Source: Rhizobium sp. BT03
Lineage (GTDB): Bacteria; Pseudomonadota; Alphaproteobacteria; Rhizobiales; Rhizobiaceae
NCBI RefSeq assembly: GCF_030053155.1
Contig: NZ_CP125642.1
Span: 124,001 to 188,000 of the forward strand
Reading direction: 5' to 3'
Length of the DNA: 64,000 nucleotides
Positions within the stretch are counted from its first letter, which is position 1. Each line of letters starts with the position of its first letter. The position numbers and the translations under genes are program-made. The notes under the pieces are model-generated. The model did not search any database. It saw only the letters and a program-made list of their open reading frames with translations, and was not told the DNA's origin. Below are positions 1 through 64,000 of this stretch, piece by piece.

Positions 1-965
1 TCGATCTGCTGATGATCGGCTCCCCCAATCACCTGCATCTTGATCACATCAGGCTCGGGCTGCAAGCCGGGCTCAAGATCTTCTGCGAAAAGCCGATCGT
101 CACCACGATCGCCGAAAGCATCGAGCTTGCCCATCTGATGGCGAAGTTCGGCCATGAGCGGCTGATGGTCGGCCTGGTGCTGCGTTATTCGCCCCTCTAC
201 AAGGATCTGCGCGCCATCCAGGCCGAGGGCAAGCTCGGCCAGATCGTCTCGATCGAGGCCTCCGAACACATCGAGCCCTATCACGGCGCCTTCTTCATGC
301 GCGACTGGCGCCGCTACGAGCGCTATTCCGGCAGCTTCATGCTGGAGAAATGCTGCCACGACCTCGACCTTTATAATGGTGTCGTCGGCGCGCGGCCGGA
401 GCGGGTCGCGAGTTTCGGCGGCCGCAAGAGCTTCATTCCGGCCAACGACCCGGCGCGCGAAGGGATCAACGACCTCGAGCTTTTCCACCGCAAGCCGAGC
501 GGCTGGATGGGATCGGACAAGGTCTTCGACAGCGATGCCGACATCATCGATTACCAGGTGGCGATCGTCGAATATGAAAACGGCGTCGGCATGAACTTCC
601 ACACCAATCTGAACGTGCCCGACCAGTTCCGCCGCTTCGCCATCATGGGCTCGCGCGGCATGGCCGAGGGCGATTTCGTCCGCGGCTATCTCGATGTGCA
701 CGAGCAGCTGACCGGCAACAAGGTGGTCGAGAACAAATATGCCGCCACCGAGCTCTCCCAGCATTATGGCGCCGATGAACAGATGGCGAGCGACCTCCTG
801 GAAAGCGTGCGCACCGGGCTCGAGCTTCCGGTTTCCACGCTGAATGCGCTCGAAGCCGGCATTCTGGCGCTCGCGATGGACGAAGCGAGGATGAAGAAAA
901 CCGTCGTCGATCTGCGTCCCGTCTGGGACCGCTTCGACGAGGCCCTTCACGCCAGAGCGGCTTGA
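1..965 (+). CDS. Gfo/Idh/MocA family NAD(P)-dependent oxidoreductase, 5' truncated
   Basis: The reading frame is open from the first complete codon at base 3 to the TGA at 963-965, so the N-terminus, including the glycine-rich Rossmann loop, lies outside the window. About 320 residues remain. The family signature EKP, whose Lys is normally catalytic, is at bases 87-95 (CEKPIVTT), followed by the C-terminal alpha/beta substrate domain with a KCCHDLDLYN segment around base 350. Members oxidise sugars, cyclitols or related polyols. It lies 13 bases upstream of a sugar ABC permease and is probably the first catabolic enzyme for the imported compound. The substrate cannot be read from the sequence. 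Confidence 0.85.
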   Translation, partial: DLLMIGSPNHLHLDHIRLGLQAGLKIFCEKPIVTTIAESIELAHLMAKFGHERLMVGLVLRYSPLYKDLRAIQAEGKLGQIVSIEASEHIEPYHGAFFMRDWRRYERYSGSFMLEKCCHDLDLYNGVVGARPERVASFGGRKSFIPANDPAREGINDLELFHRKPSGWMGSDKVFDSDADIIDYQVAIVEYENGVGMNFHTNLNVPDQFRRFAIMGSRGMAEGDFVRGYLDVHEQLTGNKVVENKYAATELSQHYGADEQMASDLLESVRTGLELPVSTLNALEAGILALAMDEARMKKTVVDLRPVWDRFDEALHARAA

Positions 966-978
966 GGACGGCGGCAAG

Positions 979-1863
979 ATGAGTGTTCAAAGAAGCGCCT
1001 TCATCTTCGCCTGGATCCTCCTCCTTCCGGCCGTTCTCTATGTTCTCGCCATCGTCGCCTATCCGCTCGTCGATACCTTCATTCTCTCCTTCACCGATGC
1101 ATCGCTGAAGAAGACCACCAACTGGGTCGGCTGGGTCAATTACGAGAAGATCTTCAACGCCACCTTTGCCGAGGTCATCTTCCGCACCTTCATCTGGACC
1201 TTTTTCTCGGTCGCGCTGAAAATGGTAATCGGCACCTTCGGCGCCTGCATGCTGAATGCCGCCGTGCCCGGCCGCTCGCTGTTCCGGCTACTGACCATGC
1301 CGCCCTGGATCGTGCCGATGGCGATCGGCATCTTCATGTGGGGCTGGATGTATAATGGCCAGTTCGGGATGATATCGGGCGTTTTGCAGCGCTTCGGGCT
1401 GGTCGACGGTCCGGTCGCCTTCCTCGCCTATGGCAGCACCGCCTTCTGGGCGACGATCGTCACCGACGTGTGGATCGGCGTGCCGCTGGTGACGATCTAT
1501 TTCCTGGCGGCGATCCAGTCTATTCCGAAGGATCTTTACGAGGCCGCATGGACCGACGGCGCCGGCCGCTGGTATCGCTTCCGCCGCATCACCTTGCCGC
1601 TGATGGTGCCCGCCATCATCACCATGTCGATGCTGTCGCTGATCGCCACCTTCAACTCGTTCGACATCATCTGGATCCTGACGCAGGGCGGACCGAGCGG
1701 CGAGACGACGACGATGATCATCGATACCTATCAGACCGCCATCGGCTCGAAGAAATATGGCGAAGGGGCGGCCCGCGCCGTGCTGATCTGCATCTTCCTG
1801 TCGCTCTTCTGCTTTGCCTATTTCCGCGTCACCCGCCGCCTCAACCCGGAGAAGCGCGCATGA
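979..1863 (+). CDS. Sugar ABC transporter permease, MalF/UgpA type
   Basis: 294-residue inner-membrane permease of the CUT1 carbohydrate importer family. An N-terminal membrane segment (residues about 8-32) is followed by further hydrophobic spans, and the cytoplasmic EAA loop that docks on the ATPase is visible near residues 190-215 (EAAWTDGAGRWYRFRRITLP). The start follows a GGCGGCAAG stretch 13 bases after the oxidoreductase stop. The stop overlaps the next permease start by four bases (ATGA), which implies translational coupling. It should form a heterodimer with the protein encoded at 1860-2717. Substrate unknown. Confidence 0.92.
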   Translation: MSVQRSAFIFAWILLLPAVLYVLAIVAYPLVDTFILSFTDASLKKTTNWVGWVNYEKIFNATFAEVIFRTFIWTFFSVALKMVIGTFGACMLNAAVPGRSLFRLLTMPPWIVPMAIGIFMWGWMYNGQFGMISGVLQRFGLVDGPVAFLAYGSTAFWATIVTDVWIGVPLVTIYFLAAIQSIPKDLYEAAWTDGAGRWYRFRRITLPLMVPAIITMSMLSLIATFNSFDIIWILTQGGPSGETTTMIIDTYQTAIGSKKYGEGAARAVLICIFLSLFCFAYFRVTRRLNPEKRA

Positions 1864-2717
1864 GCAGTCCCGCCATGATCGACCGTTACCGCTGGTGGGA
1901 GATCATCCTGATCTATTGCGGCATCGCGCTCTTTCTGTTCTTCGTGCTGGCGCCCTTCTTCGAAGGCTTCATGGTGTCGCTGAAGCCGCTCAGCCAGCTC
2001 TTCTCCTCGCCCTACCGCTTCTGGCCGGAGAATGGTTCCTTCGAGGCCTACCGGACGATGTGGGTCAGCGTCCCGGGCTTCGGGCGCTATATCTTCAACT
2101 CCTTCTTCATCTCGATCATCGTCACGCTGATCGTGCTCTGCCTCGTCATTCCGGCGGCCTATGCCTTTGCGAAGTTCGAATTCAAGGGCATGGGCATCCT
2201 GCTCGGCGCCTTCCTGACGGTGAACATGTTCTCCGGCGCCGTGCTGCTGATCCCGCTCTTCCGGCTGATGCGCAGCATGGGCGTGCTCAACACCTATCTC
2301 GCCATGATCGTGCCGGGCGTCGCCTTCCTGATCCCCTCGGCGATCTGGCTGCTGCGCACCTATATGATCCGTATCCCGCAGGAACTCAACGAAGCCGCCT
2401 ACATGGATGGCGCCAGCCATTTCTACACGCTGCGCCGCGTCATCCTGCCGATTGCGATGCCGGGGATCATCGTCGTCGCCATCACCACCTTCATCGGCGC
2501 TTACGCCCAGCAATTCATCTTCGCGCTGACCTTCAACTCGAAGACCGAATACATGCCTTTGCCGGTGGGTCTCTTTGCTTACTTCGGCAAGCAGGAGGTT
2601 ATCTGGAACGAACTCATGGCGGCTTCCTTTGTCGGCATCGCGCCGGCAATGGTCGTCATCTTCTTCCTTCAGCGCTACCTCGTCGGCGGGCTGACCGCCG
2701 GTGCGGTGAAACAATAA
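1860..2717 (+). CDS. Sugar ABC transporter permease, MalG/UgpE type
   Basis: 285-residue permease, second half of the CUT1 importer. The chosen ATG at 1860 overlaps the upstream stop (ATGA). The frame is open much further upstream, but that part only shadows the preceding permease. The N-terminus (MSSPAMIDRYRWWEI) leads into a hydrophobic span, and an EAA loop is present (NEAAYMDGASHFYTLRRV, about residues 178-195), as expected for MalG-like proteins. It lies between the partner permease and the binding-protein gene in one operon. Confidence 0.92.
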   Translation: MSSPAMIDRYRWWEIILIYCGIALFLFFVLAPFFEGFMVSLKPLSQLFSSPYRFWPENGSFEAYRTMWVSVPGFGRYIFNSFFISIIVTLIVLCLVIPAAYAFAKFEFKGMGILLGAFLTVNMFSGAVLLIPLFRLMRSMGVLNTYLAMIVPGVAFLIPSAIWLLRTYMIRIPQELNEAAYMDGASHFYTLRRVILPIAMPGIIVVAITTFIGAYAQQFIFALTFNSKTEYMPLPVGLFAYFGKQEVIWNELMAASFVGIAPAMVVIFFLQRYLVGGLTAGAVKQ

Positions 2718-2764
2718 GACCAAAAAAACGAGTGAACAGCTAACACAAGAACGGGAGTCACGAC

Positions 2765-3997
2765 GTGAGTATAACAATCAAGACAGGCCTTATGGCGCTC
2801 GCCTTGCTCGGTTCGACCGCACTGACCGCGGTCACTGCCCAGGCGGCCGACAAGGAAATCAGCTGGATCTATTGCGGCGACACGATCGACCCGGTCCACG
2901 TCAAATACATCAAGCAGTGGGAAGAAAAGAACGCGGGCTGGAAGATTGCGCCCGAAGTCGTCGGCTGGGCGCAGTGCCAGGACAAGGCAACGACGCTGGC
3001 CGCCGCCGGCACGCCTGTGGCCATGGCCTATGTCGGCTCGCGCACGCTGAAGGAATTCGCCCAGAACGACCTTATCGTTCCGGTGCCGATGACCGACGAC
3101 GAGAAGAAGACCTATTACCCCCACATCGTCGACACGGTGACCTTCGAGGGCAACCAGTGGGGCGTTCCGATCGCCTTCTCCACCAAGGCGCTCTACTGGA
3201 ACAAGGACCTGTTCAAGCAGGCCGGCCTCGATCCCGAGAAGCCGCCGAAGACCTGGGCCGAAGAAATCGAGATGGCAAAGACCATCAAGGAAAAGACCGG
3301 CATTCCGGGCTTCGGTCTCTCCGCCAAGACGTTCGACAACACCATGCACCAGTTCATGCATTGGGTTTACACCAATAACGGCGCGGTGACCGATGCCGAC
3401 GGCAAGGTCACGCTCGACAGCCCGCAGATTCTCGCCGCGCTGAAGGCCTATAAGGATATCGTCCCCTACTCCGAAGAAGGCCCGACGGCCTATGAGCAGA
3501 ACGAAGTCCGCGCCATCTTCCTCGATGGCAAGGTGGCGATGATCCAGGCGGGCTCCGGTGCCGCCGACCGCCTGAAGAAGACGCAGATCAGCTGGGGCAT
3601 CACCACGCTGCCGCTCGGCCCCGACGCCAAGGGCCCGGGCACGCTGCTGATCACCGACAGCCTGGCGATCTTCAAGGGCTCCGGCGTCGAGGACAAGGCG
3701 ACCGAGTTCGCCAAGTTCATCACCTCGCCCGATGTCCAGTCGGAATACGAGCTGCAGGGCGGCGCCGGCCTCACCCCGCTGCGTCCCTCGAAGAAGGTCG
3801 ACGAGTTCGTCGCCAAGGATCCTTACTGGAAGCCGCTCATCGAGGGCATCAGCTATGGTGGTCCGGAGCCGCTCTTCACCGACTATAAGGGCTTCCAGAA
3901 CTCGATGATCGAGATGATCCAGTCGGTCGTGACAGGCAAGGCCGAACCGGAGGCAGCACTCAAGAAGGCTGCCGCCGAAATCGAAGCCTTCAAGTAA
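2765..3997 (+). CDS. Extracellular solute-binding protein of the sugar ABC importer (family 1)
   Basis: 410-residue periplasmic receptor. It begins with GTG at 2765 after a GGGAGTCACGAC stretch that serves as ribosome-binding site. A Sec signal peptide (residues about 1-27, ending AQA before ADKE) has no lipobox, so the mature protein should be free in the periplasm. The body has the two-lobe family 1 pattern (maltose/UgpB-like), with many aromatic residues and Lys-rich helices. It sits between permease and ATPase genes and supplies substrate to this importer. The ligand is not identifiable by reading. Confidence 0.9.
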   Translation: MSITIKTGLMALALLGSTALTAVTAQAADKEISWIYCGDTIDPVHVKYIKQWEEKNAGWKIAPEVVGWAQCQDKATTLAAAGTPVAMAYVGSRTLKEFAQNDLIVPVPMTDDEKKTYYPHIVDTVTFEGNQWGVPIAFSTKALYWNKDLFKQAGLDPEKPPKTWAEEIEMAKTIKEKTGIPGFGLSAKTFDNTMHQFMHWVYTNNGAVTDADGKVTLDSPQILAALKAYKDIVPYSEEGPTAYEQNEVRAIFLDGKVAMIQAGSGAADRLKKTQISWGITTLPLGPDAKGPGTLLITDSLAIFKGSGVEDKATEFAKFITSPDVQSEYELQGGAGLTPLRPSKKVDEFVAKDPYWKPLIEGISYGGPEPLFTDYKGFQNSMIEMIQSVVTGKAEPEAALKKAAAEIEAFK

Positions 3998-4017
3998 GCC
4001 CTTTTGAGGCTCGCCCT

Positions 4018-4043
4018 GGGGTCGCGGCACAAGCCGCGGCCCC
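4018..4043 (+). promoter_or_regulatory. Strong intra-operon hairpin after the binding-protein gene
   Basis: GGGGTCGCGGC (4018-4028) pairs with GCCGCGGCCCC (4033-4043), one G-U pair, around the tetraloop ACAA. No T-run follows, so it is unlikely to be a full terminator. Hairpins at this place commonly protect the abundant binding-protein message or lower expression of downstream genes; that role is inferred here. Confidence 0.6.
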
Positions 4044-4090
4044 TCCCCCATATCGAATGTGCGACGAAGGCCGCCGGCGGAGACAGATTT

Positions 4091-5224
4091 TTGGGACAGC
4101 TCCTTCTCAACAAAGTTCAGAAATTCTACGGCGACTACGAAGTTCTGAAGGGCGTGCAGCTCGAGGTGAGGAATGGCGAGTTCGTCGTCTTCGTCGGGCC
4201 GTCGGGCTGCGGCAAATCCACCCTGCTGCGGATGATCGCCGGCCTCGATGCGACGACGGCAGGCGACATCGTCATCAACGGCGTCAGGGTCAACGACCTG
4301 CCGCCCGTCAAGCGCGGCATCGCCATGGTGTTCCAGTCCTACGCGCTCTATCCGCACATGACGGTTTTCGAAAATATCGCCTTCCCGCTGCGCGTCGAAA
4401 AGATGGAAGAGGCAAAGCTCAAGGCCAGGGTGGAGAATGCGGCGCGCATCCTGCACCTCGAAGAGCGGCTGCAGCAGAAGCCCGGCATGCTTTCCGGCGG
4501 CCAGCGCCAGCGCGTCGCGATCGGCCGCGCCATCGTGCGCGAACCGAAGATCTTCCTGTTCGACGAGCCGCTCTCCAACCTCGATGCGGCGCTGCGCGCC
4601 GATATGCGCATCGAGCTTGCCAAGCTGCACCGGCAGCTGAAGGCCACGATGATCTATGTGACGCACGACCAGGTCGAGGCCATGACGATGGCCGACCGCA
4701 TCGTCGTGCTCGATGCCGGCAATATCTCCCAGACCGGCGCGCCGCTGGAGCTTTATCACAAGCCTGCCAATAAGTTCGTCGCCGGCTTCATCGGCAACCC
4801 GAAAATGAATTTTCTCCCCGTCACCTGCAAGGGCGTCAGCGCCGCCGGCGTCGAAGTGGAGTATCGCGGCCAGACCGCCCTCCTGCCGGTGACGCCACGC
4901 GACGGCATATCAGGCAAAACCCTGACACTCGGCATCCGCCCCGAGCATATCCAGCTCAACGGCGGCGATATCGTCTTCACCGTCACCCCGACCGTCATCG
5001 AACGCCTCGGCGCCAATACGGTCGCCTATGCCTCGCTCAACGGCGAAGCCGAGAACTTCTGCGCCATGCTCCCCGGCAGCGTCGGCATCCGCGCCGATGC
5101 GCCGGTTGCGACCGGCATCAATGCCGCCGATTGCCATCTCTTCGACGAGGCGGGCATTGCCTTTGAGCGGCGGGTGGAACTGACCGAAATTGATATGAAT
5201 GTGATCAACCCGACGGCGGCTTGA
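4091..5224 (+). CDS. Sugar ABC transporter ATP-binding protein, MalK/UgpC type
   Basis: 377-residue ATPase energising the importer encoded just upstream. Visible motifs are Walker [11 protein letters not shown]-loop [11 protein letters not shown], signature [15 protein letters not shown], Walker [13 protein letters not shown] and switch His in [13 protein letters not shown]-terminal TOBE/MalK regulatory domain follows. The TTG at 4091 is preferred because GGAG lies eight bases before it and the resulting N-terminus ([14 protein letters not shown]) matches the family. An in-frame upstream start would add 29 residues that run through the hairpin region. Last gene of the operon. Confidence 0.9.
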
Positions 5225-5358
5225 AGCGGCTGGCTAGGTGTCGGCAGTTCGTCCTGCCGGGGTTGGTTCCGGGGGCGAAAGCTGCCCGCGATCACGATGC
5301 GGCGCGAGGCGCATTCTTTTCTCGCGACTTTACCCACGAAGCGCTCTGTCCGGTACGA

Positions 5359-6144
5359 CTATAATTCCGAGTTGTCGTCTTGGTCTTCGTTGGACGGCAC
5401 CGTGATTATTCGAATTTGCGGGAGCCTTTCATTTATCAGGAGTTCGTACGGGTTCGGCTTGGGGATCGGAGCGAGGCCACGCACTTCCCGTTCCAGAGCG
5501 TCGAGAGCCCGTCGGGCATCATCTATCTCTGAAAGCACGTAAGTCTTGGGGTCAAAATTATTGGCCTCTGCTTGGCGTTTTCGCGGCCGCGGTTTAGGTT
5601 TCGCCTTCAACGCTTCCTTCTGGTACTCGGCGAGCCAAATGTTCAATGCGCCGATGATTTCAGCTTCCTCGTCCGAGAGGAACTTGCTTTGTTCAACCTG
5701 CGCACTAGGCGCTTTGTCTAGCAGAAGGAAGACTATGATCTGTCGTATAGCGGAATAGAGGTCGCAGAGCGCGGTGCTTCCATCTTGACTGTGCAGGCTC
5801 CATCTATTTTCATCCGGATTCAGCGTTCTGATGACGCCAAGCAGAGGTTTGAGATCGCGAAGCGGGTCGATTCTATCCAGCGATCGGCGGTGCTCCCAAA
5901 ACTTCAAGATAGCGTTCGCCGCCGCAGCTCGGCGATCGGCAATATCTGCGGAAGTTGCTTCTTCGGCGTCTTGGATAAGCTCGGCGATATGATGAACTAG
6001 CCATCGACCAAGCGTATCGACTCCAGATTCAAGCTCGTACTCGGCGACGAGACGTTTGCCAAACGCCAAAGTCTCCTCTGCAGTCGCGGATGGAGCCGTC
6101 CCTTGTGAGGAGGATGATTTTGTCGTGGGTTTTCTTTTTTTCAT
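5359..6144 (-). CDS. Avs3b-like small partner of the STAND NTPase (putative)
   Basis: 261-residue protein encoded directly after the giant STAND gene, overlapping it by 116 bases in another frame. It has a Lys/Ser-rich N-terminus, a mainly helical core (residues about 20-165), a very basic Lys/Pro/Arg linker (KAKPKPRPRKRQ, around 185-196), a short coiled-coil-like helix and an acidic tail. There is no signal peptide, membrane span or recognisable catalytic motif. AVAST type III loci are known to pair the large Avs3a with a small Avs3b, which is why it is named so; the assignment rests on position and size. The ATG at 6144 lacks a good SD, while a TTG at 6069 has an AGAGGAG just upstream and would reduce the overlap to 41 bases. 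Base composition is more A/T-rich than the flanks. Confidence 0.6.
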   Translation of the reverse strand: MKKRKPTTKSSSSQGTAPSATAEETLAFGKRLVAEYELESGVDTLGRWLVHHIAELIQDAEEATSADIADRRAAAANAILKFWEHRRSLDRIDPLRDLKPLLGVIRTLNPDENRWSLHSQDGSTALCDLYSAIRQIIVFLLLDKAPSAQVEQSKFLSDEEAEIIGALNIWLAEYQKEALKAKPKPRPRKRQAEANNFDPKTYVLSEIDDARRALDALEREVRGLAPIPKPNPYELLINERLPQIRIITVPSNEDQDDNSEL

Positions 6145-9100
6145 CTGATTCGTAAGAGTGCTGGTATTGATTCCGAAGTCTGCGATCGATCCGTACCTCG
6201 AAGATTAGGTCCATATCCTCTTTCTGCAAGAACGACTGAATGATGTCCTCTCGTGCCCAAAGCCGCCAACCGTCAGATTTAGTTCGGCGAGGATAATCGT
6301 TTTCGCGTGATGGCTCATCGCACCATGCTTCATATATTAAAGCTGCCTCGCCTGTGTCTTTACAAACCCAAATTGCCGCGCCGTCCGTTTGCTGAACCAG
6401 ACCGAATGAACTAATCAGTGCTTTCCCCGGTCCGGCGTGGATTCGACCGACCTCATAACGCGAAGGATCGCGGCTGTCGAAGCCAGCATCTCCCTGAAAA
6501 TAAGCGAGCCAGCCGGTGAGCTGGTAAGGTGGAGCGTTGATCTCGGCGTCGTCGTCTTCATCGGGAATACGGAAATCAAAGTGGTTGCCGACCGTCTGAA
6601 GCGCTCGAACCAGCGACAAAGCTGGCTTAGGGGACACTAGAGCGGTGGAGACGGAGATATTTTCTTCACGCTTGGGAAAATGTGCCGTGCAATAACCCTT
6701 AACGACAATCCAGCCTGGCCGCGAAGGCATTGAGAGCCCGATTTCTCTTAGGATCTCGTCCCGCCGCACATTGAACAGCCAACCTTTATCAGTCCGCGGG
6801 TCTGCACGCCAGAATTGCGCCTCCAACGGCGTAGTGCTGCGGTGATCGGACAACCACTCCGGCGGCGAGGTGGGGAGATATTGTCCAAGCCAATAATCAA
6901 AGCGATCAAAGGACATTTCGCTTTTTGTGGCCGGATGCGTCTCCAAGAGTTCGCCAATCGTGCAGTGCATTGCATGCCATTCAAGATAGTTTCCGTATCG
7001 CTCGATCGTGGGCATTGAACCGTGGCCGTTACTCCACAGGCCGAAACGCCGCTCGTCGTATCGGCCTTTTCTTGATTCCTTGTCCCACCAGTTTGCCTCT
7101 GGATCCGCGCCCCATCGATCTATGATCCATCGCTCTGCGATAGCCAAAACCTGATCTGGAGAGACGGTCGGAAAGATACGCAAGATATCTTCGTACCAGT
7201 ATCGCAAAGTGTCTAGGACACCGAACTGGAACCGTCGCTCTTCATCCCGGCGATAGTTCTCAAACGACGTGCCCGATTTTCTTTCTTTGCCGGTTTCGCC
7301 TTTGAGAGGAAGATTAACCCTTTCAAGAGCCAGTTTCTCGGCGGCATCCAGGTTGACGTTGCCCGCTAATGTCATTTGAAGAAGCGTGCGTTTGGCATAC
7401 TCGCGGATCAACACGTGCGGCAGAAGCTGGGAGGTCGCGAGGCTGAAGATGACATCTTTGAAAGGCGCCAGCGCTGTGGGGCTTTCTGCGCTGACTCGAT
7501 ACATTGCGAGCGCTAGCCACAAGCGCGCACCAAGGAAGAAAAAGGGCGCGTTGGGATCGCGAAACGCCGCGTCCCCAACGCGATCGACTTGCGAGATCGT
7601 TGCATTGAAAGCATCCCGGCACCTCAGTCGGGCAAGTTTCCGAAAGCAATGGGCGGCACGCCAACGAATGCGAGTGTCGATATCGCTCATAAGCGCAAAG
7701 ACAAATCGTCCTATCGCCTCAGGCGTTTGCAGTGGGGTGTCTTGAAGCGGCAATGCTTGGCGCTGCGCCGCAGGAATCCGCGCAAGCATCCGGTCACTAT
7801 ACCAACTCAAGACGAAACCAAGATCGCGGGGCGCGATACCCTCGCAAATCAGCTCGGCGACGCCAAAGAGAGACCGACTGCTCAAAAGGTCGCCGTTCTC
7901 AGCCACTCCTGACAGGATAACGTTCAGTTTGTCGTTGGCGTCGAGACCAGTCAGTTGCAGCATTTCTGGGAGCGTCGATTGGCCTTGCTTGATCCAGCGT
8001 GCAAGGCTGGCAAACTGATTGACGATAACAGCGGGAAGCTCTTCACGGCACCATCGATCAACGGAAGGCGTGCCTCTCCATTGTTTGATGGTTGCAGAAA
8101 GAACCTCCTCTCTGGTCCCACTCCAAATCGCTTCGTCCGAGATGGAGGCAACTGCTTTGAGAAATGGAACCCTGTGCTTCACGCCCGATGACGCGTTCAT
8201 CATTTTTTCGAGCAGTTCGCGATCAGTGTAACGCAGCCCCGATGAGTTCGCCTCCTTGAGAATCTTCTCAATCTCTTCGGCATCAAGGAATGGTTCGATC
8301 GGTTCAAACACAAATTCCTTCGGTAGTTCGTCGGTTATTTCCCACGCGGGTAGACGGCCAAGGCGGACCGCCCCGACGGGCTGCTCTTGGCCTTCAAGCA
8401 GTTCGCGGAAATCTACGGTTCGTTGAAGGCGCTTGGTCCATGATCCCCCGCGCGCAGATGCTGGAAGCTGTTCAAGGACGGCCTTACCAATGCTGATGCG
8501 TTCCGACTGGGAGGCGTGCAGCAACGCGTCTTTGGCGACTTCTTCAAACACGTCGTGGTCGCCTTGGGATGCATGGCTCGTTATGTTCCGGCAGATCGTG
8601 CGATTGGCAGATTCCATGACGCCAGCCAGCGCTGCGGCCTCGCCAGCGCTGATCAATTTGCGTTTGAGGGCGAGCGGGATCAGCGTTTCTAAGGTCGTCT
8701 CCAGTTGGACAACTCCCTCATCCGCCCATCGCGAAACACCAGCAAGGGCGCATGGTAGATCAGTGGCGACCAAAGCACCAACACTCGCATTCCAATTAAA
8801 GTCTCGACTGGATAGCCGCTCGTACGCCCCGGAAACAAAGGTGAACAAACTGCCGGCGATGCGGCGGCTTTCTTGCGGATCGTCAAAGCTCGCCGCTTCC
8901 GCCGCAGATTGGGCAAACTCAACCTGATCGATGGCCTCCTGGTCGATCTCCTTCGCTATGTTTACGGCATCGTTGAAGAGGGCTTCGGAATCAGACCGGC
9001 TAACGGGCAGCGCGAGCCGTGCGAGGCGGACCATGGTTTCCAATTTGTCAGAGGCGGACGCCCGCGCGTCGCACACTTCCGCCGAAGCCTTGGCAATCAG

Positions 9101-12100
9101 TTCGATGAGAGCGTTCGCTTCGGCCGGACGCACCCGCATCTGCTCCCAGAGCTTGGCTCGGCGCAGGGCGAGCCAGTCGCCGTACTTACCATGCAGCAGG
9201 TCGCTGGCCCACGTCTCTAGTTCGGCGGCTGTAGTCTCGGGGACAATTAGAAGACTCATAACAGCACGTCCTGCGATCGTGCGCAGACTAATGCTATCAT
9301 GATCTTGGTCGAACTCCCATGCCGAGGAGCGGATTGAGCCCAGCGACCTAAGAAGCGACGGAGACGCGGGCTGCCCGTCTCGGCTGCCGGTTAATACGGC
9401 AAGACGAGCTGCATACACAGGGAACAATGTATGCAGGATGGTCTGGAGGCGGCGATCTCTTTGACTGTCCAGCGGCGATTTGCGCGTTGCTTTCTTCGAA
9501 CTATTTTTCGGTTCGTCTTCTGGCGGCGGCAATGGCTCCAACGATTTCACATAGGCCAAAAATCGCTTGATCTCCGACGGTTCTCCTTCAAGGGCAGCCA
9601 GCAGCAGCCAGCACCGATAAAGCGCATCGATGCGGTAGCAATCAGAGCCATATAAATGGCGCGGTTTACCTTCCACAGATATTAGAATTCTTTTCAATGC
9701 TGCTACGAGGACAGTCGTATTGACCTTGAGGCGGTAGGCCAACTCGCACGAGGTAATGAACACGTCCAGTAGTTTTTTGTCCCAGTCTTCTTCACTATAC
9801 GAGCTGAAGAATGTTCCAGGGTCGGGGACGAATTTGCGCCGGATACGTTTCAAGGACTGTTCGATAGCATTGACGTCAATACTTTCACCCGCGCTCGCGA
9901 GTGCCGACCAGACGATTAGGTCCCATGGTCGAGGAACGAGGTTTTGGTCTAACAACTCGCGCAGGACGTTCGATTTCCCCGTGGAAATCAATTCTGGAAT
10001 GAGGATGAAAGCGACGCGAAGCGGCACGCTAGGTGGCGACCACCGCATCAGACTGTAAAACGCCTGCTCTGGCCCTACAAGGTAGAGGATTGCTTCAGTC
10101 CGCGCGGCAATATCGCGATCTTCAATCTCCCAGTCATTGATTTTGTCTCCCTGAACATTCTCGCGTTCCCGAAGCCATGCATCGTAAAAGTGGAGTTGCT
10201 CCCTAGTCGTTATACCGTCATCCGCGCGGCTGGCTCTTGCGGCGTCATGGGCGAGAAAAGTACCATGCCTTGCTATACGATCGCGCTCCAGTAATATGGT
10301 CCTTCGCAGTGAAGCCCCGCTGAACTCGACGGACAAATCGAGTTCCCTTTCGAGCAAATCGGTAAGCGTGCTGTCGTCCTTCTCAGCCTCGGCACTGATC
10401 AGAATGGTCTTCAGTGCATCAACTACTGTGCCCGCGTGCCGAGATGCCCGAAGAGCGAGCCATAGCCGCCGCACCTGGACTTGGCGCTTCAAAACCGCAT
10501 CGCCGATAGCAGTGACCTGCGGATCACGTTCAATGACGGTGAGAAGCTGATTTACCCGATTAGCGGCGCCGAGCGCATCAGCTACGTGCAGGGAGGCATA
10601 AGGATCGGTCGCGAAGTTCGATAGAAAATCATCTGCGATGCGTGCGAGGGTGGCAATTTTGTGCTTATGCGCTGTCTCTTTTATGTATGTTTCGAAGTCC
10701 TCGTCCGCGATCGAGACTGCTCCATCATGGAGTCTAAGCCCAGGTACGAGATCACCCGCCCAGTCGCGAACAATGCCGTCTTGTGAACCCGCAACCCGCG
10801 CTATGGCGCCAACATTGGCCGGGGCGGGCAGAAATGCCAAAGCCGCCAACAGACGGTCAAATATCGCGGCCTGCCCAAGCTTCTTCAGCGCTGAATCAAA
10901 GGTCAAGCTGAGAACGTCGGGCAGCGTTTTTCCTCCGGGACGCAGCACGTCCAGAAGATTGGAGCGGTCCGCGCTCGATGCGGATAATGCGTATGCCTGC
11001 ACGCGGGGATTCTGGTGTGAGAGCCCATGGAACTGCTCGACGTAGGTATCAGACGGGTTCGATACCACAGTCTCTAGGTGCCGCTTTGTCTCCGATAGAT
11101 CAAATAAGGGGCACTCGACTTCGACGGTGTTTGGTGGCAGCAATAGGATGTCTTTGCGTGCCGTGCGTGTCGAAAGAATGAAGCGCACATTGTACGGAAG
11201 CTCCGCAAGATTAGCGTGGGCGAGATCGTGGACAAAGGAACGTTCTTGCGGGTTTGCGGCACTGGCCGCTGCCACGGAGTTGTCGGCAGCGTCTATGATG
11301 ATGACGAGAAATGCCCTGGAATCGAGTTGTTCCAGCGCTTTCGCCGCCGTTTTAAGTTTTGACAGGAAAAGGCCGACATGCGCCGGGTGTTTCAAGTCCC
11401 TCGGGATAAAAAGCGGCAATTGCAGAGCCAGCGCAATCTCGTTGGACAGTTGCAAAAAAGCTTTTTCCGGGAGATGACGCTTGTCGTCGGCATAGATATA
11501 CCGACCGCCGCCAAAGCAATCAAAGTTCACAGAAACGGACCCTGACGGTAGTCCATCTTGGACCTGGCGCATGAGGGTTGTTTTCCCGCAACCGCCAACG
11601 CCGCGGACCAAGATGACATTCGTTCCATTGTTCAACAGAGTCAGGACAGTATCAGCGGCCGCGCGTTTAATGGGATTGGAGGGAAGACGGATATCGGGTT
11701 CCGATGGAAACAGGCCCTCACGAGCGGAAAAGCCAAACCAGAGGAGGACATTCTTTTCTGTCACTACCTCATTCGCGCGTTCCGGCAGCATGAGGTCGCG
11801 GACACGCATTTGAAGGTCGCGGGCTTCCGAGGAAACATCGTCGCCAAGATGCTCGGCGACAACGCCTATAATGTTTTCTTGGAGCTTAAAGCGCGAACCA
11901 ACGCCGCATTCCGTGACATCGAGGCAAGCGACAAATTCGGCAAACTCGGATTGGTTTAAACCAGTAGCGCTTTGAAGATCGCGCAGGTTTGTAACGATAG
12001 AGTTCGGCAGCCCCGCCGTCGCGAAATCGCCGGTCCATCGGGCCGCCAGCGCTATGCCTAGTTCATTTGCGATTGCCTGATTGCTGACGAAGCGGATTCT

Positions 12101-12508
12101 AAGCGCCGCTCCGGCCTTCATCCGGGCTTTCCCGTCCTCGAAAGCGTCTGCCAGCTTGCGAATGGCAGAGTTGTTTCCCTTTTTTGCGGTGTTGTAAGTC
12201 AGCCTGGCTAGGGTCCAAGGGCTCTCTGGGTTTGCCGACGAATATTTTAGCTGCGCGAATTCAACCCGATCGGCGGCTTCGAGCGAAGCCGCGCCATAGT
12301 ACAGCGCGACATCAACGCCATCCCATGTCGCGCCATCCGCATCAGCGGGAGTGTCCGCCTTCACTCCTTCAACGCCGACTGCAGTAAGGTTGGTCCCTGG
12401 CTTCAACAGTTCAAGAATTTGCAACAGGGCCCAAAGTTCGTGGAATTGGTCCCCTGCGTTGGACCCTCGCGCCCCACGATAGTCTATGTTGGTCGTTGAA
12501 TTGATCAA
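6029..12508 (-). CDS. avs3a: Giant nuclease-STAND NTPase antiphage protein, Avs3a-like (AVAST type III)
   Basis: 2159 residues in one uninterrupted frame. The N-terminal about 230 residues resemble the Cap4/DUF4297 PD-(D/E)xK nuclease: RGARGSNAGDQFHELW near the start, E47, D63/D66 in WDGVDVALYYG and the Q86-L-K88 motif in VEFAQLKY. A STAND P-loop NTPase follows, with Walker A GVGGCGKTT (about 303-311, Lys309) and Walker B FLVIIIDAADN (Asp406). The remaining about 1500 residues are long helical repeats, the usual sensor region. In characterised Avs proteins this part binds a conserved phage protein (large terminase for Avs1-3), triggering oligomerisation and DNA cleavage; that function is inferred here. 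The start is TTG at 12508, the only start codon before an upstream in-frame stop, and its SD is weak. Composition is less GC-rich than neighbouring metabolic genes, suggesting transfer. The exact Avs subtype needs a profile search. Confidence 0.8.
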   Translation of the reverse strand: MINSTTNIDYRGARGSNAGDQFHELWALLQILELLKPGTNLTAVGVEGVKADTPADADGATWDGVDVALYYGAASLEAADRVEFAQLKYSSANPESPWTLARLTYNTAKKGNNSAIRKLADAFEDGKARMKAGAALRIRFVSNQAIANELGIALAARWTGDFATAGLPNSIVTNLRDLQSATGLNQSEFAEFVACLDVTECGVGSRFKLQENIIGVVAEHLGDDVSSEARDLQMRVRDLMLPERANEVVTEKNVLLWFGFSAREGLFPSEPDIRLPSNPIKRAAADTVLTLLNNGTNVILVRGVGGCGKTTLMRQVQDGLPSGSVSVNFDCFGGGRYIYADDKRHLPEKAFLQLSNEIALALQLPLFIPRDLKHPAHVGLFLSKLKTAAKALEQLDSRAFLVIIIDAADNSVAAASAANPQERSFVHDLAHANLAELPYNVRFILSTRTARKDILLLPPNTVEVECPLFDLSETKRHLETVVSNPSDTYVEQFHGLSHQNPRVQAYALSASSADRSNLLDVLRPGGKTLPDVLSLTFDSALKKLGQAAIFDRLLAALAFLPAPANVGAIARVAGSQDGIVRDWAGDLVPGLRLHDGAVSIADEDFETYIKETAHKHKIATLARIADDFLSNFATDPYASLHVADALGAANRVNQLLTVIERDPQVTAIGDAVLKRQVQVRRLWLALRASRHAGTVVDALKTILISAEAEKDDSTLTDLLERELDLSVEFSGASLRRTILLERDRIARHGTFLAHDAARASRADDGITTREQLHFYDAWLRERENVQGDKINDWEIEDRDIAARTEAILYLVGPEQAFYSLMRWSPPSVPLRVAFILIPELISTGKSNVLRELLDQNLVPRPWDLIVWSALASAGESIDVNAIEQSLKRIRRKFVPDPGTFFSSYSEEDWDKKLLDVFITSCELAYRLKVNTTVLVAALKRILISVEGKPRHLYGSDCYRIDALYRCWLLLAALEGEPSEIKRFLAYVKSLEPLPPPEDEPKNSSKKATRKSPLDSQRDRRLQTILHTLFPVYAARLAVLTGSRDGQPASPSLLRSLGSIRSSAWEFDQDHDSISLRTIAGRAVMSLLIVPETTAAELETWASDLLHGKYGDWLALRRAKLWEQMRVRPAEANALIELIAKASAEVCDARASASDKLETMVRLARLALPVSRSDSEALFNDAVNIAKEIDQEAIDQVEFAQSAAEAASFDDPQESRRIAGSLFTFVSGAYERLSSRDFNWNASVGALVATDLPCALAGVSRWADEGVVQLETTLETLIPLALKRKLISAGEAAALAGVMESANRTICRNITSHASQGDHDVFEEVAKDALLHASQSERISIGKAVLEQLPASARGGSWTKRLQRTVDFRELLEGQEQPVGAVRLGRLPAWEITDELPKEFVFEPIEPFLDAEEIEKILKEANSSGLRYTDRELLEKMMNASSGVKHRVPFLKAVASISDEAIWSGTREEVLSATIKQWRGTPSVDRWCREELPAVIVNQFASLARWIKQGQSTLPEMLQLTGLDANDKLNVILSGVAENGDLLSSRSLFGVAELICEGIAPRDLGFVLSWYSDRMLARIPAAQRQALPLQDTPLQTPEAIGRFVFALMSDIDTRIRWRAAHCFRKLARLRCRDAFNATISQVDRVGDAAFRDPNAPFFFLGARLWLALAMYRVSAESPTALAPFKDVIFSLATSQLLPHVLIREYAKRTLLQMTLAGNVNLDAAEKLALERVNLPLKGETGKERKSGTSFENYRRDEERRFQFGVLDTLRYWYEDILRIFPTVSPDQVLAIAERWIIDRWGADPEANWWDKESRKGRYDERRFGLWSNGHGSMPTIERYGNYLEWHAMHCTIGELLETHPATKSEMSFDRFDYWLGQYLPTSPPEWLSDHRSTTPLEAQFWRADPRTDKGWLFNVRRDEILREIGLSMPSRPGWIVVKGYCTAHFPKREENISVSTALVSPKPALSLVRALQTVGNHFDFRIPDEDDDAEINAPPYQLTGWLAYFQGDAGFDSRDPSRYEVGRIHAGPGKALISSFGLVQQTDGAAIWVCKDTGEAALIYEAWCDEPSRENDYPRRTKSDGWRLWAREDIIQSFLQKEDMDLIFEVRIDRRLRNQYQHSYESDEKKKTHDKIILLTRDGSIRDCRGDFGVWQTSRRRVRA

Positions 12509-12831
12509 GAAGAGCCCCGCAGCCTGATGACTATGCCCAAGACGTCGTATATGTTCACGCGATCATTCTGACACAGGCCTCTTCGCCCGTCACTCGGCTA
12601 CGAACGTTTGTGTTGGAGCTTACCAAAAGCTGAAGGATCGCAAACGGCCCCAAAGCGGACACTCGCCCGTACAGCCGATGTCGGCCATTGGCGGCCGAAG
12701 TCATTTGCCGCGCTCAGCGCACGCTTTGCGATATCAGCGACTGCATCCTTTGATACGGAGATCGCCAGCAATCCACCAATAACTGCGGCCTTACATGCTC
12801 AGAGTCATTTCGCCCTCAACCGAACCGACCC
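12509..12831. other. Intergenic region upstream of the STAND gene
   Basis: 323 bases between the start of the STAND gene and the 3' end of the D-serine dehydratase-like gene, both on the minus strand. It must carry the STAND gene's promoter. I see no convincing -35/-10 pair, no tRNA, no transposon ends and no repeat marking an insertion boundary. Short open frames here have no ribosome-binding site and run into the antisense of the next gene. Confidence 0.5.
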
Positions 12832-13932
12832 CTACCAGACCAGCCCACGGGCCGCGACTTGCTCGACGCGGGTCACGACACCACCCCGATGAAATACCAT
12901 CGTGTCGAACAGGTTCGACACCACGCAGGTGTGGTTCGGGATGATGAAGAGCTTTTCGCCGATCTGCGGCCGGGGGCCGGTGCAGTTGGAGAGATCGATC
13001 ACGCCGTGTTCTTCCGAGAGGCTGGTGATCCGCGCCTGGGGATAGCCGACGATCAGGCCGTAATCGCTGAAGCCCTGGAGATCCGAGGTCAGCGCTTTCG
13101 AGCCGGCATCGATGACGGCGCGGTCGCCGGTCGGACGGGAGACGATGGTCGCCAGCACATGCATGGCGCAATCGTCCTCGGTGCAATGGCCCATGCGCAC
13201 CATCTGGCGGTCGTTGTAGATATAGGTGCCGGCGCGGTGTTCGGTGGCGGATTTGACGAGATGCGCCTCGAACAGGCTCGGCGTTCCGCCATTGCTGACG
13301 ATCGGGCAGGCGATGCCGTCGGATTTCAGGCGGTCCAGCGTCTCGGTGATGAAGGCTTCGACGCTGGCTGCCGATTGCGGCTTCGGATAGGTGACGATGC
13401 CGCCGAAGGTGAGGCCGTCGGCAGCGGCGATGCGCCTGGCAAGTGAGGCTGCTTCTTCCGGCGTCTGCACGCCGCAGCGGCCGCCGCCGGTGTCGCATTC
13501 GACGAGCACCGTCAGCGGCTTGTGGCCGGAGAAATGCGCTGCCAGCCCGTCGACTGTCTGTTCGCTGTCGGCGACGACCTTGAGATCAGAAATGCGCTCG
13601 TTCAGCCTGGCCAGGCGCTCGAGTTTCTGCTGTCCGAGGATGTTGAAGGTGATGAGGATGTCGTTGAAGCCGGCTTCGGCGAAAACCTCGGCTTCCGTGA
13701 CCTTCTGGCAATTGATGCCCTTGGCGCCGGCGGAGACCTGGGCGACGGCGAGCGCCGGGATCTTGTGGGTCTTGATATGCGGGCGGAAGTTCAGCCCGTG
13801 CTCATCCATATAGGATTGAACGCGGGCGATGTTGGCAGCCAGCCGGTCTTCGTCGATCACGGGGCGCGGCGTCGAGAGATCGGCGATCCGGTCTCCTGCC
13901 TTGGCGACGACGGCAAAGCTGCGATCAGGCAT
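12832..13932 (-). CDS. PLP-dependent D-serine dehydratase / D-threonine aldolase-like protein
   Basis: 366 residues of the alanine-racemase-fold family that includes D-serine dehydratase (DSD1), D-threonine aldolase and 3-hydroxy-D-aspartate aldolase. The PLP lysine lies in RPHIKTHKIPALA (about residues 51-63) and the barrel is followed by the C-terminal metal-binding domain with PNHTCVVSN, where His-x-Cys is the Zn pair seen in DSD1-type enzymes. It cleaves or dehydrates a D-3-hydroxy amino acid; the substrate is open. The ATG at 13932 abuts the TGA of the MlrC gene upstream, so the two are translationally coupled. Confidence 0.85.
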   Translation of the reverse strand: MPDRSFAVVAKAGDRIADLSTPRPVIDEDRLAANIARVQSYMDEHGLNFRPHIKTHKIPALAVAQVSAGAKGINCQKVTEAEVFAEAGFNDILITFNILGQQKLERLARLNERISDLKVVADSEQTVDGLAAHFSGHKPLTVLVECDTGGGRCGVQTPEEAASLARRIAAADGLTFGGIVTYPKPQSAASVEAFITETLDRLKSDGIACPIVSNGGTPSLFEAHLVKSATEHRAGTYIYNDRQMVRMGHCTEDDCAMHVLATIVSRPTGDRAVIDAGSKALTSDLQGFSDYGLIVGYPQARITSLSEEHGVIDLSNCTGPRPQIGEKLFIIPNHTCVVSNLFDTMVFHRGGVVTRVEQVAARGLVW

Positions 13933-15408
13933 TCAGGCGGCTCCGCGTTCTCTTCCGTGTGGATCGGCCACGATCGGCCATATCGTCTTCGGCGCCCGCC
14001 GGTACGGCGTCGTCGCCGGATTATTGGGATAGGGCGTTCCGGCGGAGCAGTAAAGGATTTCGGCGGCGATCCTGGAGAAGGAGGCGAAGAAGTGATTGGT
14101 GGATTTGATCACCAGGATCTTCTGCTTGGCGGGATCGATGCCCATCACCGAAAACAGGCTCGGATCGAAGCTTTGGGCGCGCGTCGAATTGAGGATGATG
14201 TCGATGCCGTCGAGCACGATATGGGCGGCATCGCCGAACGGCGCCAGGCTCTCGCCGAACTGCATCTCGGCATTTTTCACCAGCCTGACGATCTTGACCG
14301 TGCCGTCGATCGGATTGCCGGTGCCGGGCGCCGATTTGGCGCCGAAGCGCAGCGGAATTTCCGCCCCCTCGCCTGCCGCAAAACAGATCTGCACCGCCAT
14401 CGGATCCCAGATGGTGCCGATGGCCGCGCTGCTGACGCCGCGGGCCATCAGCTCGGCGAGGATGACGGTCGCGTCGCCCGCCGTGCCGCCGCCCGGATTG
14501 TCCCAGACATCGGCGATGACGACGGGCCATGCGGTGGCGGCCACTGCACGCGAGACGGCTTCCCTCTCGTCGATCTGCGGCACCATGAAGGTGCCGCGCT
14601 TGGAGAAGAGTTCGAGGCCGAGGTCGCGCGCCAAGGCTGCGCCCTTTTCCGGCTTGTTGTCGGTGACGACGAGCAGCTTCGTTCCCATTTCGGGAACGTC
14701 GCCGACCATGAAGCCGTGGATCACCGAGATCGACAGGATATCGGGATCATCCTTTTCGATCCGCATGATCTTGTCGACGAAGGAGCGCATCGGCTCGCGC
14801 GAGGTCGGAAAGACGTCGATCATCCGGCAGTCGAACACGGAGATCGCGGGCTTGACCCGGCCTTCCAGCGTGTCGACGGCGATGCGCCAGAGATCCTCGG
14901 CGCGGTCGACGAAATCGGTATGCGGAAACTCCTTGAAATAGACGGCGAAATCGAGGGCGGCGACGCGTTTGGCCGTCAGGTGGCTGTGCGGATCGAGTTC
15001 GGCGCAGATGAGGACGTCAGGCCCGACGATCTCGCGCATGCGCTGGAGAAGATCGCCTTCGGTATCCTCGTATCCGGCTGCCACCATGGCGCCATGCAGG
15101 CCCATGACGACGGCGTCGACAGGCATGGCCGCTCTCAACTGGCCAAGGATTTCGTCGCGCAGTTCCTCATAGGTCGCCCGGTTGACGAGGCCGGCGGGGT
15201 CGGCCCAGGTGGCGGTGCCTTCGATCAGCTGCCAACCCTTTTCCCGGGCGACGCGGCGGCCGACGGTGATCGGCGCGGTGCAGAGCGTCGGTGTCTCCGG
15301 GTGCTGGCCGGGGGGCGCATAAAGCGAGGCTTCGAATGCGCGGCGATCCACGCAGATCGGGGAGAAAGTATTGGTCTCGGTCGCCAATGCCGCCGTGAAA
15401 ATGCGCAA
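13933..15408 (-). CDS. M81-family metallopeptidase, MlrC-like
   Basis: 491 residues matching the MlrC family (first known from microcystin degradation, mostly of unknown physiological role). The N-terminus LRIFTAALATETNTFSP is the family hallmark, with likely metal ligands in ATETNTF, ELDPHSHLT and ADVWDNPGGGTAGD. The TTG at 15408 is preferred over the longer in-frame start at 15525, because GAAGG lies eight bases upstream and the extra 39 residues overlap the NTF2-like gene in antisense-like composition. It stands between the NTF2-like and PLP-enzyme genes in one operon, so a role in degrading a small peptide or modified amino acid is plausible but inferred. Confidence 0.85.
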   Translation of the reverse strand: MRIFTAALATETNTFSPICVDRRAFEASLYAPPGQHPETPTLCTAPITVGRRVAREKGWQLIEGTATWADPAGLVNRATYEELRDEILGQLRAAMPVDAVVMGLHGAMVAAGYEDTEGDLLQRMREIVGPDVLICAELDPHSHLTAKRVAALDFAVYFKEFPHTDFVDRAEDLWRIAVDTLEGRVKPAISVFDCRMIDVFPTSREPMRSFVDKIMRIEKDDPDILSISVIHGFMVGDVPEMGTKLLVVTDNKPEKGAALARDLGLELFSKRGTFMVPQIDEREAVSRAVAATAWPVVIADVWDNPGGGTAGDATVILAELMARGVSSAAIGTIWDPMAVQICFAAGEGAEIPLRFGAKSAPGTGNPIDGTVKIVRLVKNAEMQFGESLAPFGDAAHIVLDGIDIILNSTRAQSFDPSLFSVMGIDPAKQKILVIKSTNHFFASFSRIAAEILYCSAGTPYPNNPATTPYRRAPKTIWPIVADPHGRERGAA

Positions 15409-15437
15409 GAAAGTCGCCTTCGTGTTGTCTTCCCGCT

Positions 15438-15920
15438 TTAGCCCATCGGGTTCGGCAGGTAGCCCGTGAAACCTGAGATCTTCCAGCGCCCCTGGTGCAG
15501 CCTGCAATAATAGAGCGTCTGCCATTGCAGCACGTCGCGGGTGCCGTCAGCCCTGGTAATGCCGCCGTCGAATTTCTTGCGCACCAGCGCCGTCTCGCCT
15601 TCGATCTCGATATCCTCGAGCGTCGTCGTGGTGAAGATCGCCGTGCGGGGATCTTCCGCGAAGCTCTGCTCGGCGAAATCCTTCGCCTGCCTCAGCCATT
15701 CCTGGCGATAGGCCGACAGCGTCGGAAAGGCCAGGCGCCACCGGTCGGGGCTCACCTGCTTCTGGGCATCGATGCCGATGAAGCCCTCTTCGACGAAATC
15801 ATGCTCGACCTTCGACCAGTCGGCGGCGAGAAAAGCATCGATATCGCGCGGAACGAGCATTTCCCAGATCGCCTGCCGGGCGTTGTCGGTGGGGAAAGGA
15901 TTCTGGAAAGGGTCGCGCAT
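15438..15920 (-). CDS. NTF2/SnoaL-like small protein
   Basis: 160-residue cytoplasmic protein with the length and pattern of the NTF2-like cone fold: N-terminal helices (ARQAIWEMLVPRDIDAFLAADW), a central helix (FPTLSAYRQEWLRQ), then a beta-rich C-terminal half ending WKISGFTGYLPNPMG. Such proteins may be enzymes or binding accessories, so no activity is assigned. It is the first gene of the minus-strand unit, 29 bases before the MlrC gene, and is divergent from ridA across about 110 bases that must hold both promoters. Confidence 0.7.
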   Translation of the reverse strand: MRDPFQNPFPTDNARQAIWEMLVPRDIDAFLAADWSKVEHDFVEEGFIGIDAQKQVSPDRWRLAFPTLSAYRQEWLRQAKDFAEQSFAEDPRTAIFTTTTLEDIEIEGETALVRKKFDGGITRADGTRDVLQWQTLYYCRLHQGRWKISGFTGYLPNPMG

Positions 15921-16031
15921 ATCAGCCCCGGATTGAAATTCTTTTCATAATCCATGTTTTTCACTGGTCAAATTCTGCTTTCTATGGTCATTTGTCAACT
16001 TATCAAGAAAATAATTTGCAAGGACTTCAGC

Positions 16032-16421
16032 ATGCCCATCAAGCGCTATGGCACTGTTCAAACGGGGGCCGGCGGCAAGGCGCTGCCTTTCGCGCGTGCG
16101 GTCGAGGCCGACGGATGGCTCTATGTTTCCGGCCAGGTTGCAATGGAAGATGGCGAGATCATCGACGGCAACATCATCGCCCAGACCCACAAGACGATCG
16201 CCAATGTCCTGGCGATACTCGACGAGGCCGGATACGGCGTCGAGGATGTCGTGCGCGTCGGCGTCTGGCTCGACGATCCACGCGACTTCTGGACCTTCAA
16301 CAAGATCTATCAGGAGTATTTCGGCGAGCATCCGCCGGCGCGCGCCTGTGTGCAATCGTCGATGATGGTCGATTGCAAGGTTGAGATCGACTGCGTGGCC
16401 TATAAAAAGAAGGATGCATAA
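16032..16421 (+). CDS. RidA family (YjgF/YER057c) protein
   Basis: 129 residues. RidA proteins hydrolyse reactive enamine/imine intermediates released by PLP-dependent dehydratases and amino-acid oxidases. Conserved elements are YVSGQVAMEDG near the N-terminus and the substrate-binding arginine in PPARACVQ near residue 102. The ATG at 16032 (MPIKRYG) fits the family; the frame extends upstream to 15954 but adds a hydrophobic stretch that RidA lacks. It is divergent from the NTF2/MlrC/PLP-enzyme unit and 21 bases before the RpiR regulator. A RidA next to a PLP enzyme that could release 2-aminoacrylate-type products is a sensible pairing (inference). Confidence 0.9.
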   Translation: MPIKRYGTVQTGAGGKALPFARAVEADGWLYVSGQVAMEDGEIIDGNIIAQTHKTIANVLAILDEAGYGVEDVVRVGVWLDDPRDFWTFNKIYQEYFGEHPPARACVQSSMMVDCKVEIDCVAYKKKDA

Positions 16422-16442
16422 GGAATAAGGGCGGGAGCGGCT

Positions 16443-17306
16443 TTGGATATCTTTTCGACATTGCAGGAAGACAAGGGCCGGCTCTCTCCCTCCGAAAGCC
16501 GCATCGCCGAGATCATCGTCAACGATTTCGAGTTCGCGGTGAACGCCTCGATCATCGAGCTTGCCGAACGGGCCGAAGTCTCGCCGCCGACCGTCACCCG
16601 CTTTTGCCGGCGGCTCGGCTGCGAGAGCTTTTCCGATTTCAAGGTGCAGCTCGCCCGCACCGCCCATATCGGCGTGCGCTATCTCAAGCCGGAATCGAAA
16701 AGCACCGATCCGGCCGATGTCGCCCAGGATATCATCACCAAGGCGCAGAACGCGCTGTTTCTGCTTCATCGCTCGCTCGATCTGGCGGCGATCGAAGCCG
16801 CCGTTTCTCATATCGCCAAGGCCGATATGATCTATGCCTTCGGCTCGGGCGGCAATTCGTCGATGATCGCCGACGAGCTGCAGAACCGCCTCTTCCGCCT
16901 CGGGCTTCGCATCACCGCAAGTTCCGATCACAGCATGCAGCTGATGATGGCGGCCGCGGCAAGGCCGGGCGACGTGCTGATCGGCTCGTCGTTTTCGGGG
17001 CGCAATCTGGAGCTGGTGCGGGCCTTCGAGCTTGCCCGCGGCGCCAAGGTGAAGACGATCGCGCTGACCCAGACGGAAAGCCCGGTCGCCAAGGCGGCCG
17101 AAATCGTCGTGCCGATCGACTTGCCCGAGGGCAACAATATCTACCGCCCGACCTCGACACGCATCGCCTATATCGCGACGGTCGATATTCTGTCGAGCCT
17201 GGTCGCCTATGCGGTTCAGCCGAAGGCGACGACCACGCTGCGGCGCATCAAGCAGCAGCTCGTCATTCACCGCGACGGCGACGACCGGCAATTGCTTGGA
17301 GATTGA
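16443..17306 (+). CDS. MurR/RpiR-family transcriptional regulator
   Basis: 287 residues. The N-terminal HTH_6 domain has its recognition helix around residues 52-75 (TVTRFCRRLGCESFSDFKV), and the C-terminal SIS sugar-isomerase domain (about 125-265) contains FGSGGNSSMIADELQ and IGSSFSGRN. RpiR proteins bind phosphosugars or small metabolites to control catabolic genes. Translation starts at TTG 16443, preceded by GGGAG. Lying between ridA and the SDR gene, it probably controls this cluster and the divergent one. Confidence 0.9.
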   Translation: MDIFSTLQEDKGRLSPSESRIAEIIVNDFEFAVNASIIELAERAEVSPPTVTRFCRRLGCESFSDFKVQLARTAHIGVRYLKPESKSTDPADVAQDIITKAQNALFLLHRSLDLAAIEAAVSHIAKADMIYAFGSGGNSSMIADELQNRLFRLGLRITASSDHSMQLMMAAAARPGDVLIGSSFSGRNLELVRAFELARGAKVKTIALTQTESPVAKAAEIVVPIDLPEGNNIYRPTSTRIAYIATVDILSSLVAYAVQPKATTTLRRIKQQLVIHRDGDDRQLLGD

Positions 17307-17331
17307 GGCTGATGAACGGGAGCGACGGAAA

Positions 17332-18108
17332 ATGACCCAGTCGATAGCGATCGTGACCGGCGCGGCCGGCGATATCGGCGCGGCGATTGCCGCCCGCCTC
17401 GCCGATGACCATGATGTCGTGCTGCTCGCCGATATCGATGCCGCGGCGGCGGCGGCCGTCGCTTCGAAGCTCGGCCCGGCCGATCGCTTCGTCGCTGCCG
17501 GCTGTGATGTGACCAGCGAGGCGAGCATAGCGGAATTGGTCAGCCGCGCCGCCGAGGCCGGCGTGGTGCGAACCCTGGTCAACAATGCCGGTGCGGCGCG
17601 GGCCACCAGCCTGCACGAGACGACGCCGGAGATCTGGCGGGCGGACAATGCGCTCAATCTCGAAGCCGCCTTCCTGTGTTTCCGCGCCTTCGAACCGATG
17701 CTGAAGGCGTCGAAGGGCTCCGTCGTCAACATCGCCTCGGTCAACGGCATGAATGTCTTCGGGCACCCGGCCTATAGCGCCGCCAAGGCCGGCCTGCTGC
17801 ATTTCACCCGGCTGGTCGCCGTCGAATACGGCAAGTTCGGCATCCGCTCCAACGCCGTCGCGCCCGGCACGGTGAAGACGCAGGCCTGGGAGAAACGCGC
17901 CGCCGCCAATCCGAATGTCTTCGAGGAAGCGCGCCGCTGGTATCCGCTGCAGCGGGTCGTCGATCCCCGGGATGTCGCCAATGCCGTCGGCTTCCTGGCC
18001 GGTCCGCTCGCCGCCGCCATTACGGGCGTCTGCCTGCCCGTCGATTGCGGCCTCACCGCCGGCCAGGCCGAACTGGCGCGGACCTTCTCGCAATCGGAGC
18101 ATTATTGA
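17332..18108 (+). CDS. Short-chain dehydrogenase/reductase (SDR)
   Basis: 258-residue classical SDR. The cofactor motif TGAAGDIGAAIA is at about residues 10-21, NNAG near 83-86, the catalytic serine in NIASVNGM, and the Y-x-x-x-K pair in YSAAKAG. The C-terminus GVCLPVDCGLTAG is typical. The ATG at 17332 is preceded by GACGGAAA; earlier in-frame codons lie inside the RpiR gene. It is probably an NAD(P)-linked alcohol/keto step in the same pathway as ridA and rpiR. Substrate unknown. Confidence 0.88.
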   Translation: MTQSIAIVTGAAGDIGAAIAARLADDHDVVLLADIDAAAAAAVASKLGPADRFVAAGCDVTSEASIAELVSRAAEAGVVRTLVNNAGAARATSLHETTPEIWRADNALNLEAAFLCFRAFEPMLKASKGSVVNIASVNGMNVFGHPAYSAAKAGLLHFTRLVAVEYGKFGIRSNAVAPGTVKTQAWEKRAAANPNVFEEARRWYPLQRVVDPRDVANAVGFLAGPLAAAITGVCLPVDCGLTAGQAELARTFSQSEHY

Positions 18109-18206
18109 AATTCAGGGCTGCGATCTTCGAGCTGAAACGATAGCATGATCTTCCGGACTGCCCGCCGCGGCTGCGCCTGCCGATTTCCCTGACAATTGAT
18201 GACCCC

Positions 18207-19430
18207 ATGAGCCGCCTCTTCCCCGACGTTTTCCGCAATCCGGCGATCCGCGCCAGCATGATCGCCATTTTTACTTTCGGAATGGCGGGGGCGATGACGG
18301 CGCCCTATCGCTCGATCGTCGGCATCCGCGAACTGGGCCTGAGCGATGGCCTCTATTCCTTCTTGAGCTTCGCCTCGGCGGCGGTGAACGTCGTCGTCAG
18401 CGTCCTGCTCGGCAATCTTGCCGACCGGCTCGGCGAATACCGTTCGGCGATGATCGGCGCTTGCATCTTCGGCATCGTCGGTTACGGCATGGTCTATGCC
18501 TTTCCGAGCGCGGCCATCTTCGCCATCAGCGGGCTGCTGCCATTGCCGATCTTCGGGGCGCTGAATTCGCTGCTGTTTGCCAATGCGCGCGCGGCGATGC
18601 AGGGCATGAACCGGAATGACATGGTGACGGCCAATTCAGGCGTGCGCGCGATGATCTCGCTCTCCTGGGTGCTGATCCCAGGCATTACCGGCCTGGTGCT
18701 TTCGGGCGCATCGAGCATGCTGCCGGCCTATCTCTTCGCCGCCGTCTCCTGCCTGCTATGCCAGGCCATCATCCTCTTCGCCTTGCCGAAGCGGGCGGGA
18801 ACGGAGATGGCCGCGGCTCACCACCTCAGCTATCTCGGGGCGCTCAGGCAGGTGGTTTCGCCGCGGATTTCGGCGCATATCGCAGGGGTGGCGCTGATCA
18901 CCAGCACGCTGCATCTCAATGACGCGCTTTTGCCGCTGATCGCCACAGGTGCTGCGCATGGCGGGCTGAGCGATGTCGGCATCCTTGTCGGCATCGTCGC
19001 GCTTCTGGAGGTCGTCTTCATCATCGTCTGGTCGCGGATTGCGCGGAAGACCGGCCAGATGACGGCGCTTGCCGCCGGCACGATCATCTATGCCCTGTTC
19101 CTAAGCCTTCTCGGCTTTGCCTCGCAGCCGTGGCACCTCTATGCGCTGACCTTGCTCGCCGGCATCGGGGCTGCGGCGATCATCAGCATTCCGATCACCT
19201 ATCTGCAGGATCTCATTGCCGATCGGCCGGGCCTCGGCAGCGCGCTGATCTCGGTCAATATTTTTGCGAGTGCGGGGATCGGCGCACTGGTCTTTGCTGT
19301 CGGCACATCGGTCGCGGGTTATTCCGGAACCGCCATTCTGAGCGCCGTCACCGGCCTGTCAGGAATCACGATCCTCGGCCTGCTGCAGCGGCGCCTTGCC
19401 GTTGCGCGTGCCGATGCCGAGGTTGAATAG
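18207..19430 (+). CDS. Major facilitator superfamily transporter
   Basis: 407 residues with about 12 hydrophobic segments and a central cytoplasmic loop around residues 190-215 (LPKRAGTEMAAAHHL). The cytoplasmic loop between helices 2 and 3 carries NLADRLGEYRSA, the MFS motif A region. It resembles set/sugar-efflux type carriers, but direction and substrate cannot be told. It follows the SDR gene by 98 bases and precedes a ROK regulator, so it may be the transporter of this catabolic group. Confidence 0.85.
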   Translation: MSRLFPDVFRNPAIRASMIAIFTFGMAGAMTAPYRSIVGIRELGLSDGLYSFLSFASAAVNVVVSVLLGNLADRLGEYRSAMIGACIFGIVGYGMVYAFPSAAIFAISGLLPLPIFGALNSLLFANARAAMQGMNRNDMVTANSGVRAMISLSWVLIPGITGLVLSGASSMLPAYLFAAVSCLLCQAIILFALPKRAGTEMAAAHHLSYLGALRQVVSPRISAHIAGVALITSTLHLNDALLPLIATGAAHGGLSDVGILVGIVALLEVVFIIVWSRIARKTGQMTALAAGTIIYALFLSLLGFASQPWHLYALTLLAGIGAAAIISIPITYLQDLIADRPGLGSALISVNIFASAGIGALVFAVGTSVAGYSGTAILSAVTGLSGITILGLLQRRLAVARADAEVE

Positions 19431-19505
19431 ACCTGACAAAGAATGTGGCTTTCATCGCTATCCGTCTTGTGACAAGGGTGAGGCACCATTTCCTTTGAAG
19501 GTCAC

Positions 19506-20708
19506 ATGAAGGCGATTTCCGGCACGAATCTCGAGCAGGCCAAATCTCACAACCGGCGTGTGGTGATCGAGGCCGTGCGGACGCACGGTCCCTTGTCGCG
19601 CGCGGCGATCGCCCGGATGACGGCGCTGACCGCCCAGACCGTGTCGAATATCGTCGAGGAACTGGAGCGCTCGCATCTTCTCGTTCCGGCCGAGGCGCAG
19701 AAGCTGGCGCGCGGCCAGCCGATCATCCCCTATTCGATCAATCCCGCCGGCGCCTATTCGATCGGCCTCGAGCTTGGCCGCCAGCGCGCCAGCGGCGTCC
19801 TGACGGATCTTTCCGGCGCCGTCTGCGCCCGCATCGAGCGCCATGTCGAACATCCCGATCCGCAGAGGGCGATGCCGGTTCTGCAAGCGCTCGTCGAGGA
19901 TCTGCAGCAGGCATTCGCCTTCGACCGGCACCGGCTGCTCGGCGTCGGCATGGCCCTGCCCGGCCGGTATGCCGCTGGCGGCATCACTTCGCTCAGCCCG
20001 CAGAACCTGCCCGGCTGGCAGGATTTTCCGGTCGGGCATGAGCTGGAGCAGCGGGTCAAGGTGCCGGTGCTGGTCGAAAACGATGCGACATCAGCCGCGA
20101 TCGGCGAGCGTCTTCACGGCGTCGCCCGCGGTTTGAGCAGTTTCGTCTATCTGTTTCTGGCCGGCGGCGGCGGCATCGGCGCCGGAATGTTCCTCGACGG
20201 CCATCTCTATAAGGGCAGCCGCAACAATGCCGGCGAGATCGGCCATATCATCGTCGAGCCGCACGGCAAACTCTGCAGCTGCGGCAAGCGCGGCTGCCTC
20301 GACCGCTACGTCTCGCCGACCGTCGCTTACGAATTCATGGGCATCGCCAATGCCGAGGAGCTATCGCCCGACGATCTCGACGCGCGGATCGCCGAGGGCG
20401 GCGAAGGCCTGGACGCCTGGCTCGGCCAGGCCGTCCAGCCGCTGCGGCAGACCCTCGACTTCCTCGAACTCGCCTTCGATCCGCAGACCATCGTGCTCGG
20501 CGGCAGTATCTCGACCTCGCTGATGGCCCGGCTTGCCGAGCGGCTGGAGCCGCTGCACACCCCGATCGACCCCAATCAAAAGCGGATGGTGCCCCGCGTC
20601 ATGATCGGCATGACCGGCAAGGATACCGCGATCCTCGGCGCCGCCGCCCTGCCGATCTTTTCCGAAACCAATCCACGCTTCGACGTCCTGCAAAAGCCGG
20701 TCGGCTGA
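19506..20708 (+). CDS. ROK-family transcriptional regulator (NagC/XylR type)
   Basis: 400 residues. A winged HTH covers residues about 15-70 (LSRAAIARMTALTAQTVSNIVEEL) and is followed by a ROK kinase-like domain with VENDATSAAIGE and the cysteine cluster CSCGKRGCLDRY that binds zinc in ROK proteins. Such proteins sense sugars such as GlcNAc, xylose or glucose; the ligand here is unknown. It starts with ATG 19506 after a GAAGG and lies 75 bases after the MFS gene. It could also influence the GH20/Dpp locus at 24399-31818, although that is not shown. Confidence 0.88.
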   Translation: MKAISGTNLEQAKSHNRRVVIEAVRTHGPLSRAAIARMTALTAQTVSNIVEELERSHLLVPAEAQKLARGQPIIPYSINPAGAYSIGLELGRQRASGVLTDLSGAVCARIERHVEHPDPQRAMPVLQALVEDLQQAFAFDRHRLLGVGMALPGRYAAGGITSLSPQNLPGWQDFPVGHELEQRVKVPVLVENDATSAAIGERLHGVARGLSSFVYLFLAGGGGIGAGMFLDGHLYKGSRNNAGEIGHIIVEPHGKLCSCGKRGCLDRYVSPTVAYEFMGIANAEELSPDDLDARIAEGGEGLDAWLGQAVQPLRQTLDFLELAFDPQTIVLGGSISTSLMARLAERLEPLHTPIDPNQKRMVPRVMIGMTGKDTAILGAAALPIFSETNPRFDVLQKPVG

Positions 20709-20710
20709 TC

Positions 20711-21625
20711 TCACTCGCCCGCCGGCGCCCTCGCCTCTGCTTGCAGCGCGCGGCGGGCTGGAGGCCGCGCAAAGATGACCACGTTGCCGAGAAGCGTCAG
20801 CGCCAGGCCGATCAGGCCGAGACCGGTCCAGTGGTAGCCCTCGAAGACCGTCGACAGCGACAGGGCGACGATCGGGAACAGGACGGTGGCATAGGCGGCG
20901 CGTGAGGAGCCGATGCGCGACACCAGCATGAGGTAGGTGGTGAAGCCGATCACCGATCCGATTGCTGCGAGATAGAGCAGTGCGGCAAGATACCTGATGT
21001 CGGGCGGCGCCACGACCGACGTTTGCGTCACGGCAATCAAGAAGAGGAGGAAAATCGCGCCATAGGTCATGCCCCAGGCATTGGCGGTCAGCGGTGAGAT
21101 CCCGGCCGCGCTGTTTCGGCGCGACGCCATATTGCCGAGCGAGAAGAACAGTGTGCCGAGCGCCGCGAGCCCGATCCCTTTCAACGTGCCCAGATTGAAA
21201 TCGACGCCAATTTCCTCTGCGAACAGCAGGAGGAGGCCGGTGGCGCCGAGCGCGGCTGCCAGAAGCGTGCGGCCGGTAATGCGGTCGCCGAAGAACAGGC
21301 GCGCATTGACGGCATTGTAGATCGTTGCGAGCGAGAAGATCACAGAAATCAGCCCGGACGGGATATAGCCGGCGGCGTTGTAGAAACAAATGAAATTGAG
21401 GCTGAACAGGCAGAGCGCTTGCGCAAGGATGAAAGGCTGATCGCGCAAGGCAGGCAGCTTCAGCCGCCGCATGACAGCCAGGATGGCGACGAGGATCACG
21501 GCCGCGAGCGCAAATCTGTAAAAGACCGAGACCAGGACCGGCACGGGACCGACCTGCATCGCAATGGCGATCCAGGTCGTCCCCCATATCAGGACGGTCG
21601 CGATGAAGAGAGCGGCATTTGCCAT
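20711..21625 (-). CDS. EamA/DMT-family transporter
   Basis: 304 residues with ten hydrophobic segments, the drug/metabolite exporter (two EamA repeats) pattern: MANAALFIATVLIWGTTWIAIAM at the N-terminus, and the second repeat from about residue 145. The ATG at 21625 has GAGG eight bases upstream, so the longer in-frame start at 21724 is rejected. It is convergent with the ROK gene (stops two bases apart) and divergent from the AraC-type regulator at 21779, a common exporter/regulator pairing. Exported compound unknown. Confidence 0.88.
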   Translation of the reverse strand: MANAALFIATVLIWGTTWIAIAMQVGPVPVLVSVFYRFALAAVILVAILAVMRRLKLPALRDQPFILAQALCLFSLNFICFYNAAGYIPSGLISVIFSLATIYNAVNARLFFGDRITGRTLLAAALGATGLLLLFAEEIGVDFNLGTLKGIGLAALGTLFFSLGNMASRRNSAAGISPLTANAWGMTYGAIFLLFLIAVTQTSVVAPPDIRYLAALLYLAAIGSVIGFTTYLMLVSRIGSSRAAYATVLFPIVALSLSTVFEGYHWTGLGLIGLALTLLGNVVIFARPPARRALQAEARAPAGE

Positions 21626-21778
21626 GGAGTGATCCTCGTTTTCTCGATCGATAGGCCAACCGTGAGCCGGGCTCTTGCAGATTCTTGCTACGAAATTTAT
21701 TGCCCCGGACTTCCTGCTCGCCACGCGGACCGTCCACCGGTATTATTCGCGAGGACGTACAGGTGTGAGGAAGAATAG

Positions 21779-22642
21779 GTGAAAGATAGCCGCCTCTCGG
21801 TTTTCAGCTTTTTGTCCGCATCCCCCTCTGCTCTCATGTCGCAGTCGATCGATTTGGGGTTCGGGCGATCGGCGGCCCTCTGGAGCAATGGCAGCGACAG
21901 GATGAGCTATGAGCGGCCGGACGGACATACGTTCAGCCTCTATCTCACCGGCGGCGCCGGAACGCGCCGTCTGGATGGCGGCTCCGCGGCGCGGGGCCGG
22001 CCCGGAGCCCTGTGCATCATGCCGCAGGGGCACTCGTCCGAATGGGAAATCACCGACCCTTTCGAATTCGTCCATCTCTACGTTCCGGACGATCAGATGC
22101 GCCGGATGTTTGCCGAGACGTTTGACCGCGATTCCAGGCTTATGGTCCTTCCCGAAGCGACCTTCGCGGATGCACCCGCCCTGGCGCGTACGCTTCGGCA
22201 GATGACGCAAGCGATGTCGGCGGGCGACCATCTGTTGGCTGAAGAAGCGATGACGCAGACGATCAAGGATTTCTTCGTTGATCCGCGTTACGCAGGGATG
22301 CGTTCCCGCGCCATCAGCGGCGGGCTCGCTCCTCATATCAGGCGCCGGATCGTGGACTATATCGAGGCCCATCTCGACGAGACGATCCGCTTGCAGGATC
22401 TGGCAGCCATCGGGCAGCTCAGCGCCTTTCATTTTCAGCGGATGTTCCGGGCAAGCTATGGTGTGTCCCCGCATGGCTGGGTGGCCCACCGGCGTGTCGA
22501 GCGCGCCAAGTCGATGCTATCAGGCACGGATCCCATCGCGCAGATCGCTTCGGCCTGCGGCTTCAGCAGCCAGAGCCACATGACCCGGGCATTCAAGCTG
22601 GGCACCGGCGTCACGCCCTCTGCCTACCGGCAGCGACCGTGA
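21779..22642 (+). CDS. AraC-family transcriptional regulator
   Basis: 287 residues. The C-terminal pair of helix-turn-helix motifs spans about residues 190-285 (LQDLAAIGQLSAFHFQRMF and IAQIASACGFSSQSHMTRAF), ending with the standard GVTPSAYRQ. The N-terminal half has a cupin-like effector pattern (GALCIMPQGHSSEWEI). GTG at 21779 follows GAGGAAGAATAG; an internal ATG at 21836 is an alternative. It is divergent from the DMT exporter gene, which it probably regulates. Confidence 0.88.
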   Translation: MKDSRLSVFSFLSASPSALMSQSIDLGFGRSAALWSNGSDRMSYERPDGHTFSLYLTGGAGTRRLDGGSAARGRPGALCIMPQGHSSEWEITDPFEFVHLYVPDDQMRRMFAETFDRDSRLMVLPEATFADAPALARTLRQMTQAMSAGDHLLAEEAMTQTIKDFFVDPRYAGMRSRAISGGLAPHIRRRIVDYIEAHLDETIRLQDLAAIGQLSAFHFQRMFRASYGVSPHGWVAHRRVERAKSMLSGTDPIAQIASACGFSSQSHMTRAFKLGTGVTPSAYRQRP

Positions 22643-22654
22643 CGCGCCTCTACC

Positions 22655-23656
22655 TCACTTCACCGCGATGACGACCTTGCCTTTCGCGCGTCCCGTTTCC
22701 ACATAGGCCAGCGCCTCGTTGGTCTTCTCGAATTGGAAGGTCCGGTCGATGACGGGGCGGATGGCGCCTGCCTCGATCAGCGCGGTGATCTTGCCGAGCT
22801 GCGCGCCGTTCGCCGTCATGAAGAGGAAGGAATAGCCGATCCCCCGGCGTTTCGATTTCCGCCGGATGCCGAAGCTCAAGAAGCGCATGACCTGCTGCAG
22901 CGGCCAGCCGAGGCCGTTTTCCCTGGCGAAATCGGGATCGGGCGGACCCGATATCGAGATCAGCTTGCCGCCGGGCTTGAGGACGGCGAGCGATTTCTCC
23001 AGCGTGTCCTTGCCGAGGCTGTTCAGCACGACGTCATAGCCCTTCAGCAGCTTTTCGAAATCGTCCTTCTTGTAATCGACCACCACGTCGGCGCCGAGGC
23101 CTTTCACCAGATCGACGTTTGCCGTGCTCACCGTCGTCGCCACATGGGCGCCGAGATGTTTGGCAAGCTGGATCGCGATGGTGCCGACGCCGCCGGAGCC
23201 CGCATGGATCAGCACCCTCTGCCCCTTCTGCAGCTTGGCGCGCTCGATCAGCGCCTGCCATGCGGTCAGTGCCGCAAGCGGAATGGATGCGGCCTCTTCC
23301 ATGCCGAGATTGGCGGGCTTCAGCGCGAGATCGGCAGCGTCGATGGCAATATACTCCGCGAACGTGCCGATGCGATCCTGGCAGGGCCGTGCATAGACCT
23401 GGTCGCCGGGCTTGAAATGGCCGACATTGGCGCCCACCCGCACCACGACGCCGGCGACATCATTGCCGAGCACCAACGGAAGCCGGTACGGCACGATCAG
23501 CTTGAACTCTCCGTCCCGGATCTTGGCATCCAGCGGGTTGACGCTGGCGGCATGGATCTCGACCATGACGTCATTCTCGCGCAGCTGCGGTTCAGGGCTC
23601 TGGCCGAGCCTGAGGGCGCCGCCTTTCTTGTAGCGATCGATCAGGAATGTTTTCAT
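22655..23656 (-). CDS. NADP-dependent quinone oxidoreductase-like alcohol dehydrogenase (zinc-free MDR)
   Basis: 333-residue medium-chain dehydrogenase/reductase. It has the GroES-like N-terminal domain (LVLGNDVAGVVVRVGANV), the Rossmann motif GSGGVGTIAIQLAKHLGA (about 150-168), and lacks the Cys/His zinc ligands of true alcohol dehydrogenases, as in quinone oxidoreductase/NADP enoyl reductase members. ATG 23656 gives the family N-terminus MKTFLIDRYKKGG. It is divergent from an HxlR regulator over a short palindrome-containing spacer, the usual arrangement for electrophile- or quinone-responsive reductases. Confidence 0.88.
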   Translation of the reverse strand: MKTFLIDRYKKGGALRLGQSPEPQLRENDVMVEIHAASVNPLDAKIRDGEFKLIVPYRLPLVLGNDVAGVVVRVGANVGHFKPGDQVYARPCQDRIGTFAEYIAIDAADLALKPANLGMEEAASIPLAALTAWQALIERAKLQKGQRVLIHAGSGGVGTIAIQLAKHLGAHVATTVSTANVDLVKGLGADVVVDYKKDDFEKLLKGYDVVLNSLGKDTLEKSLAVLKPGGKLISISGPPDPDFARENGLGWPLQQVMRFLSFGIRRKSKRRGIGYSFLFMTANGAQLGKITALIEAGAIRPVIDRTFQFEKTNEALAYVETGRAKGKVVIAVK

Positions 23657-23803
23657 GGCACGAACTTTCGTTTCTGTGAGGAGCCGGCGGCGCGGCAATG
23701 CAGGTTCAATCGGGAAGCCGGTTGAAACCAGGCAATGCCGGGTTCTCTCCTGCTCGTCGACGCGCCTTCGTTTTGACGTGGAACATCCATGCGCAACCTG
23801 TTA

Positions 23804-23828
23804 CTATCAAATCGATAGCTAGTCACTA
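23804..23828. promoter_or_regulatory. Candidate HxlR operator between the divergent reductase and regulator genes
   Basis: Two short dyads lie next to each other: CTATC-N5-GATAG (23804-23818) and TAGT-C-ACTA (23820-23828). They sit 17-41 bases before the HxlR start, in the shared promoter region. HxlR proteins bind such dyads as dimers. No footprint information is available, so this is a candidate only. Confidence 0.45.
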
Positions 23829-23844
23829 CTAAAAAGATATCGAC

Positions 23845-24321
23845 ATGAGGAATCTTTCGGAACAGCCGTGCCTGATCGCCCGCAGCCTGGCGCTTGTCGG
23901 CGATGCGTGGAGCATGCTGATCATGCGCGACGCCCATGCGGGGCTGACCCGCTTCGATGATTTTCGAAAAAGCCTCGGCATCGCCCCGACCATGCTGACG
24001 GGGCGGCTGTCATCGCTGACCGAGGAAGGGCTGCTGCAAAAACGCCGCTATTCCGAGCGTCCGCCGCGCGACGAATATGTGCTGACGGAAGCCGGCCGCG
24101 ACTTTCTGCCGGTGCTGTTTGCGATCGGCGCCTGGGGCCGCAAACACCGCGGCGGCGGTGACGTCACCCGCTTCTTCGACGCCGAGACCGGAACCGAGAT
24201 CGATCCGGTCACCATCGACCGGGCGACTGGCGCTCCTGTTGGAACCCGTCCTATCCGTGTCGCCGCACCCGGCTGTAAGCCGCCTGCGGCGGATGACGAT
24301 GGTGCCGGCAACTCCCCTTGA
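23845..24321 (+). CDS. HxlR-family transcriptional regulator
   Basis: 158 residues. The winged HTH of the HxlR family covers residues about 5-95: CLIARSLALVGDAWSMLIMRDA, the recognition helix near GIAPTMLTGRLSSL, and the wing RRYSERPPRDEYVLTEAGRDF. Cys7 near the N-terminus is the position that senses electrophiles or oxidants in several HxlR proteins. The C-terminal tail beyond residue 125 is rich in Pro/Ala and probably disordered. Divergent from, and probably the repressor of, the reductase at 22655-23656. Confidence 0.9.
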   Translation: MRNLSEQPCLIARSLALVGDAWSMLIMRDAHAGLTRFDDFRKSLGIAPTMLTGRLSSLTEEGLLQKRRYSERPPRDEYVLTEAGRDFLPVLFAIGAWGRKHRGGGDVTRFFDAETGTEIDPVTIDRATGAPVGTRPIRVAAPGCKPPAADDDGAGNSP

Positions 24322-24398
24322 CGCAATGCCGGCATCCTTGCCACCACCGCCTCCCGCGATGGCAAGGATAGTCCGCAAATCAAAGCTCGGCCCGAGCG

Positions 24399-26426
24399 CT
24401 ACGACTGTTGCAGCCCGTAAAGCAGCGGCATCAGCCCTGCGAGCGCCTTGAAGCGTTCCCATGACTTGGAGGAGGGTTTCGTCCAGCCGGTTTCGGCAAG
24501 TCCGGAGATACGCGGGAAAACGAGGCGGTCGAAAACGGCGCGGTCCGTCATCGGTTCCGACCAGATGCAGGCCTGGATGCCGAGCAGTTTCTGTTTCTGC
24601 GCTGCCGTCCAGCCTTTGAGCGGATCGAAATTATAGAGTTTTTCGGCGTCCGACGTTCCCGCCCAGCTGGCGCCGGGCTCGTCCCAGTCCGGCCGCAGCG
24701 CCATGTCGAGGTAATAGACCTGCCCGGGGCAGACGACCATGTCGTACCCGCGTTCGGCAAGTTCGGCCGAGACCTCGACATTGCGCCAGCTGCAGAGATA
24801 GCTCTTCGCTTTGTCGATGACATCGCCGTGGGCCGCCTCTTCCCAGCCGCCGGTGATGCAGCCCTTGCCCGCCAGGAAACGCTGCACCCGTTCCAGGAAC
24901 TCCGCCTGCAGGATGGCCGCGCCTGAGCCATGGATATCATCGGCGCCATGCGTATTGGTGACGACGTTCAGCCGCTTGGCATGCGCATCGGCAACCGCGT
25001 CGCCGGCCACACTGCGAAGGCGGGCGAGCGCTGCGGGCGAGCCGGACCACGCCCCGAGCGGCACCTCGTCGGCGCCGAGATGGATCACCTTGAACGGAAA
25101 GAGCTCGATGAGTTCCGAAAGGATGGTCTCGACGATCTCGTAGGTCTTCTCAAGGGCGGGATTGATGCAATTGTCGGGAAAGCCCTGAACCGAATAATAG
25201 CTGCCGACTTCGGCCGGATCGCGCAGTTCGGGTATCGCCTGCTGCATGGCGTAGCAATGGCCGGGCATGTCGATCTCCGGCACGATCTCGACGCCGAAGC
25301 TCTTTGCCTCAGCGACGATCTCGCGGATGACTGATTTGGGATAATAACCGCCTGTGCGGGCCGGGCTGGAGCCCAGCAGCGGCGGAACGGCAAGGCCGTG
25401 GCCGCGCCAGGCGCCGATTTCGGTCAGCGCGGGATAAGCGTCGATCTCGACGCGCCAGGCCTCGTCGTCGGAAAGGTGCCAGTGGAAGCGGTTGAGCTTG
25501 TTCCAGGCAAGCACCGCGATCAGCTTCTTGACCTCGGCCGCGCCGTAAAACTGGCGGGCGACATCGAGATGCAGGCCGCGCCAGCCCATCGCCGGCTCGT
25601 CGACGATCTCGCCGGCTGCAGGAAACTGGAAGACCCCGGGATGCAGCCTGGCGCCGCGCCAGATCTGGCCGAGCGTCACCAGGCCGTAGAGAAAGCCGGT
25701 CCGGCTGCTTGCCTCGACGGTCAAGGTTTCCTCGTCGAAGCTCAGCCGATAGGCTTCGGGGCCGAAGCCGGCGGCATCCTTCAGGGTGACGGCCACGGCA
25801 CCTTCCGCCTCGGTGCGCACGATGCCTTCGACGGCGAAGAGATGTTCCACCAGCGCCGCGAAGCTCTGCGCCGCCGCCTCCCCTTCGCCGCTCTGCGCCC
25901 GCGGCGCAAAACCGGCCGGCAAGGGACGACGGGAGGCGACCGCCACATGGTTTGGCCAGGGAATGATCGACACCTGAACGGGCGCGTTGGCGGGAACCGG
26001 ATAGATCTCGGCGCCTCGCTTCAGGGCCGCATTGCTGACCGAAGAGCGCGTCGGCTCGATGCCGAGCACGATGGTGCCGCCGTCGGAAAGCGCGAGATAG
26101 GCGCTCGTTGCGCCGTCCGTCCAATGGCGGAACTGCCAGCTCAGCGCGAAAACCGAGATCGTCCAGGTCTCGCCGGCGGCGAGAACAAAATCGGCCGGCG
26201 GCTGGAATTCGGTGAAATTGGAGAGCCGCTTCGAGACCGTCGCACCTTCGACCCGCCCGGCCGGATCGACGCGGCCAGGGCCGCTGACGCAGAGGGAGAA
26301 ATGCGAGAGCGGCTCGCTGCCGAGATTCTTGAGGCGCAGCACATAGGAGAATTCCTTGCCGTCGGCAGGCGGGTTCCAGAGAGTTTCGAGCCGCAGGGCC
26401 TTCGGTCGCGGTGTGGACATGATCAC
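24399..26426 (-). CDS. Beta-N-acetylhexosaminidase, glycoside hydrolase family 20
   Basis: 675 residues. A family-20 N-terminal domain is followed by the catalytic barrel with FHWHLSDDEAWRVEIDAYP, PEIDMPGHC and the catalytic Asp-Glu pair in HLGADEVPLGAW. It removes terminal GlcNAc or GalNAc from oligosaccharides by substrate-assisted catalysis. No signal peptide is visible, so it should act in the cytoplasm on imported oligomers. GTG at 26426 has AAGGA five to six bases upstream; ATG 26420 is the alternative. It is the last gene of a Dpp-type importer operon. Confidence 0.9.
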   Translation of the reverse strand: MIMSTPRPKALRLETLWNPPADGKEFSYVLRLKNLGSEPLSHFSLCVSGPGRVDPAGRVEGATVSKRLSNFTEFQPPADFVLAAGETWTISVFALSWQFRHWTDGATSAYLALSDGGTIVLGIEPTRSSVSNAALKRGAEIYPVPANAPVQVSIIPWPNHVAVASRRPLPAGFAPRAQSGEGEAAAQSFAALVEHLFAVEGIVRTEAEGAVAVTLKDAAGFGPEAYRLSFDEETLTVEASSRTGFLYGLVTLGQIWRGARLHPGVFQFPAAGEIVDEPAMGWRGLHLDVARQFYGAAEVKKLIAVLAWNKLNRFHWHLSDDEAWRVEIDAYPALTEIGAWRGHGLAVPPLLGSSPARTGGYYPKSVIREIVAEAKSFGVEIVPEIDMPGHCYAMQQAIPELRDPAEVGSYYSVQGFPDNCINPALEKTYEIVETILSELIELFPFKVIHLGADEVPLGAWSGSPAALARLRSVAGDAVADAHAKRLNVVTNTHGADDIHGSGAAILQAEFLERVQRFLAGKGCITGGWEEAAHGDVIDKAKSYLCSWRNVEVSAELAERGYDMVVCPGQVYYLDMALRPDWDEPGASWAGTSDAEKLYNFDPLKGWTAAQKQKLLGIQACIWSEPMTDRAVFDRLVFPRISGLAETGWTKPSSKSWERFKALAGLMPLLYGLQQS

Positions 26427-26471
26427 TCTTTCCTTTTGAACATTGGCCTCTTGAGAAGCAGGCTTTTGAAA

Positions 26472-27416
26472 TCAGCTCTTGTGCATTCCGGCATTGGAAA
26501 CGCCGGGCGCGCGGATGAAATGGTTAGGCCCGACCTGTTCGATCACGGTCGATTCCGGGCGGCTCAGCGCGCGCACCTTTTCCGCCTGTTCGAGGAAACG
26601 CGCGCTTCCGCCGGTCACGAACGGCCTGCTGCCGTCGGGAACGGCGGAAAGCAGCAGCCGCGTATAGGGATGGCTGGGATGGGAGAGAACCCTTTCGGTG
26701 TCGCCCCATTCGACCATCTGGCCGGCAAACATCACGACGATCTCCTCGGCCACATGCGCCGCCGTTGCGATATCGTGGGTGATATAGAGCATGGCGAGGT
26801 CGTTTTCACGTTTCACCCTGGCGAGCAGATCGAGAATATCCTTGCGGATGGAAACGTCGAGCATCGAGGTCGGCTCGTCGGCGACCAGCACGCTCGGCGC
26901 CACGGCCAGCGCCCGGGCGATATTGACGCGCTGGCGCTGACCGCCGGAGAGTTCATGCGGGAATTTCCGCCGGGTCACATCGGGGTCCAGCCCGACGCTT
27001 GCCAGCAGCCGGGCAATCTCCTCGGCAAGCTCCGTTCTGGCGCCGGCGGGCCGATGCAGTTGCAGCGGTCGCGCCAGATGATGGCTGACGGTGAAGGCCG
27101 GATTGAGCGAGGAGAACGGATCCTGAAAGACCATCTGCACCTCCCTGCGGTAGCGATGCCCATCCCCGGTCTCGCCGCGGGCGGTCAGCTCCTGCCCGCG
27201 GAAAAACAGCCTGCCGCCGGTCGGTTTGTCCAGGCGCGCGATGATGCGGGCGCAGGTCGTCTTGCCGCAGCCGGATTCGCCGACGAGCGCCAATGCCCGG
27301 CCGGGAAAGAGCGAGAAGGACACGCCTTTCAGCGCCCGGACCGCACCGAAATCGCGCTTGATGTCCTCGAGCCGGATCACGGCTTCGGCGGTAACGGGAT
27401 TTGGCTCCGCTTTCAT
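26472..27416 (-). CDS. Oligopeptide-type ABC transporter ATP-binding protein (DppF/OppF-like)
   Basis: 314 residues with Walker A GESGCGKTTCARI, signature [15 protein letters not shown], Walker B VLVADEPTSMLD and switch His in YITHDIATA. The C-terminal extension around residue 235 onwards (HPYTRLLLSAVP) is the oligopeptide-transporter C-terminal domain. Its start overlaps the stop of the companion ATPase by four bases. It pairs with the protein encoded at 27413-28228 to power the importer, which probably carries oligosaccharides because of the adjoining GH20 gene. Confidence 0.92.
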   Translation of the reverse strand: MKAEPNPVTAEAVIRLEDIKRDFGAVRALKGVSFSLFPGRALALVGESGCGKTTCARIIARLDKPTGGRLFFRGQELTARGETGDGHRYRREVQMVFQDPFSSLNPAFTVSHHLARPLQLHRPAGARTELAEEIARLLASVGLDPDVTRRKFPHELSGGQRQRVNIARALAVAPSVLVADEPTSMLDVSIRKDILDLLARVKRENDLAMLYITHDIATAAHVAEEIVVMFAGQMVEWGDTERVLSHPSHPYTRLLLSAVPDGSRPFVTGGSARFLEQAEKVRALSRPESTVIEQVGPNHFIRAPGVSNAGMHKS

Positions 27417-28228
27417 GCCATGAGCTCCGATAGATGCGGATTGCCGGGAAGCTGTGGAATGGCGTTCCAGAGCTTGCGCGTATAGTCGTGCCGCGGCGCA
27501 TGGGCGACCTGGCCGACGTCGCCCACTTCGACCAGTTCGCCCTTCAGCATGACGCCGATGCGCCGGCAGAGCTGCGCCATAAGGTGCAGGTCATGGGTGA
27601 TGAAGAGCACGGAGAAGCCGTAGGTTCGTTGCAGGTCGACAACCTGTTCGAGGATCTCCCGCTGCACGACCACGTCGAGCGCCGTCGTCGGCTCGTCCAT
27701 GATGATGAGTTCGGGTCTGAGCGCCAGGCAGATCGCGATGACGATGCGCTGGCGCATGCCGCCGGAGAACTGGTGCGGGTAGTCGCCGATGCGATGGGTG
27801 GGAATGCCGACGAGACGGAACATCTCTTCGGCCCGCGCCCGGGATTCCGCCTGCGAGCAGCCGGTGTGCCGGCGCAGGACGTCGTGGAACTGCGCCTCGA
27901 CCCGCATCAGCGGATTGAGCGAATTCATCGCGCTCTGGAAGACCATGCCGATGCGCTTCCAGCGGATCGTCTGCAGCTCGCGTTCCGGCAGTCTGAGCAG
28001 ATCCTGGCCGGTGAGCCGGATGCTGCCGCCGCTGATCCAGGCGGGCGCCTTGGAAAGACGGGTGATGGCATAGGCGATCGTGCTCTTGCCGCAGCCGGAT
28101 TCACCGGCAAGCCCGAAGATTTCGCCGCGGCCGATCGTGAAGGACACGTCCTTGACGGCGCGGAACTCTCCCTTGTCGACGAGGTAGTCGACATTGAGCT
28201 TTTCGATTTCCAGCAGATTGTCGCTCAT
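27413..28228 (-). CDS. Oligopeptide-type ABC transporter ATP-binding protein (DppD/OppD-like)
   Basis: 271 residues: Walker A GESGCGKSTIAYAI, signature FSGGMRQRIVIAI, Walker B LIIMDEPTTALD, switch His in FITHDLHLM. The ATG at 28228 overlaps the stop of the upstream permease (ATGA), which fixes the start; the frame stays open far upstream only because it shadows that permease. It is on the short side for DppD because the C-terminal extension ends soon after HDYTRKLWNAIPQLPG. Confidence 0.92.
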   Translation of the reverse strand: MSDNLLEIEKLNVDYLVDKGEFRAVKDVSFTIGRGEIFGLAGESGCGKSTIAYAITRLSKAPAWISGGSIRLTGQDLLRLPERELQTIRWKRIGMVFQSAMNSLNPLMRVEAQFHDVLRRHTGCSQAESRARAEEMFRLVGIPTHRIGDYPHQFSGGMRQRIVIAICLALRPELIIMDEPTTALDVVVQREILEQVVDLQRTYGFSVLFITHDLHLMAQLCRRIGVMLKGELVEVGDVGQVAHAPRHDYTRKLWNAIPQLPGNPHLSELMA

Positions 28229-29130
28229 CGGCCAAGCTCCAGTTCCCGGTTGCGGGCGCGGTTGAGGCGGAACCAGCGGGTCAGCGCCGGGCCGGAGCGC
28301 AGCTGCGGATTGGCGATCTCGTCGAAGGTGAAATTCAACAGGGCAAGCCCAAGGCCGGTCAGCGCAATGCCGAGCGCCGGCACTCCGATATCCCACCAGG
28401 CGCCGACCATGATCGCCGAGGAATTCTGGGCGTTGTAGAGCATCGTGCCCCAGGAGACTTTCAGCGGATCGCCGAAGCCGAGATATTCGAGCGTCGTCTG
28501 GGCAACGATGGCGTAGATGATGCTGCCGACGAGGTTGATGCCGATCAGCGTCGTCAGGTTCGGCAGGATTTCCACGAAGATGATGCGCCAGGCCGGCTCG
28601 CCGATCATTTTCGACGCGGTGACGAAATCGCGGTTGCGCAGCGCCATCGTCTGCGACCGCGTCATGCGGGCGCCCCACGGCCAGGAGGTCAGCGCGATGA
28701 TCGTCATGATCGTCAGCGGTCCCACCGTGCCGGCGAAGGAGGCGAGCAGGATCAAGAGCGGCATGTTCGGGATGACGAGCACGGCATTCGTCGTAAGGTC
28801 GAGCCACGCATCCGTCCTGCCGCCGGCATAACCGGCGATAAGCCCGATGGCGGTGCCGAGAACGGTGATGGCAATGCCCGTGGCAAAACCGACCGAGAGA
28901 GAGCTGCGGGCGCCCCAGACGAACTGGCGATAGACGTCCCGCCCCATTTTGGTGGTGCCGAGAACATGTTCGATCGACGGCGGCTGATGCGAGCGTCCCA
29001 CACGCGCTCCGGGCTCGCCGGGTGCAACGAGCGGCGCAAACAGTGCCATCAGCCACAGGACGGCGATGATGATCAGGCCGGCCAGTGCCTTCTTCTGCTT
29101 GAGGATAGGCCATAGCGTAAAGTTCATCAC
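28225..29130 (-). CDS. Oligopeptide-type ABC transporter permease (DppC-like)
   Basis: 301-residue inner-membrane permease. An N-terminal span (KALAGLIIIAVLWLMALFAPL) is followed by the periplasmic loop with VLGTTKMGRDVYRQFVWGAR, a hallmark of DppC/OppC, and five more hydrophobic spans with the EAA-type loop near residues 190-215. Start and stop overlap the neighbouring genes by four bases each, so the operon is tightly coupled. Confidence 0.92.
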   Translation of the reverse strand: MMNFTLWPILKQKKALAGLIIIAVLWLMALFAPLVAPGEPGARVGRSHQPPSIEHVLGTTKMGRDVYRQFVWGARSSLSVGFATGIAITVLGTAIGLIAGYAGGRTDAWLDLTTNAVLVIPNMPLLILLASFAGTVGPLTIMTIIALTSWPWGARMTRSQTMALRNRDFVTASKMIGEPAWRIIFVEILPNLTTLIGINLVGSIIYAIVAQTTLEYLGFGDPLKVSWGTMLYNAQNSSAIMVGAWWDIGVPALGIALTGLGLALLNFTFDEIANPQLRSGPALTRWFRLNRARNRELELGR

Positions 29131-30107
29131 GCAGCCTCCCGCAATCTCGGATCGACGAGCCCGTAAATCATGTCGACCAGGAAGTTGGCGCCGAGGGTCG
29201 CGAGCGTCATCAGCAGCAGCTGGCCCTGGATGACCGGGTAATCGCGGGCGATGCTCGCAGTATAAAGCGTCAGTCCGAGGCCGGGATAGTTGAAGACGAT
29301 CTCGGTGACGATCGAACCGCCGAAGACGGCGCCAAGCATCAGCGCCAGGTTGGTGAGAACGGGAAGCATGGCATTGCGGGCGCCGTAGCCGAACATGACC
29401 GTGAGGTGGCTCAGCCCCTTGGCGCGGCCCATGGTCACATAGTCCTCGCCGAGCACCGAGATCATCGACGAGCGCATCGTGGTCTGGAATTCGCCGATCA
29501 GAAACGGCGAAAGCGTCAGCACCGGCAGAATCGCATGGGCGAAGACGCTGCCGGCAAAGGTGAAATTGAAGGCGGGATCGAGATTGGGATCATAGGCATA
29601 GCCCACCGGAAACCAGCGCAGCGAAACCGCGAAGACGAAAAGCGTCGTCAGTGCCACGATGACGGGCGGCACCGAAATCATGATCACCGACAGCGGCGAG
29701 ACGATCGTGTCGAAACGCCCGCCGCGGCGCCAGGCCGAAATTGCGCCCAGCACGACACCGACGCAGAGCGAGAAGATGATCGCCGTCGTCACCAGGAAGA
29801 CGGTCCAGAGCGCCGAGCGGCCGAGAACCTGGACGACGGTCTGGGGATAATATTTGACCGAGACGCCGAGATCGAAGGTGGCAAGCCCCTTCAGATAATC
29901 GGCGAATTGCCAGAGCATCGGCTGGTCGACCGCGCCGAAACGCGCCTTGATCGCCTCGACGGCGGCAGGCGTTGCCCGCGGACCGAGCTGGGCGACCATG
30001 GCATCGACCGGGCTCCCCGGCATCAGCCGGGGAAGAATGAAGTTCACGACGATGGCGAAGGCCAGCGCGACCGCATAGACGCCGAGGCGCCGGCTCGAAA
30101 TGCGCAT
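29127..30107 (-). CDS. Oligopeptide-type ABC transporter permease (DppB-like)
   Basis: 326 residues. The N-terminal span (LGVYAVALAFAIVVNFILPRLMPGSP) is the DppB/OppB hallmark, with the long first periplasmic loop up to about residue 100, then five hydrophobic spans and an EAA-type loop (VTMGRAKGLSHLTVMFGYG). It forms the transmembrane pair with the DppC-like protein. The gene begins 20 bases after the binding-protein gene ends. Confidence 0.92.
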   Translation of the reverse strand: MRISSRRLGVYAVALAFAIVVNFILPRLMPGSPVDAMVAQLGPRATPAAVEAIKARFGAVDQPMLWQFADYLKGLATFDLGVSVKYYPQTVVQVLGRSALWTVFLVTTAIIFSLCVGVVLGAISAWRRGGRFDTIVSPLSVIMISVPPVIVALTTLFVFAVSLRWFPVGYAYDPNLDPAFNFTFAGSVFAHAILPVLTLSPFLIGEFQTTMRSSMISVLGEDYVTMGRAKGLSHLTVMFGYGARNAMLPVLTNLALMLGAVFGGSIVTEIVFNYPGLGLTLYTASIARDYPVIQGQLLLMTLATLGANFLVDMIYGLVDPRLREAA

Positions 30108-30126
30108 TTCCGCTCCCCCGCTGGGT

Positions 30127-31818
30127 TTAGCTGACCGGCTTGAGACGCAGCAGATGCATCAGGCGCATGCGGTTGTTGTCATGATCCTCCGGGTTCATCA
30201 CCGGATCCTTGTCGGTCACCCAGCCGGTGAAGCGCTTGCTGGAGAACTGATACCAGGTCGGGCCGTTGAAGACGGGCACGACGGGGAAGTCGTCGGCGAT
30301 CAGCAGCTGAATGTCGTTGAAGATCTTCTTGTGATCCTCATCCGAGGTCGCCTGCAGATACTGATCGAAAAGCGCGTCCAGCTTCGGGTTCGAATAACGC
30401 GAGGGGGCGCCGGTGATGCGCCCGCCATAGGCTGTGGAAAGGCTCTGGTAATAGCCGCGAAACGGGGTTGCGCCGTCGGCGCGGGAATTCATGACGACCT
30501 CGAAGCTGCCGTCGATGATCTCTTTGCGCCATTGTTCGTATTCCGGGGTGGCGACCGACGCGTTGATGCCGGCGGCGCGCAGGCCTTCGACCGCGATCTG
30601 GACCGCATCGATCCAGTCCGTCCAGCCGTTCGGAACGATGATCGGGAAGGCGATCGGCTTGCCGCTCGGGGTTGTGCGGAAGCCGTCGGCGCCCTTCTTG
30701 TAACCCGCATCGTCGAGGATTTTGTTGGCCTTCTCGGTATCGAAGCCCATGAAGGCGTCCTTGTCGCCTTCCGCCTGTTTGTTGCGCCAGCTTTCGAAGC
30801 GCGGCGGCAGGCCGGTCGCATGTTCGTTGACGACGGGATAGCCGAAGCCGGCAATGTCGACCATGGACTTGCGATCCATGGCGAGGCTGAAGGCATGGCG
30901 GAAGTTCAGGTCCTTATAGGCCTCGAGGTTGCCGTCATTGCCGCTCTTGAAGTTCATCTGGAAGGCGACGGTTTCGGCCGGCGGCTGCCAATAGCCGTTG
31001 TGATCGGCGTCCAGCGCCACGAAGGTCTTGTCGATCTGGGGAATGAAAGATCCGATCCAGTCCATGTTGCCCTCAGGCAGAATGGCGAGCATCTGGTCGT
31101 TGCCGGAGATCTGCGGCAGCCTGAGGCAATCGACATGCAGCGAGGCGGCATCCCAATAGTTCGGGTTGCGGCACTGCTCGTAGACCTGCGGCGTGAAGCG
31201 GCGCAGCTCCGTCATCGGGCCGGAACCGACCGGCTTCTCGTTCTTGAAGGCGACAGGATCGGAAACGTCCTTCCAGATATGCTCGGGAACGACGGCGAGA
31301 TCGGCAAGCGTTTCCGGGAAATCGGAATTGACCGCCTTGAGATCGATCTTCACCTCGGTCGCCGACGGCGTCTCGACGGAGGCAACGGTCTCGCCGACGC
31401 CGACGGTATCGAGCGCGGCATTCTTCAGCATCAGATCGATCGTATATTTCACGTCGGCCGAGGTCAGCGGCTGGCCGTCGGACCATTTCAGATCGGGTCG
31501 TAGCGTGTAGGTGACCGATTTCATGTCCTTGGAGAATGTGTAGGCGGTCGCCAGCCGGAAGACCGGCTTGCCGCCGTCCTCGGCATTGAAGATGACCAGC
31601 GGCTCGTAGATGAAATCCATCGTGCTCTGCCGACGGCCGGCAAGATCGAACGGATTGAAGTTCTGAACCCAGCTGGTCTGCTCCTCAATGTGCATCGTCA
31701 GCACCGATTCAGCGGCCGCGCTGCCAGTCCCGAAGGCGGTGAGCGCCGTCAGGGCGGTTGCTGCCGCTGAGCCGGTACGCATGGACATATGGCGGAATAG
31801 GCTTTTGCTTGATCTCAT
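30127..31818 (-). CDS. Periplasmic binding protein, oligopeptide/oligosaccharide type (SBP family 5)
   Basis: 563-residue family 5 receptor. The ATG at 31818 has AGGGA seven bases upstream and gives an N-terminus MRSSKSLFRHMSMR with a signal sequence ending near SAAAES; an in-frame start at 31857 is less likely. The body shows family features (TYTLRPDLKWSDGQPLTSADVKYTID is split over residues about 90-115). It heads the operon that ends with GH20. In Vibrio, a Dpp-family importer carries chitobiose, so a chitooligosaccharide ligand is a reasonable guess (inference). Confidence 0.9.
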   Translation of the reverse strand: MRSSKSLFRHMSMRTGSAAATALTALTAFGTGSAAAESVLTMHIEEQTSWVQNFNPFDLAGRRQSTMDFIYEPLVIFNAEDGGKPVFRLATAYTFSKDMKSVTYTLRPDLKWSDGQPLTSADVKYTIDLMLKNAALDTVGVGETVASVETPSATEVKIDLKAVNSDFPETLADLAVVPEHIWKDVSDPVAFKNEKPVGSGPMTELRRFTPQVYEQCRNPNYWDAASLHVDCLRLPQISGNDQMLAILPEGNMDWIGSFIPQIDKTFVALDADHNGYWQPPAETVAFQMNFKSGNDGNLEAYKDLNFRHAFSLAMDRKSMVDIAGFGYPVVNEHATGLPPRFESWRNKQAEGDKDAFMGFDTEKANKILDDAGYKKGADGFRTTPSGKPIAFPIIVPNGWTDWIDAVQIAVEGLRAAGINASVATPEYEQWRKEIIDGSFEVVMNSRADGATPFRGYYQSLSTAYGGRITGAPSRYSNPKLDALFDQYLQATSDEDHKKIFNDIQLLIADDFPVVPVFNGPTWYQFSSKRFTGWVTDKDPVMNPEDHDNNRMRLMHLLRLKPVS

Positions 31819-32155
31819 TCCAACGTTCCCTTGTTGTTTATTTTTAGAGTCAATCAAATTGATTTAATATTGATAGTCAGTTTCCCGCCGCCCCGTCAAT
31901 TGCCGATCTCAAATTTTTGCGGGGAGCATCCGGAGCCGATTTCGGCGGGCATCGACGGGCGCGATTTCATGGTGAACAAAAAAACAAGGGCTGGGCTCGC
32001 TGCGTTAACCATTAAGGTACTTTTAAGTACGATAATTAACCCAACGATGGCGAAATTGATCGGAAACACTGGTCGATAAGCATGAGGCTGCTCGCCACGG
32101 CCGGGATGTTTCCCCGGGTTTCAACATATTCAACCTCCGAAGCAGGCGAACTCCG
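31819..32155. other. Divergent intergenic region between the Dpp-type operon and the flagellin gene
   Basis: 337 bases, more A/T-rich than its surroundings towards the flagellin side. It must hold the promoters of both divergent units. A TTAA-N7-TTAA motif is recorded separately. A short plus-strand frame here (31831-32079) has no ribosome-binding site or protein-like composition and is not considered a gene. Confidence 0.5.
32012..32026. promoter_or_regulatory. CtrA-type box (TTAA-N7-TTAA) upstream of the flagellin gene
   Basis: TTAA at 32012-32015 and TTAA at 32023-32026 are separated by exactly seven bases (GGTACTT), and the half-site form TTAACCAT occurs just before (32005-32012). This is the alphaproteobacterial CtrA consensus, a cell-cycle regulator that controls motility genes in several species. 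It lies 130 bases before the flagellin start in an A/T-rich stretch, so chance occurrence is possible. Confidence 0.45.
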
Positions 32156-33064
32156 ATGACGAGCATCAATACCAACAACTCAGCGATGTCTGCCCTTCAG
32201 ACGCTGCGCAGCATCAATTCCAGTCTCGAAACGACACAGAACAGCGTCTCCACCGGCTATCGGGTCGACAGCGCATCCGACAATGCCGCTTACTGGTCGA
32301 TCGCCACGACGATGCGCTCCGACAACAAGGCGCTGTCGGCCGTCTCCGATGCACTCGGCCTCGGCGCCGCAAAGGTCGATACCGCCTATACGGCGATGGA
32401 CAGCGCGATCGACGTCGTCGACGAGATCAAAGCCAAGCTGGTGGCCGCGACCGAAGACGGTGTCGACAAGTCGAAGGTCCAGGAAGAAATCAGCCAGCTG
32501 CAGGAGCAGCTGATGAGCATTGCCCAGTCGGCATCGTTCTCGGGCGAAAACTGGGTCGCCGGCGCCGACGGCACGAAAAATGTCGTATCCTCCTTCGTTC
32601 GCGACGGCTCCGGCGCCGTTTCCGTCAAGATGACGGACTACGTTCTGGATACCAGCTCCGCCGGCAACGTGCTGTTCGGCATGAGCGGCGGGTCGATCGA
32701 AACCTCCACGGGCATCCTCGGAACGGCCGATGCAAACGGCGATTCCGTCTACTCGCTCGACATTACCGATTTTACCACCGGTCAGATCCAGTCGGCGCTC
32801 TCGACCATCGAATCCGCGCTGTCGGCGATGACCTCGGCAGGTGCGCAACTGGGTTCGATCTCGACACGCATCGATCTGCAGGAAGACTTCGTCGGAGCGC
32901 TGTCGGATTCGATCGACTCGGGCGTCGGTCGGCTGGTCGATGCCGACATGGAGGAGGAATCGAGCAAGCTCTCCGCCCTGCAGACGCAACAGCAGCTCGC
33001 GATCCAGTCGCTGTCGATCGCCAACTCCTCGTCGCAGAACATCCTGTCGCTCTTCCGCGGCTAA
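32156..33064 (+). CDS. Flagellin
   Basis: 302 residues, short like other rhizobial flagellins. The conserved N-terminal D0/D1 helices (MTSINTNNSAMSALQTLRSI, GYRVDSASDNAAYWSIATTM) and the C-terminal helix (QQLAIQSLSIANSSSQNILS) that polymerise the filament are intact, and the middle is short and Ser/Thr/Gly-rich. No signal peptide is expected because export is by the flagellar apparatus. No other flagellar genes lie in the window, so it is an orphan flagellin, probably a minor or alternative filament subunit. Confidence 0.95.
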   Translation: MTSINTNNSAMSALQTLRSINSSLETTQNSVSTGYRVDSASDNAAYWSIATTMRSDNKALSAVSDALGLGAAKVDTAYTAMDSAIDVVDEIKAKLVAATEDGVDKSKVQEEISQLQEQLMSIAQSASFSGENWVAGADGTKNVVSSFVRDGSGAVSVKMTDYVLDTSSAGNVLFGMSGGSIETSTGILGTADANGDSVYSLDITDFTTGQIQSALSTIESALSAMTSAGAQLGSISTRIDLQEDFVGALSDSIDSGVGRLVDADMEEESSKLSALQTQQQLAIQSLSIANSSSQNILSLFRG

Positions 33065-33129
33065 TCGCAAACGCCGATGCAAAGCGTCCCGGGCGTATAA
33101 AGCGCCCGGACCCCATTCACAGATCGAAC

Positions 33130-33167
33130 ATCGAGCCTGGCCTTCCCGGTCGGGCTCGATTCTATTT
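33130..33167 (+). terminator. Probable intrinsic terminator after the flagellin gene
   Basis: ATCGAGCC (33130-33137) pairs with GGCTCGAT (33153-33160) and is followed by TCTATTT. A second hairpin without a T-run (CCGGGCG at 33089-33095 with CGCCCGG at 33103-33109) precedes it, 25 bases after the flagellin stop. Confidence 0.65.
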
Positions 33168-33265
33168 GGTGACCCTTTTGCCCTGATATGCCGGTTGACA
33201 TGTCGATCGCTAACATGGTCGGTATTGTTACCGGGCCGGAAAATGCCCGTGCGCGGGATCATCGT

Positions 33266-34807
33266 ATGCTGAAACGACCTGAACCTGCTCGTCCCGACCG
33301 ACCGCCCGCCATCGTCTGGCTCGGTTTCCTCGCCATGTGCGTCGGCATGTTCATGGCGATCCTCGACGTTCAGGTAGTGGCGACATCGCTGCCGACCATC
33401 CAGTCGGCGCTGGGTATCGATCCCGACCAGATGAGCTGGATACAGACGGCCTATCTGATCGCCGAAGTGGTGGCGATCCCGCTGACCGGCCTGCTGACGC
33501 GGCTGCTTTCGATGCGATGGCTGTTCGTGACCGCCATCAGCCTGTTCGTCGCAGCCTCGGCCGGCTGCGCGCTGAGCGGCAGCTTCGGCGAACTGGTGGC
33601 CTGGCGGGTGCTGCAGGGCTTTTCCGGCGGAACCTTGATCCCTTCGGTGTTTTCGGCCGTGTTCATCCTGTTCCCGAACGAGCGGCAGGCGCTGGCGACG
33701 ACGATCGCCGGCGTGCTGGCGGTGCTGGCGCCCACCGTCGGACCGATCGTCGGCGGATGGCTGACCGAAACCTATTCCTGGCACTGGCTGTTCCTGATCA
33801 ACATCCTTCCGGGCATTGCCTCGGCCATCCTGGCCGCCCGCTTCCTGCCACGGCAGGCGGCCGATCCGTCCGAACTCCGGCATCTCGACGGCCTGTCGCT
33901 GCTGCTGATGGCCGCCGCCTTGACGAGCCTGGAACTCAGCCTGAAAGAGGCGCCGACCAGCGGCTGGACTTCGGCCTATGTGCTGAGCCTGCTGGTCGTC
34001 TGCCTCGTATCGGGCGGCGCGTTCACGGCGCGGACGCTACGCCGGCGCCGGCCGATCGTCGATCTCGGCAATTTCGCCGATCGAAACTTTCTCGTCGGCT
34101 CGACCTTAAGCTTCGTGCTGGGCATCGGCCTGTTCGGCTCGGTCTACCTGATGCCCGTGTTTCTCGCTTTCGTCAGGGGCCACGATGCGCTCGAAATCGG
34201 CGTGACGATGCTGGTCACCGGCATCGCCCAGCTGGTCACGGCGCCGGTTGCGGTCGCGCTGGAGAAGCGCATGGATGCGCGGCTGCTGTCGACCGCCGGT
34301 TTCGCGCTGTTTGCGATCGGCGTCGGCATGAGCGCCTTTCAGGATCCCCGTTCGGATTACGATGCGATGTTCTGGCCGCAGATCGTGCGCGGCGTCGCCA
34401 TCATGTTCTGCCTGCTGCCGCCGACGCGGCTGGCGCTCGGCACGCTCCCGGCCGATCGCATTCCCGATGCCAGCGGGCTCTTCAATCTGATGCGCAATCT
34501 CGGCGGGGCGATCGGCATCGCCCTGATCGACACGATCATCTACACCCGCTCGGAGCCGCTGGGCCAAAGCCTGTGGGCGCGCCTTCAGGCCGGTGACGTC
34601 GACGCCGCGGCATTCGTCGGCGCACCCCTTCCGGCCATATCGGGCCATAGCGGCAGCTTCGATGCGGAGACCACGGCGCTGCTCGATCCGCTGGTCCAGA
34701 CCGCAGCCAGCGTTCAGGCGATCAACGAAGCCTGGATGGTCGTCGCCGTCCTCACCGGCTGCGCCCTCGTCTGCGTGCCCTTCGCCAGACGGCCGGCGCC
34801 GGGGTGA
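33266..34807 (+). CDS. DHA2-family MFS drug/solute exporter (EmrB/QacA type)
   Basis: 513 residues with about 14 hydrophobic spans. The N-terminus MCVGMFMAILDVQVVATSLP and motif C region VLAVLAPTVGPIVGGWLTE are typical of EmrB-like proton-coupled exporters. The ATG at 33266 has GGGA seven bases upstream and gives the usual length; the in-frame start at 33188 adds 26 residues without family support. No EmrA-like adaptor gene is adjacent. The final 108 bases (36 codons with stop) are repeated at 36961-37068, which indicates a rearrangement at the 3' end of this gene. Confidence 0.9.
   Translation: MLKRPEPARPDRPPAIVWLGFLAMCVGMFMAILDVQVVATSLPTIQSALGIDPDQMSWIQTAYLIAEVVAIPLTGLLTRLLSMRWLFVTAISLFVAASAGCALSGSFGELVAWRVLQGFSGGTLIPSVFSAVFILFPNERQALATTIAGVLAVLAPTVGPIVGGWLTETYSWHWLFLINILPGIASAILAARFLPRQAADPSELRHLDGLSLLLMAAALTSLELSLKEAPTSGWTSAYVLSLLVVCLVSGGAFTARTLRRRRPIVDLGNFADRNFLVGSTLSFVLGIGLFGSVYLMPVFLAFVRGHDALEIGVTMLVTGIAQLVTAPVAVALEKRMDARLLSTAGFALFAIGVGMSAFQDPRSDYDAMFWPQIVRGVAIMFCLLPPTRLALGTLPADRIPDASGLFNLMRNLGGAIGIALIDTIIYTRSEPLGQSLWARLQAGDVDAAAFVGAPLPAISGHSGSFDAETTALLDPLVQTAASVQAINEAWMVVAVLTGCALVCVPFARRPAPG
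34700..34807 (+). repeat. Direct repeat, copy 1: 3' end of the DHA2 exporter gene
   Basis: These 108 bases, ending in the stop codon, match 36961-37068 with nine mismatches by direct comparison (about 92 % identity). Seven of 36 codons differ, four of them synonymously. Similarity stops abruptly at the upstream edge and fades a few bases after the stop. The copies bracket a 2153-base segment with three genes. Confidence 0.9.
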
Positions 34808-34910
34808 AGACCGTCGCTGACAGTGGCAGGTCACCCCAAATGGGCAATGGTCATAGTGCCGCCACAGAATTCGATCCATTCATGCTTGAGATACAAGCGG
34901 ATGGCGAAAA

Positions 34911-35522
34911 ATGAGATTGCTGGCTCTTCTTGCTGTGGCCGTTTTGCTGACGGTGGTTCAAGCCCATGCCCAAGTTTATGAACCGTATGATGGATACGAC
35001 GAATACGGCGGCTACGACTATGATGACCCGTATAGCCCGTATCCACCTCCGCCGTATTACGACCCCGCCCCTCGCGATCAGGAACCTCTGTATGATCGCA
35101 GAGAACCCTCGACACGAAGTGCAAGGGGAACCATCGTGATCGCCACGCGTGAGCACACCCTTATTTACATGACGTCATCGGGTGAACAGTTCGCCTACCC
35201 AATCGCCGTCGGCCGCGAAGGCAAGCAATGGTACGGATCAACCCGGGTCGTATCCAAGCGAATGCATCCCGAATGGCGGCCGACGGCGAGCATGCGGCAG
35301 AAGAACCCAAGGCTTCCCGCGGTCGTGAAGGCTGGCCCTGCCAATCCGCTTGGAACCCGCGCAATTTACCTGGCCGACGGGCTGCTCCGCATCCACGGCA
35401 CCAACGACCCCGCCTCCATCGGAACCAATGCTTCGAGCGGTTGCTTTCGGATGTACCGCGAGGACGTCGAGGAACTTTACGATATGGTCCAGCCGGGGAC
35501 CCGAGTGATCGTCCAGCGGTAA
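34911..35522 (+). CDS. L,D-transpeptidase (YkuD domain), secreted
   Basis: 203 residues. A signal peptide (residues 1-20, ending AHA before QVYEP) is followed by a Tyr/Asp/Pro-rich low-complexity stretch (about 21-68) and the YkuD domain (about 72-203). The catalytic motif is present: IHGTNDPASIG followed by SSGCFRM, with the nucleophilic cysteine near residue 182. Such enzymes form 3-3 peptidoglycan cross-links or attach outer-membrane proteins to peptidoglycan, a use known in Rhizobiales. The Tyr-rich linker is longer than in typical single-domain members. It lies inside the repeat-bracketed segment. Confidence 0.88.
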   Translation: MRLLALLAVAVLLTVVQAHAQVYEPYDGYDEYGGYDYDDPYSPYPPPPYYDPAPRDQEPLYDRREPSTRSARGTIVIATREHTLIYMTSSGEQFAYPIAVGREGKQWYGSTRVVSKRMHPEWRPTASMRQKNPRLPAVVKAGPANPLGTRAIYLADGLLRIHGTNDPASIGTNASSGCFRMYREDVEELYDMVQPGTRVIVQR

Positions 35523-35590
35523 TCGGATCGGCTGCGGTCGCAGGTTGCTCGCCAGTCATACGTCGACGCGGCTGCCCGTTGCGGGAAATA

Positions 35591-36001
35591 TCAATCAGAT
35601 ACAGTAACGTCGATCCATCGACCGGTTCCTTGGCCACCGTAGATATCGACGTCAATCCATACGCTGCCACGCACGATCATATCGGCGGCCTCTCGCGTCA
35701 TCGTTCCGTTCCGAAGCATCTGCTCCATAGCTTGGCGATTTGCCGGATCGGTAAAGAACGAGTCTGATTGATCGTCAGGATCGCGCACACGGTACTGATG
35801 GAAATTCGCCCTGTCTTGTCGGATGATCTGCCACGGCTGGGTAAGTCTAGCCCCATTCGAGTTGTAAAGATCAGCCTTGCCGATATACGCGCGGTAGCTC
35901 TCAATCAGGCGATTGCTGTGGGTGGCCTGAACCCTCGCTTGAGCGTGTGCCGGTCCCGCGACGATGACCGAGCTGAATAGAATCAATAATAATTTCCGCA
36001 T
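35591..36001 (-). CDS. Secreted hypothetical protein
   Basis: 136 residues, family not recognised. A clear signal peptide (MRKLLLILFSSVIVAGPAHA, cleaved about residue 20) precedes a polar, mixed alpha/beta mature part of about 116 residues without cysteines. It includes FHQYRVRDPDDQSDSFF and ends in a short beta-like segment (GRWIDVTVSD). It probably acts in the periplasm. It is convergent with the L,D-transpeptidase gene, with stops 68 bases apart, and lies in the same bracketed segment. Confidence 0.65.
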   Translation of the reverse strand: MRKLLLILFSSVIVAGPAHAQARVQATHSNRLIESYRAYIGKADLYNSNGARLTQPWQIIRQDRANFHQYRVRDPDDQSDSFFTDPANRQAMEQMLRNGTMTREAADMIVRGSVWIDVDIYGGQGTGRWIDVTVSD

Positions 36002-36281
36002 GTTGCCCTCTCAAAATGAGGGCTCTTATCTGGAGTTGAGCCAATTCGCCAAGCAAAAAACGTCTCATTGGGAACGCCCGTGGATTCGGCCGAGATTGCA
36101 CCGCTCAAGGGGATGTAAGACTGCAATCCAATTTCGCCGGCACAAGGGGCGCAGCCCCTTTATGCGTTTCATGAGGGCGACATTCTCGGCTTCGCATACT
36201 CACGCGTTGTGCTACTAGCTGTGGAAATGTGGGGCTATGTCGTCGACAAGCAACCAGTTGAATGAAAACAGGTAAACAGAA

Positions 36282-36890
36282 ATGCTGATCAAGCAAACCG
36301 ACTATCACCGGATTTATCGAGTTATCAATAGCTTGATCTTGAATGAGAACGGAAATCCCGCGCACGCCTGTATGTACTTCGCTACATTCGGCTCGTTCAT
36401 TCTCGAACAGCACTATAAGGTGAAAGCGACGCCCAAAGGCGGCCTTGCGGCATATAATCTGGATGGGACAATGATCCTGTTTGCCGACCACCGTGAGGAT
36501 GGTTACGTCACAGGAGCCGGTGAGAATTTCCATTGCTGGGTCGAAGCAGACGGTTGGGCCATTGATTTCATGGCCCCTGCGTTCTCAGAGACGGCGGCAG
36601 GTCTCCAGGTCCCGTCAAAGATGTTTCAGCGGCCCTTGTCATCCATGGCGCCCAGCATCAATGATTTGAACCACTCCGGAGACTTCTTCTATTTGTCCGA
36701 ACCTGCCGCGACCGCCGCCCGCTTTCAGGATTGGCACAAACTTGCGATGATCGGTGATCTGGCAACTGTTGCAGCAACGTGGTTTCGAAAGACTCCCAAA
36801 AATATGGCTGCCGCTATCTCCGTGGGCAATCAGTCAGGCAAGACCAGAAGCGTTCCTCTTATCGGCAATCCGCTTGTCGGCAGTTGGTGA
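36282..36890 (+). CDS. DUF2026 family protein
   Basis: 202 residues, cytoplasmic, with no signal or membrane span. The pattern fits the DUF2026 family: an N-terminal helix with HACMYFATFGSFILEQHY, a central beta region with NFHCWVEADGWAIDFMAP, then a C-terminal part with WHKLAMIGDLATVAATWFRK. The Cys (about residue 31) with His (about 86) and Asp (about 96) in FHCWVEADGWAIDFMAP recalls papain/transglutaminase-like arrangements, but no catalytic role is established. Its ATG follows CAGGTAAACAGAA. More A/T-rich than the flanking exporter and GH94 genes, and inside the bracketed segment. Confidence 0.75.
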   Translation: MLIKQTDYHRIYRVINSLILNENGNPAHACMYFATFGSFILEQHYKVKATPKGGLAAYNLDGTMILFADHREDGYVTGAGENFHCWVEADGWAIDFMAPAFSETAAGLQVPSKMFQRPLSSMAPSINDLNHSGDFFYLSEPAATAARFQDWHKLAMIGDLATVAATWFRKTPKNMAAAISVGNQSGKTRSVPLIGNPLVGSW

Positions 36891-36960
36891 GAGCGACGCG
36901 CCACTGGGCTAGCGGAATTGTCTAATGCCTTTCTCGCCGCAAGAGGCACAGGAAGGCACG

Positions 36961-37068
36961 ACCGCGGCCAGCGTTCAGGCGATCAACGAAGCCTGGATGG
37001 TCGTCGCCGTCCTGACCGGCTGCTCGCTCGTCTGCGTGCCTTTCGCCCGGCGGCTGGCGCCGAGGTGA
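36961..37068 (+). pseudogene. Detached 3' end of a DHA2 exporter gene (direct repeat, copy 2)
   Basis: Thirty-five codons plus stop translate as TAASVQAINEAWMVVAVLTG and onwards, the same reading frame as the C-terminus of the exporter encoded at 33266-34807. No start codon or ribosome-binding site precedes it, and the bases just upstream show no similarity to the gene. The high share of synonymous differences suggests this was part of a functional allele before separation, so it may be the original 3' end left behind when the segment between the copies was inserted. Confidence 0.85.
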
Positions 37069-37167
37069 AGTGACCCGTTGCCGGTCTTGCCGCCCGCGGG
37101 TAAGATTTCTCTCAAGCATTTTGCGTCATCCTTCGATTCTCCTCTGACGCCAATCGACGAGATTTCA

Positions 37168-40100
37168 ATGGCCCCGGACACTGCCCGCAGTTTTCAAATG
37201 CCCCGCCGCGACGAGTTTGGCCTCCTTGCGATCAGCAACGGTTCCGGCCTGTCGATATCGGCGCTGCCGAACGGGACGCTGTTTGCCATCGAATATGCCG
37301 ACGACAAGGGAGCGGTGCAGATCAACCAGATCCAGGGCTCGCCGCTCATCGGCGGCATCGGGCGGCTTTATCTGCGCATCGGCGGCGCTCGGCCGGAGGT
37401 CGTCGAAATCGTCGGGCCGCGCGCCAATGGCAGCTTCGGACATGATGCGACGCGCTTTTCGTGGAGCGGAAAAACCGGCGATATCGGCTATAACGTCCGG
37501 CTCGAGCTGCATCCCACCGAAACGGCATGGGTCTGGCGTGTCGCCCTCCGGCACCTGAAGGAGAAAACGCTGCCGGCGGATCTGGTGCTGATCCAGGATG
37601 TCGGCCTCGGCGATCGCGGCTTCCTGATGAACAGCGAAGCCTATGCCTCCCAATATGTCGATCACCATATCGCCGATCATCAGACGTTTGGTCCCGTGGT
37701 GATGAACCGGCAAAATCTCAAACAGGGTGGTGGCCGCAATCCCTGGCTCATGCAGGGCTGCCTCGACGGCGCGGCTGCCTATGCCACGGATGCGATCCAG
37801 CTGGTGCAGGCGAAATACCGCCTCGGCGACCTCTTGGTCGGCCCCTTCGGCACCAGCCTGCCGAGCAAGCGGCGGCAGCAGGAGACGGCATGTCCGGCCA
37901 TCCAGTCGAAATCGCTCTCCATTTCGGCAAGCGGCGCGACTGCGACCTTCTTCGCGCTCTTTGCCGCCGATCATCCCGAGGCGTCGAGCGATGCCGATCT
38001 TCTTCGGCTCGACGGGCTTGCGGCGGCAGAGAGGGTGATCGGCGATCTCGAGGAGACGGTGCCGGTCCGCAGCCTGCTGCAGGACGCGTCTCTGCTGGAG
38101 GTCGAGCCGCTCGACAAAAAGGCGATCGGCCGCCTTTATCCCGAGCGGAGCCTGGAAGAGCGCGCCGGCGGAAAGCTGCTGTCGTTCTTCGTACCGGATG
38201 GCGCGCTGAACCGTCACGTCGTGCTGCGCGACAAGGAGCTGTTGGTGGCGCGCCGCCACGGTGCGATCGTCAGAAGTGGTGAGAATATGCTGCTCGACGA
38301 TTCCACCCTTGCCACGACCTGCTGGATGCAGGGCATCTTCGGCGCGCAGCTGACGATCGGCAATACCTCCTTTCACAAGCTCTTCTCCGTCTCCCGCGAT
38401 CCCTACAATCTGACGCGCACCAGCGGGCTGCGCATCATGGCGGATGTCGGCGCTGGCTGGCAGCTGCTGGCGGTGCCGTCGGCTTTCGAAATGGGGCTCA
38501 GCGACTGCCGCTGGATCTATCAGTGCGCCGGCCGCACGATCATTGTAACGGCGGTCGCCTCCGGCGAGGATGCGGCAATGCAGTGGGCGGTCTCGGTCGA
38601 GGGCAAGCCGTGCCGCTTCCTGGTCTTCGGCCATGTGGTGCTCGGCGAACGTGAATATGACGCGGGCGGCCGGATCGAATTCGATACGGCGCGCAAGCGT
38701 ATCCATTTCCGGCCGGATCAGACCTGGCTCTGGGGGGAGCGTTATCCCGCTGCCGGTTATTGGCTGGTAAGTTCGACGCCCGATGCCATCGAGGAGATCG
38801 GCGGCGACGAACTGCTTTATATCGATGGGATGCCACGCAACGGCGCCTTCGTCGCGCTGCGCTCGCAGCCGACACAGGCGCTCTCATTCGCCGTCGTCGG
38901 CTCGATGACCGATGCTGAAGACGCCGACCGGCTGGCAGAGCGGTATCAGGCCGGCGTCACCGATGAAGCGATGCTGGCGCCGGCTTCCAAATTCTGGCGC
39001 AACACCGTGCGCGGCCTGACGATCGACAGCCCTTCATCGGATCTTGCCGCGCAGGCGACGCTGCTGCCCTGGCTCGCGCACGACGCCATCGTGCATCTGA
39101 GCGTGCCGCACGGCCTCGAGCAATATACCGGTGCGGCCTGGGGCACGCGCGACGCCTGCCAGGGCCCGATCGAGTTCCTGCTTGCCTACGAGCATGACCG
39201 TGAAGCCAAAGAAGTGGTGAAAACCGTCTTCAGCGAGCAATATCTTGAGAAAGGCGACTGGCCGCAATGGTTCATGCTGGAGCCTTATGCCAACATCAGG
39301 GCAGGCGACAGTCATGGCGATATCGTCGTCTGGCCGCTGAAAGCGCTCTGCGACTATATCGAAGCGACGGGCGATCTCGCCGTTCTCGACGAGAAAGTCT
39401 CCTGGCGTGACGAAAAGACCATGCAGAAGGCGGCGGAGACCGACACCATCGCGATCCATGTCGAGAAACTGCTCGATACCGTCCGCGGCCAGTTCATTCC
39501 GGGAACGCATCTGATCCGCTATGGCGAGGGAGACTGGAACGATTCCCTGCAGCCGGCCGATCCGCATCTGCGCGATTGGATGGTCAGCAGCTGGACCGTC
39601 GCCCTACTCTACGAGCAGATCGTCCGTTATTCGGCGATCCTGCGCCGCCTCGGCCGTGGCGATGACGCTAAAGCGTTGAGGAAGACCGCAACCGCGATGC
39701 GCCGGGATTTCAACCGCCATCTCGTGCGGGACGGTATCGTGGCCGGCTACGGTATCTTCGATCCCGCCCATGACGGCGTCGAATTGCTGCTGCACCCGAG
39801 CGATAAGCGCACCGGCCTCTCCTACTCGCTGATCTCGATGACGCAGGCGATGCTCGGCGGGCTGTTCACGCCGGCGCAGAGGCAGGATCATATGACGCTG
39901 ATCGAGGAGCATCTGCTCTTCCCCGACGGCGTGCGGCTGATGGAAAGGCCCGCGACCTATGCCGGCGGACCCGAGACGCTGTTTCGCCGCGCCGAATCCT
40001 CCTCCTTTTTCGGCCGCGAGATCGGGCTGATGTATGTGCATGCGCATCTGCGCTATTGCGAAACCCTCGCTCTGGGCGCTGCAGCGGACGAACTCTGGAA

Positions 40101-40455
40101 GGCAATTGCCGTTGCGAATCCGATCGCCGTTACCGCGGCGCTGCCGCAGGCTTCGCTGCGCCAGCGCAATACTTATTTCAGCAGCAGCGATGCGGCTTTC
40201 CATGACCGCTATCAGGCGGAGGCCGAATGGGAGGGCGTCAAGGCCGGAAAGGTCGCTGTCGATGGCGGCTGGCGCATCTATTCCAGCGGCCCCGGGCTCT
40301 ACACGAGGAGCGTTGTCGAAAATATCCTCGGCTTCAAACGGCGCTTCGGCCGGCGCAGACGCAAACCGCTGCTGCCCGAGGCTCACGCCTCCGTCGAGCT
40401 GCAGACGGATCACGCAGCCTGGCGGCGGCTGATGAAAGCGAAGCCAAAGGCCTAA
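37168..40455 (+). CDS. GH94-family phosphorylase-like protein (possible beta-1,2-oligoglucan phosphorylase)
   Basis: 1095 residues. Glycosyltransferase-36/GH94 features are an N-terminal beta-sandwich (about 30-300), further beta domains, and an (alpha/alpha)6 catalytic domain in the last about 450 residues. The general-acid Asp is in RYGEGDWNDSLQP, the motif shared with cellobiose and other GH94 phosphorylases. There is no signal peptide, membrane span or GT84 domain, so it is not a cyclic glucan synthase. The length is close to characterised 1,2-beta-oligoglucan phosphorylases, which fits rhizobia that make beta-1,2-glucans (inference). ATG 37168 gives MAPDTARSFQMPRRDEFG; an earlier in-frame start lies next to the exporter fragment. 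Confidence 0.8.
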   Translation: MAPDTARSFQMPRRDEFGLLAISNGSGLSISALPNGTLFAIEYADDKGAVQINQIQGSPLIGGIGRLYLRIGGARPEVVEIVGPRANGSFGHDATRFSWSGKTGDIGYNVRLELHPTETAWVWRVALRHLKEKTLPADLVLIQDVGLGDRGFLMNSEAYASQYVDHHIADHQTFGPVVMNRQNLKQGGGRNPWLMQGCLDGAAAYATDAIQLVQAKYRLGDLLVGPFGTSLPSKRRQQETACPAIQSKSLSISASGATATFFALFAADHPEASSDADLLRLDGLAAAERVIGDLEETVPVRSLLQDASLLEVEPLDKKAIGRLYPERSLEERAGGKLLSFFVPDGALNRHVVLRDKELLVARRHGAIVRSGENMLLDDSTLATTCWMQGIFGAQLTIGNTSFHKLFSVSRDPYNLTRTSGLRIMADVGAGWQLLAVPSAFEMGLSDCRWIYQCAGRTIIVTAVASGEDAAMQWAVSVEGKPCRFLVFGHVVLGEREYDAGGRIEFDTARKRIHFRPDQTWLWGERYPAAGYWLVSSTPDAIEEIGGDELLYIDGMPRNGAFVALRSQPTQALSFAVVGSMTDAEDADRLAERYQAGVTDEAMLAPASKFWRNTVRGLTIDSPSSDLAAQATLLPWLAHDAIVHLSVPHGLEQYTGAAWGTRDACQGPIEFLLAYEHDREAKEVVKTVFSEQYLEKGDWPQWFMLEPYANIRAGDSHGDIVVWPLKALCDYIEATGDLAVLDEKVSWRDEKTMQKAAETDTIAIHVEKLLDTVRGQFIPGTHLIRYGEGDWNDSLQPADPHLRDWMVSSWTVALLYEQIVRYSAILRRLGRGDDAKALRKTATAMRRDFNRHLVRDGIVAGYGIFDPAHDGVELLLHPSDKRTGLSYSLISMTQAMLGGLFTPAQRQDHMTLIEEHLLFPDGVRLMERPATYAGGPETLFRRAESSSFFGREIGLMYVHAHLRYCETLALGAAADELWKAIAVANPIAVTAALPQASLRQRNTYFSSSDAAFHDRYQAEAEWEGVKAGKVAVDGGWRIYSSGPGLYTRSVVENILGFKRRFGRRRRKPLLPEAHASVELQTDHAAWRRLMKAKPKA

Positions 40456-40459
40456 CACT

Positions 40460-41203
40460 TCAAGAGGAAGTGCTGGCGTCGCGCAGTTCTTCGAAGCGGG
40501 CGGCACTCTTCGACAGGTGCGTTCGGATGGCGCGACGGGCGGCAGCCTCCTCGCCGTCGCGGATCGCCGTGAATATGGCGTGGTGCTCCCGGCGCATGCG
40601 CGCCGCATGGCGCTTGCGCTCGACCGCCGTCATCTTGTCCAGGCGCGCCCATTGCCGCGGCACCATGATGTCGCCGAACGTATCGAAGAGGCGGCCATAA
40701 TAGGAATTCTGCGTCGCGACCAGGATCGACCGGTGGAAGGCGTAATCCTCCTGCGCGCCATATCCGCCCTCCTCGAGCGCCTTGTCGAGCGCATCGAGCC
40801 GAGCCTGCATGCGGCCGAGATCTTCGGGCGTGCGCCGCAGCGCGGCAAGACCGGCGGCTTCGTATTCGACCCCCATGCGCAGCTCCAGCACGCGCAGAAC
40901 CTCGTCGATCGACTGCAGGTCGTTGGGAATGATCGAGAAGGATCTGGGCGTCGGATCGTTCGAGACGAAAGCCCCGAGGCCCTGCCGCGTGGTGATCAGG
41001 CCCTTGGCGCGGAGCGTGGCGAGCGCTTCGCGAACGATCGTCCGGCTGACGCCGGTCGTCCTCATGATTGCTTGTTCGGTCGGCAGGCGCTGGCCGGGTT
41101 TCAGATCACCGGATTCGATCTGCGCCATCAGCATATCGGCAAGGCCGCTGCGCAGGTTCGGCAGCTGCCGAGTGGTGGTGACCGCGTTGCCTCTTTCCGT
41201 CAT
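40460..41203 (-). CDS. GntR-family regulator, FadR subfamily
   Basis: 247 residues. The winged HTH covers residues about 10-80 (LPTEQAIMRTTGVSRTIVREALATLRAKG is split across it) and the FCD effector domain about 95-235, with metal-ligand-type His in YAFHRSIL and REHHAIF. ATG 41203 (MTERGNAV) is preferred over an in-frame start at 41245. Lying 113 bases downstream of kduD on the same strand, it is most likely the repressor of kduID. A TTGTACGACAA palindrome in front of kduI fits this subfamily's sites. Confidence 0.9.
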   Translation of the reverse strand: MTERGNAVTTTRQLPNLRSGLADMLMAQIESGDLKPGQRLPTEQAIMRTTGVSRTIVREALATLRAKGLITTRQGLGAFVSNDPTPRSFSIIPNDLQSIDEVLRVLELRMGVEYEAAGLAALRRTPEDLGRMQARLDALDKALEEGGYGAQEDYAFHRSILVATQNSYYGRLFDTFGDIMVPRQWARLDKMTAVERKRHAARMRREHHAIFTAIRDGEEAAARRAIRTHLSKSAARFEELRDASTSS

Positions 41204-41316
41204 CTCGTATCGATCCTGCCCCTGATGCGGCCGCGCCAGCCTCATTTCCTTTTGCTAACGCATGCCGGCGGGAAAGGCAAAACGACGTCGGTCACCGCCG
41301 CTCCTGATGATGCGGA

Positions 41317-42081
41317 TCACCGCGCCAGCCAGCCGCCATCGACGGGCAGAACCGTTCCGTGCACGTAGTCGGAGGCCGACGATGCCAGGAAGACGGCGGC
41401 GCCGCCGAGCTCGGCGGGTGTTCCCCAGCGCCCGGCCGGAATGCGGGAAAGAATGGCGGCGTTGCGGTCGGCATCCTCGCGCAGCGCCGTGGTGTTGTTG
41501 GTGACGAAATAACCCGGCGCAATGGCGTTGACGTTGACGCCCTTGCCGGCCCATTCGCAGGCCAGCAGCTTAGTCAGTCCGGCAAGGCCGCTTTTCGAGG
41601 CGGTATAGGAGGGAATGCGGATGCCGCCCTGGAAGGAGAGCAGCGAGGCGATGTTGATGATCTTGCCCCTGCCCTTGTCGACCATGTGGCGGCCGGCCGC
41701 CTGCGACAGGAAGAAGGCCGTCTTCAGGTTGACGTCGATCACCGCGTCCCAGTCTTCCTCGGTGAAATCGAGCGCATCGGCGCGGCGGATGATGCCGGCA
41801 TTGTTGACGAGAATGTCGAGGCCGCCGAAGGTCTGGATGGCCTCGGCGACGATCCCCTTGACCGGTTCGATGGTGCCGAGATCGGCCTTGACGACATGGA
41901 AGCGGCTTCCCGCCTGTTTCACCAGCGCCTCGGTTTCATCCATCGAGGACCGGCCGACGGCGACGATCGAGGCGCCGGCCTCGGCCAGCGCTGCCGCGAT
42001 GGCCTGGCCGATGCCGGTATTGGCGCCGGTGACGACGGCAGTCCTGCCTGTGAGGTCGAAGGGATTGGCCACGGCGCTCAC
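41317..42081 (-). CDS. kduD: 2-dehydro-3-deoxy-D-gluconate 5-dehydrogenase KduD
   Basis: 254-residue SDR that converts 2,5-diketo-3-deoxygluconate to 2-keto-3-deoxygluconate in pectin/uronate breakdown. Motifs are TGANTGIGQAIA (about 16-27), NNAG, NIASLLSFQGG with the catalytic Ser, and Y-x-x-x-K in YTASKSG. C-terminal YVHGTVLPVDGGWLAR is typical of KduD. The identity is strengthened by kduI directly upstream, whose stop overlaps the kduD start by four bases. Confidence 0.92.
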   Translation of the reverse strand: MSAVANPFDLTGRTAVVTGANTGIGQAIAAALAEAGASIVAVGRSSMDETEALVKQAGSRFHVVKADLGTIEPVKGIVAEAIQTFGGLDILVNNAGIIRRADALDFTEEDWDAVIDVNLKTAFFLSQAAGRHMVDKGRGKIINIASLLSFQGGIRIPSYTASKSGLAGLTKLLACEWAGKGVNVNAIAPGYFVTNNTTALREDADRNAAILSRIPAGRWGTPAELGGAAVFLASSASDYVHGTVLPVDGGWLAR

Positions 42082-42914
42082 CTCAGATCCGCAATGGCGA
42101 TGTGATCCATGTCGGTGAAGCTTTTATTGTCGCCGGCCATCGCCCAGATGAAGCTGTAATTCTTGGTGCCGGCGCCGGAATGGATCGACCAGGGCGGCGA
42201 GATGACCGCCTGTTCGTTGGCGACCAGCATATGCCGGGTCTGCTGCGGCTCGCCCATGAAGTGGAAGACGCGCTGCTCGGCTTCGAGATCGAAATAGAGA
42301 TAGGCTTCCATGCGGCGGTCATGCGTATGGGCCGGCATGGTGTTCCAGACGCTGCCGGCTTCGATCATGGTGAAGCCGAGGGTCAGCTGGCAGGACTGGC
42401 AAACCTCAGGATGGATGAACTGGTAGATCGACCGCTTGTTGGCCGTCGCGGCTTCACCCGGCGTCAGGTGGCGGGCCTTTTCGCGGGTGAGCAACACCGT
42501 CGGATGCGTCTGATGCGCCGGCGTCGAGACCAGATAGAACTTGGCCGGATTGGCGGCATCCGCACTTTCGAACCGGAGGTCCTTGGCGCCCTTGCCGACA
42601 TAGAGGCAATCATATTTGGCGAGATCGTAGCTCGTGCCGTCGACGCTGATGCGCCCGGCGCCGCCGATGTTCAGCGCGCCGAGTTCACGCTCGGCAAGGA
42701 AAGTTTCCTGGCCGATCGCCGTCGGCGCCGTCAGCGGCAGCCCGTCGGCGAGCGGCGTCGCGCCGCCGATGACCATGCGGTCGTAATGGGAATAAGTCAG
42801 CCGGATCTCGCCGCCCGCAAAGACGGTTTCCACCAGAAAGTGACGCCGCAGCGTCTCGGTGTCGTAATTGCGCACGGCCTCGGGATGGGAGGCGTGCCTC
42901 ACGTCGATCTGCAT
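42078..42914 (-). CDS. kduI: 5-dehydro-4-deoxy-D-glucuronate isomerase KduI
   Basis: 278 residues, the standard KduI length. The cupin-type zinc site is visible in MPAHTHDRRMEAYLYF (two His and a Glu) with a further His in the C-terminal PPWSIHSGAGTKNYSFIWAM. It isomerises 4-deoxy-L-threo-5-hexosulose uronate, the product of unsaturated oligogalacturonide cleavage. It is first in the kduI-kduD transcription unit. No lyase or unsaturated glucuronyl hydrolase gene is in the window. Confidence 0.95.
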   Translation of the reverse strand: MQIDVRHASHPEAVRNYDTETLRRHFLVETVFAGGEIRLTYSHYDRMVIGGATPLADGLPLTAPTAIGQETFLAERELGALNIGGAGRISVDGTSYDLAKYDCLYVGKGAKDLRFESADAANPAKFYLVSTPAHQTHPTVLLTREKARHLTPGEAATANKRSIYQFIHPEVCQSCQLTLGFTMIEAGSVWNTMPAHTHDRRMEAYLYFDLEAEQRVFHFMGEPQQTRHMLVANEQAVISPPWSIHSGAGTKNYSFIWAMAGDNKSFTDMDHIAIADLR

Positions 42915-43019
42915 GTCAAAATTCCTTCAGTTTCGTTGTCGTCAAGCGTCGTTGCTCGAGCGAAGCCGGATCCGTTCGTCGATCCGTTTCGCTCGGCAGT
43001 GAACCGAATGGTTACATAG

Positions 43020-43030
43020 TTGTACGACAA
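43020..43030. promoter_or_regulatory. Candidate FadR-type GntR operator upstream of kduI
   Basis: TTGTACGACAA is a perfect dyad with a 3-base centre and fits the FadR-subfamily pattern TNGT-N3-ACNA. It lies about 105 bases before the kduI ATG, in the promoter region of the unit that includes the GntR gene, and is most simply read as its autoregulated operator. Confidence 0.55.
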
Positions 43031-43170
43031 ATTCGGAGTCAATATGTTTCTGCAGCTCACGGCCGCAACCGGCGACGATCCCAGGAAACATCAGTAAAAT
43101 CAGGGATAAGCAGGAGAAGTCCAACATCGCCCGGCGATGGATGGCGCGCCGTGGTTTTCGAGGCGATCGA

Positions 43171-43215
43171 CCAAAAACGAAAAAGCCTGCCGCGGGAGGA
43201 GGTGCGGCAGGCTTT
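43171..43215 (-). terminator. Intrinsic terminator formed by the last anti-SD hairpin
   Basis: The 12-pair stem AAAGCCTGCCGC/GCGGCAGGCTTT (43204-43215 with 43182-43193) is followed on the minus strand by TTTTTCGTTTTT. It ends the DUF1127-small RNA transcription unit. Confidence 0.85.
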
Positions 43216-43334
43216 CGAAAAAAACCGAACGACAGCTGGGAGGAGGAGTGCTGCCGTTCCCGCAGACGACCCTGGGAGGAGGATGGGGCGCCTGCATATC
43301 GAAGCGATGCGGGAGGAGGTGCATCGCTTCGATA
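43171..43334 (-). ncRNA. Small RNA with four anti-Shine-Dalgarno hairpins (cuckoo/CcsR-like)
   Basis: Read on the minus strand, four consecutive hairpins each expose CCTCCTCCC in the loop, complementary to a strong SD. Stems are 43297-43310 with 43321-43334 (14 perfect pairs), 43263-43273 with 43284-43294 (imperfect), 43227-43236 with 43250-43259 (one mismatch), and 43182-43193 with 43204-43215 (12 perfect pairs). The last is followed by TTTTTCGTTTTT, an intrinsic terminator. Stem sequences differ but loops are invariant, so the loop is what is conserved. This matches alphaproteobacterial cuckoo RNAs and the CcsR1-4 cluster of Rhodobacter, which follows a DUF1127 gene, as here. Ends are estimated; it may be processed from the DUF1127 transcript. 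Confidence 0.85.
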
Positions 43335-43520
43335 GAAATAATCATACTTATTTCCTGCTCAGTTGGTAGGCATTTCTTTGCAGGGCAGCTATGCGTTATG
43401 CGAAAAGCGGGCGGCTTGATCAGGTGGTCCCGGCCTACCTGAAGCACAAAAGCAAAGCGCCCGCTTCTGGAGAAAGCAGGCGCCGGCCAAACTCTTAGTA
43501 AATGCTTAGTCTACAGGCCG

Positions 43521-43667
43521 TTAGCGGGCGATGGCAGCGCGAGCGACGTTGCGGATGTCGCCGCGGCCGATGCCGAGGTCGTCCAGTTCGCGCGTGGACA
43601 TACGGCCCAGTTCAGCGACCGTCTGACGGTACTTGCGCCAGTTGTTAAAAGAGCGTGCTACGTTCAT
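43521..43667 (-). CDS. DUF1127 mini-protein (CcaF1-like)
   Basis: 48 residues (MNVARSFNNWRKYRQ to RNVARAAIAR), very basic, with the core RQTVAELGRMSTRELDDLGIGRGDI that defines DUF1127. The ATG at 43667 has AAGGGG six to seven bases upstream. In Rhodobacter sphaeroides a DUF1127 protein encoded directly before the CcsR small RNAs binds RNA and affects their maturation. The same order is seen here, so an RNA-related function is likely by analogy. A TATTAT element at 43743-43748 (minus) could be its -10, giving a leader of about 70 bases; no clear -35 is seen. Confidence 0.92.
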   Translation of the reverse strand: MNVARSFNNWRKYRQTVAELGRMSTRELDDLGIGRGDIRNVARAAIAR

Positions 43668-43857
43668 GATGATCCCCTTTCCGTGGGCTTTCGAAGCCTA
43701 GCTGCCAGTCCTTGGCGCTTCGTTCGCTTCGATGAGAGGTATATAATACGAGCCCTTCGATAGTTGCAGCGCCAATGCATCACTGCACCTATGCGACGTT
43801 TGCATGGGTCGGCATATTCGGGGCGTATTTTCGATCTGGATCCGAGCCGCTTCGCGG

Positions 43858-44838
43858 TCAGAGTTTGAAGCGATCGAAGGCCGTCAGCCGCACGATCGGC
43901 GGCTCTGCCTCTTTCCACCGGTAGATGTCCGAGCGCAGATAGGAAAGCTCGTCGTCAAGATCGTCTTCGCCGACTTCGATCCACCAGGACTTCAGCCGGC
44001 CGTCGCTGCCATCCGACCAGCGATACCCCCTCGCCTTCAGATGGTCCTTCATCTCGAACGGGCTGTGTTCGGCAAAAATGCGAATCCGCGAGCGCTGGCT
44101 GGCGCGGTAAAGCTCGGCAAACGGGCTTTCACCGTCGCCTTGTTCTCGATCGAGAATTTCCAGCAGCGCGTGGCAGTCATCCACGGCGCGGTGGCCGTCA
44201 TGGAAATACCCGGCCTGGCCGACGAGATAGCCGAGCTTGGTGCCTTCGAAACCGCGGGCGCTCCAGTCGATCTCCGAAACCGAGCACGCCCAGGCCTTGC
44301 CGGCGAAAATCCTGGAGAAAGCTTCGCAGAACGGCCGGTCGAAACCGGCATTGTGGGCGATGATCAGATCCGCCGGCTCGATCAGCGCGCTCAACGATCT
44401 GCTGTCGATGACCTGGCCTTCGACCATCGAATCGGTGATGCCGGTCAGCCGGGTAACCTCCGGCGGTATCGGCCGCGACGGCTGTTGCAGGCCGCCATAG
44501 ATGCCGACAATATCGCCGATCCCGCCGTCATCGTCGAATGTGAAGCCGACGGCGCCGATTTCGATGATTTCGTCGCTGCGGTGATTGAGACCGGTCGTCT
44601 CCGTATCGAGAATGACGCCGAGCCGCAGAAATTCCGGCCGTCTGACCGTTGCGATCGGCCGGGCGGTCAGTTTCCGCAGGATGCGGTAATTGCCGCTCTC
44701 TTCAAGCGTGCGCGCCATATCTTCATCGGAATGGCCGGCCGGCTGCGACAACGGCCGGCGCGAGGGAGCGCGCGCCTTGGCGACTGCCGGCGATGCCCTG
44801 GCAAACATGTCGAGTTGCGAATCTCTCTGCACGCTCAT
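43858..44838 (-). CDS. DnaQ-like 3'-5' exonuclease (DEDD family)
   Basis: 326 residues. The exonuclease domain covers about 70-245: ExoI LDTETTGLNHRSDEIIEIGAV is split near residues 76-96, ExoII HNAGFDRPFCE around 165, and the final Asp in DGHRAVDDCHALLEIL. A basic, Pro-rich N-terminal stretch and a C-terminal extension of about 75 residues (FEMKDHLKARGYRW, WKEAEPPIVRLTAF) make it longer than the replicative epsilon subunit. It probably acts in DNA repair or nucleic-acid trimming rather than as the polymerase III proofreader. No polymerase genes are adjacent. Confidence 0.85.
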   Translation of the reverse strand: MSVQRDSQLDMFARASPAVAKARAPSRRPLSQPAGHSDEDMARTLEESGNYRILRKLTARPIATVRRPEFLRLGVILDTETTGLNHRSDEIIEIGAVGFTFDDDGGIGDIVGIYGGLQQPSRPIPPEVTRLTGITDSMVEGQVIDSRSLSALIEPADLIIAHNAGFDRPFCEAFSRIFAGKAWACSVSEIDWSARGFEGTKLGYLVGQAGYFHDGHRAVDDCHALLEILDREQGDGESPFAELYRASQRSRIRIFAEHSPFEMKDHLKARGYRWSDGSDGRLKSWWIEVGEDDLDDELSYLRSDIYRWKEAEPPIVRLTAFDRFKL

Positions 44839-44953
44839 CGGACCTGTATGTCACGGAGACGCGGTTTAATCCATCGCGCGCGGCGCTATCCCCAGCCCTT
44901 GCCTTTCGTGGACATGAAAGATTAGCTGAGCGCGCGCAGCCAAAGGAAAAGCC

Positions 44954-46222
44954 ATGCCCGGTGACAACGGTAAGGGTGTCGAACAGGATGTCGTCATCAT
45001 CGGCGCCGGCGCCGCCGGCATTGCCGCCGCCCGGCACCTGCAGGCGATCCGCCCGGATCTTTCGATCCTGCTTCTGGAAGCCGCCGATCGTCTCGGCGGC
45101 CGCGCCTCGTCGGTCGGGCTGCCGGGAGCATCCGATATCGCGCTCGATCTCGGCTGCGGCTGGCTGCACGGGGCGCGGACCAATGCCTGGACGGGGCTTG
45201 CCGATGCGGTCGGATTGACGGTCGACCGCACACCGGCGCCCTGGAACGGCGGCCGGCGGCTGCAGCGCGACGATGCGGAGACCCAGGCCGCGCAACATGC
45301 GATCGGCGCCTATTTTGAACGGCTCGACAGTCATGAGGGCGATGACACAAATCTGGCCGCGATGCTCGAACCCGGCAATTCCTGGAACGGCCAGATCCGG
45401 GCGATCGGCACGTATATCACCGGCGCCGAGCTGGAACGCTCGTCGGTCGTCGACTACACCAGATACGACCCCGGCCCCGGCCCCGATTGGCGGGTGCGCG
45501 AGGGCTATGGAACATTGATCTCGCTTTACGGCAGGCCGGTTCCGGCAAGGCTCGGCGTCGAGGTCACGCGCATAAACCACCGCCCTGCCGGCGGTGTCGG
45601 CATCGAGACGAACCGGGGTGGGCTCAGCGCCCGTGCGGTGCTGGTGACCGTTTCCACCAATGTGCTTGCCGCCGGCAGGATCGTCTTCGACCCTCCCTTG
45701 CCCGAGAAGATCGAGGCGGCGGCGCGCCTGCCGCTCGGGCTTGCCGACAAGCTCTTCCTCAGGCTCGCCCATCCGGAGGCGCTGCCGGCCGATACCCATA
45801 TGCTCGGCTCCGTCAGCCGTGCTGCCACCGGCACCTATCAGCTCCGGCCGCTCGGCGCTCCTGTCGTCGAAGCCTATTTTGCCGGCGACCTCGCGCATGA
45901 TCTGGAGCGGGAGGGGAAAGAGGCCGCCTTTGCCTTCGCTGGAGATGAGCTGGCGGCACAATTCGGCGCCGATGTCCGCAAGCATTTGTCGGTGGCCGCG
46001 ATCTCGGCCTGGGCCGCTGCACCCCATATCGGCGGCTCCTATTCCTATGCCGAACCCGGCGCCTCCGATCTGCGCGGGGTCCTCGCCGCACCGCATGACG
46101 GACGGATCTTCTTTGCCGGCGAAGCCTGTTCGCGCGCGCGTTATTCGACGGCGCACGGCGCCTACGAGACCGGCGTCGCCGCAGCCGATCTGATTGCCGG
46201 ATCGCTGTCGAGAAAAGCGTAA
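44954..46222 (+). CDS. FAD-dependent amine oxidase family protein
   Basis: 422 residues. The dinucleotide-binding motif VVIIGAGAAGIAAARHL (about 13-29), the second FAD motif EAADRLGGRASS, and a C-terminal FAD-contact region RIFFAGEACSRARYSTAHGAYETG (split over about 378-401) define a flavin monoamine oxidase-like protein. It would oxidise a primary or polyamine; the substrate is unknown. There is no signal peptide. AAGGAAA lies before ATG 44954. It shares its upstream region with the divergent exonuclease gene. Confidence 0.87.
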   Translation: MPGDNGKGVEQDVVIIGAGAAGIAAARHLQAIRPDLSILLLEAADRLGGRASSVGLPGASDIALDLGCGWLHGARTNAWTGLADAVGLTVDRTPAPWNGGRRLQRDDAETQAAQHAIGAYFERLDSHEGDDTNLAAMLEPGNSWNGQIRAIGTYITGAELERSSVVDYTRYDPGPGPDWRVREGYGTLISLYGRPVPARLGVEVTRINHRPAGGVGIETNRGGLSARAVLVTVSTNVLAAGRIVFDPPLPEKIEAAARLPLGLADKLFLRLAHPEALPADTHMLGSVSRAATGTYQLRPLGAPVVEAYFAGDLAHDLEREGKEAAFAFAGDELAAQFGADVRKHLSVAAISAWAAAPHIGGSYSYAEPGASDLRGVLAAPHDGRIFFAGEACSRARYSTAHGAYETGVAAADLIAGSLSRKA

Positions 46223-46446
46223 GTCGCCGGCCGCGCTGGCCCGCGGGAATATTTTTTCCCACTTGTGGCACGGGCGGGATTGGGTATGTTGCTCCAGCCC
46301 CTGCGCCAGATGAGCCAGGGCGCCAGACGTCATCCGGCGGCAAGCGGCCGCCTCAAGCTCGATATTGTCATTAGATTGCGGAAGCCCCGGCTTCTATCCC
46401 GGCGATTTTGCGCGTCGGCTGCGGGCCTCTGCATCAGGAGGAAGAA

Positions 46447-47478
46447 ATGGATTATCGCAAGCTCGGTCCCAGCGGGACCGTCGTCACCGCCTATTGCCTG
46501 GGCACCATGACCTTCGGCGCGGAGGCCGACGAAGCGGCCTCGCACAAGCTGCTCGACGATTATTTCGCCTGGGGCGGCAATTTCATCGATACCGCCGATG
46601 TCTACAGCGCCGGCAAGTCGGAAGAGATCATCGGACGCTGGCTGAAGGCCCGCCCGACCGAAGCCCGCCAGGCGATCGTCGCCACCAAGGGCCGCTTTCC
46701 GATGGGCAACGGACCGAACGATATCGGCCTGTCGCGCCGGCATCTCGGCCAGGCGCTCGACGATTCTCTCAGCCGCCTCGGCCTTGATCAGATCGACCTC
46801 TACCAGATGCATGCCTGGGACGCGCTGACGCCGATCGAGGAAACGCTGCGCTTCCTCGACGACGCGGTTTCCTCAGGCAAGATCGGCTATTACGGCTTCT
46901 CCAACTATGTCGGCTGGCATATCGCCAAGGCCTCGGAGATCGCCAAGGCGCGCGGTTATACGCGCCCGGTGACGCTGCAGCCGCAATATAACCTGCTGGT
47001 GCGCGACATCGAGCTTGAAATCGTCGCCGCCTGCCAGGATGCCGGCATGGGCCTGTTGCCGTGGTCGCCGCTCGGCGGTGGCTGGCTGACCGGCAAATAC
47101 AAGCGCGACGAGATGCCGACCGGCGCCACCCGCCTGGGCGAAAATCCCAACCGCGGCGGCGAATCCTATGCGCCGCGCAATGCGATGGAACGAACCTGGG
47201 CGATCATCGCGGTTGTCGAGGAAATCGCCAAGGCGCACGGCGTCAGCATGGCGCAGGTGGCGCTCGCCTGGACGGCGGCGCAGCCGGCGATCACCTCGGT
47301 CATCCTCGGCGCCCGCACGCCGGAGCAACTGGCCGACAATCTCGGCGCCATGAAGCTCAAGCTCACAGGCGACGACATGGCGAGACTGAATGAGGTCAGC
47401 GCCCCTCGGCCTTTCGACTATCCCTACGGCAAGGGCGGCATCAACCAGCGCCACCGCAAGGTCGAAGGCGGCCGTTGA
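46447..47478 (+). CDS. Aldo/keto reductase
   Basis: 343 residues, (beta/alpha)8 NADP-dependent oxidoreductase. The catalytic Asp-Tyr region FIDTADVYSAGKSEEIIGRW (about 48-67), the Lys in ATKGRF and the His-containing DLYQMHAWD are present, with a cofactor-binding C-terminal part (VILGARTPEQLADNLGA). Similar to YajO/Tas-type members of unassigned substrate. ATG 46447 has AGGAGG seven bases upstream. Stand-alone gene, same direction as the amine oxidase. Confidence 0.9.
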   Translation: MDYRKLGPSGTVVTAYCLGTMTFGAEADEAASHKLLDDYFAWGGNFIDTADVYSAGKSEEIIGRWLKARPTEARQAIVATKGRFPMGNGPNDIGLSRRHLGQALDDSLSRLGLDQIDLYQMHAWDALTPIEETLRFLDDAVSSGKIGYYGFSNYVGWHIAKASEIAKARGYTRPVTLQPQYNLLVRDIELEIVAACQDAGMGLLPWSPLGGGWLTGKYKRDEMPTGATRLGENPNRGGESYAPRNAMERTWAIIAVVEEIAKAHGVSMAQVALAWTAAQPAITSVILGARTPEQLADNLGAMKLKLTGDDMARLNEVSAPRPFDYPYGKGGINQRHRKVEGGR

Positions 47479-47776
47479 GCACGACGCATGACGAGCCGCA
47501 GAAAATGCGGCTCACTCGCAGCGCATGAGGCCATGCGCGACAGCGATATGTAAAATCTCGAGATGCAACTTTATGACGAATGAAAATTTCCAAAAAACTA
47601 AAAGTTGACGAATTCAGATTCGATGCTTATATCGGCATTGTCGATATTGCTTGTTTGACTTTTGTTATCGCGCGCTGGCAACGTGCCCTGGACGAACTTC
47701 CCTCTTCAAAATCGAGATCATCATCCGTCGTGCTTCCCGCACGCGCGGTCATTCAATTGCTATGAAAGGGTTTGTT

Positions 47777-47986
47777 ATGACCACTGGCACAGTTAAATGG
47801 TTCAATTCCACCAAGGGCTTCGGCTTCATTCAGCCTGATGACGGCGGCGCTGACGCCTTCGTTCACATCTCTGCCGTCGAGCGCGCCGGAATGCGTGAAA
47901 TCGTCGAAGGCCAGAAGATCGGCTACGAGCTTGAACGCGATAACAAGTCGGGCAAAATGTCCGCTTGCAATCTGCGAACTGCCTAA
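47777..47986 (+). CDS. cspA: Cold-shock domain protein
   Basis: 69 residues, a single cold-shock OB fold. RNP1 KGFGFIQP (about 13-20) and RNP2 DAFVHISAV are intact. It binds single-stranded RNA/DNA and melts secondary structure. ATG 47777 is preceded by AAAGGG. The frame continues upstream to 47651 without family similarity, and this upstream part is best seen as the long leader typical of csp genes. An intrinsic terminator follows at 48052. Confidence 0.95.
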   Translation: MTTGTVKWFNSTKGFGFIQPDDGGADAFVHISAVERAGMREIVEGQKIGYELERDNKSGKMSACNLRTA

Positions 47987-48051
47987 AATTGTTATCTGCT
48001 TTCCTGTGACCACGGATGTACTGGCACTGTTGAAAGCATGATACCGGCGAG

Positions 48052-48076
48052 GTCAGGCAAGTTGCCTGGCCTTTTT
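48052..48076 (+). terminator. Intrinsic terminator after the cold-shock gene
   Basis: GTCAGGC (48052-48058) pairs with GCCTGGC (48064-48070) with one G-U pair and loop AAGTT, followed by CTTTTT. Confidence 0.8.
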
Positions 48077-48099
48077 GTTGCGCACGCCGAGCGGCGATT

Positions 48100-48139
48100 G
48101 CATAATTCCTTAAATCGGAATTGATCTAAGGAATTATGC
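48100..48139. repeat. Perfect 13-base inverted repeat upstream of a small gene
   Basis: GCATAATTCCTTA (48100-48112) is the exact reverse complement of TAAGGAATTATGC (48127-48139), with a 14-base centre. It lies 80 bases before the ATG of the 74-residue protein and after the csp terminator. A/T-rich arms and the lack of a following T-run favour an operator or leader structure over a terminator. Confidence 0.7.
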
Positions 48140-48218
48140 AGCATTTCAAAGTGTTGCAGCGTCCTTTGCGTGTCTTTTTGGCAGACGCGCGGCGCTGCCA
48201 CGAAAATCCAGGACTGAT

Positions 48219-48443
48219 ATGACGGATACACATAGCAAATCGCGCCAGCGGGCGGAGATCGCCTTCGGAAACGTACAATCGCAATTCTTGGCGCGCAGCC
48301 GCGCGGTTGAGGAAATCGACCAGACCGTGCGCGCCCGCGAGGAAAAGACCTTGAGATTGCGCGCAGCCCGTGAGGCCAAGGAATTGCAGGATCGCTTGAT
48401 GGCGGCCGACGGCCCTGCCGTGAAGCGAAAAAAGAAAATGTGA
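48219..48443 (+). CDS. Small charged hypothetical protein
   Basis: 74 residues, family not recognised with certainty. It is almost entirely helical and highly charged: central AVEEIDQTVRAREEKTLRLR and EAKELQDRLMAAD suggest a coiled coil, and the C-terminus is a basic tail (VKRKKKM). There is no signal or membrane segment. ATG 48219 follows CAGGAC. Similar short charged proteins occur next to csp genes in rhizobia, so a stress-related role is possible but unproven. Confidence 0.65.
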   Translation: MTDTHSKSRQRAEIAFGNVQSQFLARSRAVEEIDQTVRAREEKTLRLRAAREAKELQDRLMAADGPAVKRKKKM

Positions 48444-48587
48444 TTCAAGATCTAGATGATTTCGAACCGGATTGGCATAATAGCATCCGGATCCCAATCG
48501 AAGAAATAGAGCATAGGGTCATCCGAAAGCCGCACAGTTTTCGGCATTCATGCTCTAACGTCGCAGTCAACCAGTCAGGTAACAGAA

Positions 48588-48968
48588 TTGAAAAACGCCA
48601 GAAACAATGAGCTTTCCGATCGTCGCGGCGCCGCTGCCGAAGCCAAGGCTGCTCTCCTCAATGCGTATCGTGACGCCAAGGATAAGGCTGAACCGACCCG
48701 GCTCGCCAAGCAGGCAGAGCGTCAGGCCGTCGCCGCGGCCAGGGAAGAACGCCGCGCCGAGCGGGAGCGGGTAAAGCTTGAGGAACGCGCGCAGGCTCAA
48801 GCCGCCGAAGCAGAACGCCAGGCCGCCGCAGAGGCCGCAGCACGCGCCGACGCCGAGGCGCGCGAAGCGGCTGACAAAGACCGGATCGCTCGCGTCATTG
48901 CCGATGAAGCCGCCCGGAAGGCTGCACGCGACCTGCGTTACGCCAACCGAAAAGCCCGAAAGTCGTAA
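48588..48968 (+). CDS. DUF6481 family protein
   Basis: 126 residues of Ala/Glu/Arg-rich, uninterrupted predicted helix (for example ERQAVAAAREERRAERERVK and AEAEREAADKDR-like repeats), ending in a basic tail YANRKARKS. It matches the DUF6481 pattern of alphaproteobacterial coiled-coil proteins of unknown role. The start is TTG at 48588 after AGGTAA; no ATG is available near the N-terminus. Terminates at the symmetric hairpin shared with minE. Confidence 0.7.
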   Translation: MKNARNNELSDRRGAAAEAKAALLNAYRDAKDKAEPTRLAKQAERQAVAAAREERRAERERVKLEERAQAQAAEAERQAAAEAAARADAEAREAADKDRIARVIADEAARKAARDLRYANRKARKS

Positions 48969-48974
48969 ATGCCG

Positions 48975-49003
48975 GCGCCGCCTGTTGTCACAACAGGCGG
49001 CGC
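48975..49003. terminator. Bidirectional hairpin between DUF6481 and minE
   Basis: GCGCCGCCTGTTG (48975-48987) and CAACAGGCGGCGC (48991-49003) form 13 perfect pairs around TCA. The two genes converge here with stops 41 bases apart. TGTCTTT follows on the plus side. Confidence 0.75.
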
Positions 49004-49009
49004 TGTCTT

Positions 49010-49270
49010 TCAGGCGGCCTGCACGGCCGCATTCAACGGGATTTCGACATCGATTTCGAGCGTCGAGACGTATTCGTTGCGATCGATCGTCACCTGCACC
49101 TTGTCATGATCAAGCTCGACATGCTTTGCGATCACCGCCAGGATTTCCTCACGCAGCAGCGTGACCAGGTCCGAGCCGGCCGAAGAGCGCTCATGGGCAA
49201 GAAGCACCTGCAGGCGTTCGCGGGCGGCCGGTGCGGTTCTCTGCTTGTTGAAGAGACGGAAAATATTCAT
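49010..49270 (-). CDS. minE: Cell division topological specificity factor MinE
   Basis: 86 residues. The N-terminal membrane-binding/anti-MinCD part ([20 protein letters not shown], then LLAHERS) and the dimerising C-terminal domain ([20 protein letters not shown]) are complete. MinE stimulates MinD ATPase and drives Min oscillation. Its start overlaps the minD stop by four bases. Last gene of minCDE. Confidence 0.95.
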
Positions 49271-50082
49271 GCTGCCCTCCGTCCGAAGATCTTGCCGAAA
49301 ATATTGCGCTTTTCCTCAGGGATCGCCATCGGCACCAACTCGCCGGCGAGCCGGCGGGCGGCATCGAAATAGGCCATTGCAGCCGGGCTGCGGCTTTCTG
49401 CCAGCGTGACCGGCGCACCGATATTGGATGCCCGCAGGACATCCATGCTTTCGGGCACGATGCCGAGCAACGGGATGGACAGGATTTCCAGCACGTCGTC
49501 GACCTTGAGCATGTCGCCGCGTTCGGCGCGGTTGGCGTCGTAGCGGGTCAGCAGCAGGTGCTTTTCCATCCGCTCGCCGCGTTCGGCCTTGGCGGTCTTG
49601 GCATCGAGCAGGCCGATGATGCGATCGGAATCGCGCACCGACGAGACCTCAGGGTTGGTGACGACGACAGCGACATCGGCATGGCGCATGGCAAGCGTTG
49701 CGCCGCGCTCGATCCCGGCAGGGCTGTCGCAGATGATCCAGTCGAAATAGCGCTTCAGGTCGTTGATGACGCGTTCGACGCCCTCGGCCGTCAGATTGTC
49801 CTTGTCGCGCGTCTGCGAGGCCGGCAGCAGGAACAGCGTCTCCAGCCGCTTGTCGCGGATCAGCGCCTGGGTGAGTTTGGCATCACCCTGGATGACATTG
49901 ATCAGGTCGTAGACGACCCGGCGCTCGGCGCCCATGACGAGGTCGAGATTGCGCAGGCCGACGTCGAAATCGACGACGACGACCTTTTCATTGCGTTGCG
50001 CCAGCGCCGCTCCCAATGCGGCGGTCGAGGTCGTCTTTCCGACCCCGCCCTTGCCTGACGTGACGACGATCACTTTCCCCAT
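49267..50082 (-). CDS. minD: Septum site-determining ATPase MinD
   Basis: 271 residues. The deviant Walker A motif [13 protein letters not shown] is at the N-terminus, [13 protein letters not shown] and [11 protein letters not shown] follow, and the C-terminus carries the amphipathic membrane-targeting helix [19 protein letters not shown]-bound MinD recruits MinC to the membrane to block polar division. ATG 50082 ([10 protein letters not shown]) has a GGAGAG seven bases upstream; the in-frame start at 50115 is rejected. Confidence 0.96.
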
Positions 50083-50165
50083 GTCTCTCTCCTTTGCCGT
50101 GCCGCAGTAATTCAAAGTGTTACGTCGTGTCCTTCGCGCGTCTGAAGAGACGCGCGGTGCTGTGG

Positions 50166-50891
50166 TCAGATCAGTTTGTCCGCCATGATCGCATCGTCTT
50201 CGAGCCAGAGCTGAACAGCCTGCCCGCGAAGATTGGGCGCCATGTCTTCCGCCATTTTGTAGATGCCGTCGATTGCAACCAGTTCGGCCTCGAGCTTGCG
50301 GCAGAAGATCCGCGCCGAGGCGTTGCCGATGGACCCCGCCATGGCCCGGCCACGCAGCGCCCCATAGATATGGACCGACCCGCCGGCGATGACTTCGGCG
50401 CCCGAGGCGACCGACCCGACGATGGTGACGTCGCCTTCCGGGAAGATCACCGATTGCCCCGAGCGCACCGGCTCCCGGATGACGATCGATTGCGTCGTTG
50501 CCGGACGGATCTCGGCTGCTACTGCTGGTTTCACCGCTGAATCGGCAGGTTCATTGGCCTGAACCTCGATGTCGGAAGCGGAGCGACCGCCTTTCAGCGC
50601 CGGCGGCATGCCCGAGCCGAGAATGGAAGGTCGCGCCCCCTCGATGCCCATGATGCTGACATTGCGCTTGGCCAGTTCGGCGATGAGCTCCTTCAGCTGC
50701 GGCTTGTCGATTTGCAGATCGGTCAGATCGAGCACGACCGGGCGTCCGAGGAAGAAACCGGCCGAACGCGCGGCCAGATCGTCGAGCCTCGCCAACCAAT
50801 CATCGAAAGGAAGGTCCGGAGACAACATGACGGCCAGGAAGGAGCGGCCCTTGATGCGGATAGAGCGAGCGTCTGTTAGCACTTTGGTCAT
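50166..50891 (-). CDS. minC: Septum site-determining protein MinC
   Basis: 241 residues. The N-terminal FtsZ-inhibiting domain (about 1-110) is joined by an Ala/Pro-rich linker to the C-terminal right-handed beta-helix (about 130-235) with EGDVTIVGSVASGAEVIAGG and GSVHIYGALRGRAMAG, which dimerises and binds MinD. First gene of minCDE, 83 bases before minD. In many rhizobia this operon is on a chromid. Confidence 0.95.
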   Translation of the reverse strand: MTKVLTDARSIRIKGRSFLAVMLSPDLPFDDWLARLDDLAARSAGFFLGRPVVLDLTDLQIDKPQLKELIAELAKRNVSIMGIEGARPSILGSGMPPALKGGRSASDIEVQANEPADSAVKPAVAAEIRPATTQSIVIREPVRSGQSVIFPEGDVTIVGSVASGAEVIAGGSVHIYGALRGRAMAGSIGNASARIFCRKLEAELVAIDGIYKMAEDMAPNLRGQAVQLWLEDDAIMADKLI

Positions 50892-50906
50892 CTATGTGAA
50901 GAAATC

Positions 50907-50937
50907 GTTGACCATGTCTACCGCCGACATGGTTAAC
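50907..50937. repeat. Inverted repeat in the minC promoter region
   Basis: GTTGACCATGTC (50907-50918) and GACATGGTTAAC (50926-50937) are inverted with 11 of 12 bases matching around a 7-base centre. The right arm contains the CtrA half-site TTAACCAT on the minus strand and overlaps the adjacent TTAA-N7-TTAA box. Confidence 0.7.
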
Positions 50938-50947
50938 AAAAAGTTAA
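50933..50947 (-). promoter_or_regulatory. CtrA-type box upstream of minC
   Basis: On the minus strand TTAA-CTTTTTG-TTAAC matches the CtrA consensus TTAA-N7-TTAAC exactly. It is 42-56 bases before the minC ATG, a typical promoter position. Control of min genes by the cell-cycle regulator CtrA has been reported in Sinorhizobium, which supports a real site. Confidence 0.7.
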
Positions 50948-51325
50948 CGCGGCGTAGATATTCCCTAACGTGATGCGGCTCGGTTGAGGGCGAAACTTCA
51001 AGTAACTACCTAAAAAGATTATATTTTTGTAATCGCGAAGTGAGGGCAGGTGCTGGCATAGGATTAACCAAAGCCTGCATCAATTTCAAGGCTGGCAAGC
51101 GGGGCTGGTTACCGACCTCGCCCGGATGACGGCGTTGACTGCCCGCGACGATAAAATGCGCTGTCGCAGGCGTGACCGGCGGGGCTTCGGCTGGCTCTTC
51201 ACCTCCCCGCAATGCGCAACTTGTACTATCGCGTACAATTCCGCGACTGTGTTATTATCGCTACAGCTTTTTTAGGATCCGCTGTTATATCCTCTGGTTG
51301 CAATGTCATGCCATGGGGTACAGAA

Positions 51326-51949
51326 ATGAAGTTAACTATCGCCACTACCTTACTCGCACTTGTCGCTACCACTGCGTTCGCAGCCGACGCCGTTCAGGAC
51401 GTCCCGGCTGCGCCTGTTGCGGCTGCACCCGTTTTCACCTGGTCGGGTCCGTATTTCGGCATCGATGGCGGCGCCGCATGGCTCAATGGTGATTTCAGCG
51501 TCGGCGGCTTCAGCGATTCTGAGGATTTCAACGGCGGCGTCTTCGGCGGATTTGCCGGCTACAACTTCCAGTTCGACAGCATCGTTGTCGGTATCGAGGG
51601 CAACCTGGAACACAACTGGAATGAACAGGAAGCGCTGGGTGCAGACATCGGAACCGATTGGGCCGGCGCTGTTCGTGGTCGTGTCGGTTACGCTTTCGAC
51701 AAGGCGCTCATCTTCGGCGCAGCCGGCTGGACTGCCACACGCGGTTATGTGGACGTACCGGGTTTCGACAAGGAAACGGAAACCTTCAATGGCTATACCG
51801 TCGGCGCTGGCGTCGACTTTGCCTTCACCGACAATATCTTCGTTCGTGGGGAATATCGCTTCAACGACTTCGGCAAAAAAGATATTTTGGGCGTTGATGT
51901 CGACCTCGACCAGCACGAGCTCAAGTTCGGTGTCGGCGTAAAGTTCTAA
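51326..51949 (+). CDS. Outer-membrane beta-barrel protein (Omp25/RopB-like)
   Basis: 207 residues. A signal peptide (about 1-20, ending TTAFA before ADAV) precedes an eight-stranded barrel pattern: WSGPYFGIDGGAAWLNGDF, GGFAGYNFQFDSIVVGIEGN, WAGAVRGRVGYAFDKALIFG, FVRGEYRFNDFG and a terminal LKFGVGVKF with the C-terminal Phe needed for outer-membrane assembly. This is the porin-family surface protein group of Rhizobiales (Omp25/31, RopB). ATG 51326 is after GGGGTACAGAA; an in-frame start at 51212 lacks signal-peptide character. Confidence 0.92.
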   Translation: MKLTIATTLLALVATTAFAADAVQDVPAAPVAAAPVFTWSGPYFGIDGGAAWLNGDFSVGGFSDSEDFNGGVFGGFAGYNFQFDSIVVGIEGNLEHNWNEQEALGADIGTDWAGAVRGRVGYAFDKALIFGAAGWTATRGYVDVPGFDKETETFNGYTVGAGVDFAFTDNIFVRGEYRFNDFGKKDILGVDVDLDQHELKFGVGVKF

Positions 51950-51977
51950 GAACTGTCGACCAGATCAGCGTTATGAG

Positions 51978-52004
51978 AGCCTCGCCATGTTGGCGGGGCT
52001 TTTT
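51978..52004 (+). terminator. Intrinsic terminator after the barrel-protein gene
   Basis: AGCCTCGCCA (51978-51987) pairs with TGGCGGGGCT (51991-52000), one G-U pair, followed by TTTT. Confidence 0.85.
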
Positions 52005-52070
52005 AGGTTCCCACTCGGCGCGGCTGGTTTCAGATTAACGCGGCGGAGGTCTTGGGCTATCCCTGCAAAG

Positions 52071-53081
52071 TCAAAAGGCTGCCGTCTGCCGAGGTGGGAC
52101 GAGCTCCGATTTTCGCCTGCGGGTTTCCCGAGGACTTTCCCCGTAAACCGACCCGTACAGTACAGAAAAGCGGCCGGCGTGGACGAATCCCCATTTCAGA
52201 CAGATATCCCTGATGCTCTGCAGGTTCGACCGATCCAGCAGGTCTTTTCTGGCTGCGCGTAACCTTAGAGTTCTCAAGTAGCTGCCCGGTGTCGCCCCTT
52301 TGAAAGTCCGGAAGCCGGTTTCCAAGGCGCGAACCGAGACGTTGGCGGATTGAGCGATCATCGCGATCGTGATCGGCTCGGCAATATTGGCGTGCATGAA
52401 ATCGATAGCCCGGCGAATGTGCCGGGGAGCGGGTGTAAATGCTGCCTGCTCCAGACGCTGAGAGTAGCGATGCGGCACCGATCTGATCAGCAATTCGGCG
52501 AGCGCCTGGGGGAGGTTGGTCATCGCTATCGGCGACTGCAGCAAGATGCCGTCTCCGAGTATGCCGGAGATCATCGTCTCGACGAGGTTCTTGACGAGAT
52601 GTCCTGAGGGAGTTGATCCATCTACGACGGGTGACAGGTCCAGCGATCCGACAAGCGGGGCTTCGAACAACTGCCCGAAGGTCCGGCGAATCTGCTCCCA
52701 ATCGAGAAAGAGTTTTTGCGATCGATGCAGCGCTCCCCGCACGAGGAAGTGATCCGCCTCGTGGCTTTGGCCAAGCAGGATCTGGCCCGGCGACGCTGTG
52801 GTCGTGATCTGCCGTCGCGTCATGCCGGAGAAACCCTCGCGCGGCACGTGAATGGTGAGCCATTCCGGCGTCTCTGCGGTGGCCGAAAGGTTCCACTCTC
52901 CATTGCATGCGAGATCGGCAACCGTCACCGCACCGTGTGTCCGTGCATCCGCCGACCAACGAAAGCCTTTCGCGCTATGAACCGGCGATGCGTCGAAGTG
53001 GGCAGGCCCGAGGAATGTCTCCAACATTCCGTTGAAGTCTGCGCCGGCCCATCGTGGAGTGCGTGCGGCGTTATTGATCAT
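52071..53081 (-). CDS. AraC-family regulator with AraC-binding-like N-terminal domain
   Basis: 336 residues. The C-terminal double HTH is around 230-325 (EPITIAMIAQSANVSVRALE and the second helix set IRDICLKWGFVHAGRFSVLY), and the N-terminal about 170 residues fit the AraC_binding_2 effector domain (VHVPREGF-like strand, QILLGQSHEADHF). ATG 53081 is chosen because the longer frame (from 53207) would overlap the TetR gene upstream. It follows that TetR gene on the same strand. Ligand unknown. Confidence 0.82.
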   Translation of the reverse strand: MINNAARTPRWAGADFNGMLETFLGPAHFDASPVHSAKGFRWSADARTHGAVTVADLACNGEWNLSATAETPEWLTIHVPREGFSGMTRRQITTTASPGQILLGQSHEADHFLVRGALHRSQKLFLDWEQIRRTFGQLFEAPLVGSLDLSPVVDGSTPSGHLVKNLVETMISGILGDGILLQSPIAMTNLPQALAELLIRSVPHRYSQRLEQAAFTPAPRHIRRAIDFMHANIAEPITIAMIAQSANVSVRALETGFRTFKGATPGSYLRTLRLRAARKDLLDRSNLQSIRDICLKWGFVHAGRFSVLYGSVYGESPRETRRRKSELVPPRQTAAF

Positions 53082-53166
53082 GAGAGCCTGTGGATTCGCG
53101 GGTGGAGCGGTGAGGCTATTCGCCTGCGCTGATCGTTTTCGGCAATGACGGTGCAGAGCCGGGATC

Positions 53167-53754
53167 TTATTCCTCCGCTGTGTCGCCCGCGATACGCTTG
53201 ACGGCATCGGCCGCGGTTTCGAGCAGTCGCTCCGACATGCCCTGATCGGTCATGATGCGAGAGATGGTGACCGCGCCCACCATGAGGGACAGGACGACCA
53301 TGGCTTTGTCATAGGGTTTCGCGCCGTCCGATGCCGGGATCAATTCGTCGAGAATCTGAAGATGCGCCTCGATGCCATTTTGGAACGGAAGTCGCACCTC
53401 TTCACTCTGGCGTGCCGCATCGGAGCCGAGTGCGGCCAAGGGGCAGCCATCACCTTTCTCTTCCTGGTGCCCGGTCGACAGATACATGCCGACAACCGCT
53501 TCAAGCGGTTCGGCGCTTCCGGCGGCAACCCTCGACCATCTGCGGACGGCACTTTCCATCGCCCGCCCGGACGCCAGCGCCACGAGATCATCCTTCGATT
53601 CGAACTGTTTGTAGAACCCGCCTTGGGTCAGGCCGGCTCCTTTCATCAGATCCTTCAGCCCGATGCCGTCGAAGCCATGCTCCCGGAAAAGCCGGCTTGC
53701 GACATTGATTACCGTCTCACGATTGGCCTCGGCCTGAGCGCGACTGACTCTCAT
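53167..53754 (-). CDS. TetR-family regulator of the adjacent RND pump
   Basis: 195 residues. The N-terminal HTH (about 10-55: INVASRLFREHGFDGIGLKD and GLTQGGFYKQFESKDDLV) and an all-helical ligand domain with the TetR_C pattern CPLAALGSDAARQ are present. ATG 53754 has GGAG seven bases upstream. It is divergent from the RND adaptor gene over a 98-base region with a TTAGAT-N4-ATCTAA dyad, so it probably represses the pump and itself. Confidence 0.9.
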   Translation of the reverse strand: MRVSRAQAEANRETVINVASRLFREHGFDGIGLKDLMKGAGLTQGGFYKQFESKDDLVALASGRAMESAVRRWSRVAAGSAEPLEAVVGMYLSTGHQEEKGDGCPLAALGSDAARQSEEVRLPFQNGIEAHLQILDELIPASDGAKPYDKAMVVLSLMVGAVTISRIMTDQGMSERLLETAADAVKRIAGDTAEE

Positions 53755-53801
53755 TGCGATCTCCAATTAGATTTCATTTGACATCTATAGCAGTTTTAGA
53801 G

Positions 53802-53817
53802 TTAGATCGCAATCTAA
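53802..53817. promoter_or_regulatory. Candidate TetR operator between the regulator and the efflux operon
   Basis: TTAGAT (53802-53807) and ATCTAA (53812-53817) form a dyad with a 4-base centre CGCA. A related half-site ATTAGATTT lies at 53766-53774. The region must contain both divergent promoters. Dimeric TetR proteins bind such dyads. Confidence 0.55.
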
Positions 53818-53852
53818 TTTAATCGCTGCGCCCGTCAAGAAGGCTTACTGAC

Positions 53853-54968
53853 ATGAACCGCAAAATCCTCCTCGCCTCGTTCGGCCTGCTGGCAGCTGCC
53901 GGCGCCACGGCATATTTCTTTGTCGGGGTGTCCTCGCAAGGAAGCGCGCAAGCCGCCGATCCCCGCACCGCACCGCCATTCGTCAAACTGGTGGAAGCAA
54001 CGACGCCGGAGACAGCCGAGCGCAGCTTCACCGGCACCATCGCCGCGCGGGTGCAGAGCAATCTTGGTTTTCGGGTACCGGGCAAGATCGTCCAGCGTTA
54101 TGTGGACGTCGGCGTGCAGGTCAAGGCCGGTCAGCCCCTGATGCGCATCGACGAGACCGATCTGCGTCTCGCACAGACGGCGAAACGAAACGCTGTCACT
54201 GCAGCCGAGGCCGTTCTGACGCAAGCGCAGGCAGACGAGAGACGTTATGCCGCTTTGGTGAAAAACGGATTGGCCGCGACGCCGCAGCGCTACGAGCAGG
54301 CAAAGGCAGCGCTCGACACCGCCACCGCGCAGCTTGCCGCGGCCGAAGCGGACGCCAAGGTCGCGGAAAACGAGACCGCCTATTCCGTCCTGGTTGCCGA
54401 TACTGATGGAACGGTCGTCGAAACGCTGGGCGAGCCGGGACAGGTCGTGACGGCGGGACAAACCGTGGTCCGGCTCGCACAGGCCGGTCCGCGTGAAGCG
54501 CTGGTCTGGCTTCCGGAATTCCTCAGGCCTGAGATCGGCGACATCGCCGATGCCAGTGTCTACGGGAGCGAAAGCCGGCAGGACAAGGCGCGGCTTCGGC
54601 AGATCTCCGACGCAGCCGATCCGCAAACCCGCACCTATGAGGCGCGCTGGGTTCTGGACGGCGCCGCAGCGTCGGCGCCGCTGGGTGCGACAGTGACGAT
54701 CAGGATCGCCAGCAGCAGCGGCCAATCGCATGCCGCGGTGCCGGTCGGCGCCTTATTGGACGATGGCAGTCGCACCGGCGTCTGGGTCTTCGATCAGACA
54801 TCGTCGACCGTCCACTTCCGGCAGGTGAAAATCGAACAGATGGGTGAGGAGATCGCGGTGGTTTCCAGCGTCAATGCAGGCGAGCCGGTCGTCGCTCTCG
54901 GCGCCCATCTGCTGCAGGACGGCGCCAGCGTGCGCACCAAGGTGGAACAGGCAGAGGCGGCAAACTGA
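53853..54968 (+). CDS. RND efflux periplasmic adaptor (HlyD/AcrA type)
   Basis: 371 residues. An N-terminal hydrophobic anchor or signal (ILLASFGLLAAAGATAYFFVG) is followed by the lipoyl half-motif VDVGVQVKAGQPLMRIDETD, an alpha-hairpin (about 100-165), the second lipoyl half (VADTDGTVVETLGEPGQVV), and beta-barrel and membrane-proximal domains. It links the inner-membrane pump to an outer-membrane channel, which is not encoded here. Its TGA overlaps the pump's ATG by one base. Confidence 0.92.
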   Translation: MNRKILLASFGLLAAAGATAYFFVGVSSQGSAQAADPRTAPPFVKLVEATTPETAERSFTGTIAARVQSNLGFRVPGKIVQRYVDVGVQVKAGQPLMRIDETDLRLAQTAKRNAVTAAEAVLTQAQADERRYAALVKNGLAATPQRYEQAKAALDTATAQLAAAEADAKVAENETAYSVLVADTDGTVVETLGEPGQVVTAGQTVVRLAQAGPREALVWLPEFLRPEIGDIADASVYGSESRQDKARLRQISDAADPQTRTYEARWVLDGAAASAPLGATVTIRIASSSGQSHAAVPVGALLDDGSRTGVWVFDQTSSTVHFRQVKIEQMGEEIAVVSSVNAGEPVVALGAHLLQDGASVRTKVEQAEAAN

Positions 54969-57900
54969 TGAATTTCAATCTATCTGCGCTCGCCGTTCGC
55001 GAGCGGGCCGTCACGCTGTTCTTCATCGTACTGCTCGCCGCCGCCGGCGCCTATGCCTTCGTCAAGCTCGGGCGCGCCGAAGACCCCTCCTTCACCATCA
55101 AGACCCTGACCGTGACAGCCGTGTGGCCGGGCGCGACAGCGCGCGAAATGCAGGATCTGGTCGCCGAGCCGCTCGAAAAGCGCCTCCAGGAACTCACCTG
55201 GTACGATCGTGTCGAGACGACAACGCGGCCCGGCTACGCCTTTTTGACCGTCACCTTGAAGGACAGTACGCCGGCCACTGAAGTCGAGGAGGAATTCTAT
55301 CAGGCGCGAAAGAAGCTCGGAGACGAGGCCCGCAACCTGCCGAGGGGCGTGCTCGGTCCCTTTGTCAACGACGAGTATTCCGATGTCAGCTTCGGGCTTT
55401 ATGCGCTGAAGGCCAAGGGCATGCCGATGCGCGAGCTCGTGCGCCAGGCCGAGGTGATCCGCCAGGATCTCCTGCATGTGCCTGGAGTCAAGAAGATCAA
55501 CATTCTCGGAGAGCGGCCCGAACAGATCTTCGTCGAGTTCTCCTATGCCAAGCTCGCCACCCTCGGCATTTCGGCACAGGACATCGCGGCCGCCTTGCAG
55601 CGGCAAAACACCGTGACGCCGGCCGGATCGATCGATACGCGAGGCCCCCAGGTGTTCATTCGCTTCGACGGCGCCTATGACAGTATCCAGGCGATATCAG
55701 ACACGCCGGTCGCTGCGGCCGGACGCACCTTGAAGCTCTCGGATTTTGCCGACGTGCGGCGCGGTTATCAAGATCCCGCCACCTATCTCATTCGCCATGA
55801 CGGCGAGCCCGCCATCATGCTGGCGGCGGTGATGCAACAGGGCTGGAACGGTCTAGACCTCGGCAAGGCGCTGGAGGAAAGATCCGCCGCCATTGCAAAG
55901 ACCCTGCCGCTCGGCATGACGCTCGCCAAGGTCAGCGACCAGGCCGTCAACATCGACGAGGCCGTCGGCGAGTTCATGCTGAAATTCGCCATGGCGCTCG
56001 GTGTCGTACTGTTCGTCAGCCTTGTCAGCCTCGGCTGGCGTGTCGGGATCGTCGTCGCTCTGGCCGTTCCGCTGACCCTTGCCGTCGTCTTCCTCATCAT
56101 GCTGGAAACCGGCCGGTTCTTCGATCGCATCACCCTTGGTGCGCTCATCCTGGCGCTCGGCCTCCTGGTCGACGACGCCATCATCGCCATCGAGGTGATG
56201 GTGGTGAAGATGGAAGAGGGGATGGATCGCATCAAGGCGGCCGCCTATGCCTGGAGCCATACCGCGGCCCCGATGCTGTCGGGCACGCTGGTGACGATCA
56301 TCGGGCTGATGCCGGTCGGCTTTGCCCGGTCGACCGCCGGCGAATATGCCGGTAACATCTTCTGGGTCGTGGGCTTTGCCCTGATCGTCTCCTGGATCGT
56401 CGCGGTGATCTTCACCCCCTATCTCGGCGTCAAGATGCTGCCGGCGATCAAGCCGGTCGAAGGTGGCCATCACGCCATCTACAACACCCCGAATTACCAG
56501 CGCCTGCGGCGGCTGATCGAGTTCACCGTGCGCCACAAGTTCCTCATCTGTGCGGTGGTCGTCATCGCCATGGGGGCCTCCGTCGTTGGAATGGGCTCGG
56601 TGAAAAAGCAATTCTTCCCGACGTCGGACCGTCCCGAAGTTCTCGTCGAAGTCCGCATGCCCGAAGGCACCAGCATCGAGACGACGACGGCAACGGTTGA
56701 AAAGCTCGAAGACTGGCTGCAGAAGCAGCCGGAGGCAAAGACCGTCACCAGCTATGTCGGCCAGGGCGCTCCCCGCTTCTTCTTTGCCATGGCGCCGGAA
56801 TTGCCGGACCCGTCTTTCGCCAAGATCGTCGTGCTGACCCCCGACGCTCACACACGCGAGGACTTGAAGCTTCGCCTGCGCGCCGCCGTTTCGGACGGGC
56901 TCGCCCCCGAAGCCTATGTCCGCGTCACCCAGCTCGTCTTCGGTCCCTACACGCCGTTTCCGGTCGAATTCCGGATCACCGGCCCTGATCCGCAGCAACT
57001 GTACCAGATATCCGAGAAAGCCCTCGACATCATGAAGAGCGTGCCGGATGTGCGCCAGGCAAACCGCGATTGGGGCAACCGCACGCCGGTGTTGCGCTTC
57101 GTTCCCGACCAGGATCGGCTGAACCTGATCGGCCTGTCGCCGGCCGAGGCAGGCCAGCAGATGCAATTGCTGCTGAGCGGAATTCCGATCACCGAGGTTC
57201 GCGAAAATATCCGCAGCGTGCCTGTCGTTGCCCGCAGTGCCGGCGAAAACCGGCTTGACCCGTCACGATTGGCAGACTTCTCGCTGATGAGCCGGGATGG
57301 GCGGCAGGTTCCGCTCGATCAGATCGGCCACTCGGAAATCCGGTTTGAAGAGCCGATCCTGAAACGGCGCGACCGTATGCCTGTCATCACCATTCGTTCC
57401 GATATCAACGAGGCGTCGCAGCCGCCTGAAGTATCTGAGCAGATTCTGAAGGCGCTTCAGCCGCTGATCGCCTCGCTTCCTGTCGGATATCGGATCGAGA
57501 TGGGCGGAAACATCGAGGAATCACTCAAGGCCAATAACGCCCTGGTGAAAATCTTCCCGGTGATGATTGCCGCCATGCTGATCGTGATCGTGCTGCAGGT
57601 CCGCAGCCTGTCGACGATGACCATGGTCATGCTGACCGGGCCGCTCGGTCTTGCCGGGGCGGTTCCCGTCCTGCTGCTCTTCGACAAGCCCTTCGGCTTC
57701 AATGCCATTCTCGGATTGATCGGGCTGGCGGGAATTCTGATGCGCAACACCCTGATCCTGACGGAACAGATCAAGGAGAACAAGGCAGCCGGTCTCGACG
57801 ATTATCACGCCGTCATCGAAGCGACGGTGCAGCGGACGCGTCCTGTCATCCTGACAGCCCTTGCCGCCGTGCTTGCCTTCATACCTCTCACGCACTCGGT

Positions 57901-58096
57901 GTTCTGGGGATCGATGGCCTACACGCTGATCGGTGGCACGGCGGTCGGCACGGTGATGATCCTGCTCTTCCTTCCCGCTCTCTACGCCAGCTGGTTCCGC
58001 ATCAAGCCGACGAAAAATGAAAACCATGAAAATTCACCGAAGGAGGTGGAGTTACCGAAGGAGGTGGAATTACCAACGGCATTGGCTGCCGAGTGA
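54968..58096 (+). CDS. RND-family efflux permease
   Basis: 1042 residues, with 12 membrane spans and two large periplasmic loops. The proton-relay Asp pair is in LALGLLVDDAIIAIEVMV (about residue 400) and the N-terminus (RERAVTLFFIVLLAAAGAYAF) is the first span. It is a proton-driven exporter of the AcrB/MexF-like group; substrate unknown. The C-terminal tail is unusual: 18 bases are tandemly duplicated (58036-58071), giving PKEVEL twice. The stop overlaps the next TetR gene. Confidence 0.92.
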   Translation: MNFNLSALAVRERAVTLFFIVLLAAAGAYAFVKLGRAEDPSFTIKTLTVTAVWPGATAREMQDLVAEPLEKRLQELTWYDRVETTTRPGYAFLTVTLKDSTPATEVEEEFYQARKKLGDEARNLPRGVLGPFVNDEYSDVSFGLYALKAKGMPMRELVRQAEVIRQDLLHVPGVKKINILGERPEQIFVEFSYAKLATLGISAQDIAAALQRQNTVTPAGSIDTRGPQVFIRFDGAYDSIQAISDTPVAAAGRTLKLSDFADVRRGYQDPATYLIRHDGEPAIMLAAVMQQGWNGLDLGKALEERSAAIAKTLPLGMTLAKVSDQAVNIDEAVGEFMLKFAMALGVVLFVSLVSLGWRVGIVVALAVPLTLAVVFLIMLETGRFFDRITLGALILALGLLVDDAIIAIEVMVVKMEEGMDRIKAAAYAWSHTAAPMLSGTLVTIIGLMPVGFARSTAGEYAGNIFWVVGFALIVSWIVAVIFTPYLGVKMLPAIKPVEGGHHAIYNTPNYQRLRRLIEFTVRHKFLICAVVVIAMGASVVGMGSVKKQFFPTSDRPEVLVEVRMPEGTSIETTTATVEKLEDWLQKQPEAKTVTSYVGQGAPRFFFAMAPELPDPSFAKIVVLTPDAHTREDLKLRLRAAVSDGLAPEAYVRVTQLVFGPYTPFPVEFRITGPDPQQLYQISEKALDIMKSVPDVRQANRDWGNRTPVLRFVPDQDRLNLIGLSPAEAGQQMQLLLSGIPITEVRENIRSVPVVARSAGENRLDPSRLADFSLMSRDGRQVPLDQIGHSEIRFEEPILKRRDRMPVITIRSDINEASQPPEVSEQILKALQPLIASLPVGYRIEMGGNIEESLKANNALVKIFPVMIAAMLIVIVLQVRSLSTMTMVMLTGPLGLAGAVPVLLLFDKPFGFNAILGLIGLAGILMRNTLILTEQIKENKAAGLDDYHAVIEATVQRTRPVILTALAAVLAFIPLTHSVFWGSMAYTLIGGTAVGTVMILLFLPALYASWFRIKPTKNENHENSPKEVELPKEVELPTALAAE
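58036..58071 (+). repeat. Two tandem 18-base units at the 3' end of the RND permease gene
   Basis: ACCGAAGGAGGTGGAGTT is followed directly by the same 18 bases with one change (G to A). Each unit contains AAGGAGGTGG, a near-perfect SD sequence, but the units are 28-55 bases before the next start, too far for direct use. Each encodes six residues of the tail. Confidence 0.85.
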
Positions 58097-58755
58097 TGTT
58101 CTCCGAGGCGGCGATGACTTTTGGGGATCCGACAGCAACTGACCTGGAGCAGTCGCGGACGCGAATTCTCGAGGTGGCGGAAAGGTATTTTCGGCGGATC
58201 GGCTATCACAAGACGTCGGTCGCCGACATCGCCGCCGAACTCGGCATGAGCCGGGCCAATATCTATCGCTTCTTTCCCTCGAGGACGGCGATCAACAGTT
58301 CTGTCTGCGGACTTGTGGTCAAAGAGGTTGCTGAAATCGCTTTGGCGATTGCCCGATCGAATGCGCCGGCGAGCAAAAAGCTGGCGGATCTTTTGACCGC
58401 CATCCACCGGCACAGCACGAGAAGGCTGGTGGAGGACAGGCCCATGCACGAGCTGCTCGTCGCCGCCATGGATGGAAGTTGGTCAACGATCAACGCGCAT
58501 AATGAGCAGATCCTGGCAATCCTCAAAGCCCTTGTCCGCGAGGGTCTGCAGACAGGAGAGTTCAACGTCGAAGACGTTGACGAAGCCGCGCGCGGCATCA
58601 TTACCGCCTTCCTGCCGTTCTTCCATCCGGTTCTGGTCGAGCAGCGGGTTCAGGAGGGTGATGCCGCCGCAGTCAGCCTCCACGCCCAAATCCGCTTCAT
58701 CATGAAAGCGCTCGGCACATCAGAGCGCGTCCTGCCTGAAGGGATAAGCGCTTAA
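58096..58755 (+). CDS. TetR-family regulator downstream of the RND pump
   Basis: 219 residues. The HTH is around residues 25-70 (ILEVAERYFRRIGYHKTSVA, LGMSRANIYRFFPSRTAINS), and the C-terminal helical domain resembles the TetR_C_7/YbiH-type group. ATG 58096 overlaps the pump's stop (TGATG), with GTG 58093 an alternative; the coupling means it is made with the pump. The locus thus has one regulator at each end. Confidence 0.88.
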   Translation: MFSEAAMTFGDPTATDLEQSRTRILEVAERYFRRIGYHKTSVADIAAELGMSRANIYRFFPSRTAINSSVCGLVVKEVAEIALAIARSNAPASKKLADLLTAIHRHSTRRLVEDRPMHELLVAAMDGSWSTINAHNEQILAILKALVREGLQTGEFNVEDVDEAARGIITAFLPFFHPVLVEQRVQEGDAAAVSLHAQIRFIMKALGTSERVLPEGISA

Positions 58756-58783
58756 TCTAGCGCTGCCGACTCTCCGAAAAAGC

Positions 58784-59779
58784 TCAAGCGGATAATCTAG
58801 GCACGAGGCGGCCCGCCAATATGGCCGTTTCGGCCGCGCGCTTTCCAGTGATCATTTCGACCGTCATGTTGATCATCTCTTCGGCGGGCTGTTCGTAGGA
58901 GGTGAGGCCATACGCGTGAGCGGCTCCCAGTTCAATATTGTCGAAGCCGACCACCGCCAGATCCCGGGGAACGCGAAGGCCGAACTCGCTTCGAGTGACA
59001 TCCATCGCTCCGAGCGCCAGAATATCGTTTTCGCACATCAGCACATCGATACGTGAAGCGGGCGACGTGGCGCTCAGATAGGCTCGAACCGCCTCGGCCC
59101 CGGCTTCGGCGCTATATTTTCGTGCGGTCAGCTCAACAACGCTTTCGACTCCCTTCCTATGCCAGAAATTTAAATAGTGCTGCCGCCGGCCGAGCGCGGT
59201 CGACAGCGTCTTCGCCCCCGTCATGAAGCCGGGGCGGCGATATCCCTTGTCGAACAGGTAGTCTACGATTTCGCCAAGGGCGAGTTCGGCATCGCAGGCG
59301 ATGGCAGGAACGCCAGGAATTTGGCTGTCTCTCGCAAGAACAAACATTGGCGGCAAACCGGGATGAAGCCGTCGGTCGCTCAGTGTCTCCTCGCGAAAGG
59401 CTGTACCGAACAGAATGACGGCGTCGAATTGTCTCTGGTCGGCGTTTATCAGCGCGTGAACGTGGTCGAAATGATGATTGATGTTGACCAGCACGGCCAG
59501 CAGACCCTCTGCCTGCAAACGTTTCGTCAACCTCTCCAGAACTGGAAGCTTATGCGGATTCGCGAAATCGTCGACAAATACGGCGACCTGATGCGTCGTG
59601 TTCGTTGCAAGGCTGCGGGCAAGCAGGTTGGGTGAGTAATTCAGAGCCTCTGCCGCCTGAAGCACCTTCTGTCGGCTGGCATCTGTAATGGACGCCCCTG
59701 GAGTGAAGGCGCGGATGACCGTCCATTTCGATACGCCGGCGGCTTCCGCCACCTCTTTTGCTGTCGCCCGCTTGCGCAT
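58784..59779 (-). CDS. LacI-family transcriptional regulator
   Basis: 331 residues. The LacI HTH and hinge are at about 1-60 (ATAKEVAEAAGVSKWTVIRAF, NYSPNLLARSL), followed by the periplasmic-binding-like effector domain (VAVFVDDFANPHKLPVLERL onward). ATG 59779 has GAGGAGG upstream; an in-frame start at 59911 would run into the promoter region. It is divergent from a CUT2 sugar importer and most likely represses it, with a palindrome at 59796-59811 as candidate operator. Confidence 0.9.
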   Translation of the reverse strand: MRKRATAKEVAEAAGVSKWTVIRAFTPGASITDASRQKVLQAAEALNYSPNLLARSLATNTTHQVAVFVDDFANPHKLPVLERLTKRLQAEGLLAVLVNINHHFDHVHALINADQRQFDAVILFGTAFREETLSDRRLHPGLPPMFVLARDSQIPGVPAIACDAELALGEIVDYLFDKGYRRPGFMTGAKTLSTALGRRQHYLNFWHRKGVESVVELTARKYSAEAGAEAVRAYLSATSPASRIDVLMCENDILALGAMDVTRSEFGLRVPRDLAVVGFDNIELGAAHAYGLTSYEQPAEEMINMTVEMITGKRAAETAILAGRLVPRLSA

Positions 59780-59795
59780 TTGCCGCCTCCTCAAT

Positions 59796-59811
59796 TGGAA
59801 TGAATATTCCA
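59796..59811. promoter_or_regulatory. Candidate LacI-type operator
   Basis: TGGAAT (59796-59801) and ATTCCA (59806-59811) form a dyad around GAAT, 17 bases before the LacI ATG. A further TGGAATAGATCC follows at about 59826. It is suited to autoregulation and to control of the divergent importer. Confidence 0.55.
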
Positions 59812-59950
59812 CAAAAAAATAAAAATGGAATAGATCCTTGATTTTTGTCGAGGACAAAGTAATTTTGCCAAGCTTGCTACCGGGTGCAAAAGGAGTTGCA
59901 ACCGGTAGCATTGGGAAGATCCACCCGTTGGATCCTTTTGGGAGGGTAAA

Positions 59951-60898
59951 ATGAAATTTGGTCTGAAATCACTTGTCGCAGGCGCCGCCTTGACGGCCGC
60001 GATCATCGCGTCTTCAGCAGTTGCCAATGCCGCCGACATTCGCATCGTTGCCGTCACTCACGGTCAAGCCAACGATCCATTCTGGTCCGTCGTCAAGAAC
60101 GGCGTGAGCGCAGCGGCCAAGGACATGGGTGCCAGTGTCGAATATCGTGCGCCGGAAACTTTCGACATGGTGTCGATGGGGCAGCTTATCGATGCTGCCG
60201 TCAATCAGAAACCCGATGGGCTGATCGTCTCCATTCCGGACGCCTCGGCCCTTGGCCCTTCCATCAAGAAGGCCGTCGCCGCGGGGATCCCGGTCATCTC
60301 GATCAATTCCGGCTCCGATGTTTCGAAAGAGCTGGGCGCGCTTCTGCATGTCGGTCAGGACGAATATACCGCCGGCAAAGCCGCCGGCGCGAAGCTGCAG
60401 GAACTGGGCGGTAAGGAAGGCCTGTGCGTCAATCAGGAAGTCGGCAATGTTTCGCTCGATCTGCGTTGCAAGGGCTTTGCCGATGGTTTCGGCGGCAAGG
60501 TCACGGTGCTTCCTGTCAGCAACGATCCGGCCGATGTTCGGGCGAAGGTCAAGGCAGCGTTGAGTTCCAACTCAGCCGTCGATACCGTTATGGCGCTCGG
60601 CGCCAGCACAGCCGGTGAGCCGGCGTTGGCGGCTGTCGAAGATGTCGGTATGGCCGGGAAGATCAAGGTGGCAACATTCGACCTTTCGGCTGATTTTCTG
60701 AAGGCGGTGGCAGACGGCAAGGCCGCTTTCGCGATCGATCAGCAGCAATTCCTTCAGGGCTATCTGCCTGTCGTGTTTCTGGCCAATTACGCCAAATACG
60801 GGCTCATCCCGGGTGGCAACGTCCCTTCCGGTCCGAACCTGATCACCAAAGAAAAGGCCGCTCAGGTGGTCGATCTTTCTGCTAAGGGAATCCGCTGA
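59951..60898 (+). CDS. Sugar ABC transporter binding protein (ribose/fructose, CUT2 type)
   Basis: 315 residues. A signal peptide (about 1-28, ending VANA before ADIR) precedes a RbsB-like two-domain receptor: VTHGQANDPFWSVVKNGV and the ligand-contact region INSGSDVSKELGALLHVGQDE. TGGGAGGGTAAA before ATG 59951 is a strong ribosome-binding site. It is the first gene of a B-C-A ordered importer operon, like frcBCA of Sinorhizobium. Pentose, hexose or cyclitol ligand; the following isomerase and inositol-dehydrogenase-like genes favour a polyol (inference). Confidence 0.9.
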   Translation: MKFGLKSLVAGAALTAAIIASSAVANAADIRIVAVTHGQANDPFWSVVKNGVSAAAKDMGASVEYRAPETFDMVSMGQLIDAAVNQKPDGLIVSIPDASALGPSIKKAVAAGIPVISINSGSDVSKELGALLHVGQDEYTAGKAAGAKLQELGGKEGLCVNQEVGNVSLDLRCKGFADGFGGKVTVLPVSNDPADVRAKVKAALSSNSAVDTVMALGASTAGEPALAAVEDVGMAGKIKVATFDLSADFLKAVADGKAAFAIDQQQFLQGYLPVVFLANYAKYGLIPGGNVPSGPNLITKEKAAQVVDLSAKGIR

Positions 60899-60917
60899 AC
60901 GAGATTGCCGAAAGGCA

Positions 60918-60952
60918 TCCTCCCCGAAGTTCCTCCCTGTTGTCGGGGAGGA
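60918..60952 (+). promoter_or_regulatory. Intra-operon hairpin after the binding-protein gene
   Basis: TCCTCCCCGA (60918-60927) pairs perfectly with TCGGGGAGGA (60943-60952) around a 15-base loop, 20 bases after the stop. No T-run follows. It probably stabilises the binding-protein message relative to the permease part. Confidence 0.6.
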
Positions 60953-61023
60953 GCTTTGGTTCGATGGAACGCGCTGCAAGGCAGCGCAGATGAAGCGCCA
61001 AATTACATTCACAGGGAGGAATC

Positions 61024-62145
61024 ATGGCTTCGCTTGAGCAGAAAGCGGCGGTTACGCCGAAAGCCGATGAGCGCATCAAGCAGGTGGGCTTTCTGACGCA
61101 ACTGATGCGTCGGCCCGAGCTTGGAGCTGTGGCCGGCCTAGTGCTCGTCATCGTATTTTTCTTTCTCACCGCAGACCCCACGATGTTTTCGCTTTCGGGT
61201 GTGATGACGATCATGGCGCCGGCCTCCCAATTGGGGATCCTCGCTATCGCGGCCGCACTCCTGATGATCGGCGGCGAGTTCGATCTCTCGATCGGGTCTA
61301 TGGTCGCATTCGCTGGACTGGTCTTTGGTGTCATCCTGACGAACTTCGGGCAGCCATTGTCGGTCGCCATCGTGATGACGATGCTTTTCGCCGCCTTCAT
61401 GGGCGCGATCAACGGACAGATCGTGATCCATACGCGTCTGCCATCCTTTATCGTGACGCTGGCGTTCCTCTTTATTCTCCGCGGCCTGACGCTTGTCGGC
61501 CTGAAATGGGCGACCGGTGGCTCGACGCAGCTCCGCGGCGTCAGCGACCATGTCAAGGACAGCCCGCTGCTTGGAATTTTCTCCGGCGAAGCCCTGAAGG
61601 GCGCCTTCTTATGGCTTGCGGATCATGATCTGATCGACAAGTTCCCCAATGGCGTGCCGAAGGTCACGGGCGTTCCGGTTTCCGTCTTGTGGTTCGTAGC
61701 CCTTGCCCTGCTTGCGACCTGGGTCTTATTGCGTACGCGCACCGGCAACTGGGTCTTTGCGGCCGGCGGCGATCCCAATGCGGCGAGGAACTCGGGTGTC
61801 CCGGTTCACAGGGTTAAAACCGGCCTCTTTGCGCTGACGGCATGTGCGGCAGCTCTCGTCGCGATCATCACCGTACTCGATGCTGGTTCCACCGACGCCA
61901 GGCGCGGATTTCAAAAGGAATTCGAAGCCATCATCGCAGCCGTTATCGGCGGATGTCTGCTCACCGGCGGCTACGGCTCGGCGATCGGCGCCTTCTTCGG
62001 TGCGATTATCTTCGGCTCGGTTTCGATCGGCCTGACCTATACCAAGTTCGACTCCGACTGGTTTCAGGTGTTCCTCGGCTCGATGCTGTTGCTGGCCGTG
62101 CTCTTCAACAATTTCATTCGCCGCAAGGTTACCGGGGAGCGCTGA
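61024..62145 (+). CDS. Sugar ABC transporter permease (RbsC/FrcC-like)
   Basis: 373 residues with eight to ten hydrophobic spans. The BPD_transp_2 signature is visible: [20 protein letters not shown] and the C-terminal [21 protein letters not shown] cytoplasmic N-terminal stretch of about 35 residues ([13 protein letters not shown]) precedes the first span. GGGAGG lies before ATG 61024. The single permease should form a homodimer in the importer. Confidence 0.92.
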
Positions 62146-62147
62146 TC

Positions 62148-62942
62148 ATGGTTGACGTCAACATTCGAACTCCGGTCATCGAAGTGACCGATATCGTCAA
62201 GCACTACGGTTCGGTGATCGCATTGAACGGCGTGTCCATGCAAGTCTCCGCCGGAGAGGTGCTTTGCCTGCTGGGAGACAATGGCGCAGGCAAATCCACG
62301 CTGATCAAGACGCTATCCGGCGTTGTCCGCCCGAGCGGCGGCGAGTTCCGGGTGGAGGGAAAGCCGGTCGATTTCAGGAGCCCCCGGGATGCCCTCGATG
62401 CGGGGATCGCGACCGTCTACCAGGATCTTGCGATGATCCCCCTGATGTCGATTACCCGCAATTTCTTCATGGGGCGGGAACCTCGCAGAGGCGTCTTCCT
62501 ATTCCGTCATATCGACTTCGATCACTGCAATGACGTCACGCGCGAGGAAATGCGCAAGATCGGCATCGATATCCGCGATCCCAACCAGGCCGTCGGCACG
62601 CTTTCCGGCGGTGAACGCCAGTGCGTGGCCATCGCACGAGCGGTCTATTTCGGCGCCAAGATCCTCATCCTGGACGAGCCGACCTCGGCGCTCGGCGTGG
62701 CGCAGACATCAATGGTGTTGAAGTACATCCATCAGGTCCGGCAGAAAGGATTGGGCGTTATCTTTATTACCCACAATGTCCGCCACGCCTATGCGGTGGC
62801 CGACCGTTTCACCATCCTCAACCGCGGTCAAACGCTTGGCACATACGCAAAGGCGAACATCGCGATGGACGAGCTCCAGAACCTGATGGCCGGTGGCAAG
62901 GAGCTGCAGCAACTGTCCGAAGAACTCGGCGGTACGATCTAG
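62148..62942 (+). CDS. Sugar ABC transporter ATP-binding protein, single-domain (FrcA-like)
   Basis: 264 residues with Walker [14 protein letters not shown], signature [15 protein letters not shown], Walker [13 protein letters not shown] and switch His in [13 protein letters not shown]2 importers often use a double-length ATPase (RbsA); here there is one nucleotide-binding domain, as in FrcA. ATG 62148 is two bases after the permease stop with GGGGAG upstream; the longer in-frame extension lies inside the permease gene. Confidence 0.92.
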
Positions 62943-63023
62943 CCCGCGGTTACACCACAAGCGGTTCGACCATTGCAAAGAAGCAATCGCCTCTCATTCA
63001 CGCAATAACGATGGAACACGATC

Positions 63024-63827
63024 ATGGACGATCGATCACAAAATTCCTTGCCTCCGTTCACGCTCGCCGCCTGTGCGGAAATGCTCTGGCGCGACAAACC
63101 GATCGAGTGGCGCGCCTCGCGCCTGAAGGAAATGGGCTTCGGCGTTGGTCTGTGGAATTGGCCGGAGCACGATCTCGGCAAGTTGGAGGCAACGGGCGCG
63201 ACCTTTACAATCATGAACGGCTATCTCGCCGGTCGTCTGACGGACGACGAAGGTGCCGCCGAACTTCTCAAGACGGCACGCGAAACGGCGCAGATCGGTA
63301 AGCGGCTCGGCGTGCAAAGGCTCAATCTGCACGGCACAGGTCTGGGAGACAGAGGCTTGCCGGTCCAGCCAGTCGAAGTCGTGACCGGCGCCATGTGGCT
63401 GAAGGCGCGTGACACCCTCTGCCGTGTCGTCGACATGGCCGAAGAAGAAGGCGTCACCTTCACGCTCGAGAACCTCAACCTGCCGGTCGATCATCCGGGC
63501 GTGCCGTTCGGGCGCGCCGAAGACACGTTGGTGCTTGTCTCCAGCGTCAATCATCCTCGGCTCCGCCTTAATCTCGATCTCTACCATGCCCAGATTGGCG
63601 AGGGAAACCTGATCGAGCTTTGCCGCAAATGCCTGCCTTGGATCGGCGAAATCCAGGTTGCCGATGTGCCTGGCCGCTGCGAGCCCGGTACCGGCGAGGT
63701 CAACTGGAACGGCGTCGCCAAGGCGCTAAACGCCATGGGTTATTCCGGCCCGGTGGGCATGGAGGCCTGGGCCTCCGGCGACGATGAGGCCGCGCTTGCC
63801 CGCTTTCGCGACTCCTTCACGATCTGA
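63024..63827 (+). CDS. Hydroxypyruvate isomerase family protein (Hyi-like TIM barrel)
   Basis: 267 residues of the AP-endonuclease-2 sugar isomerase/epimerase superfamily. The Hyi hallmark IQVADVPGRCEPGTGEVNW is near residues 213-231, and metal ligands are expected in TLENLN, LDLYHAQ and GMEAW. Members interconvert hydroxypyruvate and tartronate semialdehyde or related 3-keto sugars and cyclitols. It sits between the importer and an inositol-dehydrogenase-like gene, so a polyol catabolic step is the likelier role. Confidence 0.88.
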   Translation: MDDRSQNSLPPFTLAACAEMLWRDKPIEWRASRLKEMGFGVGLWNWPEHDLGKLEATGATFTIMNGYLAGRLTDDEGAAELLKTARETAQIGKRLGVQRLNLHGTGLGDRGLPVQPVEVVTGAMWLKARDTLCRVVDMAEEEGVTFTLENLNLPVDHPGVPFGRAEDTLVLVSSVNHPRLRLNLDLYHAQIGEGNLIELCRKCLPWIGEIQVADVPGRCEPGTGEVNWNGVAKALNAMGYSGPVGMEAWASGDDEAALARFRDSFTI

Positions 63828-63872
63828 ACAATGAGACAGGTCTCAACGCTTATACATAATGGAGAAATACCG

Positions 63873-64000
63873 ATGATTAGGTTTGGAGTGATCGGCGCCG
63901 GCCGGATAGGCAAGGTGCATGCCTCGACCATTGCGGCGAACCGCAAGGCGAAGCTTGCTTACGTGGCGGATGCCTTCACGGCCTCTGCAGATGCGCTTGC
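63873..64000 (+). CDS. Gfo/Idh/MocA dehydrogenase (inositol 2-dehydrogenase-like), 3' truncated
   Basis: Only the first 42 codons are in the window. They show the Rossmann motif FGVIGAGRIGKVHA, then AYVADAF, as in IolG/Idh NAD-dependent inositol dehydrogenases. ATG 63873 has GGAGAAA upstream. It is in line with the importer and isomerase genes and is likely to be part of that operon. The substrate cannot be fixed from this fragment. Confidence 0.85.
   Translation, partial: MIRFGVIGAGRIGKVHASTIAANRKAKLAYVADAFTASADAL

Follow-up and report, generated by a model that had tools for sequence, protein, structure and literature searches.

A conserved four-hairpin anti-Shine-Dalgarno RNA locus downstream of a DUF1127 gene in Rhizobium sp. 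BT03

Small RNAs made of consecutive hairpins with anti-Shine-Dalgarno (anti-SD) loops and variable stems were described in 2011 for SmelA075 (three hairpins) and SmelA099 (four hairpins) of Sinorhizobium meliloti, and RNAs of this type occur in several copies per genome, R. leguminosarum relatives included (PMC3927594; this and all other papers are cited from excerpts). SmelA099 (alias smrA6, SMa6570), known from deep sequencing (PMC2873474), is located on pSymA at 1328175-1328334 of the minus strand (PMC7143759, PMC2873474). Its ends rest on sequencing, because the 5'-RACE text of PMC2873474 names SmelA075 instead; in the 2010 table of the same paper, an earlier prediction overlapping it, A6, is signed plus and SmelA099 minus. 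The three-hairpin SmelA075 was strongly detected after a shift to 40°C (PMC2873474). Cuckoo RNAs have two to four hairpins with a conserved loop (as cited in PMC4504443), and short DUF1127 genes next to CcsR-like RNAs have been labelled CIN1 (as cited in PMC10253847). SmelA075/SmelA099, the cuckoo RNAs and the CIN1 loci being in earlier papers, the kind of RNA treated here is already known.

CcaF1 of Rhodobacter sphaeroides is an RNA-binding DUF1127 protein that is cotranscribed with the small RNAs CcsR1-4 and, like RNase E, contributes to their maturation (PMC10253847). Short Agrobacterium DUF1127 proteins act through PhoR and CcaF1 can stand in for them, and the excerpt of that paper reports no evidence of RNA binding by YjiS (PMC12501420); one S. 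meliloti DUF1127 gene is under attenuation control through an upstream ORF (PMC12218461). The loops of NfeR1 are reported to silence target mRNAs redundantly by pairing at translation start regions (PMC7143759, PMC10746234), and the NfeR1 and AbcR1 promoters are bound and activated by LsrB (PMC10746234, PMC8844928), AbcR1 being the only LsrB-dependent AbcR copy of S. meliloti (PMC8844928). For VtlR, binding to the abcR1 and atu1667 promoters has been reported (PMC7486931); atu1667 is an ortholog of Brucella VtlR targets, DUF1127 proteins, and in Brucella VtlR drives three DUF1127 genes plus AbcR2 (PMC12595884). The published VtlR/LsrB box is GCAT-N3-TG-N3-T (PMC7486931, PMC8844928); a search of the A. 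tumefaciens genome for the 15-bp VtlR consensus gave, according to the excerpt of PMC7486931, one further site only, vrsA.

The window, that is, the whole 64-kb stretch of Rhizobium sp. BT03 DNA analysed here, belongs to a 0.56-Mb plasmid contig of a 6.9-Mb genome. It contains exactly four copies of CCTCCTCCC, all on the minus strand (43194-43202, 43238-43246, 43274-43282 and 43311-43319), whereas dinucleotide shuffles of the window contained 0.5 copies on average and none of 100 contained four or more. When region 43171-43340 was folded as RNA, four separate hairpins were obtained, each with the motif in its loop, at -78.6 kcal/mol (z -8.7), a stability reached by none of 200 shuffles. The features of the RNA are:

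43177..43334, minus strand: predicted small RNA of 158 nt with four hairpins, SmelA099 counterpart (ends transferred from the published SmelA099 ends)
43297..43334, minus strand: hairpin 1, loop CCUCCUCCC at 43311-43319 (motif count and folding)
43262..43295, minus strand: hairpin 2, loop CCUCCUCCC at 43274-43282 (motif count and folding)
43227..43259, minus strand: hairpin 3, loop CCUCCUCCC at 43238-43246 (motif count and folding)
43181..43216, minus strand: hairpin 4, loop CCUCCUCCC at 43194-43202, terminator-like, with T run (sequence and folding)
43178..43301, minus strand: match to Rfam ar14 (RF02344) over hairpins 2-4 (103.8 bits, gathering score 58.8)

The four minus-strand hairpins with CCTCCTCCC loops of the original prediction were thus confirmed, both by the motif count and by folding. 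Its reading of the last hairpin as a terminator also fits, hairpin 4 being terminator-like in sequence with a T run behind it; this hairpin was missing from a simple terminator scan because its 10-nt loop exceeds the length that the scan allows. Four consecutive hairpins with a CCUCCUCCC loop in each are the mark of the SmelA099 type, and two to four hairpins with a conserved loop that of the cuckoo RNA family; both were found at the locus. Together with conserved loops, covarying stems (see below) and an ar14 score above the cut-off, this bears out the proposed membership among the cuckoo, or anti-SD hairpin, RNAs. The CcsR1 model (RF02791) stayed below its gathering score on the locus (37.4 vs 65.3 bits), as did the ar7 model (40.7 vs a cut-off of 60).

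The best reading of these data is that the RNA corresponds, in Rhizobium, to SmelA099 of S. meliloti and, among the ar14/cuckoo RNAs, is a relative of NfeR1 with four modules. The SmelA099 stretch has four exact loops, starts one base ahead of hairpin 1 and stops right behind the T run of hairpin 4, and the ar14 model gives its three 3' hairpins 90 bits. Hairpins 1 and 4 are each near-identical between the two RNAs, and the loops are spaced by 37, 36 and 46 nt in SmelA099 and by 37, 36 and 44 nt in the window RNA. The promoter box discussed below is at -74 from loop 1 in SmelA099 and at -75 in the window RNA. Unit borders and box thus match by sequence comparison with the published ends, the start in the window being predicted, and we infer that the RNA is transcribed in Rhizobium sp. 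BT03 as well. A tblastn search of the 3 kb surrounding SmelA099 gave no DUF1127 match.

Loop conservation and stem covariation in relatives, the comparison by which the original prediction proposed to be judged, were both observed. Selection by nothing but the DUF1127 protein gave 80 loci, the top 80 of at least 251 relatives, and in 59 of these one or more exact loops lay within 450 nt downstream; in these best 80 of at least 251, the number of exact loops was four in 40 loci, five in 2, three in 11, two in 5, one in 1 and none in 21, one of the latter (L095) ending at the gene with its contig. A larger set of 170 sequences was made up of these 80 loci, the window and 89 sequences chosen by DNA similarity to the locus, and contained 177 DUF1127 hits, 159 of them unique. 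Four loops in a chain, none with more than one mismatch, followed 121 of the 159 unique hits, a proportion biased by the 89 of 170 underlying sequences that were picked by similarity; 10 hits were intermediate and 28 had no loop within 420 nt, seven of these being more distant second hits and one (L095) being cut by the contig end. Loops 1 to 4 were exact in 100, 117, 119 and 112 of the 121 chains, respectively, a conservation that is partly built in because the one-mismatch limit was a condition for accepting a chain.

RNAalifold, applied to 57 sequences at most 90% alike (ungapped), returned four hairpins. In this alignment 98.1% of the cells were paired and 27 of the 38 consensus pairs had changed on both sides, with slid controls giving 6-9 pairs. 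Cells changed on both sides numbered 147 against 34.5 in shuffles, and none of 500 shuffles scored as high, numbers to be read with caution since the structure was derived from the same alignment, the relatives are not independent and related sequences can exceed shuffles even without structure. Swapping the arms as a control lowered the mean stem length slightly (9.2 to 8.4, 9.3 to 8.2, 10.0 to 8.6 and 13.6 to 13.0); the both-side pair counts are the better test. In alignment A1, both-side changes affected 7 of 8 consensus pairs of hairpin 2 and all 9 of hairpin 3, so stems 2 and 3 are variable and covarying among these fairly close relatives. The stem of hairpin 4 (GCCTGCCGC/GCGGCAGGC) is nearly invariant and is identical in S. 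meliloti SmelA099, and in hairpin 1 (43297-43334, alignment A1) the 5' arm is better kept than the 3' arm. Neither the invariance of the hairpin 4 stem nor the arm bias of hairpin 1 is accounted for by pairing alone.

An explanation in which no functional RNA exists, and the hairpins belong to a repeat rich in C or to a coding frame, has in its favour a mechanical ORF of 115 aa (43100-43447, minus strand) that crosses the RNA. Nevertheless, the stems show compensatory changes, the loops are conserved, the spacers between loops differ by single bases among relatives and SmelA099 has been detected in S. meliloti (PMC2873474). Both a coding function and a simple repeat were rejected on these grounds, and we consider this explanation hardly credible.

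One question is whether the RNA is cotranscribed with the gene that precedes it. The elements found upstream of hairpin 1 are:

43341..43346, minus strand: -10-like TATGAT, 6 nt ahead of the predicted RNA start (sequence)
43382..43394, minus strand: VtlR/LsrB-type box GCATAGCTGCCCT ahead of the RNA (exact match to the published box)
43456..43484, minus strand: terminator-like stem of the DUF1127 unit, 12 pairs, with T tail (terminator scan)
43521..43667, minus strand: DUF1127 gene, 48 aa (PF06568, 61.7 bits, cut-off 23.3)
43782..43794, minus strand: VtlR/LsrB-type box GCATAGGTGCAGT, 127 nt ahead of the DUF1127 start (exact match to the published box)

A short DUF1127 gene beside the RNA, the mark of CIN1 loci, is thus present. 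It had been described as lying directly upstream; it is indeed upstream and belongs to PF06568, but 186 nt separate its stop (43521) from hairpin 1 (from 43334), and this gap contains the 12-pair terminator-like stem and a conserved promoter-like region. Relatives were compared in a set of 93 loci less than 93% alike (ungapped comparison), with the window left out. A terminator-like element was found between the DUF1127 gene and the RNA in 87 of them; mononucleotide shuffles gave an expectation of 3.0, and the reverse strand had none. The terminator scan of the locus itself gave 2 terminator-like sites vs 0.7 in shuffles, with one site on the other strand. About 60 nt upstream of hairpin 1 are conserved at a fixed distance in relatives, and TA[CGT]NNT occurred in the -10 region of 83 of the 93, against 35.6 expected from shuffled stretches. 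No good -35 was seen at the RNA promoter and a sigma-70 scan of it gave no hit; before DUF1127, the best match to the S. meliloti RpoH1 consensus was 9 of 13. The terminator-like element and the separate promoter-like region argue, as far as sequence goes, against a single DUF1127-RNA transcript. Apparently the locus consists of two neighbouring transcription units, with read-through from DUF1127 into the RNA being possible.

Many relatives, among them L150, L139 and L143, have an anti-SD-like sequence (CTTCCTCCC) in the loop of the DUF1127 terminator as well. A run of 7 or more motif bases was found in the terminator loops of 33 of the 159 loci, whereas 0.6% of random loops of matched composition had one; the motif is exact in L150 and degenerate in the window, and related loci share it by descent.

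The original prediction had assigned the locus to the CcsR1-4/CcaF1 type. A CcsR-like operon, in which one stress promoter would serve both genes, RNase E would cut the precursor and the DUF1127 protein would aid maturation, as for CcaF1-CcsR1-4, accounts for the identical gene order and for its recurrence in the larger, biased sample (121 of 159 hits) and in the loci selected by DUF1127 (59 of the best 80 of at least 251). We regard it as unlikely, because the terminator-like element (87 of 93) and a promoter-like region with its own box (81 of 93) intervene, the CcsR1 model does not reach its cut-off, and the published SmelA099 unit starts at hairpin 1 with no tblastn match to DUF1127 in the surrounding 3 kb. 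The assignment is therefore not supported, and SmelA099 and NfeR1 of S. meliloti come closest among characterised RNAs.

Sequences fitting the published LsrB/VtlR box precede both the RNA and the DUF1127 gene. Of the 93 relatives, which are not independent, 81 carry the box at -76 to -74 relative to loop 1 and 82 carry it at -129 to -122 relative to the DUF1127 start; 71 have boxes at both of these fixed positions. The chance of a box in such narrow ranges is about 0.001 per locus, as estimated from its frequency in the window. The exact box was missing before the RNA in 12 and before DUF1127 in 11 of the 93. Since the box has seven fixed bases only and the window contains 14 exact boxes vs 9.2 expected, the case rests on its fixed position in relatives. 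Nor is it special to the paired loci, for 18 of the 38 DUF1127 hits without a four-loop chain carry it within 200 nt. The A. tumefaciens search with its one further site (PMC7486931) likewise counts against a shared LsrB/VtlR input. Six copies of ar14 RNAs exceed the threshold in this genome; an exact box precedes four of them (that of the window, L001, L003 and L005), and in the other two (L002 and L006) none was found within 200 nt. A family-wide search of 151 genomes with a strict pattern of box plus hairpin 1 found it in 13, namely in 3 of 3 of the window's genus and 10 of 148 others. This count is a lower bound because the exact hairpin-1 loop context was demanded, and the search gives no support to a wide spread outside the genus.

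A matrix derived from the RNA promoters was also applied. The three AbcR promoters of the genome scored 13-29 bits, above all 314 background stretches, and two of the three contain the exact box; the matrix matches both tandem AbcR copies, although AbcR1 alone is LsrB-dependent in S. meliloti (PMC8844928). With the DUF1127 promoters, 64 of 93 were above the 95% background level and 11 above the background maximum, so the published box was relied on instead; one background stretch equals the score of the DUF1127 box of the window. Among the other six DUF1127 genes of the genome, L023 scored as high as one of the 314 background stretches and five were ordinary. A LysR gene of this genome adjoins two AbcR RNAs in the gene order described for vtlR, and its neighbours were taken, by reading, as trxB-like and arsR-like.

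Each unit carrying an LsrB/VtlR box, both are probably switched on together. The reading that we prefer, at a probability of about 0.73, is that of two units, each with a LysR-type box, the RNA being a multivalent anti-SD repressor and the counterpart of SmelA099. The first unit would make the 48-aa DUF1127 protein and stop at its own terminator, the second would make the 158-nt four-hairpin RNA, and LsrB would bind the two boxes and activate both in whatever state LsrB/VtlR reads. In the excerpts seen, our literature search, which did not cover the 2015 cuckoo paper, found no DUF1127-cuckoo pair connected with LsrB/VtlR; what we did not meet in print is the arrangement in two units with LysR-type boxes that match.

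A possible but rather doubtful extension is that one LysR-type redox regulator drives the four-loop RNA together with a separately promoted DUF1127 protein that acts on the RNA or its targets, which would make the locus a two-promoter Rhizobiaceae counterpart of CcaF1-CcsR; the regulator, instead of cotranscription, would then keep protein and RNA in step. The loops might alternatively serve mainly as a landing site for a protein, e.g. the arginine-rich DUF1127 protein encoded next to it, which would then be sequestered by the RNA. Four identical loops on differing stems and the RNA binding of CcaF1 (PMC10253847) agree with a landing site. However, for NfeR1 the reported mode of action is antisense pairing of its loops (PMC10746234, PMC7143759), the short Agrobacterium DUF1127 proteins act via PhoR, with YjiS lacking RNA-binding evidence in the excerpt of PMC12501420, no loop is present within 420 nt downstream of 28 of the 159 DUF1127 hits, and SmelA099 has no DUF1127 in its surrounding 3 kb, which makes this explanation improbable.

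As regards the function of the loops, the original prediction had proposed titration of ribosomes or of SD-bearing mRNAs. We take the loop to be identical to the 16S anti-SD sequence and not complementary to it; two exact patterns for the 16S 3' end gave no match in this genome, which is listed as 100% complete. On this basis, RNA and ribosome would be competitors for the SD, and the RNA would not bind 16S rRNA. Direct binding and titration of ribosomes through 16S rRNA, to which the resemblance of the loop to the anti-SD might point, was rejected as most improbable, because two sequences of the same sense cannot pair. The part of the proposal that concerns SD-bearing mRNAs fits. The window RNA carries the NfeR1 loop four times and most likely silences as NfeR1 does; by this analogy it would most likely repress mRNAs by covering their ribosome-binding sites: any of the four CCUCCUCCC loops could pair with a GGAGG-type SD sequence and block ribosome loading. 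In the genome, 50 sites of the form GGGAGGAG-N4-10-ATG were counted, vs 7 in a backward control. The first 30 of the 50, all on contig 1, gave 18 ORFs of at least 50 aa, of which 17 were scanned; 14 of the 17 had a Pfam family, and 4 of the 17 candidates were transport proteins. By analogy with NfeR1, the main targets may be transport-related mRNAs.

Concerning the genomic setting, the best plasmid matches to 43100-43900 were those of Rhizobium sp. N324 and C104 (~95%), in whose gene tables DUF1127 and an exonuclease lie under the match; some other records add a hypothetical protein. R. johnstonii 3841, formerly R. leguminosarum bv. viciae 3841, keeps this gene order on pRL11, where kduD, kduI, DUF1127, an exonuclease and an ATP-binding protein are listed at the corresponding place. 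The query matched 594 plasmid records, 338 of them from Rhizobium, with at least 80% query coverage in 107 of the 594. The plasmid gene tables compared contain no RNA genes, and the RNA of the locus accounts for a stretch without a listed gene that recurs in many Rhizobium plasmids.

Other arrangements were seen as well. A second copy in the same genome (L005, G000:C4:338960-339086) has four hairpins, the first loop with one mismatch, and the same box, and no DUF1127 match was found by tblastn in its surrounding 3 kb. A chromosomal locus (L008, G000:C1:728194-729307) combines an ar14 RNA with a DUF1127 gene, behind which come a single CTCCTCCC hairpin and a terminator-like hairpin and then a second DUF1127 gene. 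Loop clusters are upstream of DUF1127 in L081, L092, L097, L098 and L099. DUF1127-like proteins are also encoded by the Sinorhizobium phages phiM12, phiM7, phiM19, phiN3 and Phosso and by Roseobacter phage CRP-403 (9 records); in the three phage records examined (L239, L240 and L241) no exact CCTCCTCCC was present within ~1.5 kb. Elsewhere in the window, an Rfam ar35 match (47965-48080, plus strand; 46.6 bits, slightly above the cut-off of 45) overlaps the 3' end of ORF 47651-47986 (plus strand), which we read as a cold-shock-like protein.

The four anti-SD hairpins are a genuine RNA locus, conserved in relatives. Through boxes at fixed positions, a single candidate regulator links the DUF1127 proteins with the cuckoo RNAs, two families whose roles are unsettled, and the locus makes it testable whether DUF1127 proteins act on anti-SD RNAs, as CcaF1 is reported to do, or on proteins, as is reported with PhoR.

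Compared with the known systems, the locus agrees with the cuckoo and CIN1 loci (Reinkensmeier and Giegerich 2015, as cited in PMC4504443 and PMC10253847) in hairpin number, conserved loop and short DUF1127 gene. With CcaF1-CcsR1-4 it shares a DUF1127 gene followed by loop-motif RNAs. The Rhodobacter genes, however, form a single operon with an RpoHI/RpoHII promoter, RNase E processing and a 71-aa protein (PMC10253847), whereas the window has apparently separate units, LsrB/VtlR-type boxes, a 48-aa protein and a CcsR1 score below threshold. NfeR1, an ar14 RNA, is like the window RNA in its ar14 score above the cut-off, its anti-SD loops and its LsrB-type promoter box (PMC10746234), although ar14 has three hairpins and the window RNA four; the LsrB motif of NfeR1, TGCA-N6-GCAT, is at -72 to -60 (PMC10746234), and the GCAT-N3-TG-N3-T of the window ~61 nt ahead of hairpin 1. 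SmelA099 differs in length, with 160 nt against a predicted 158 nt for the window RNA.
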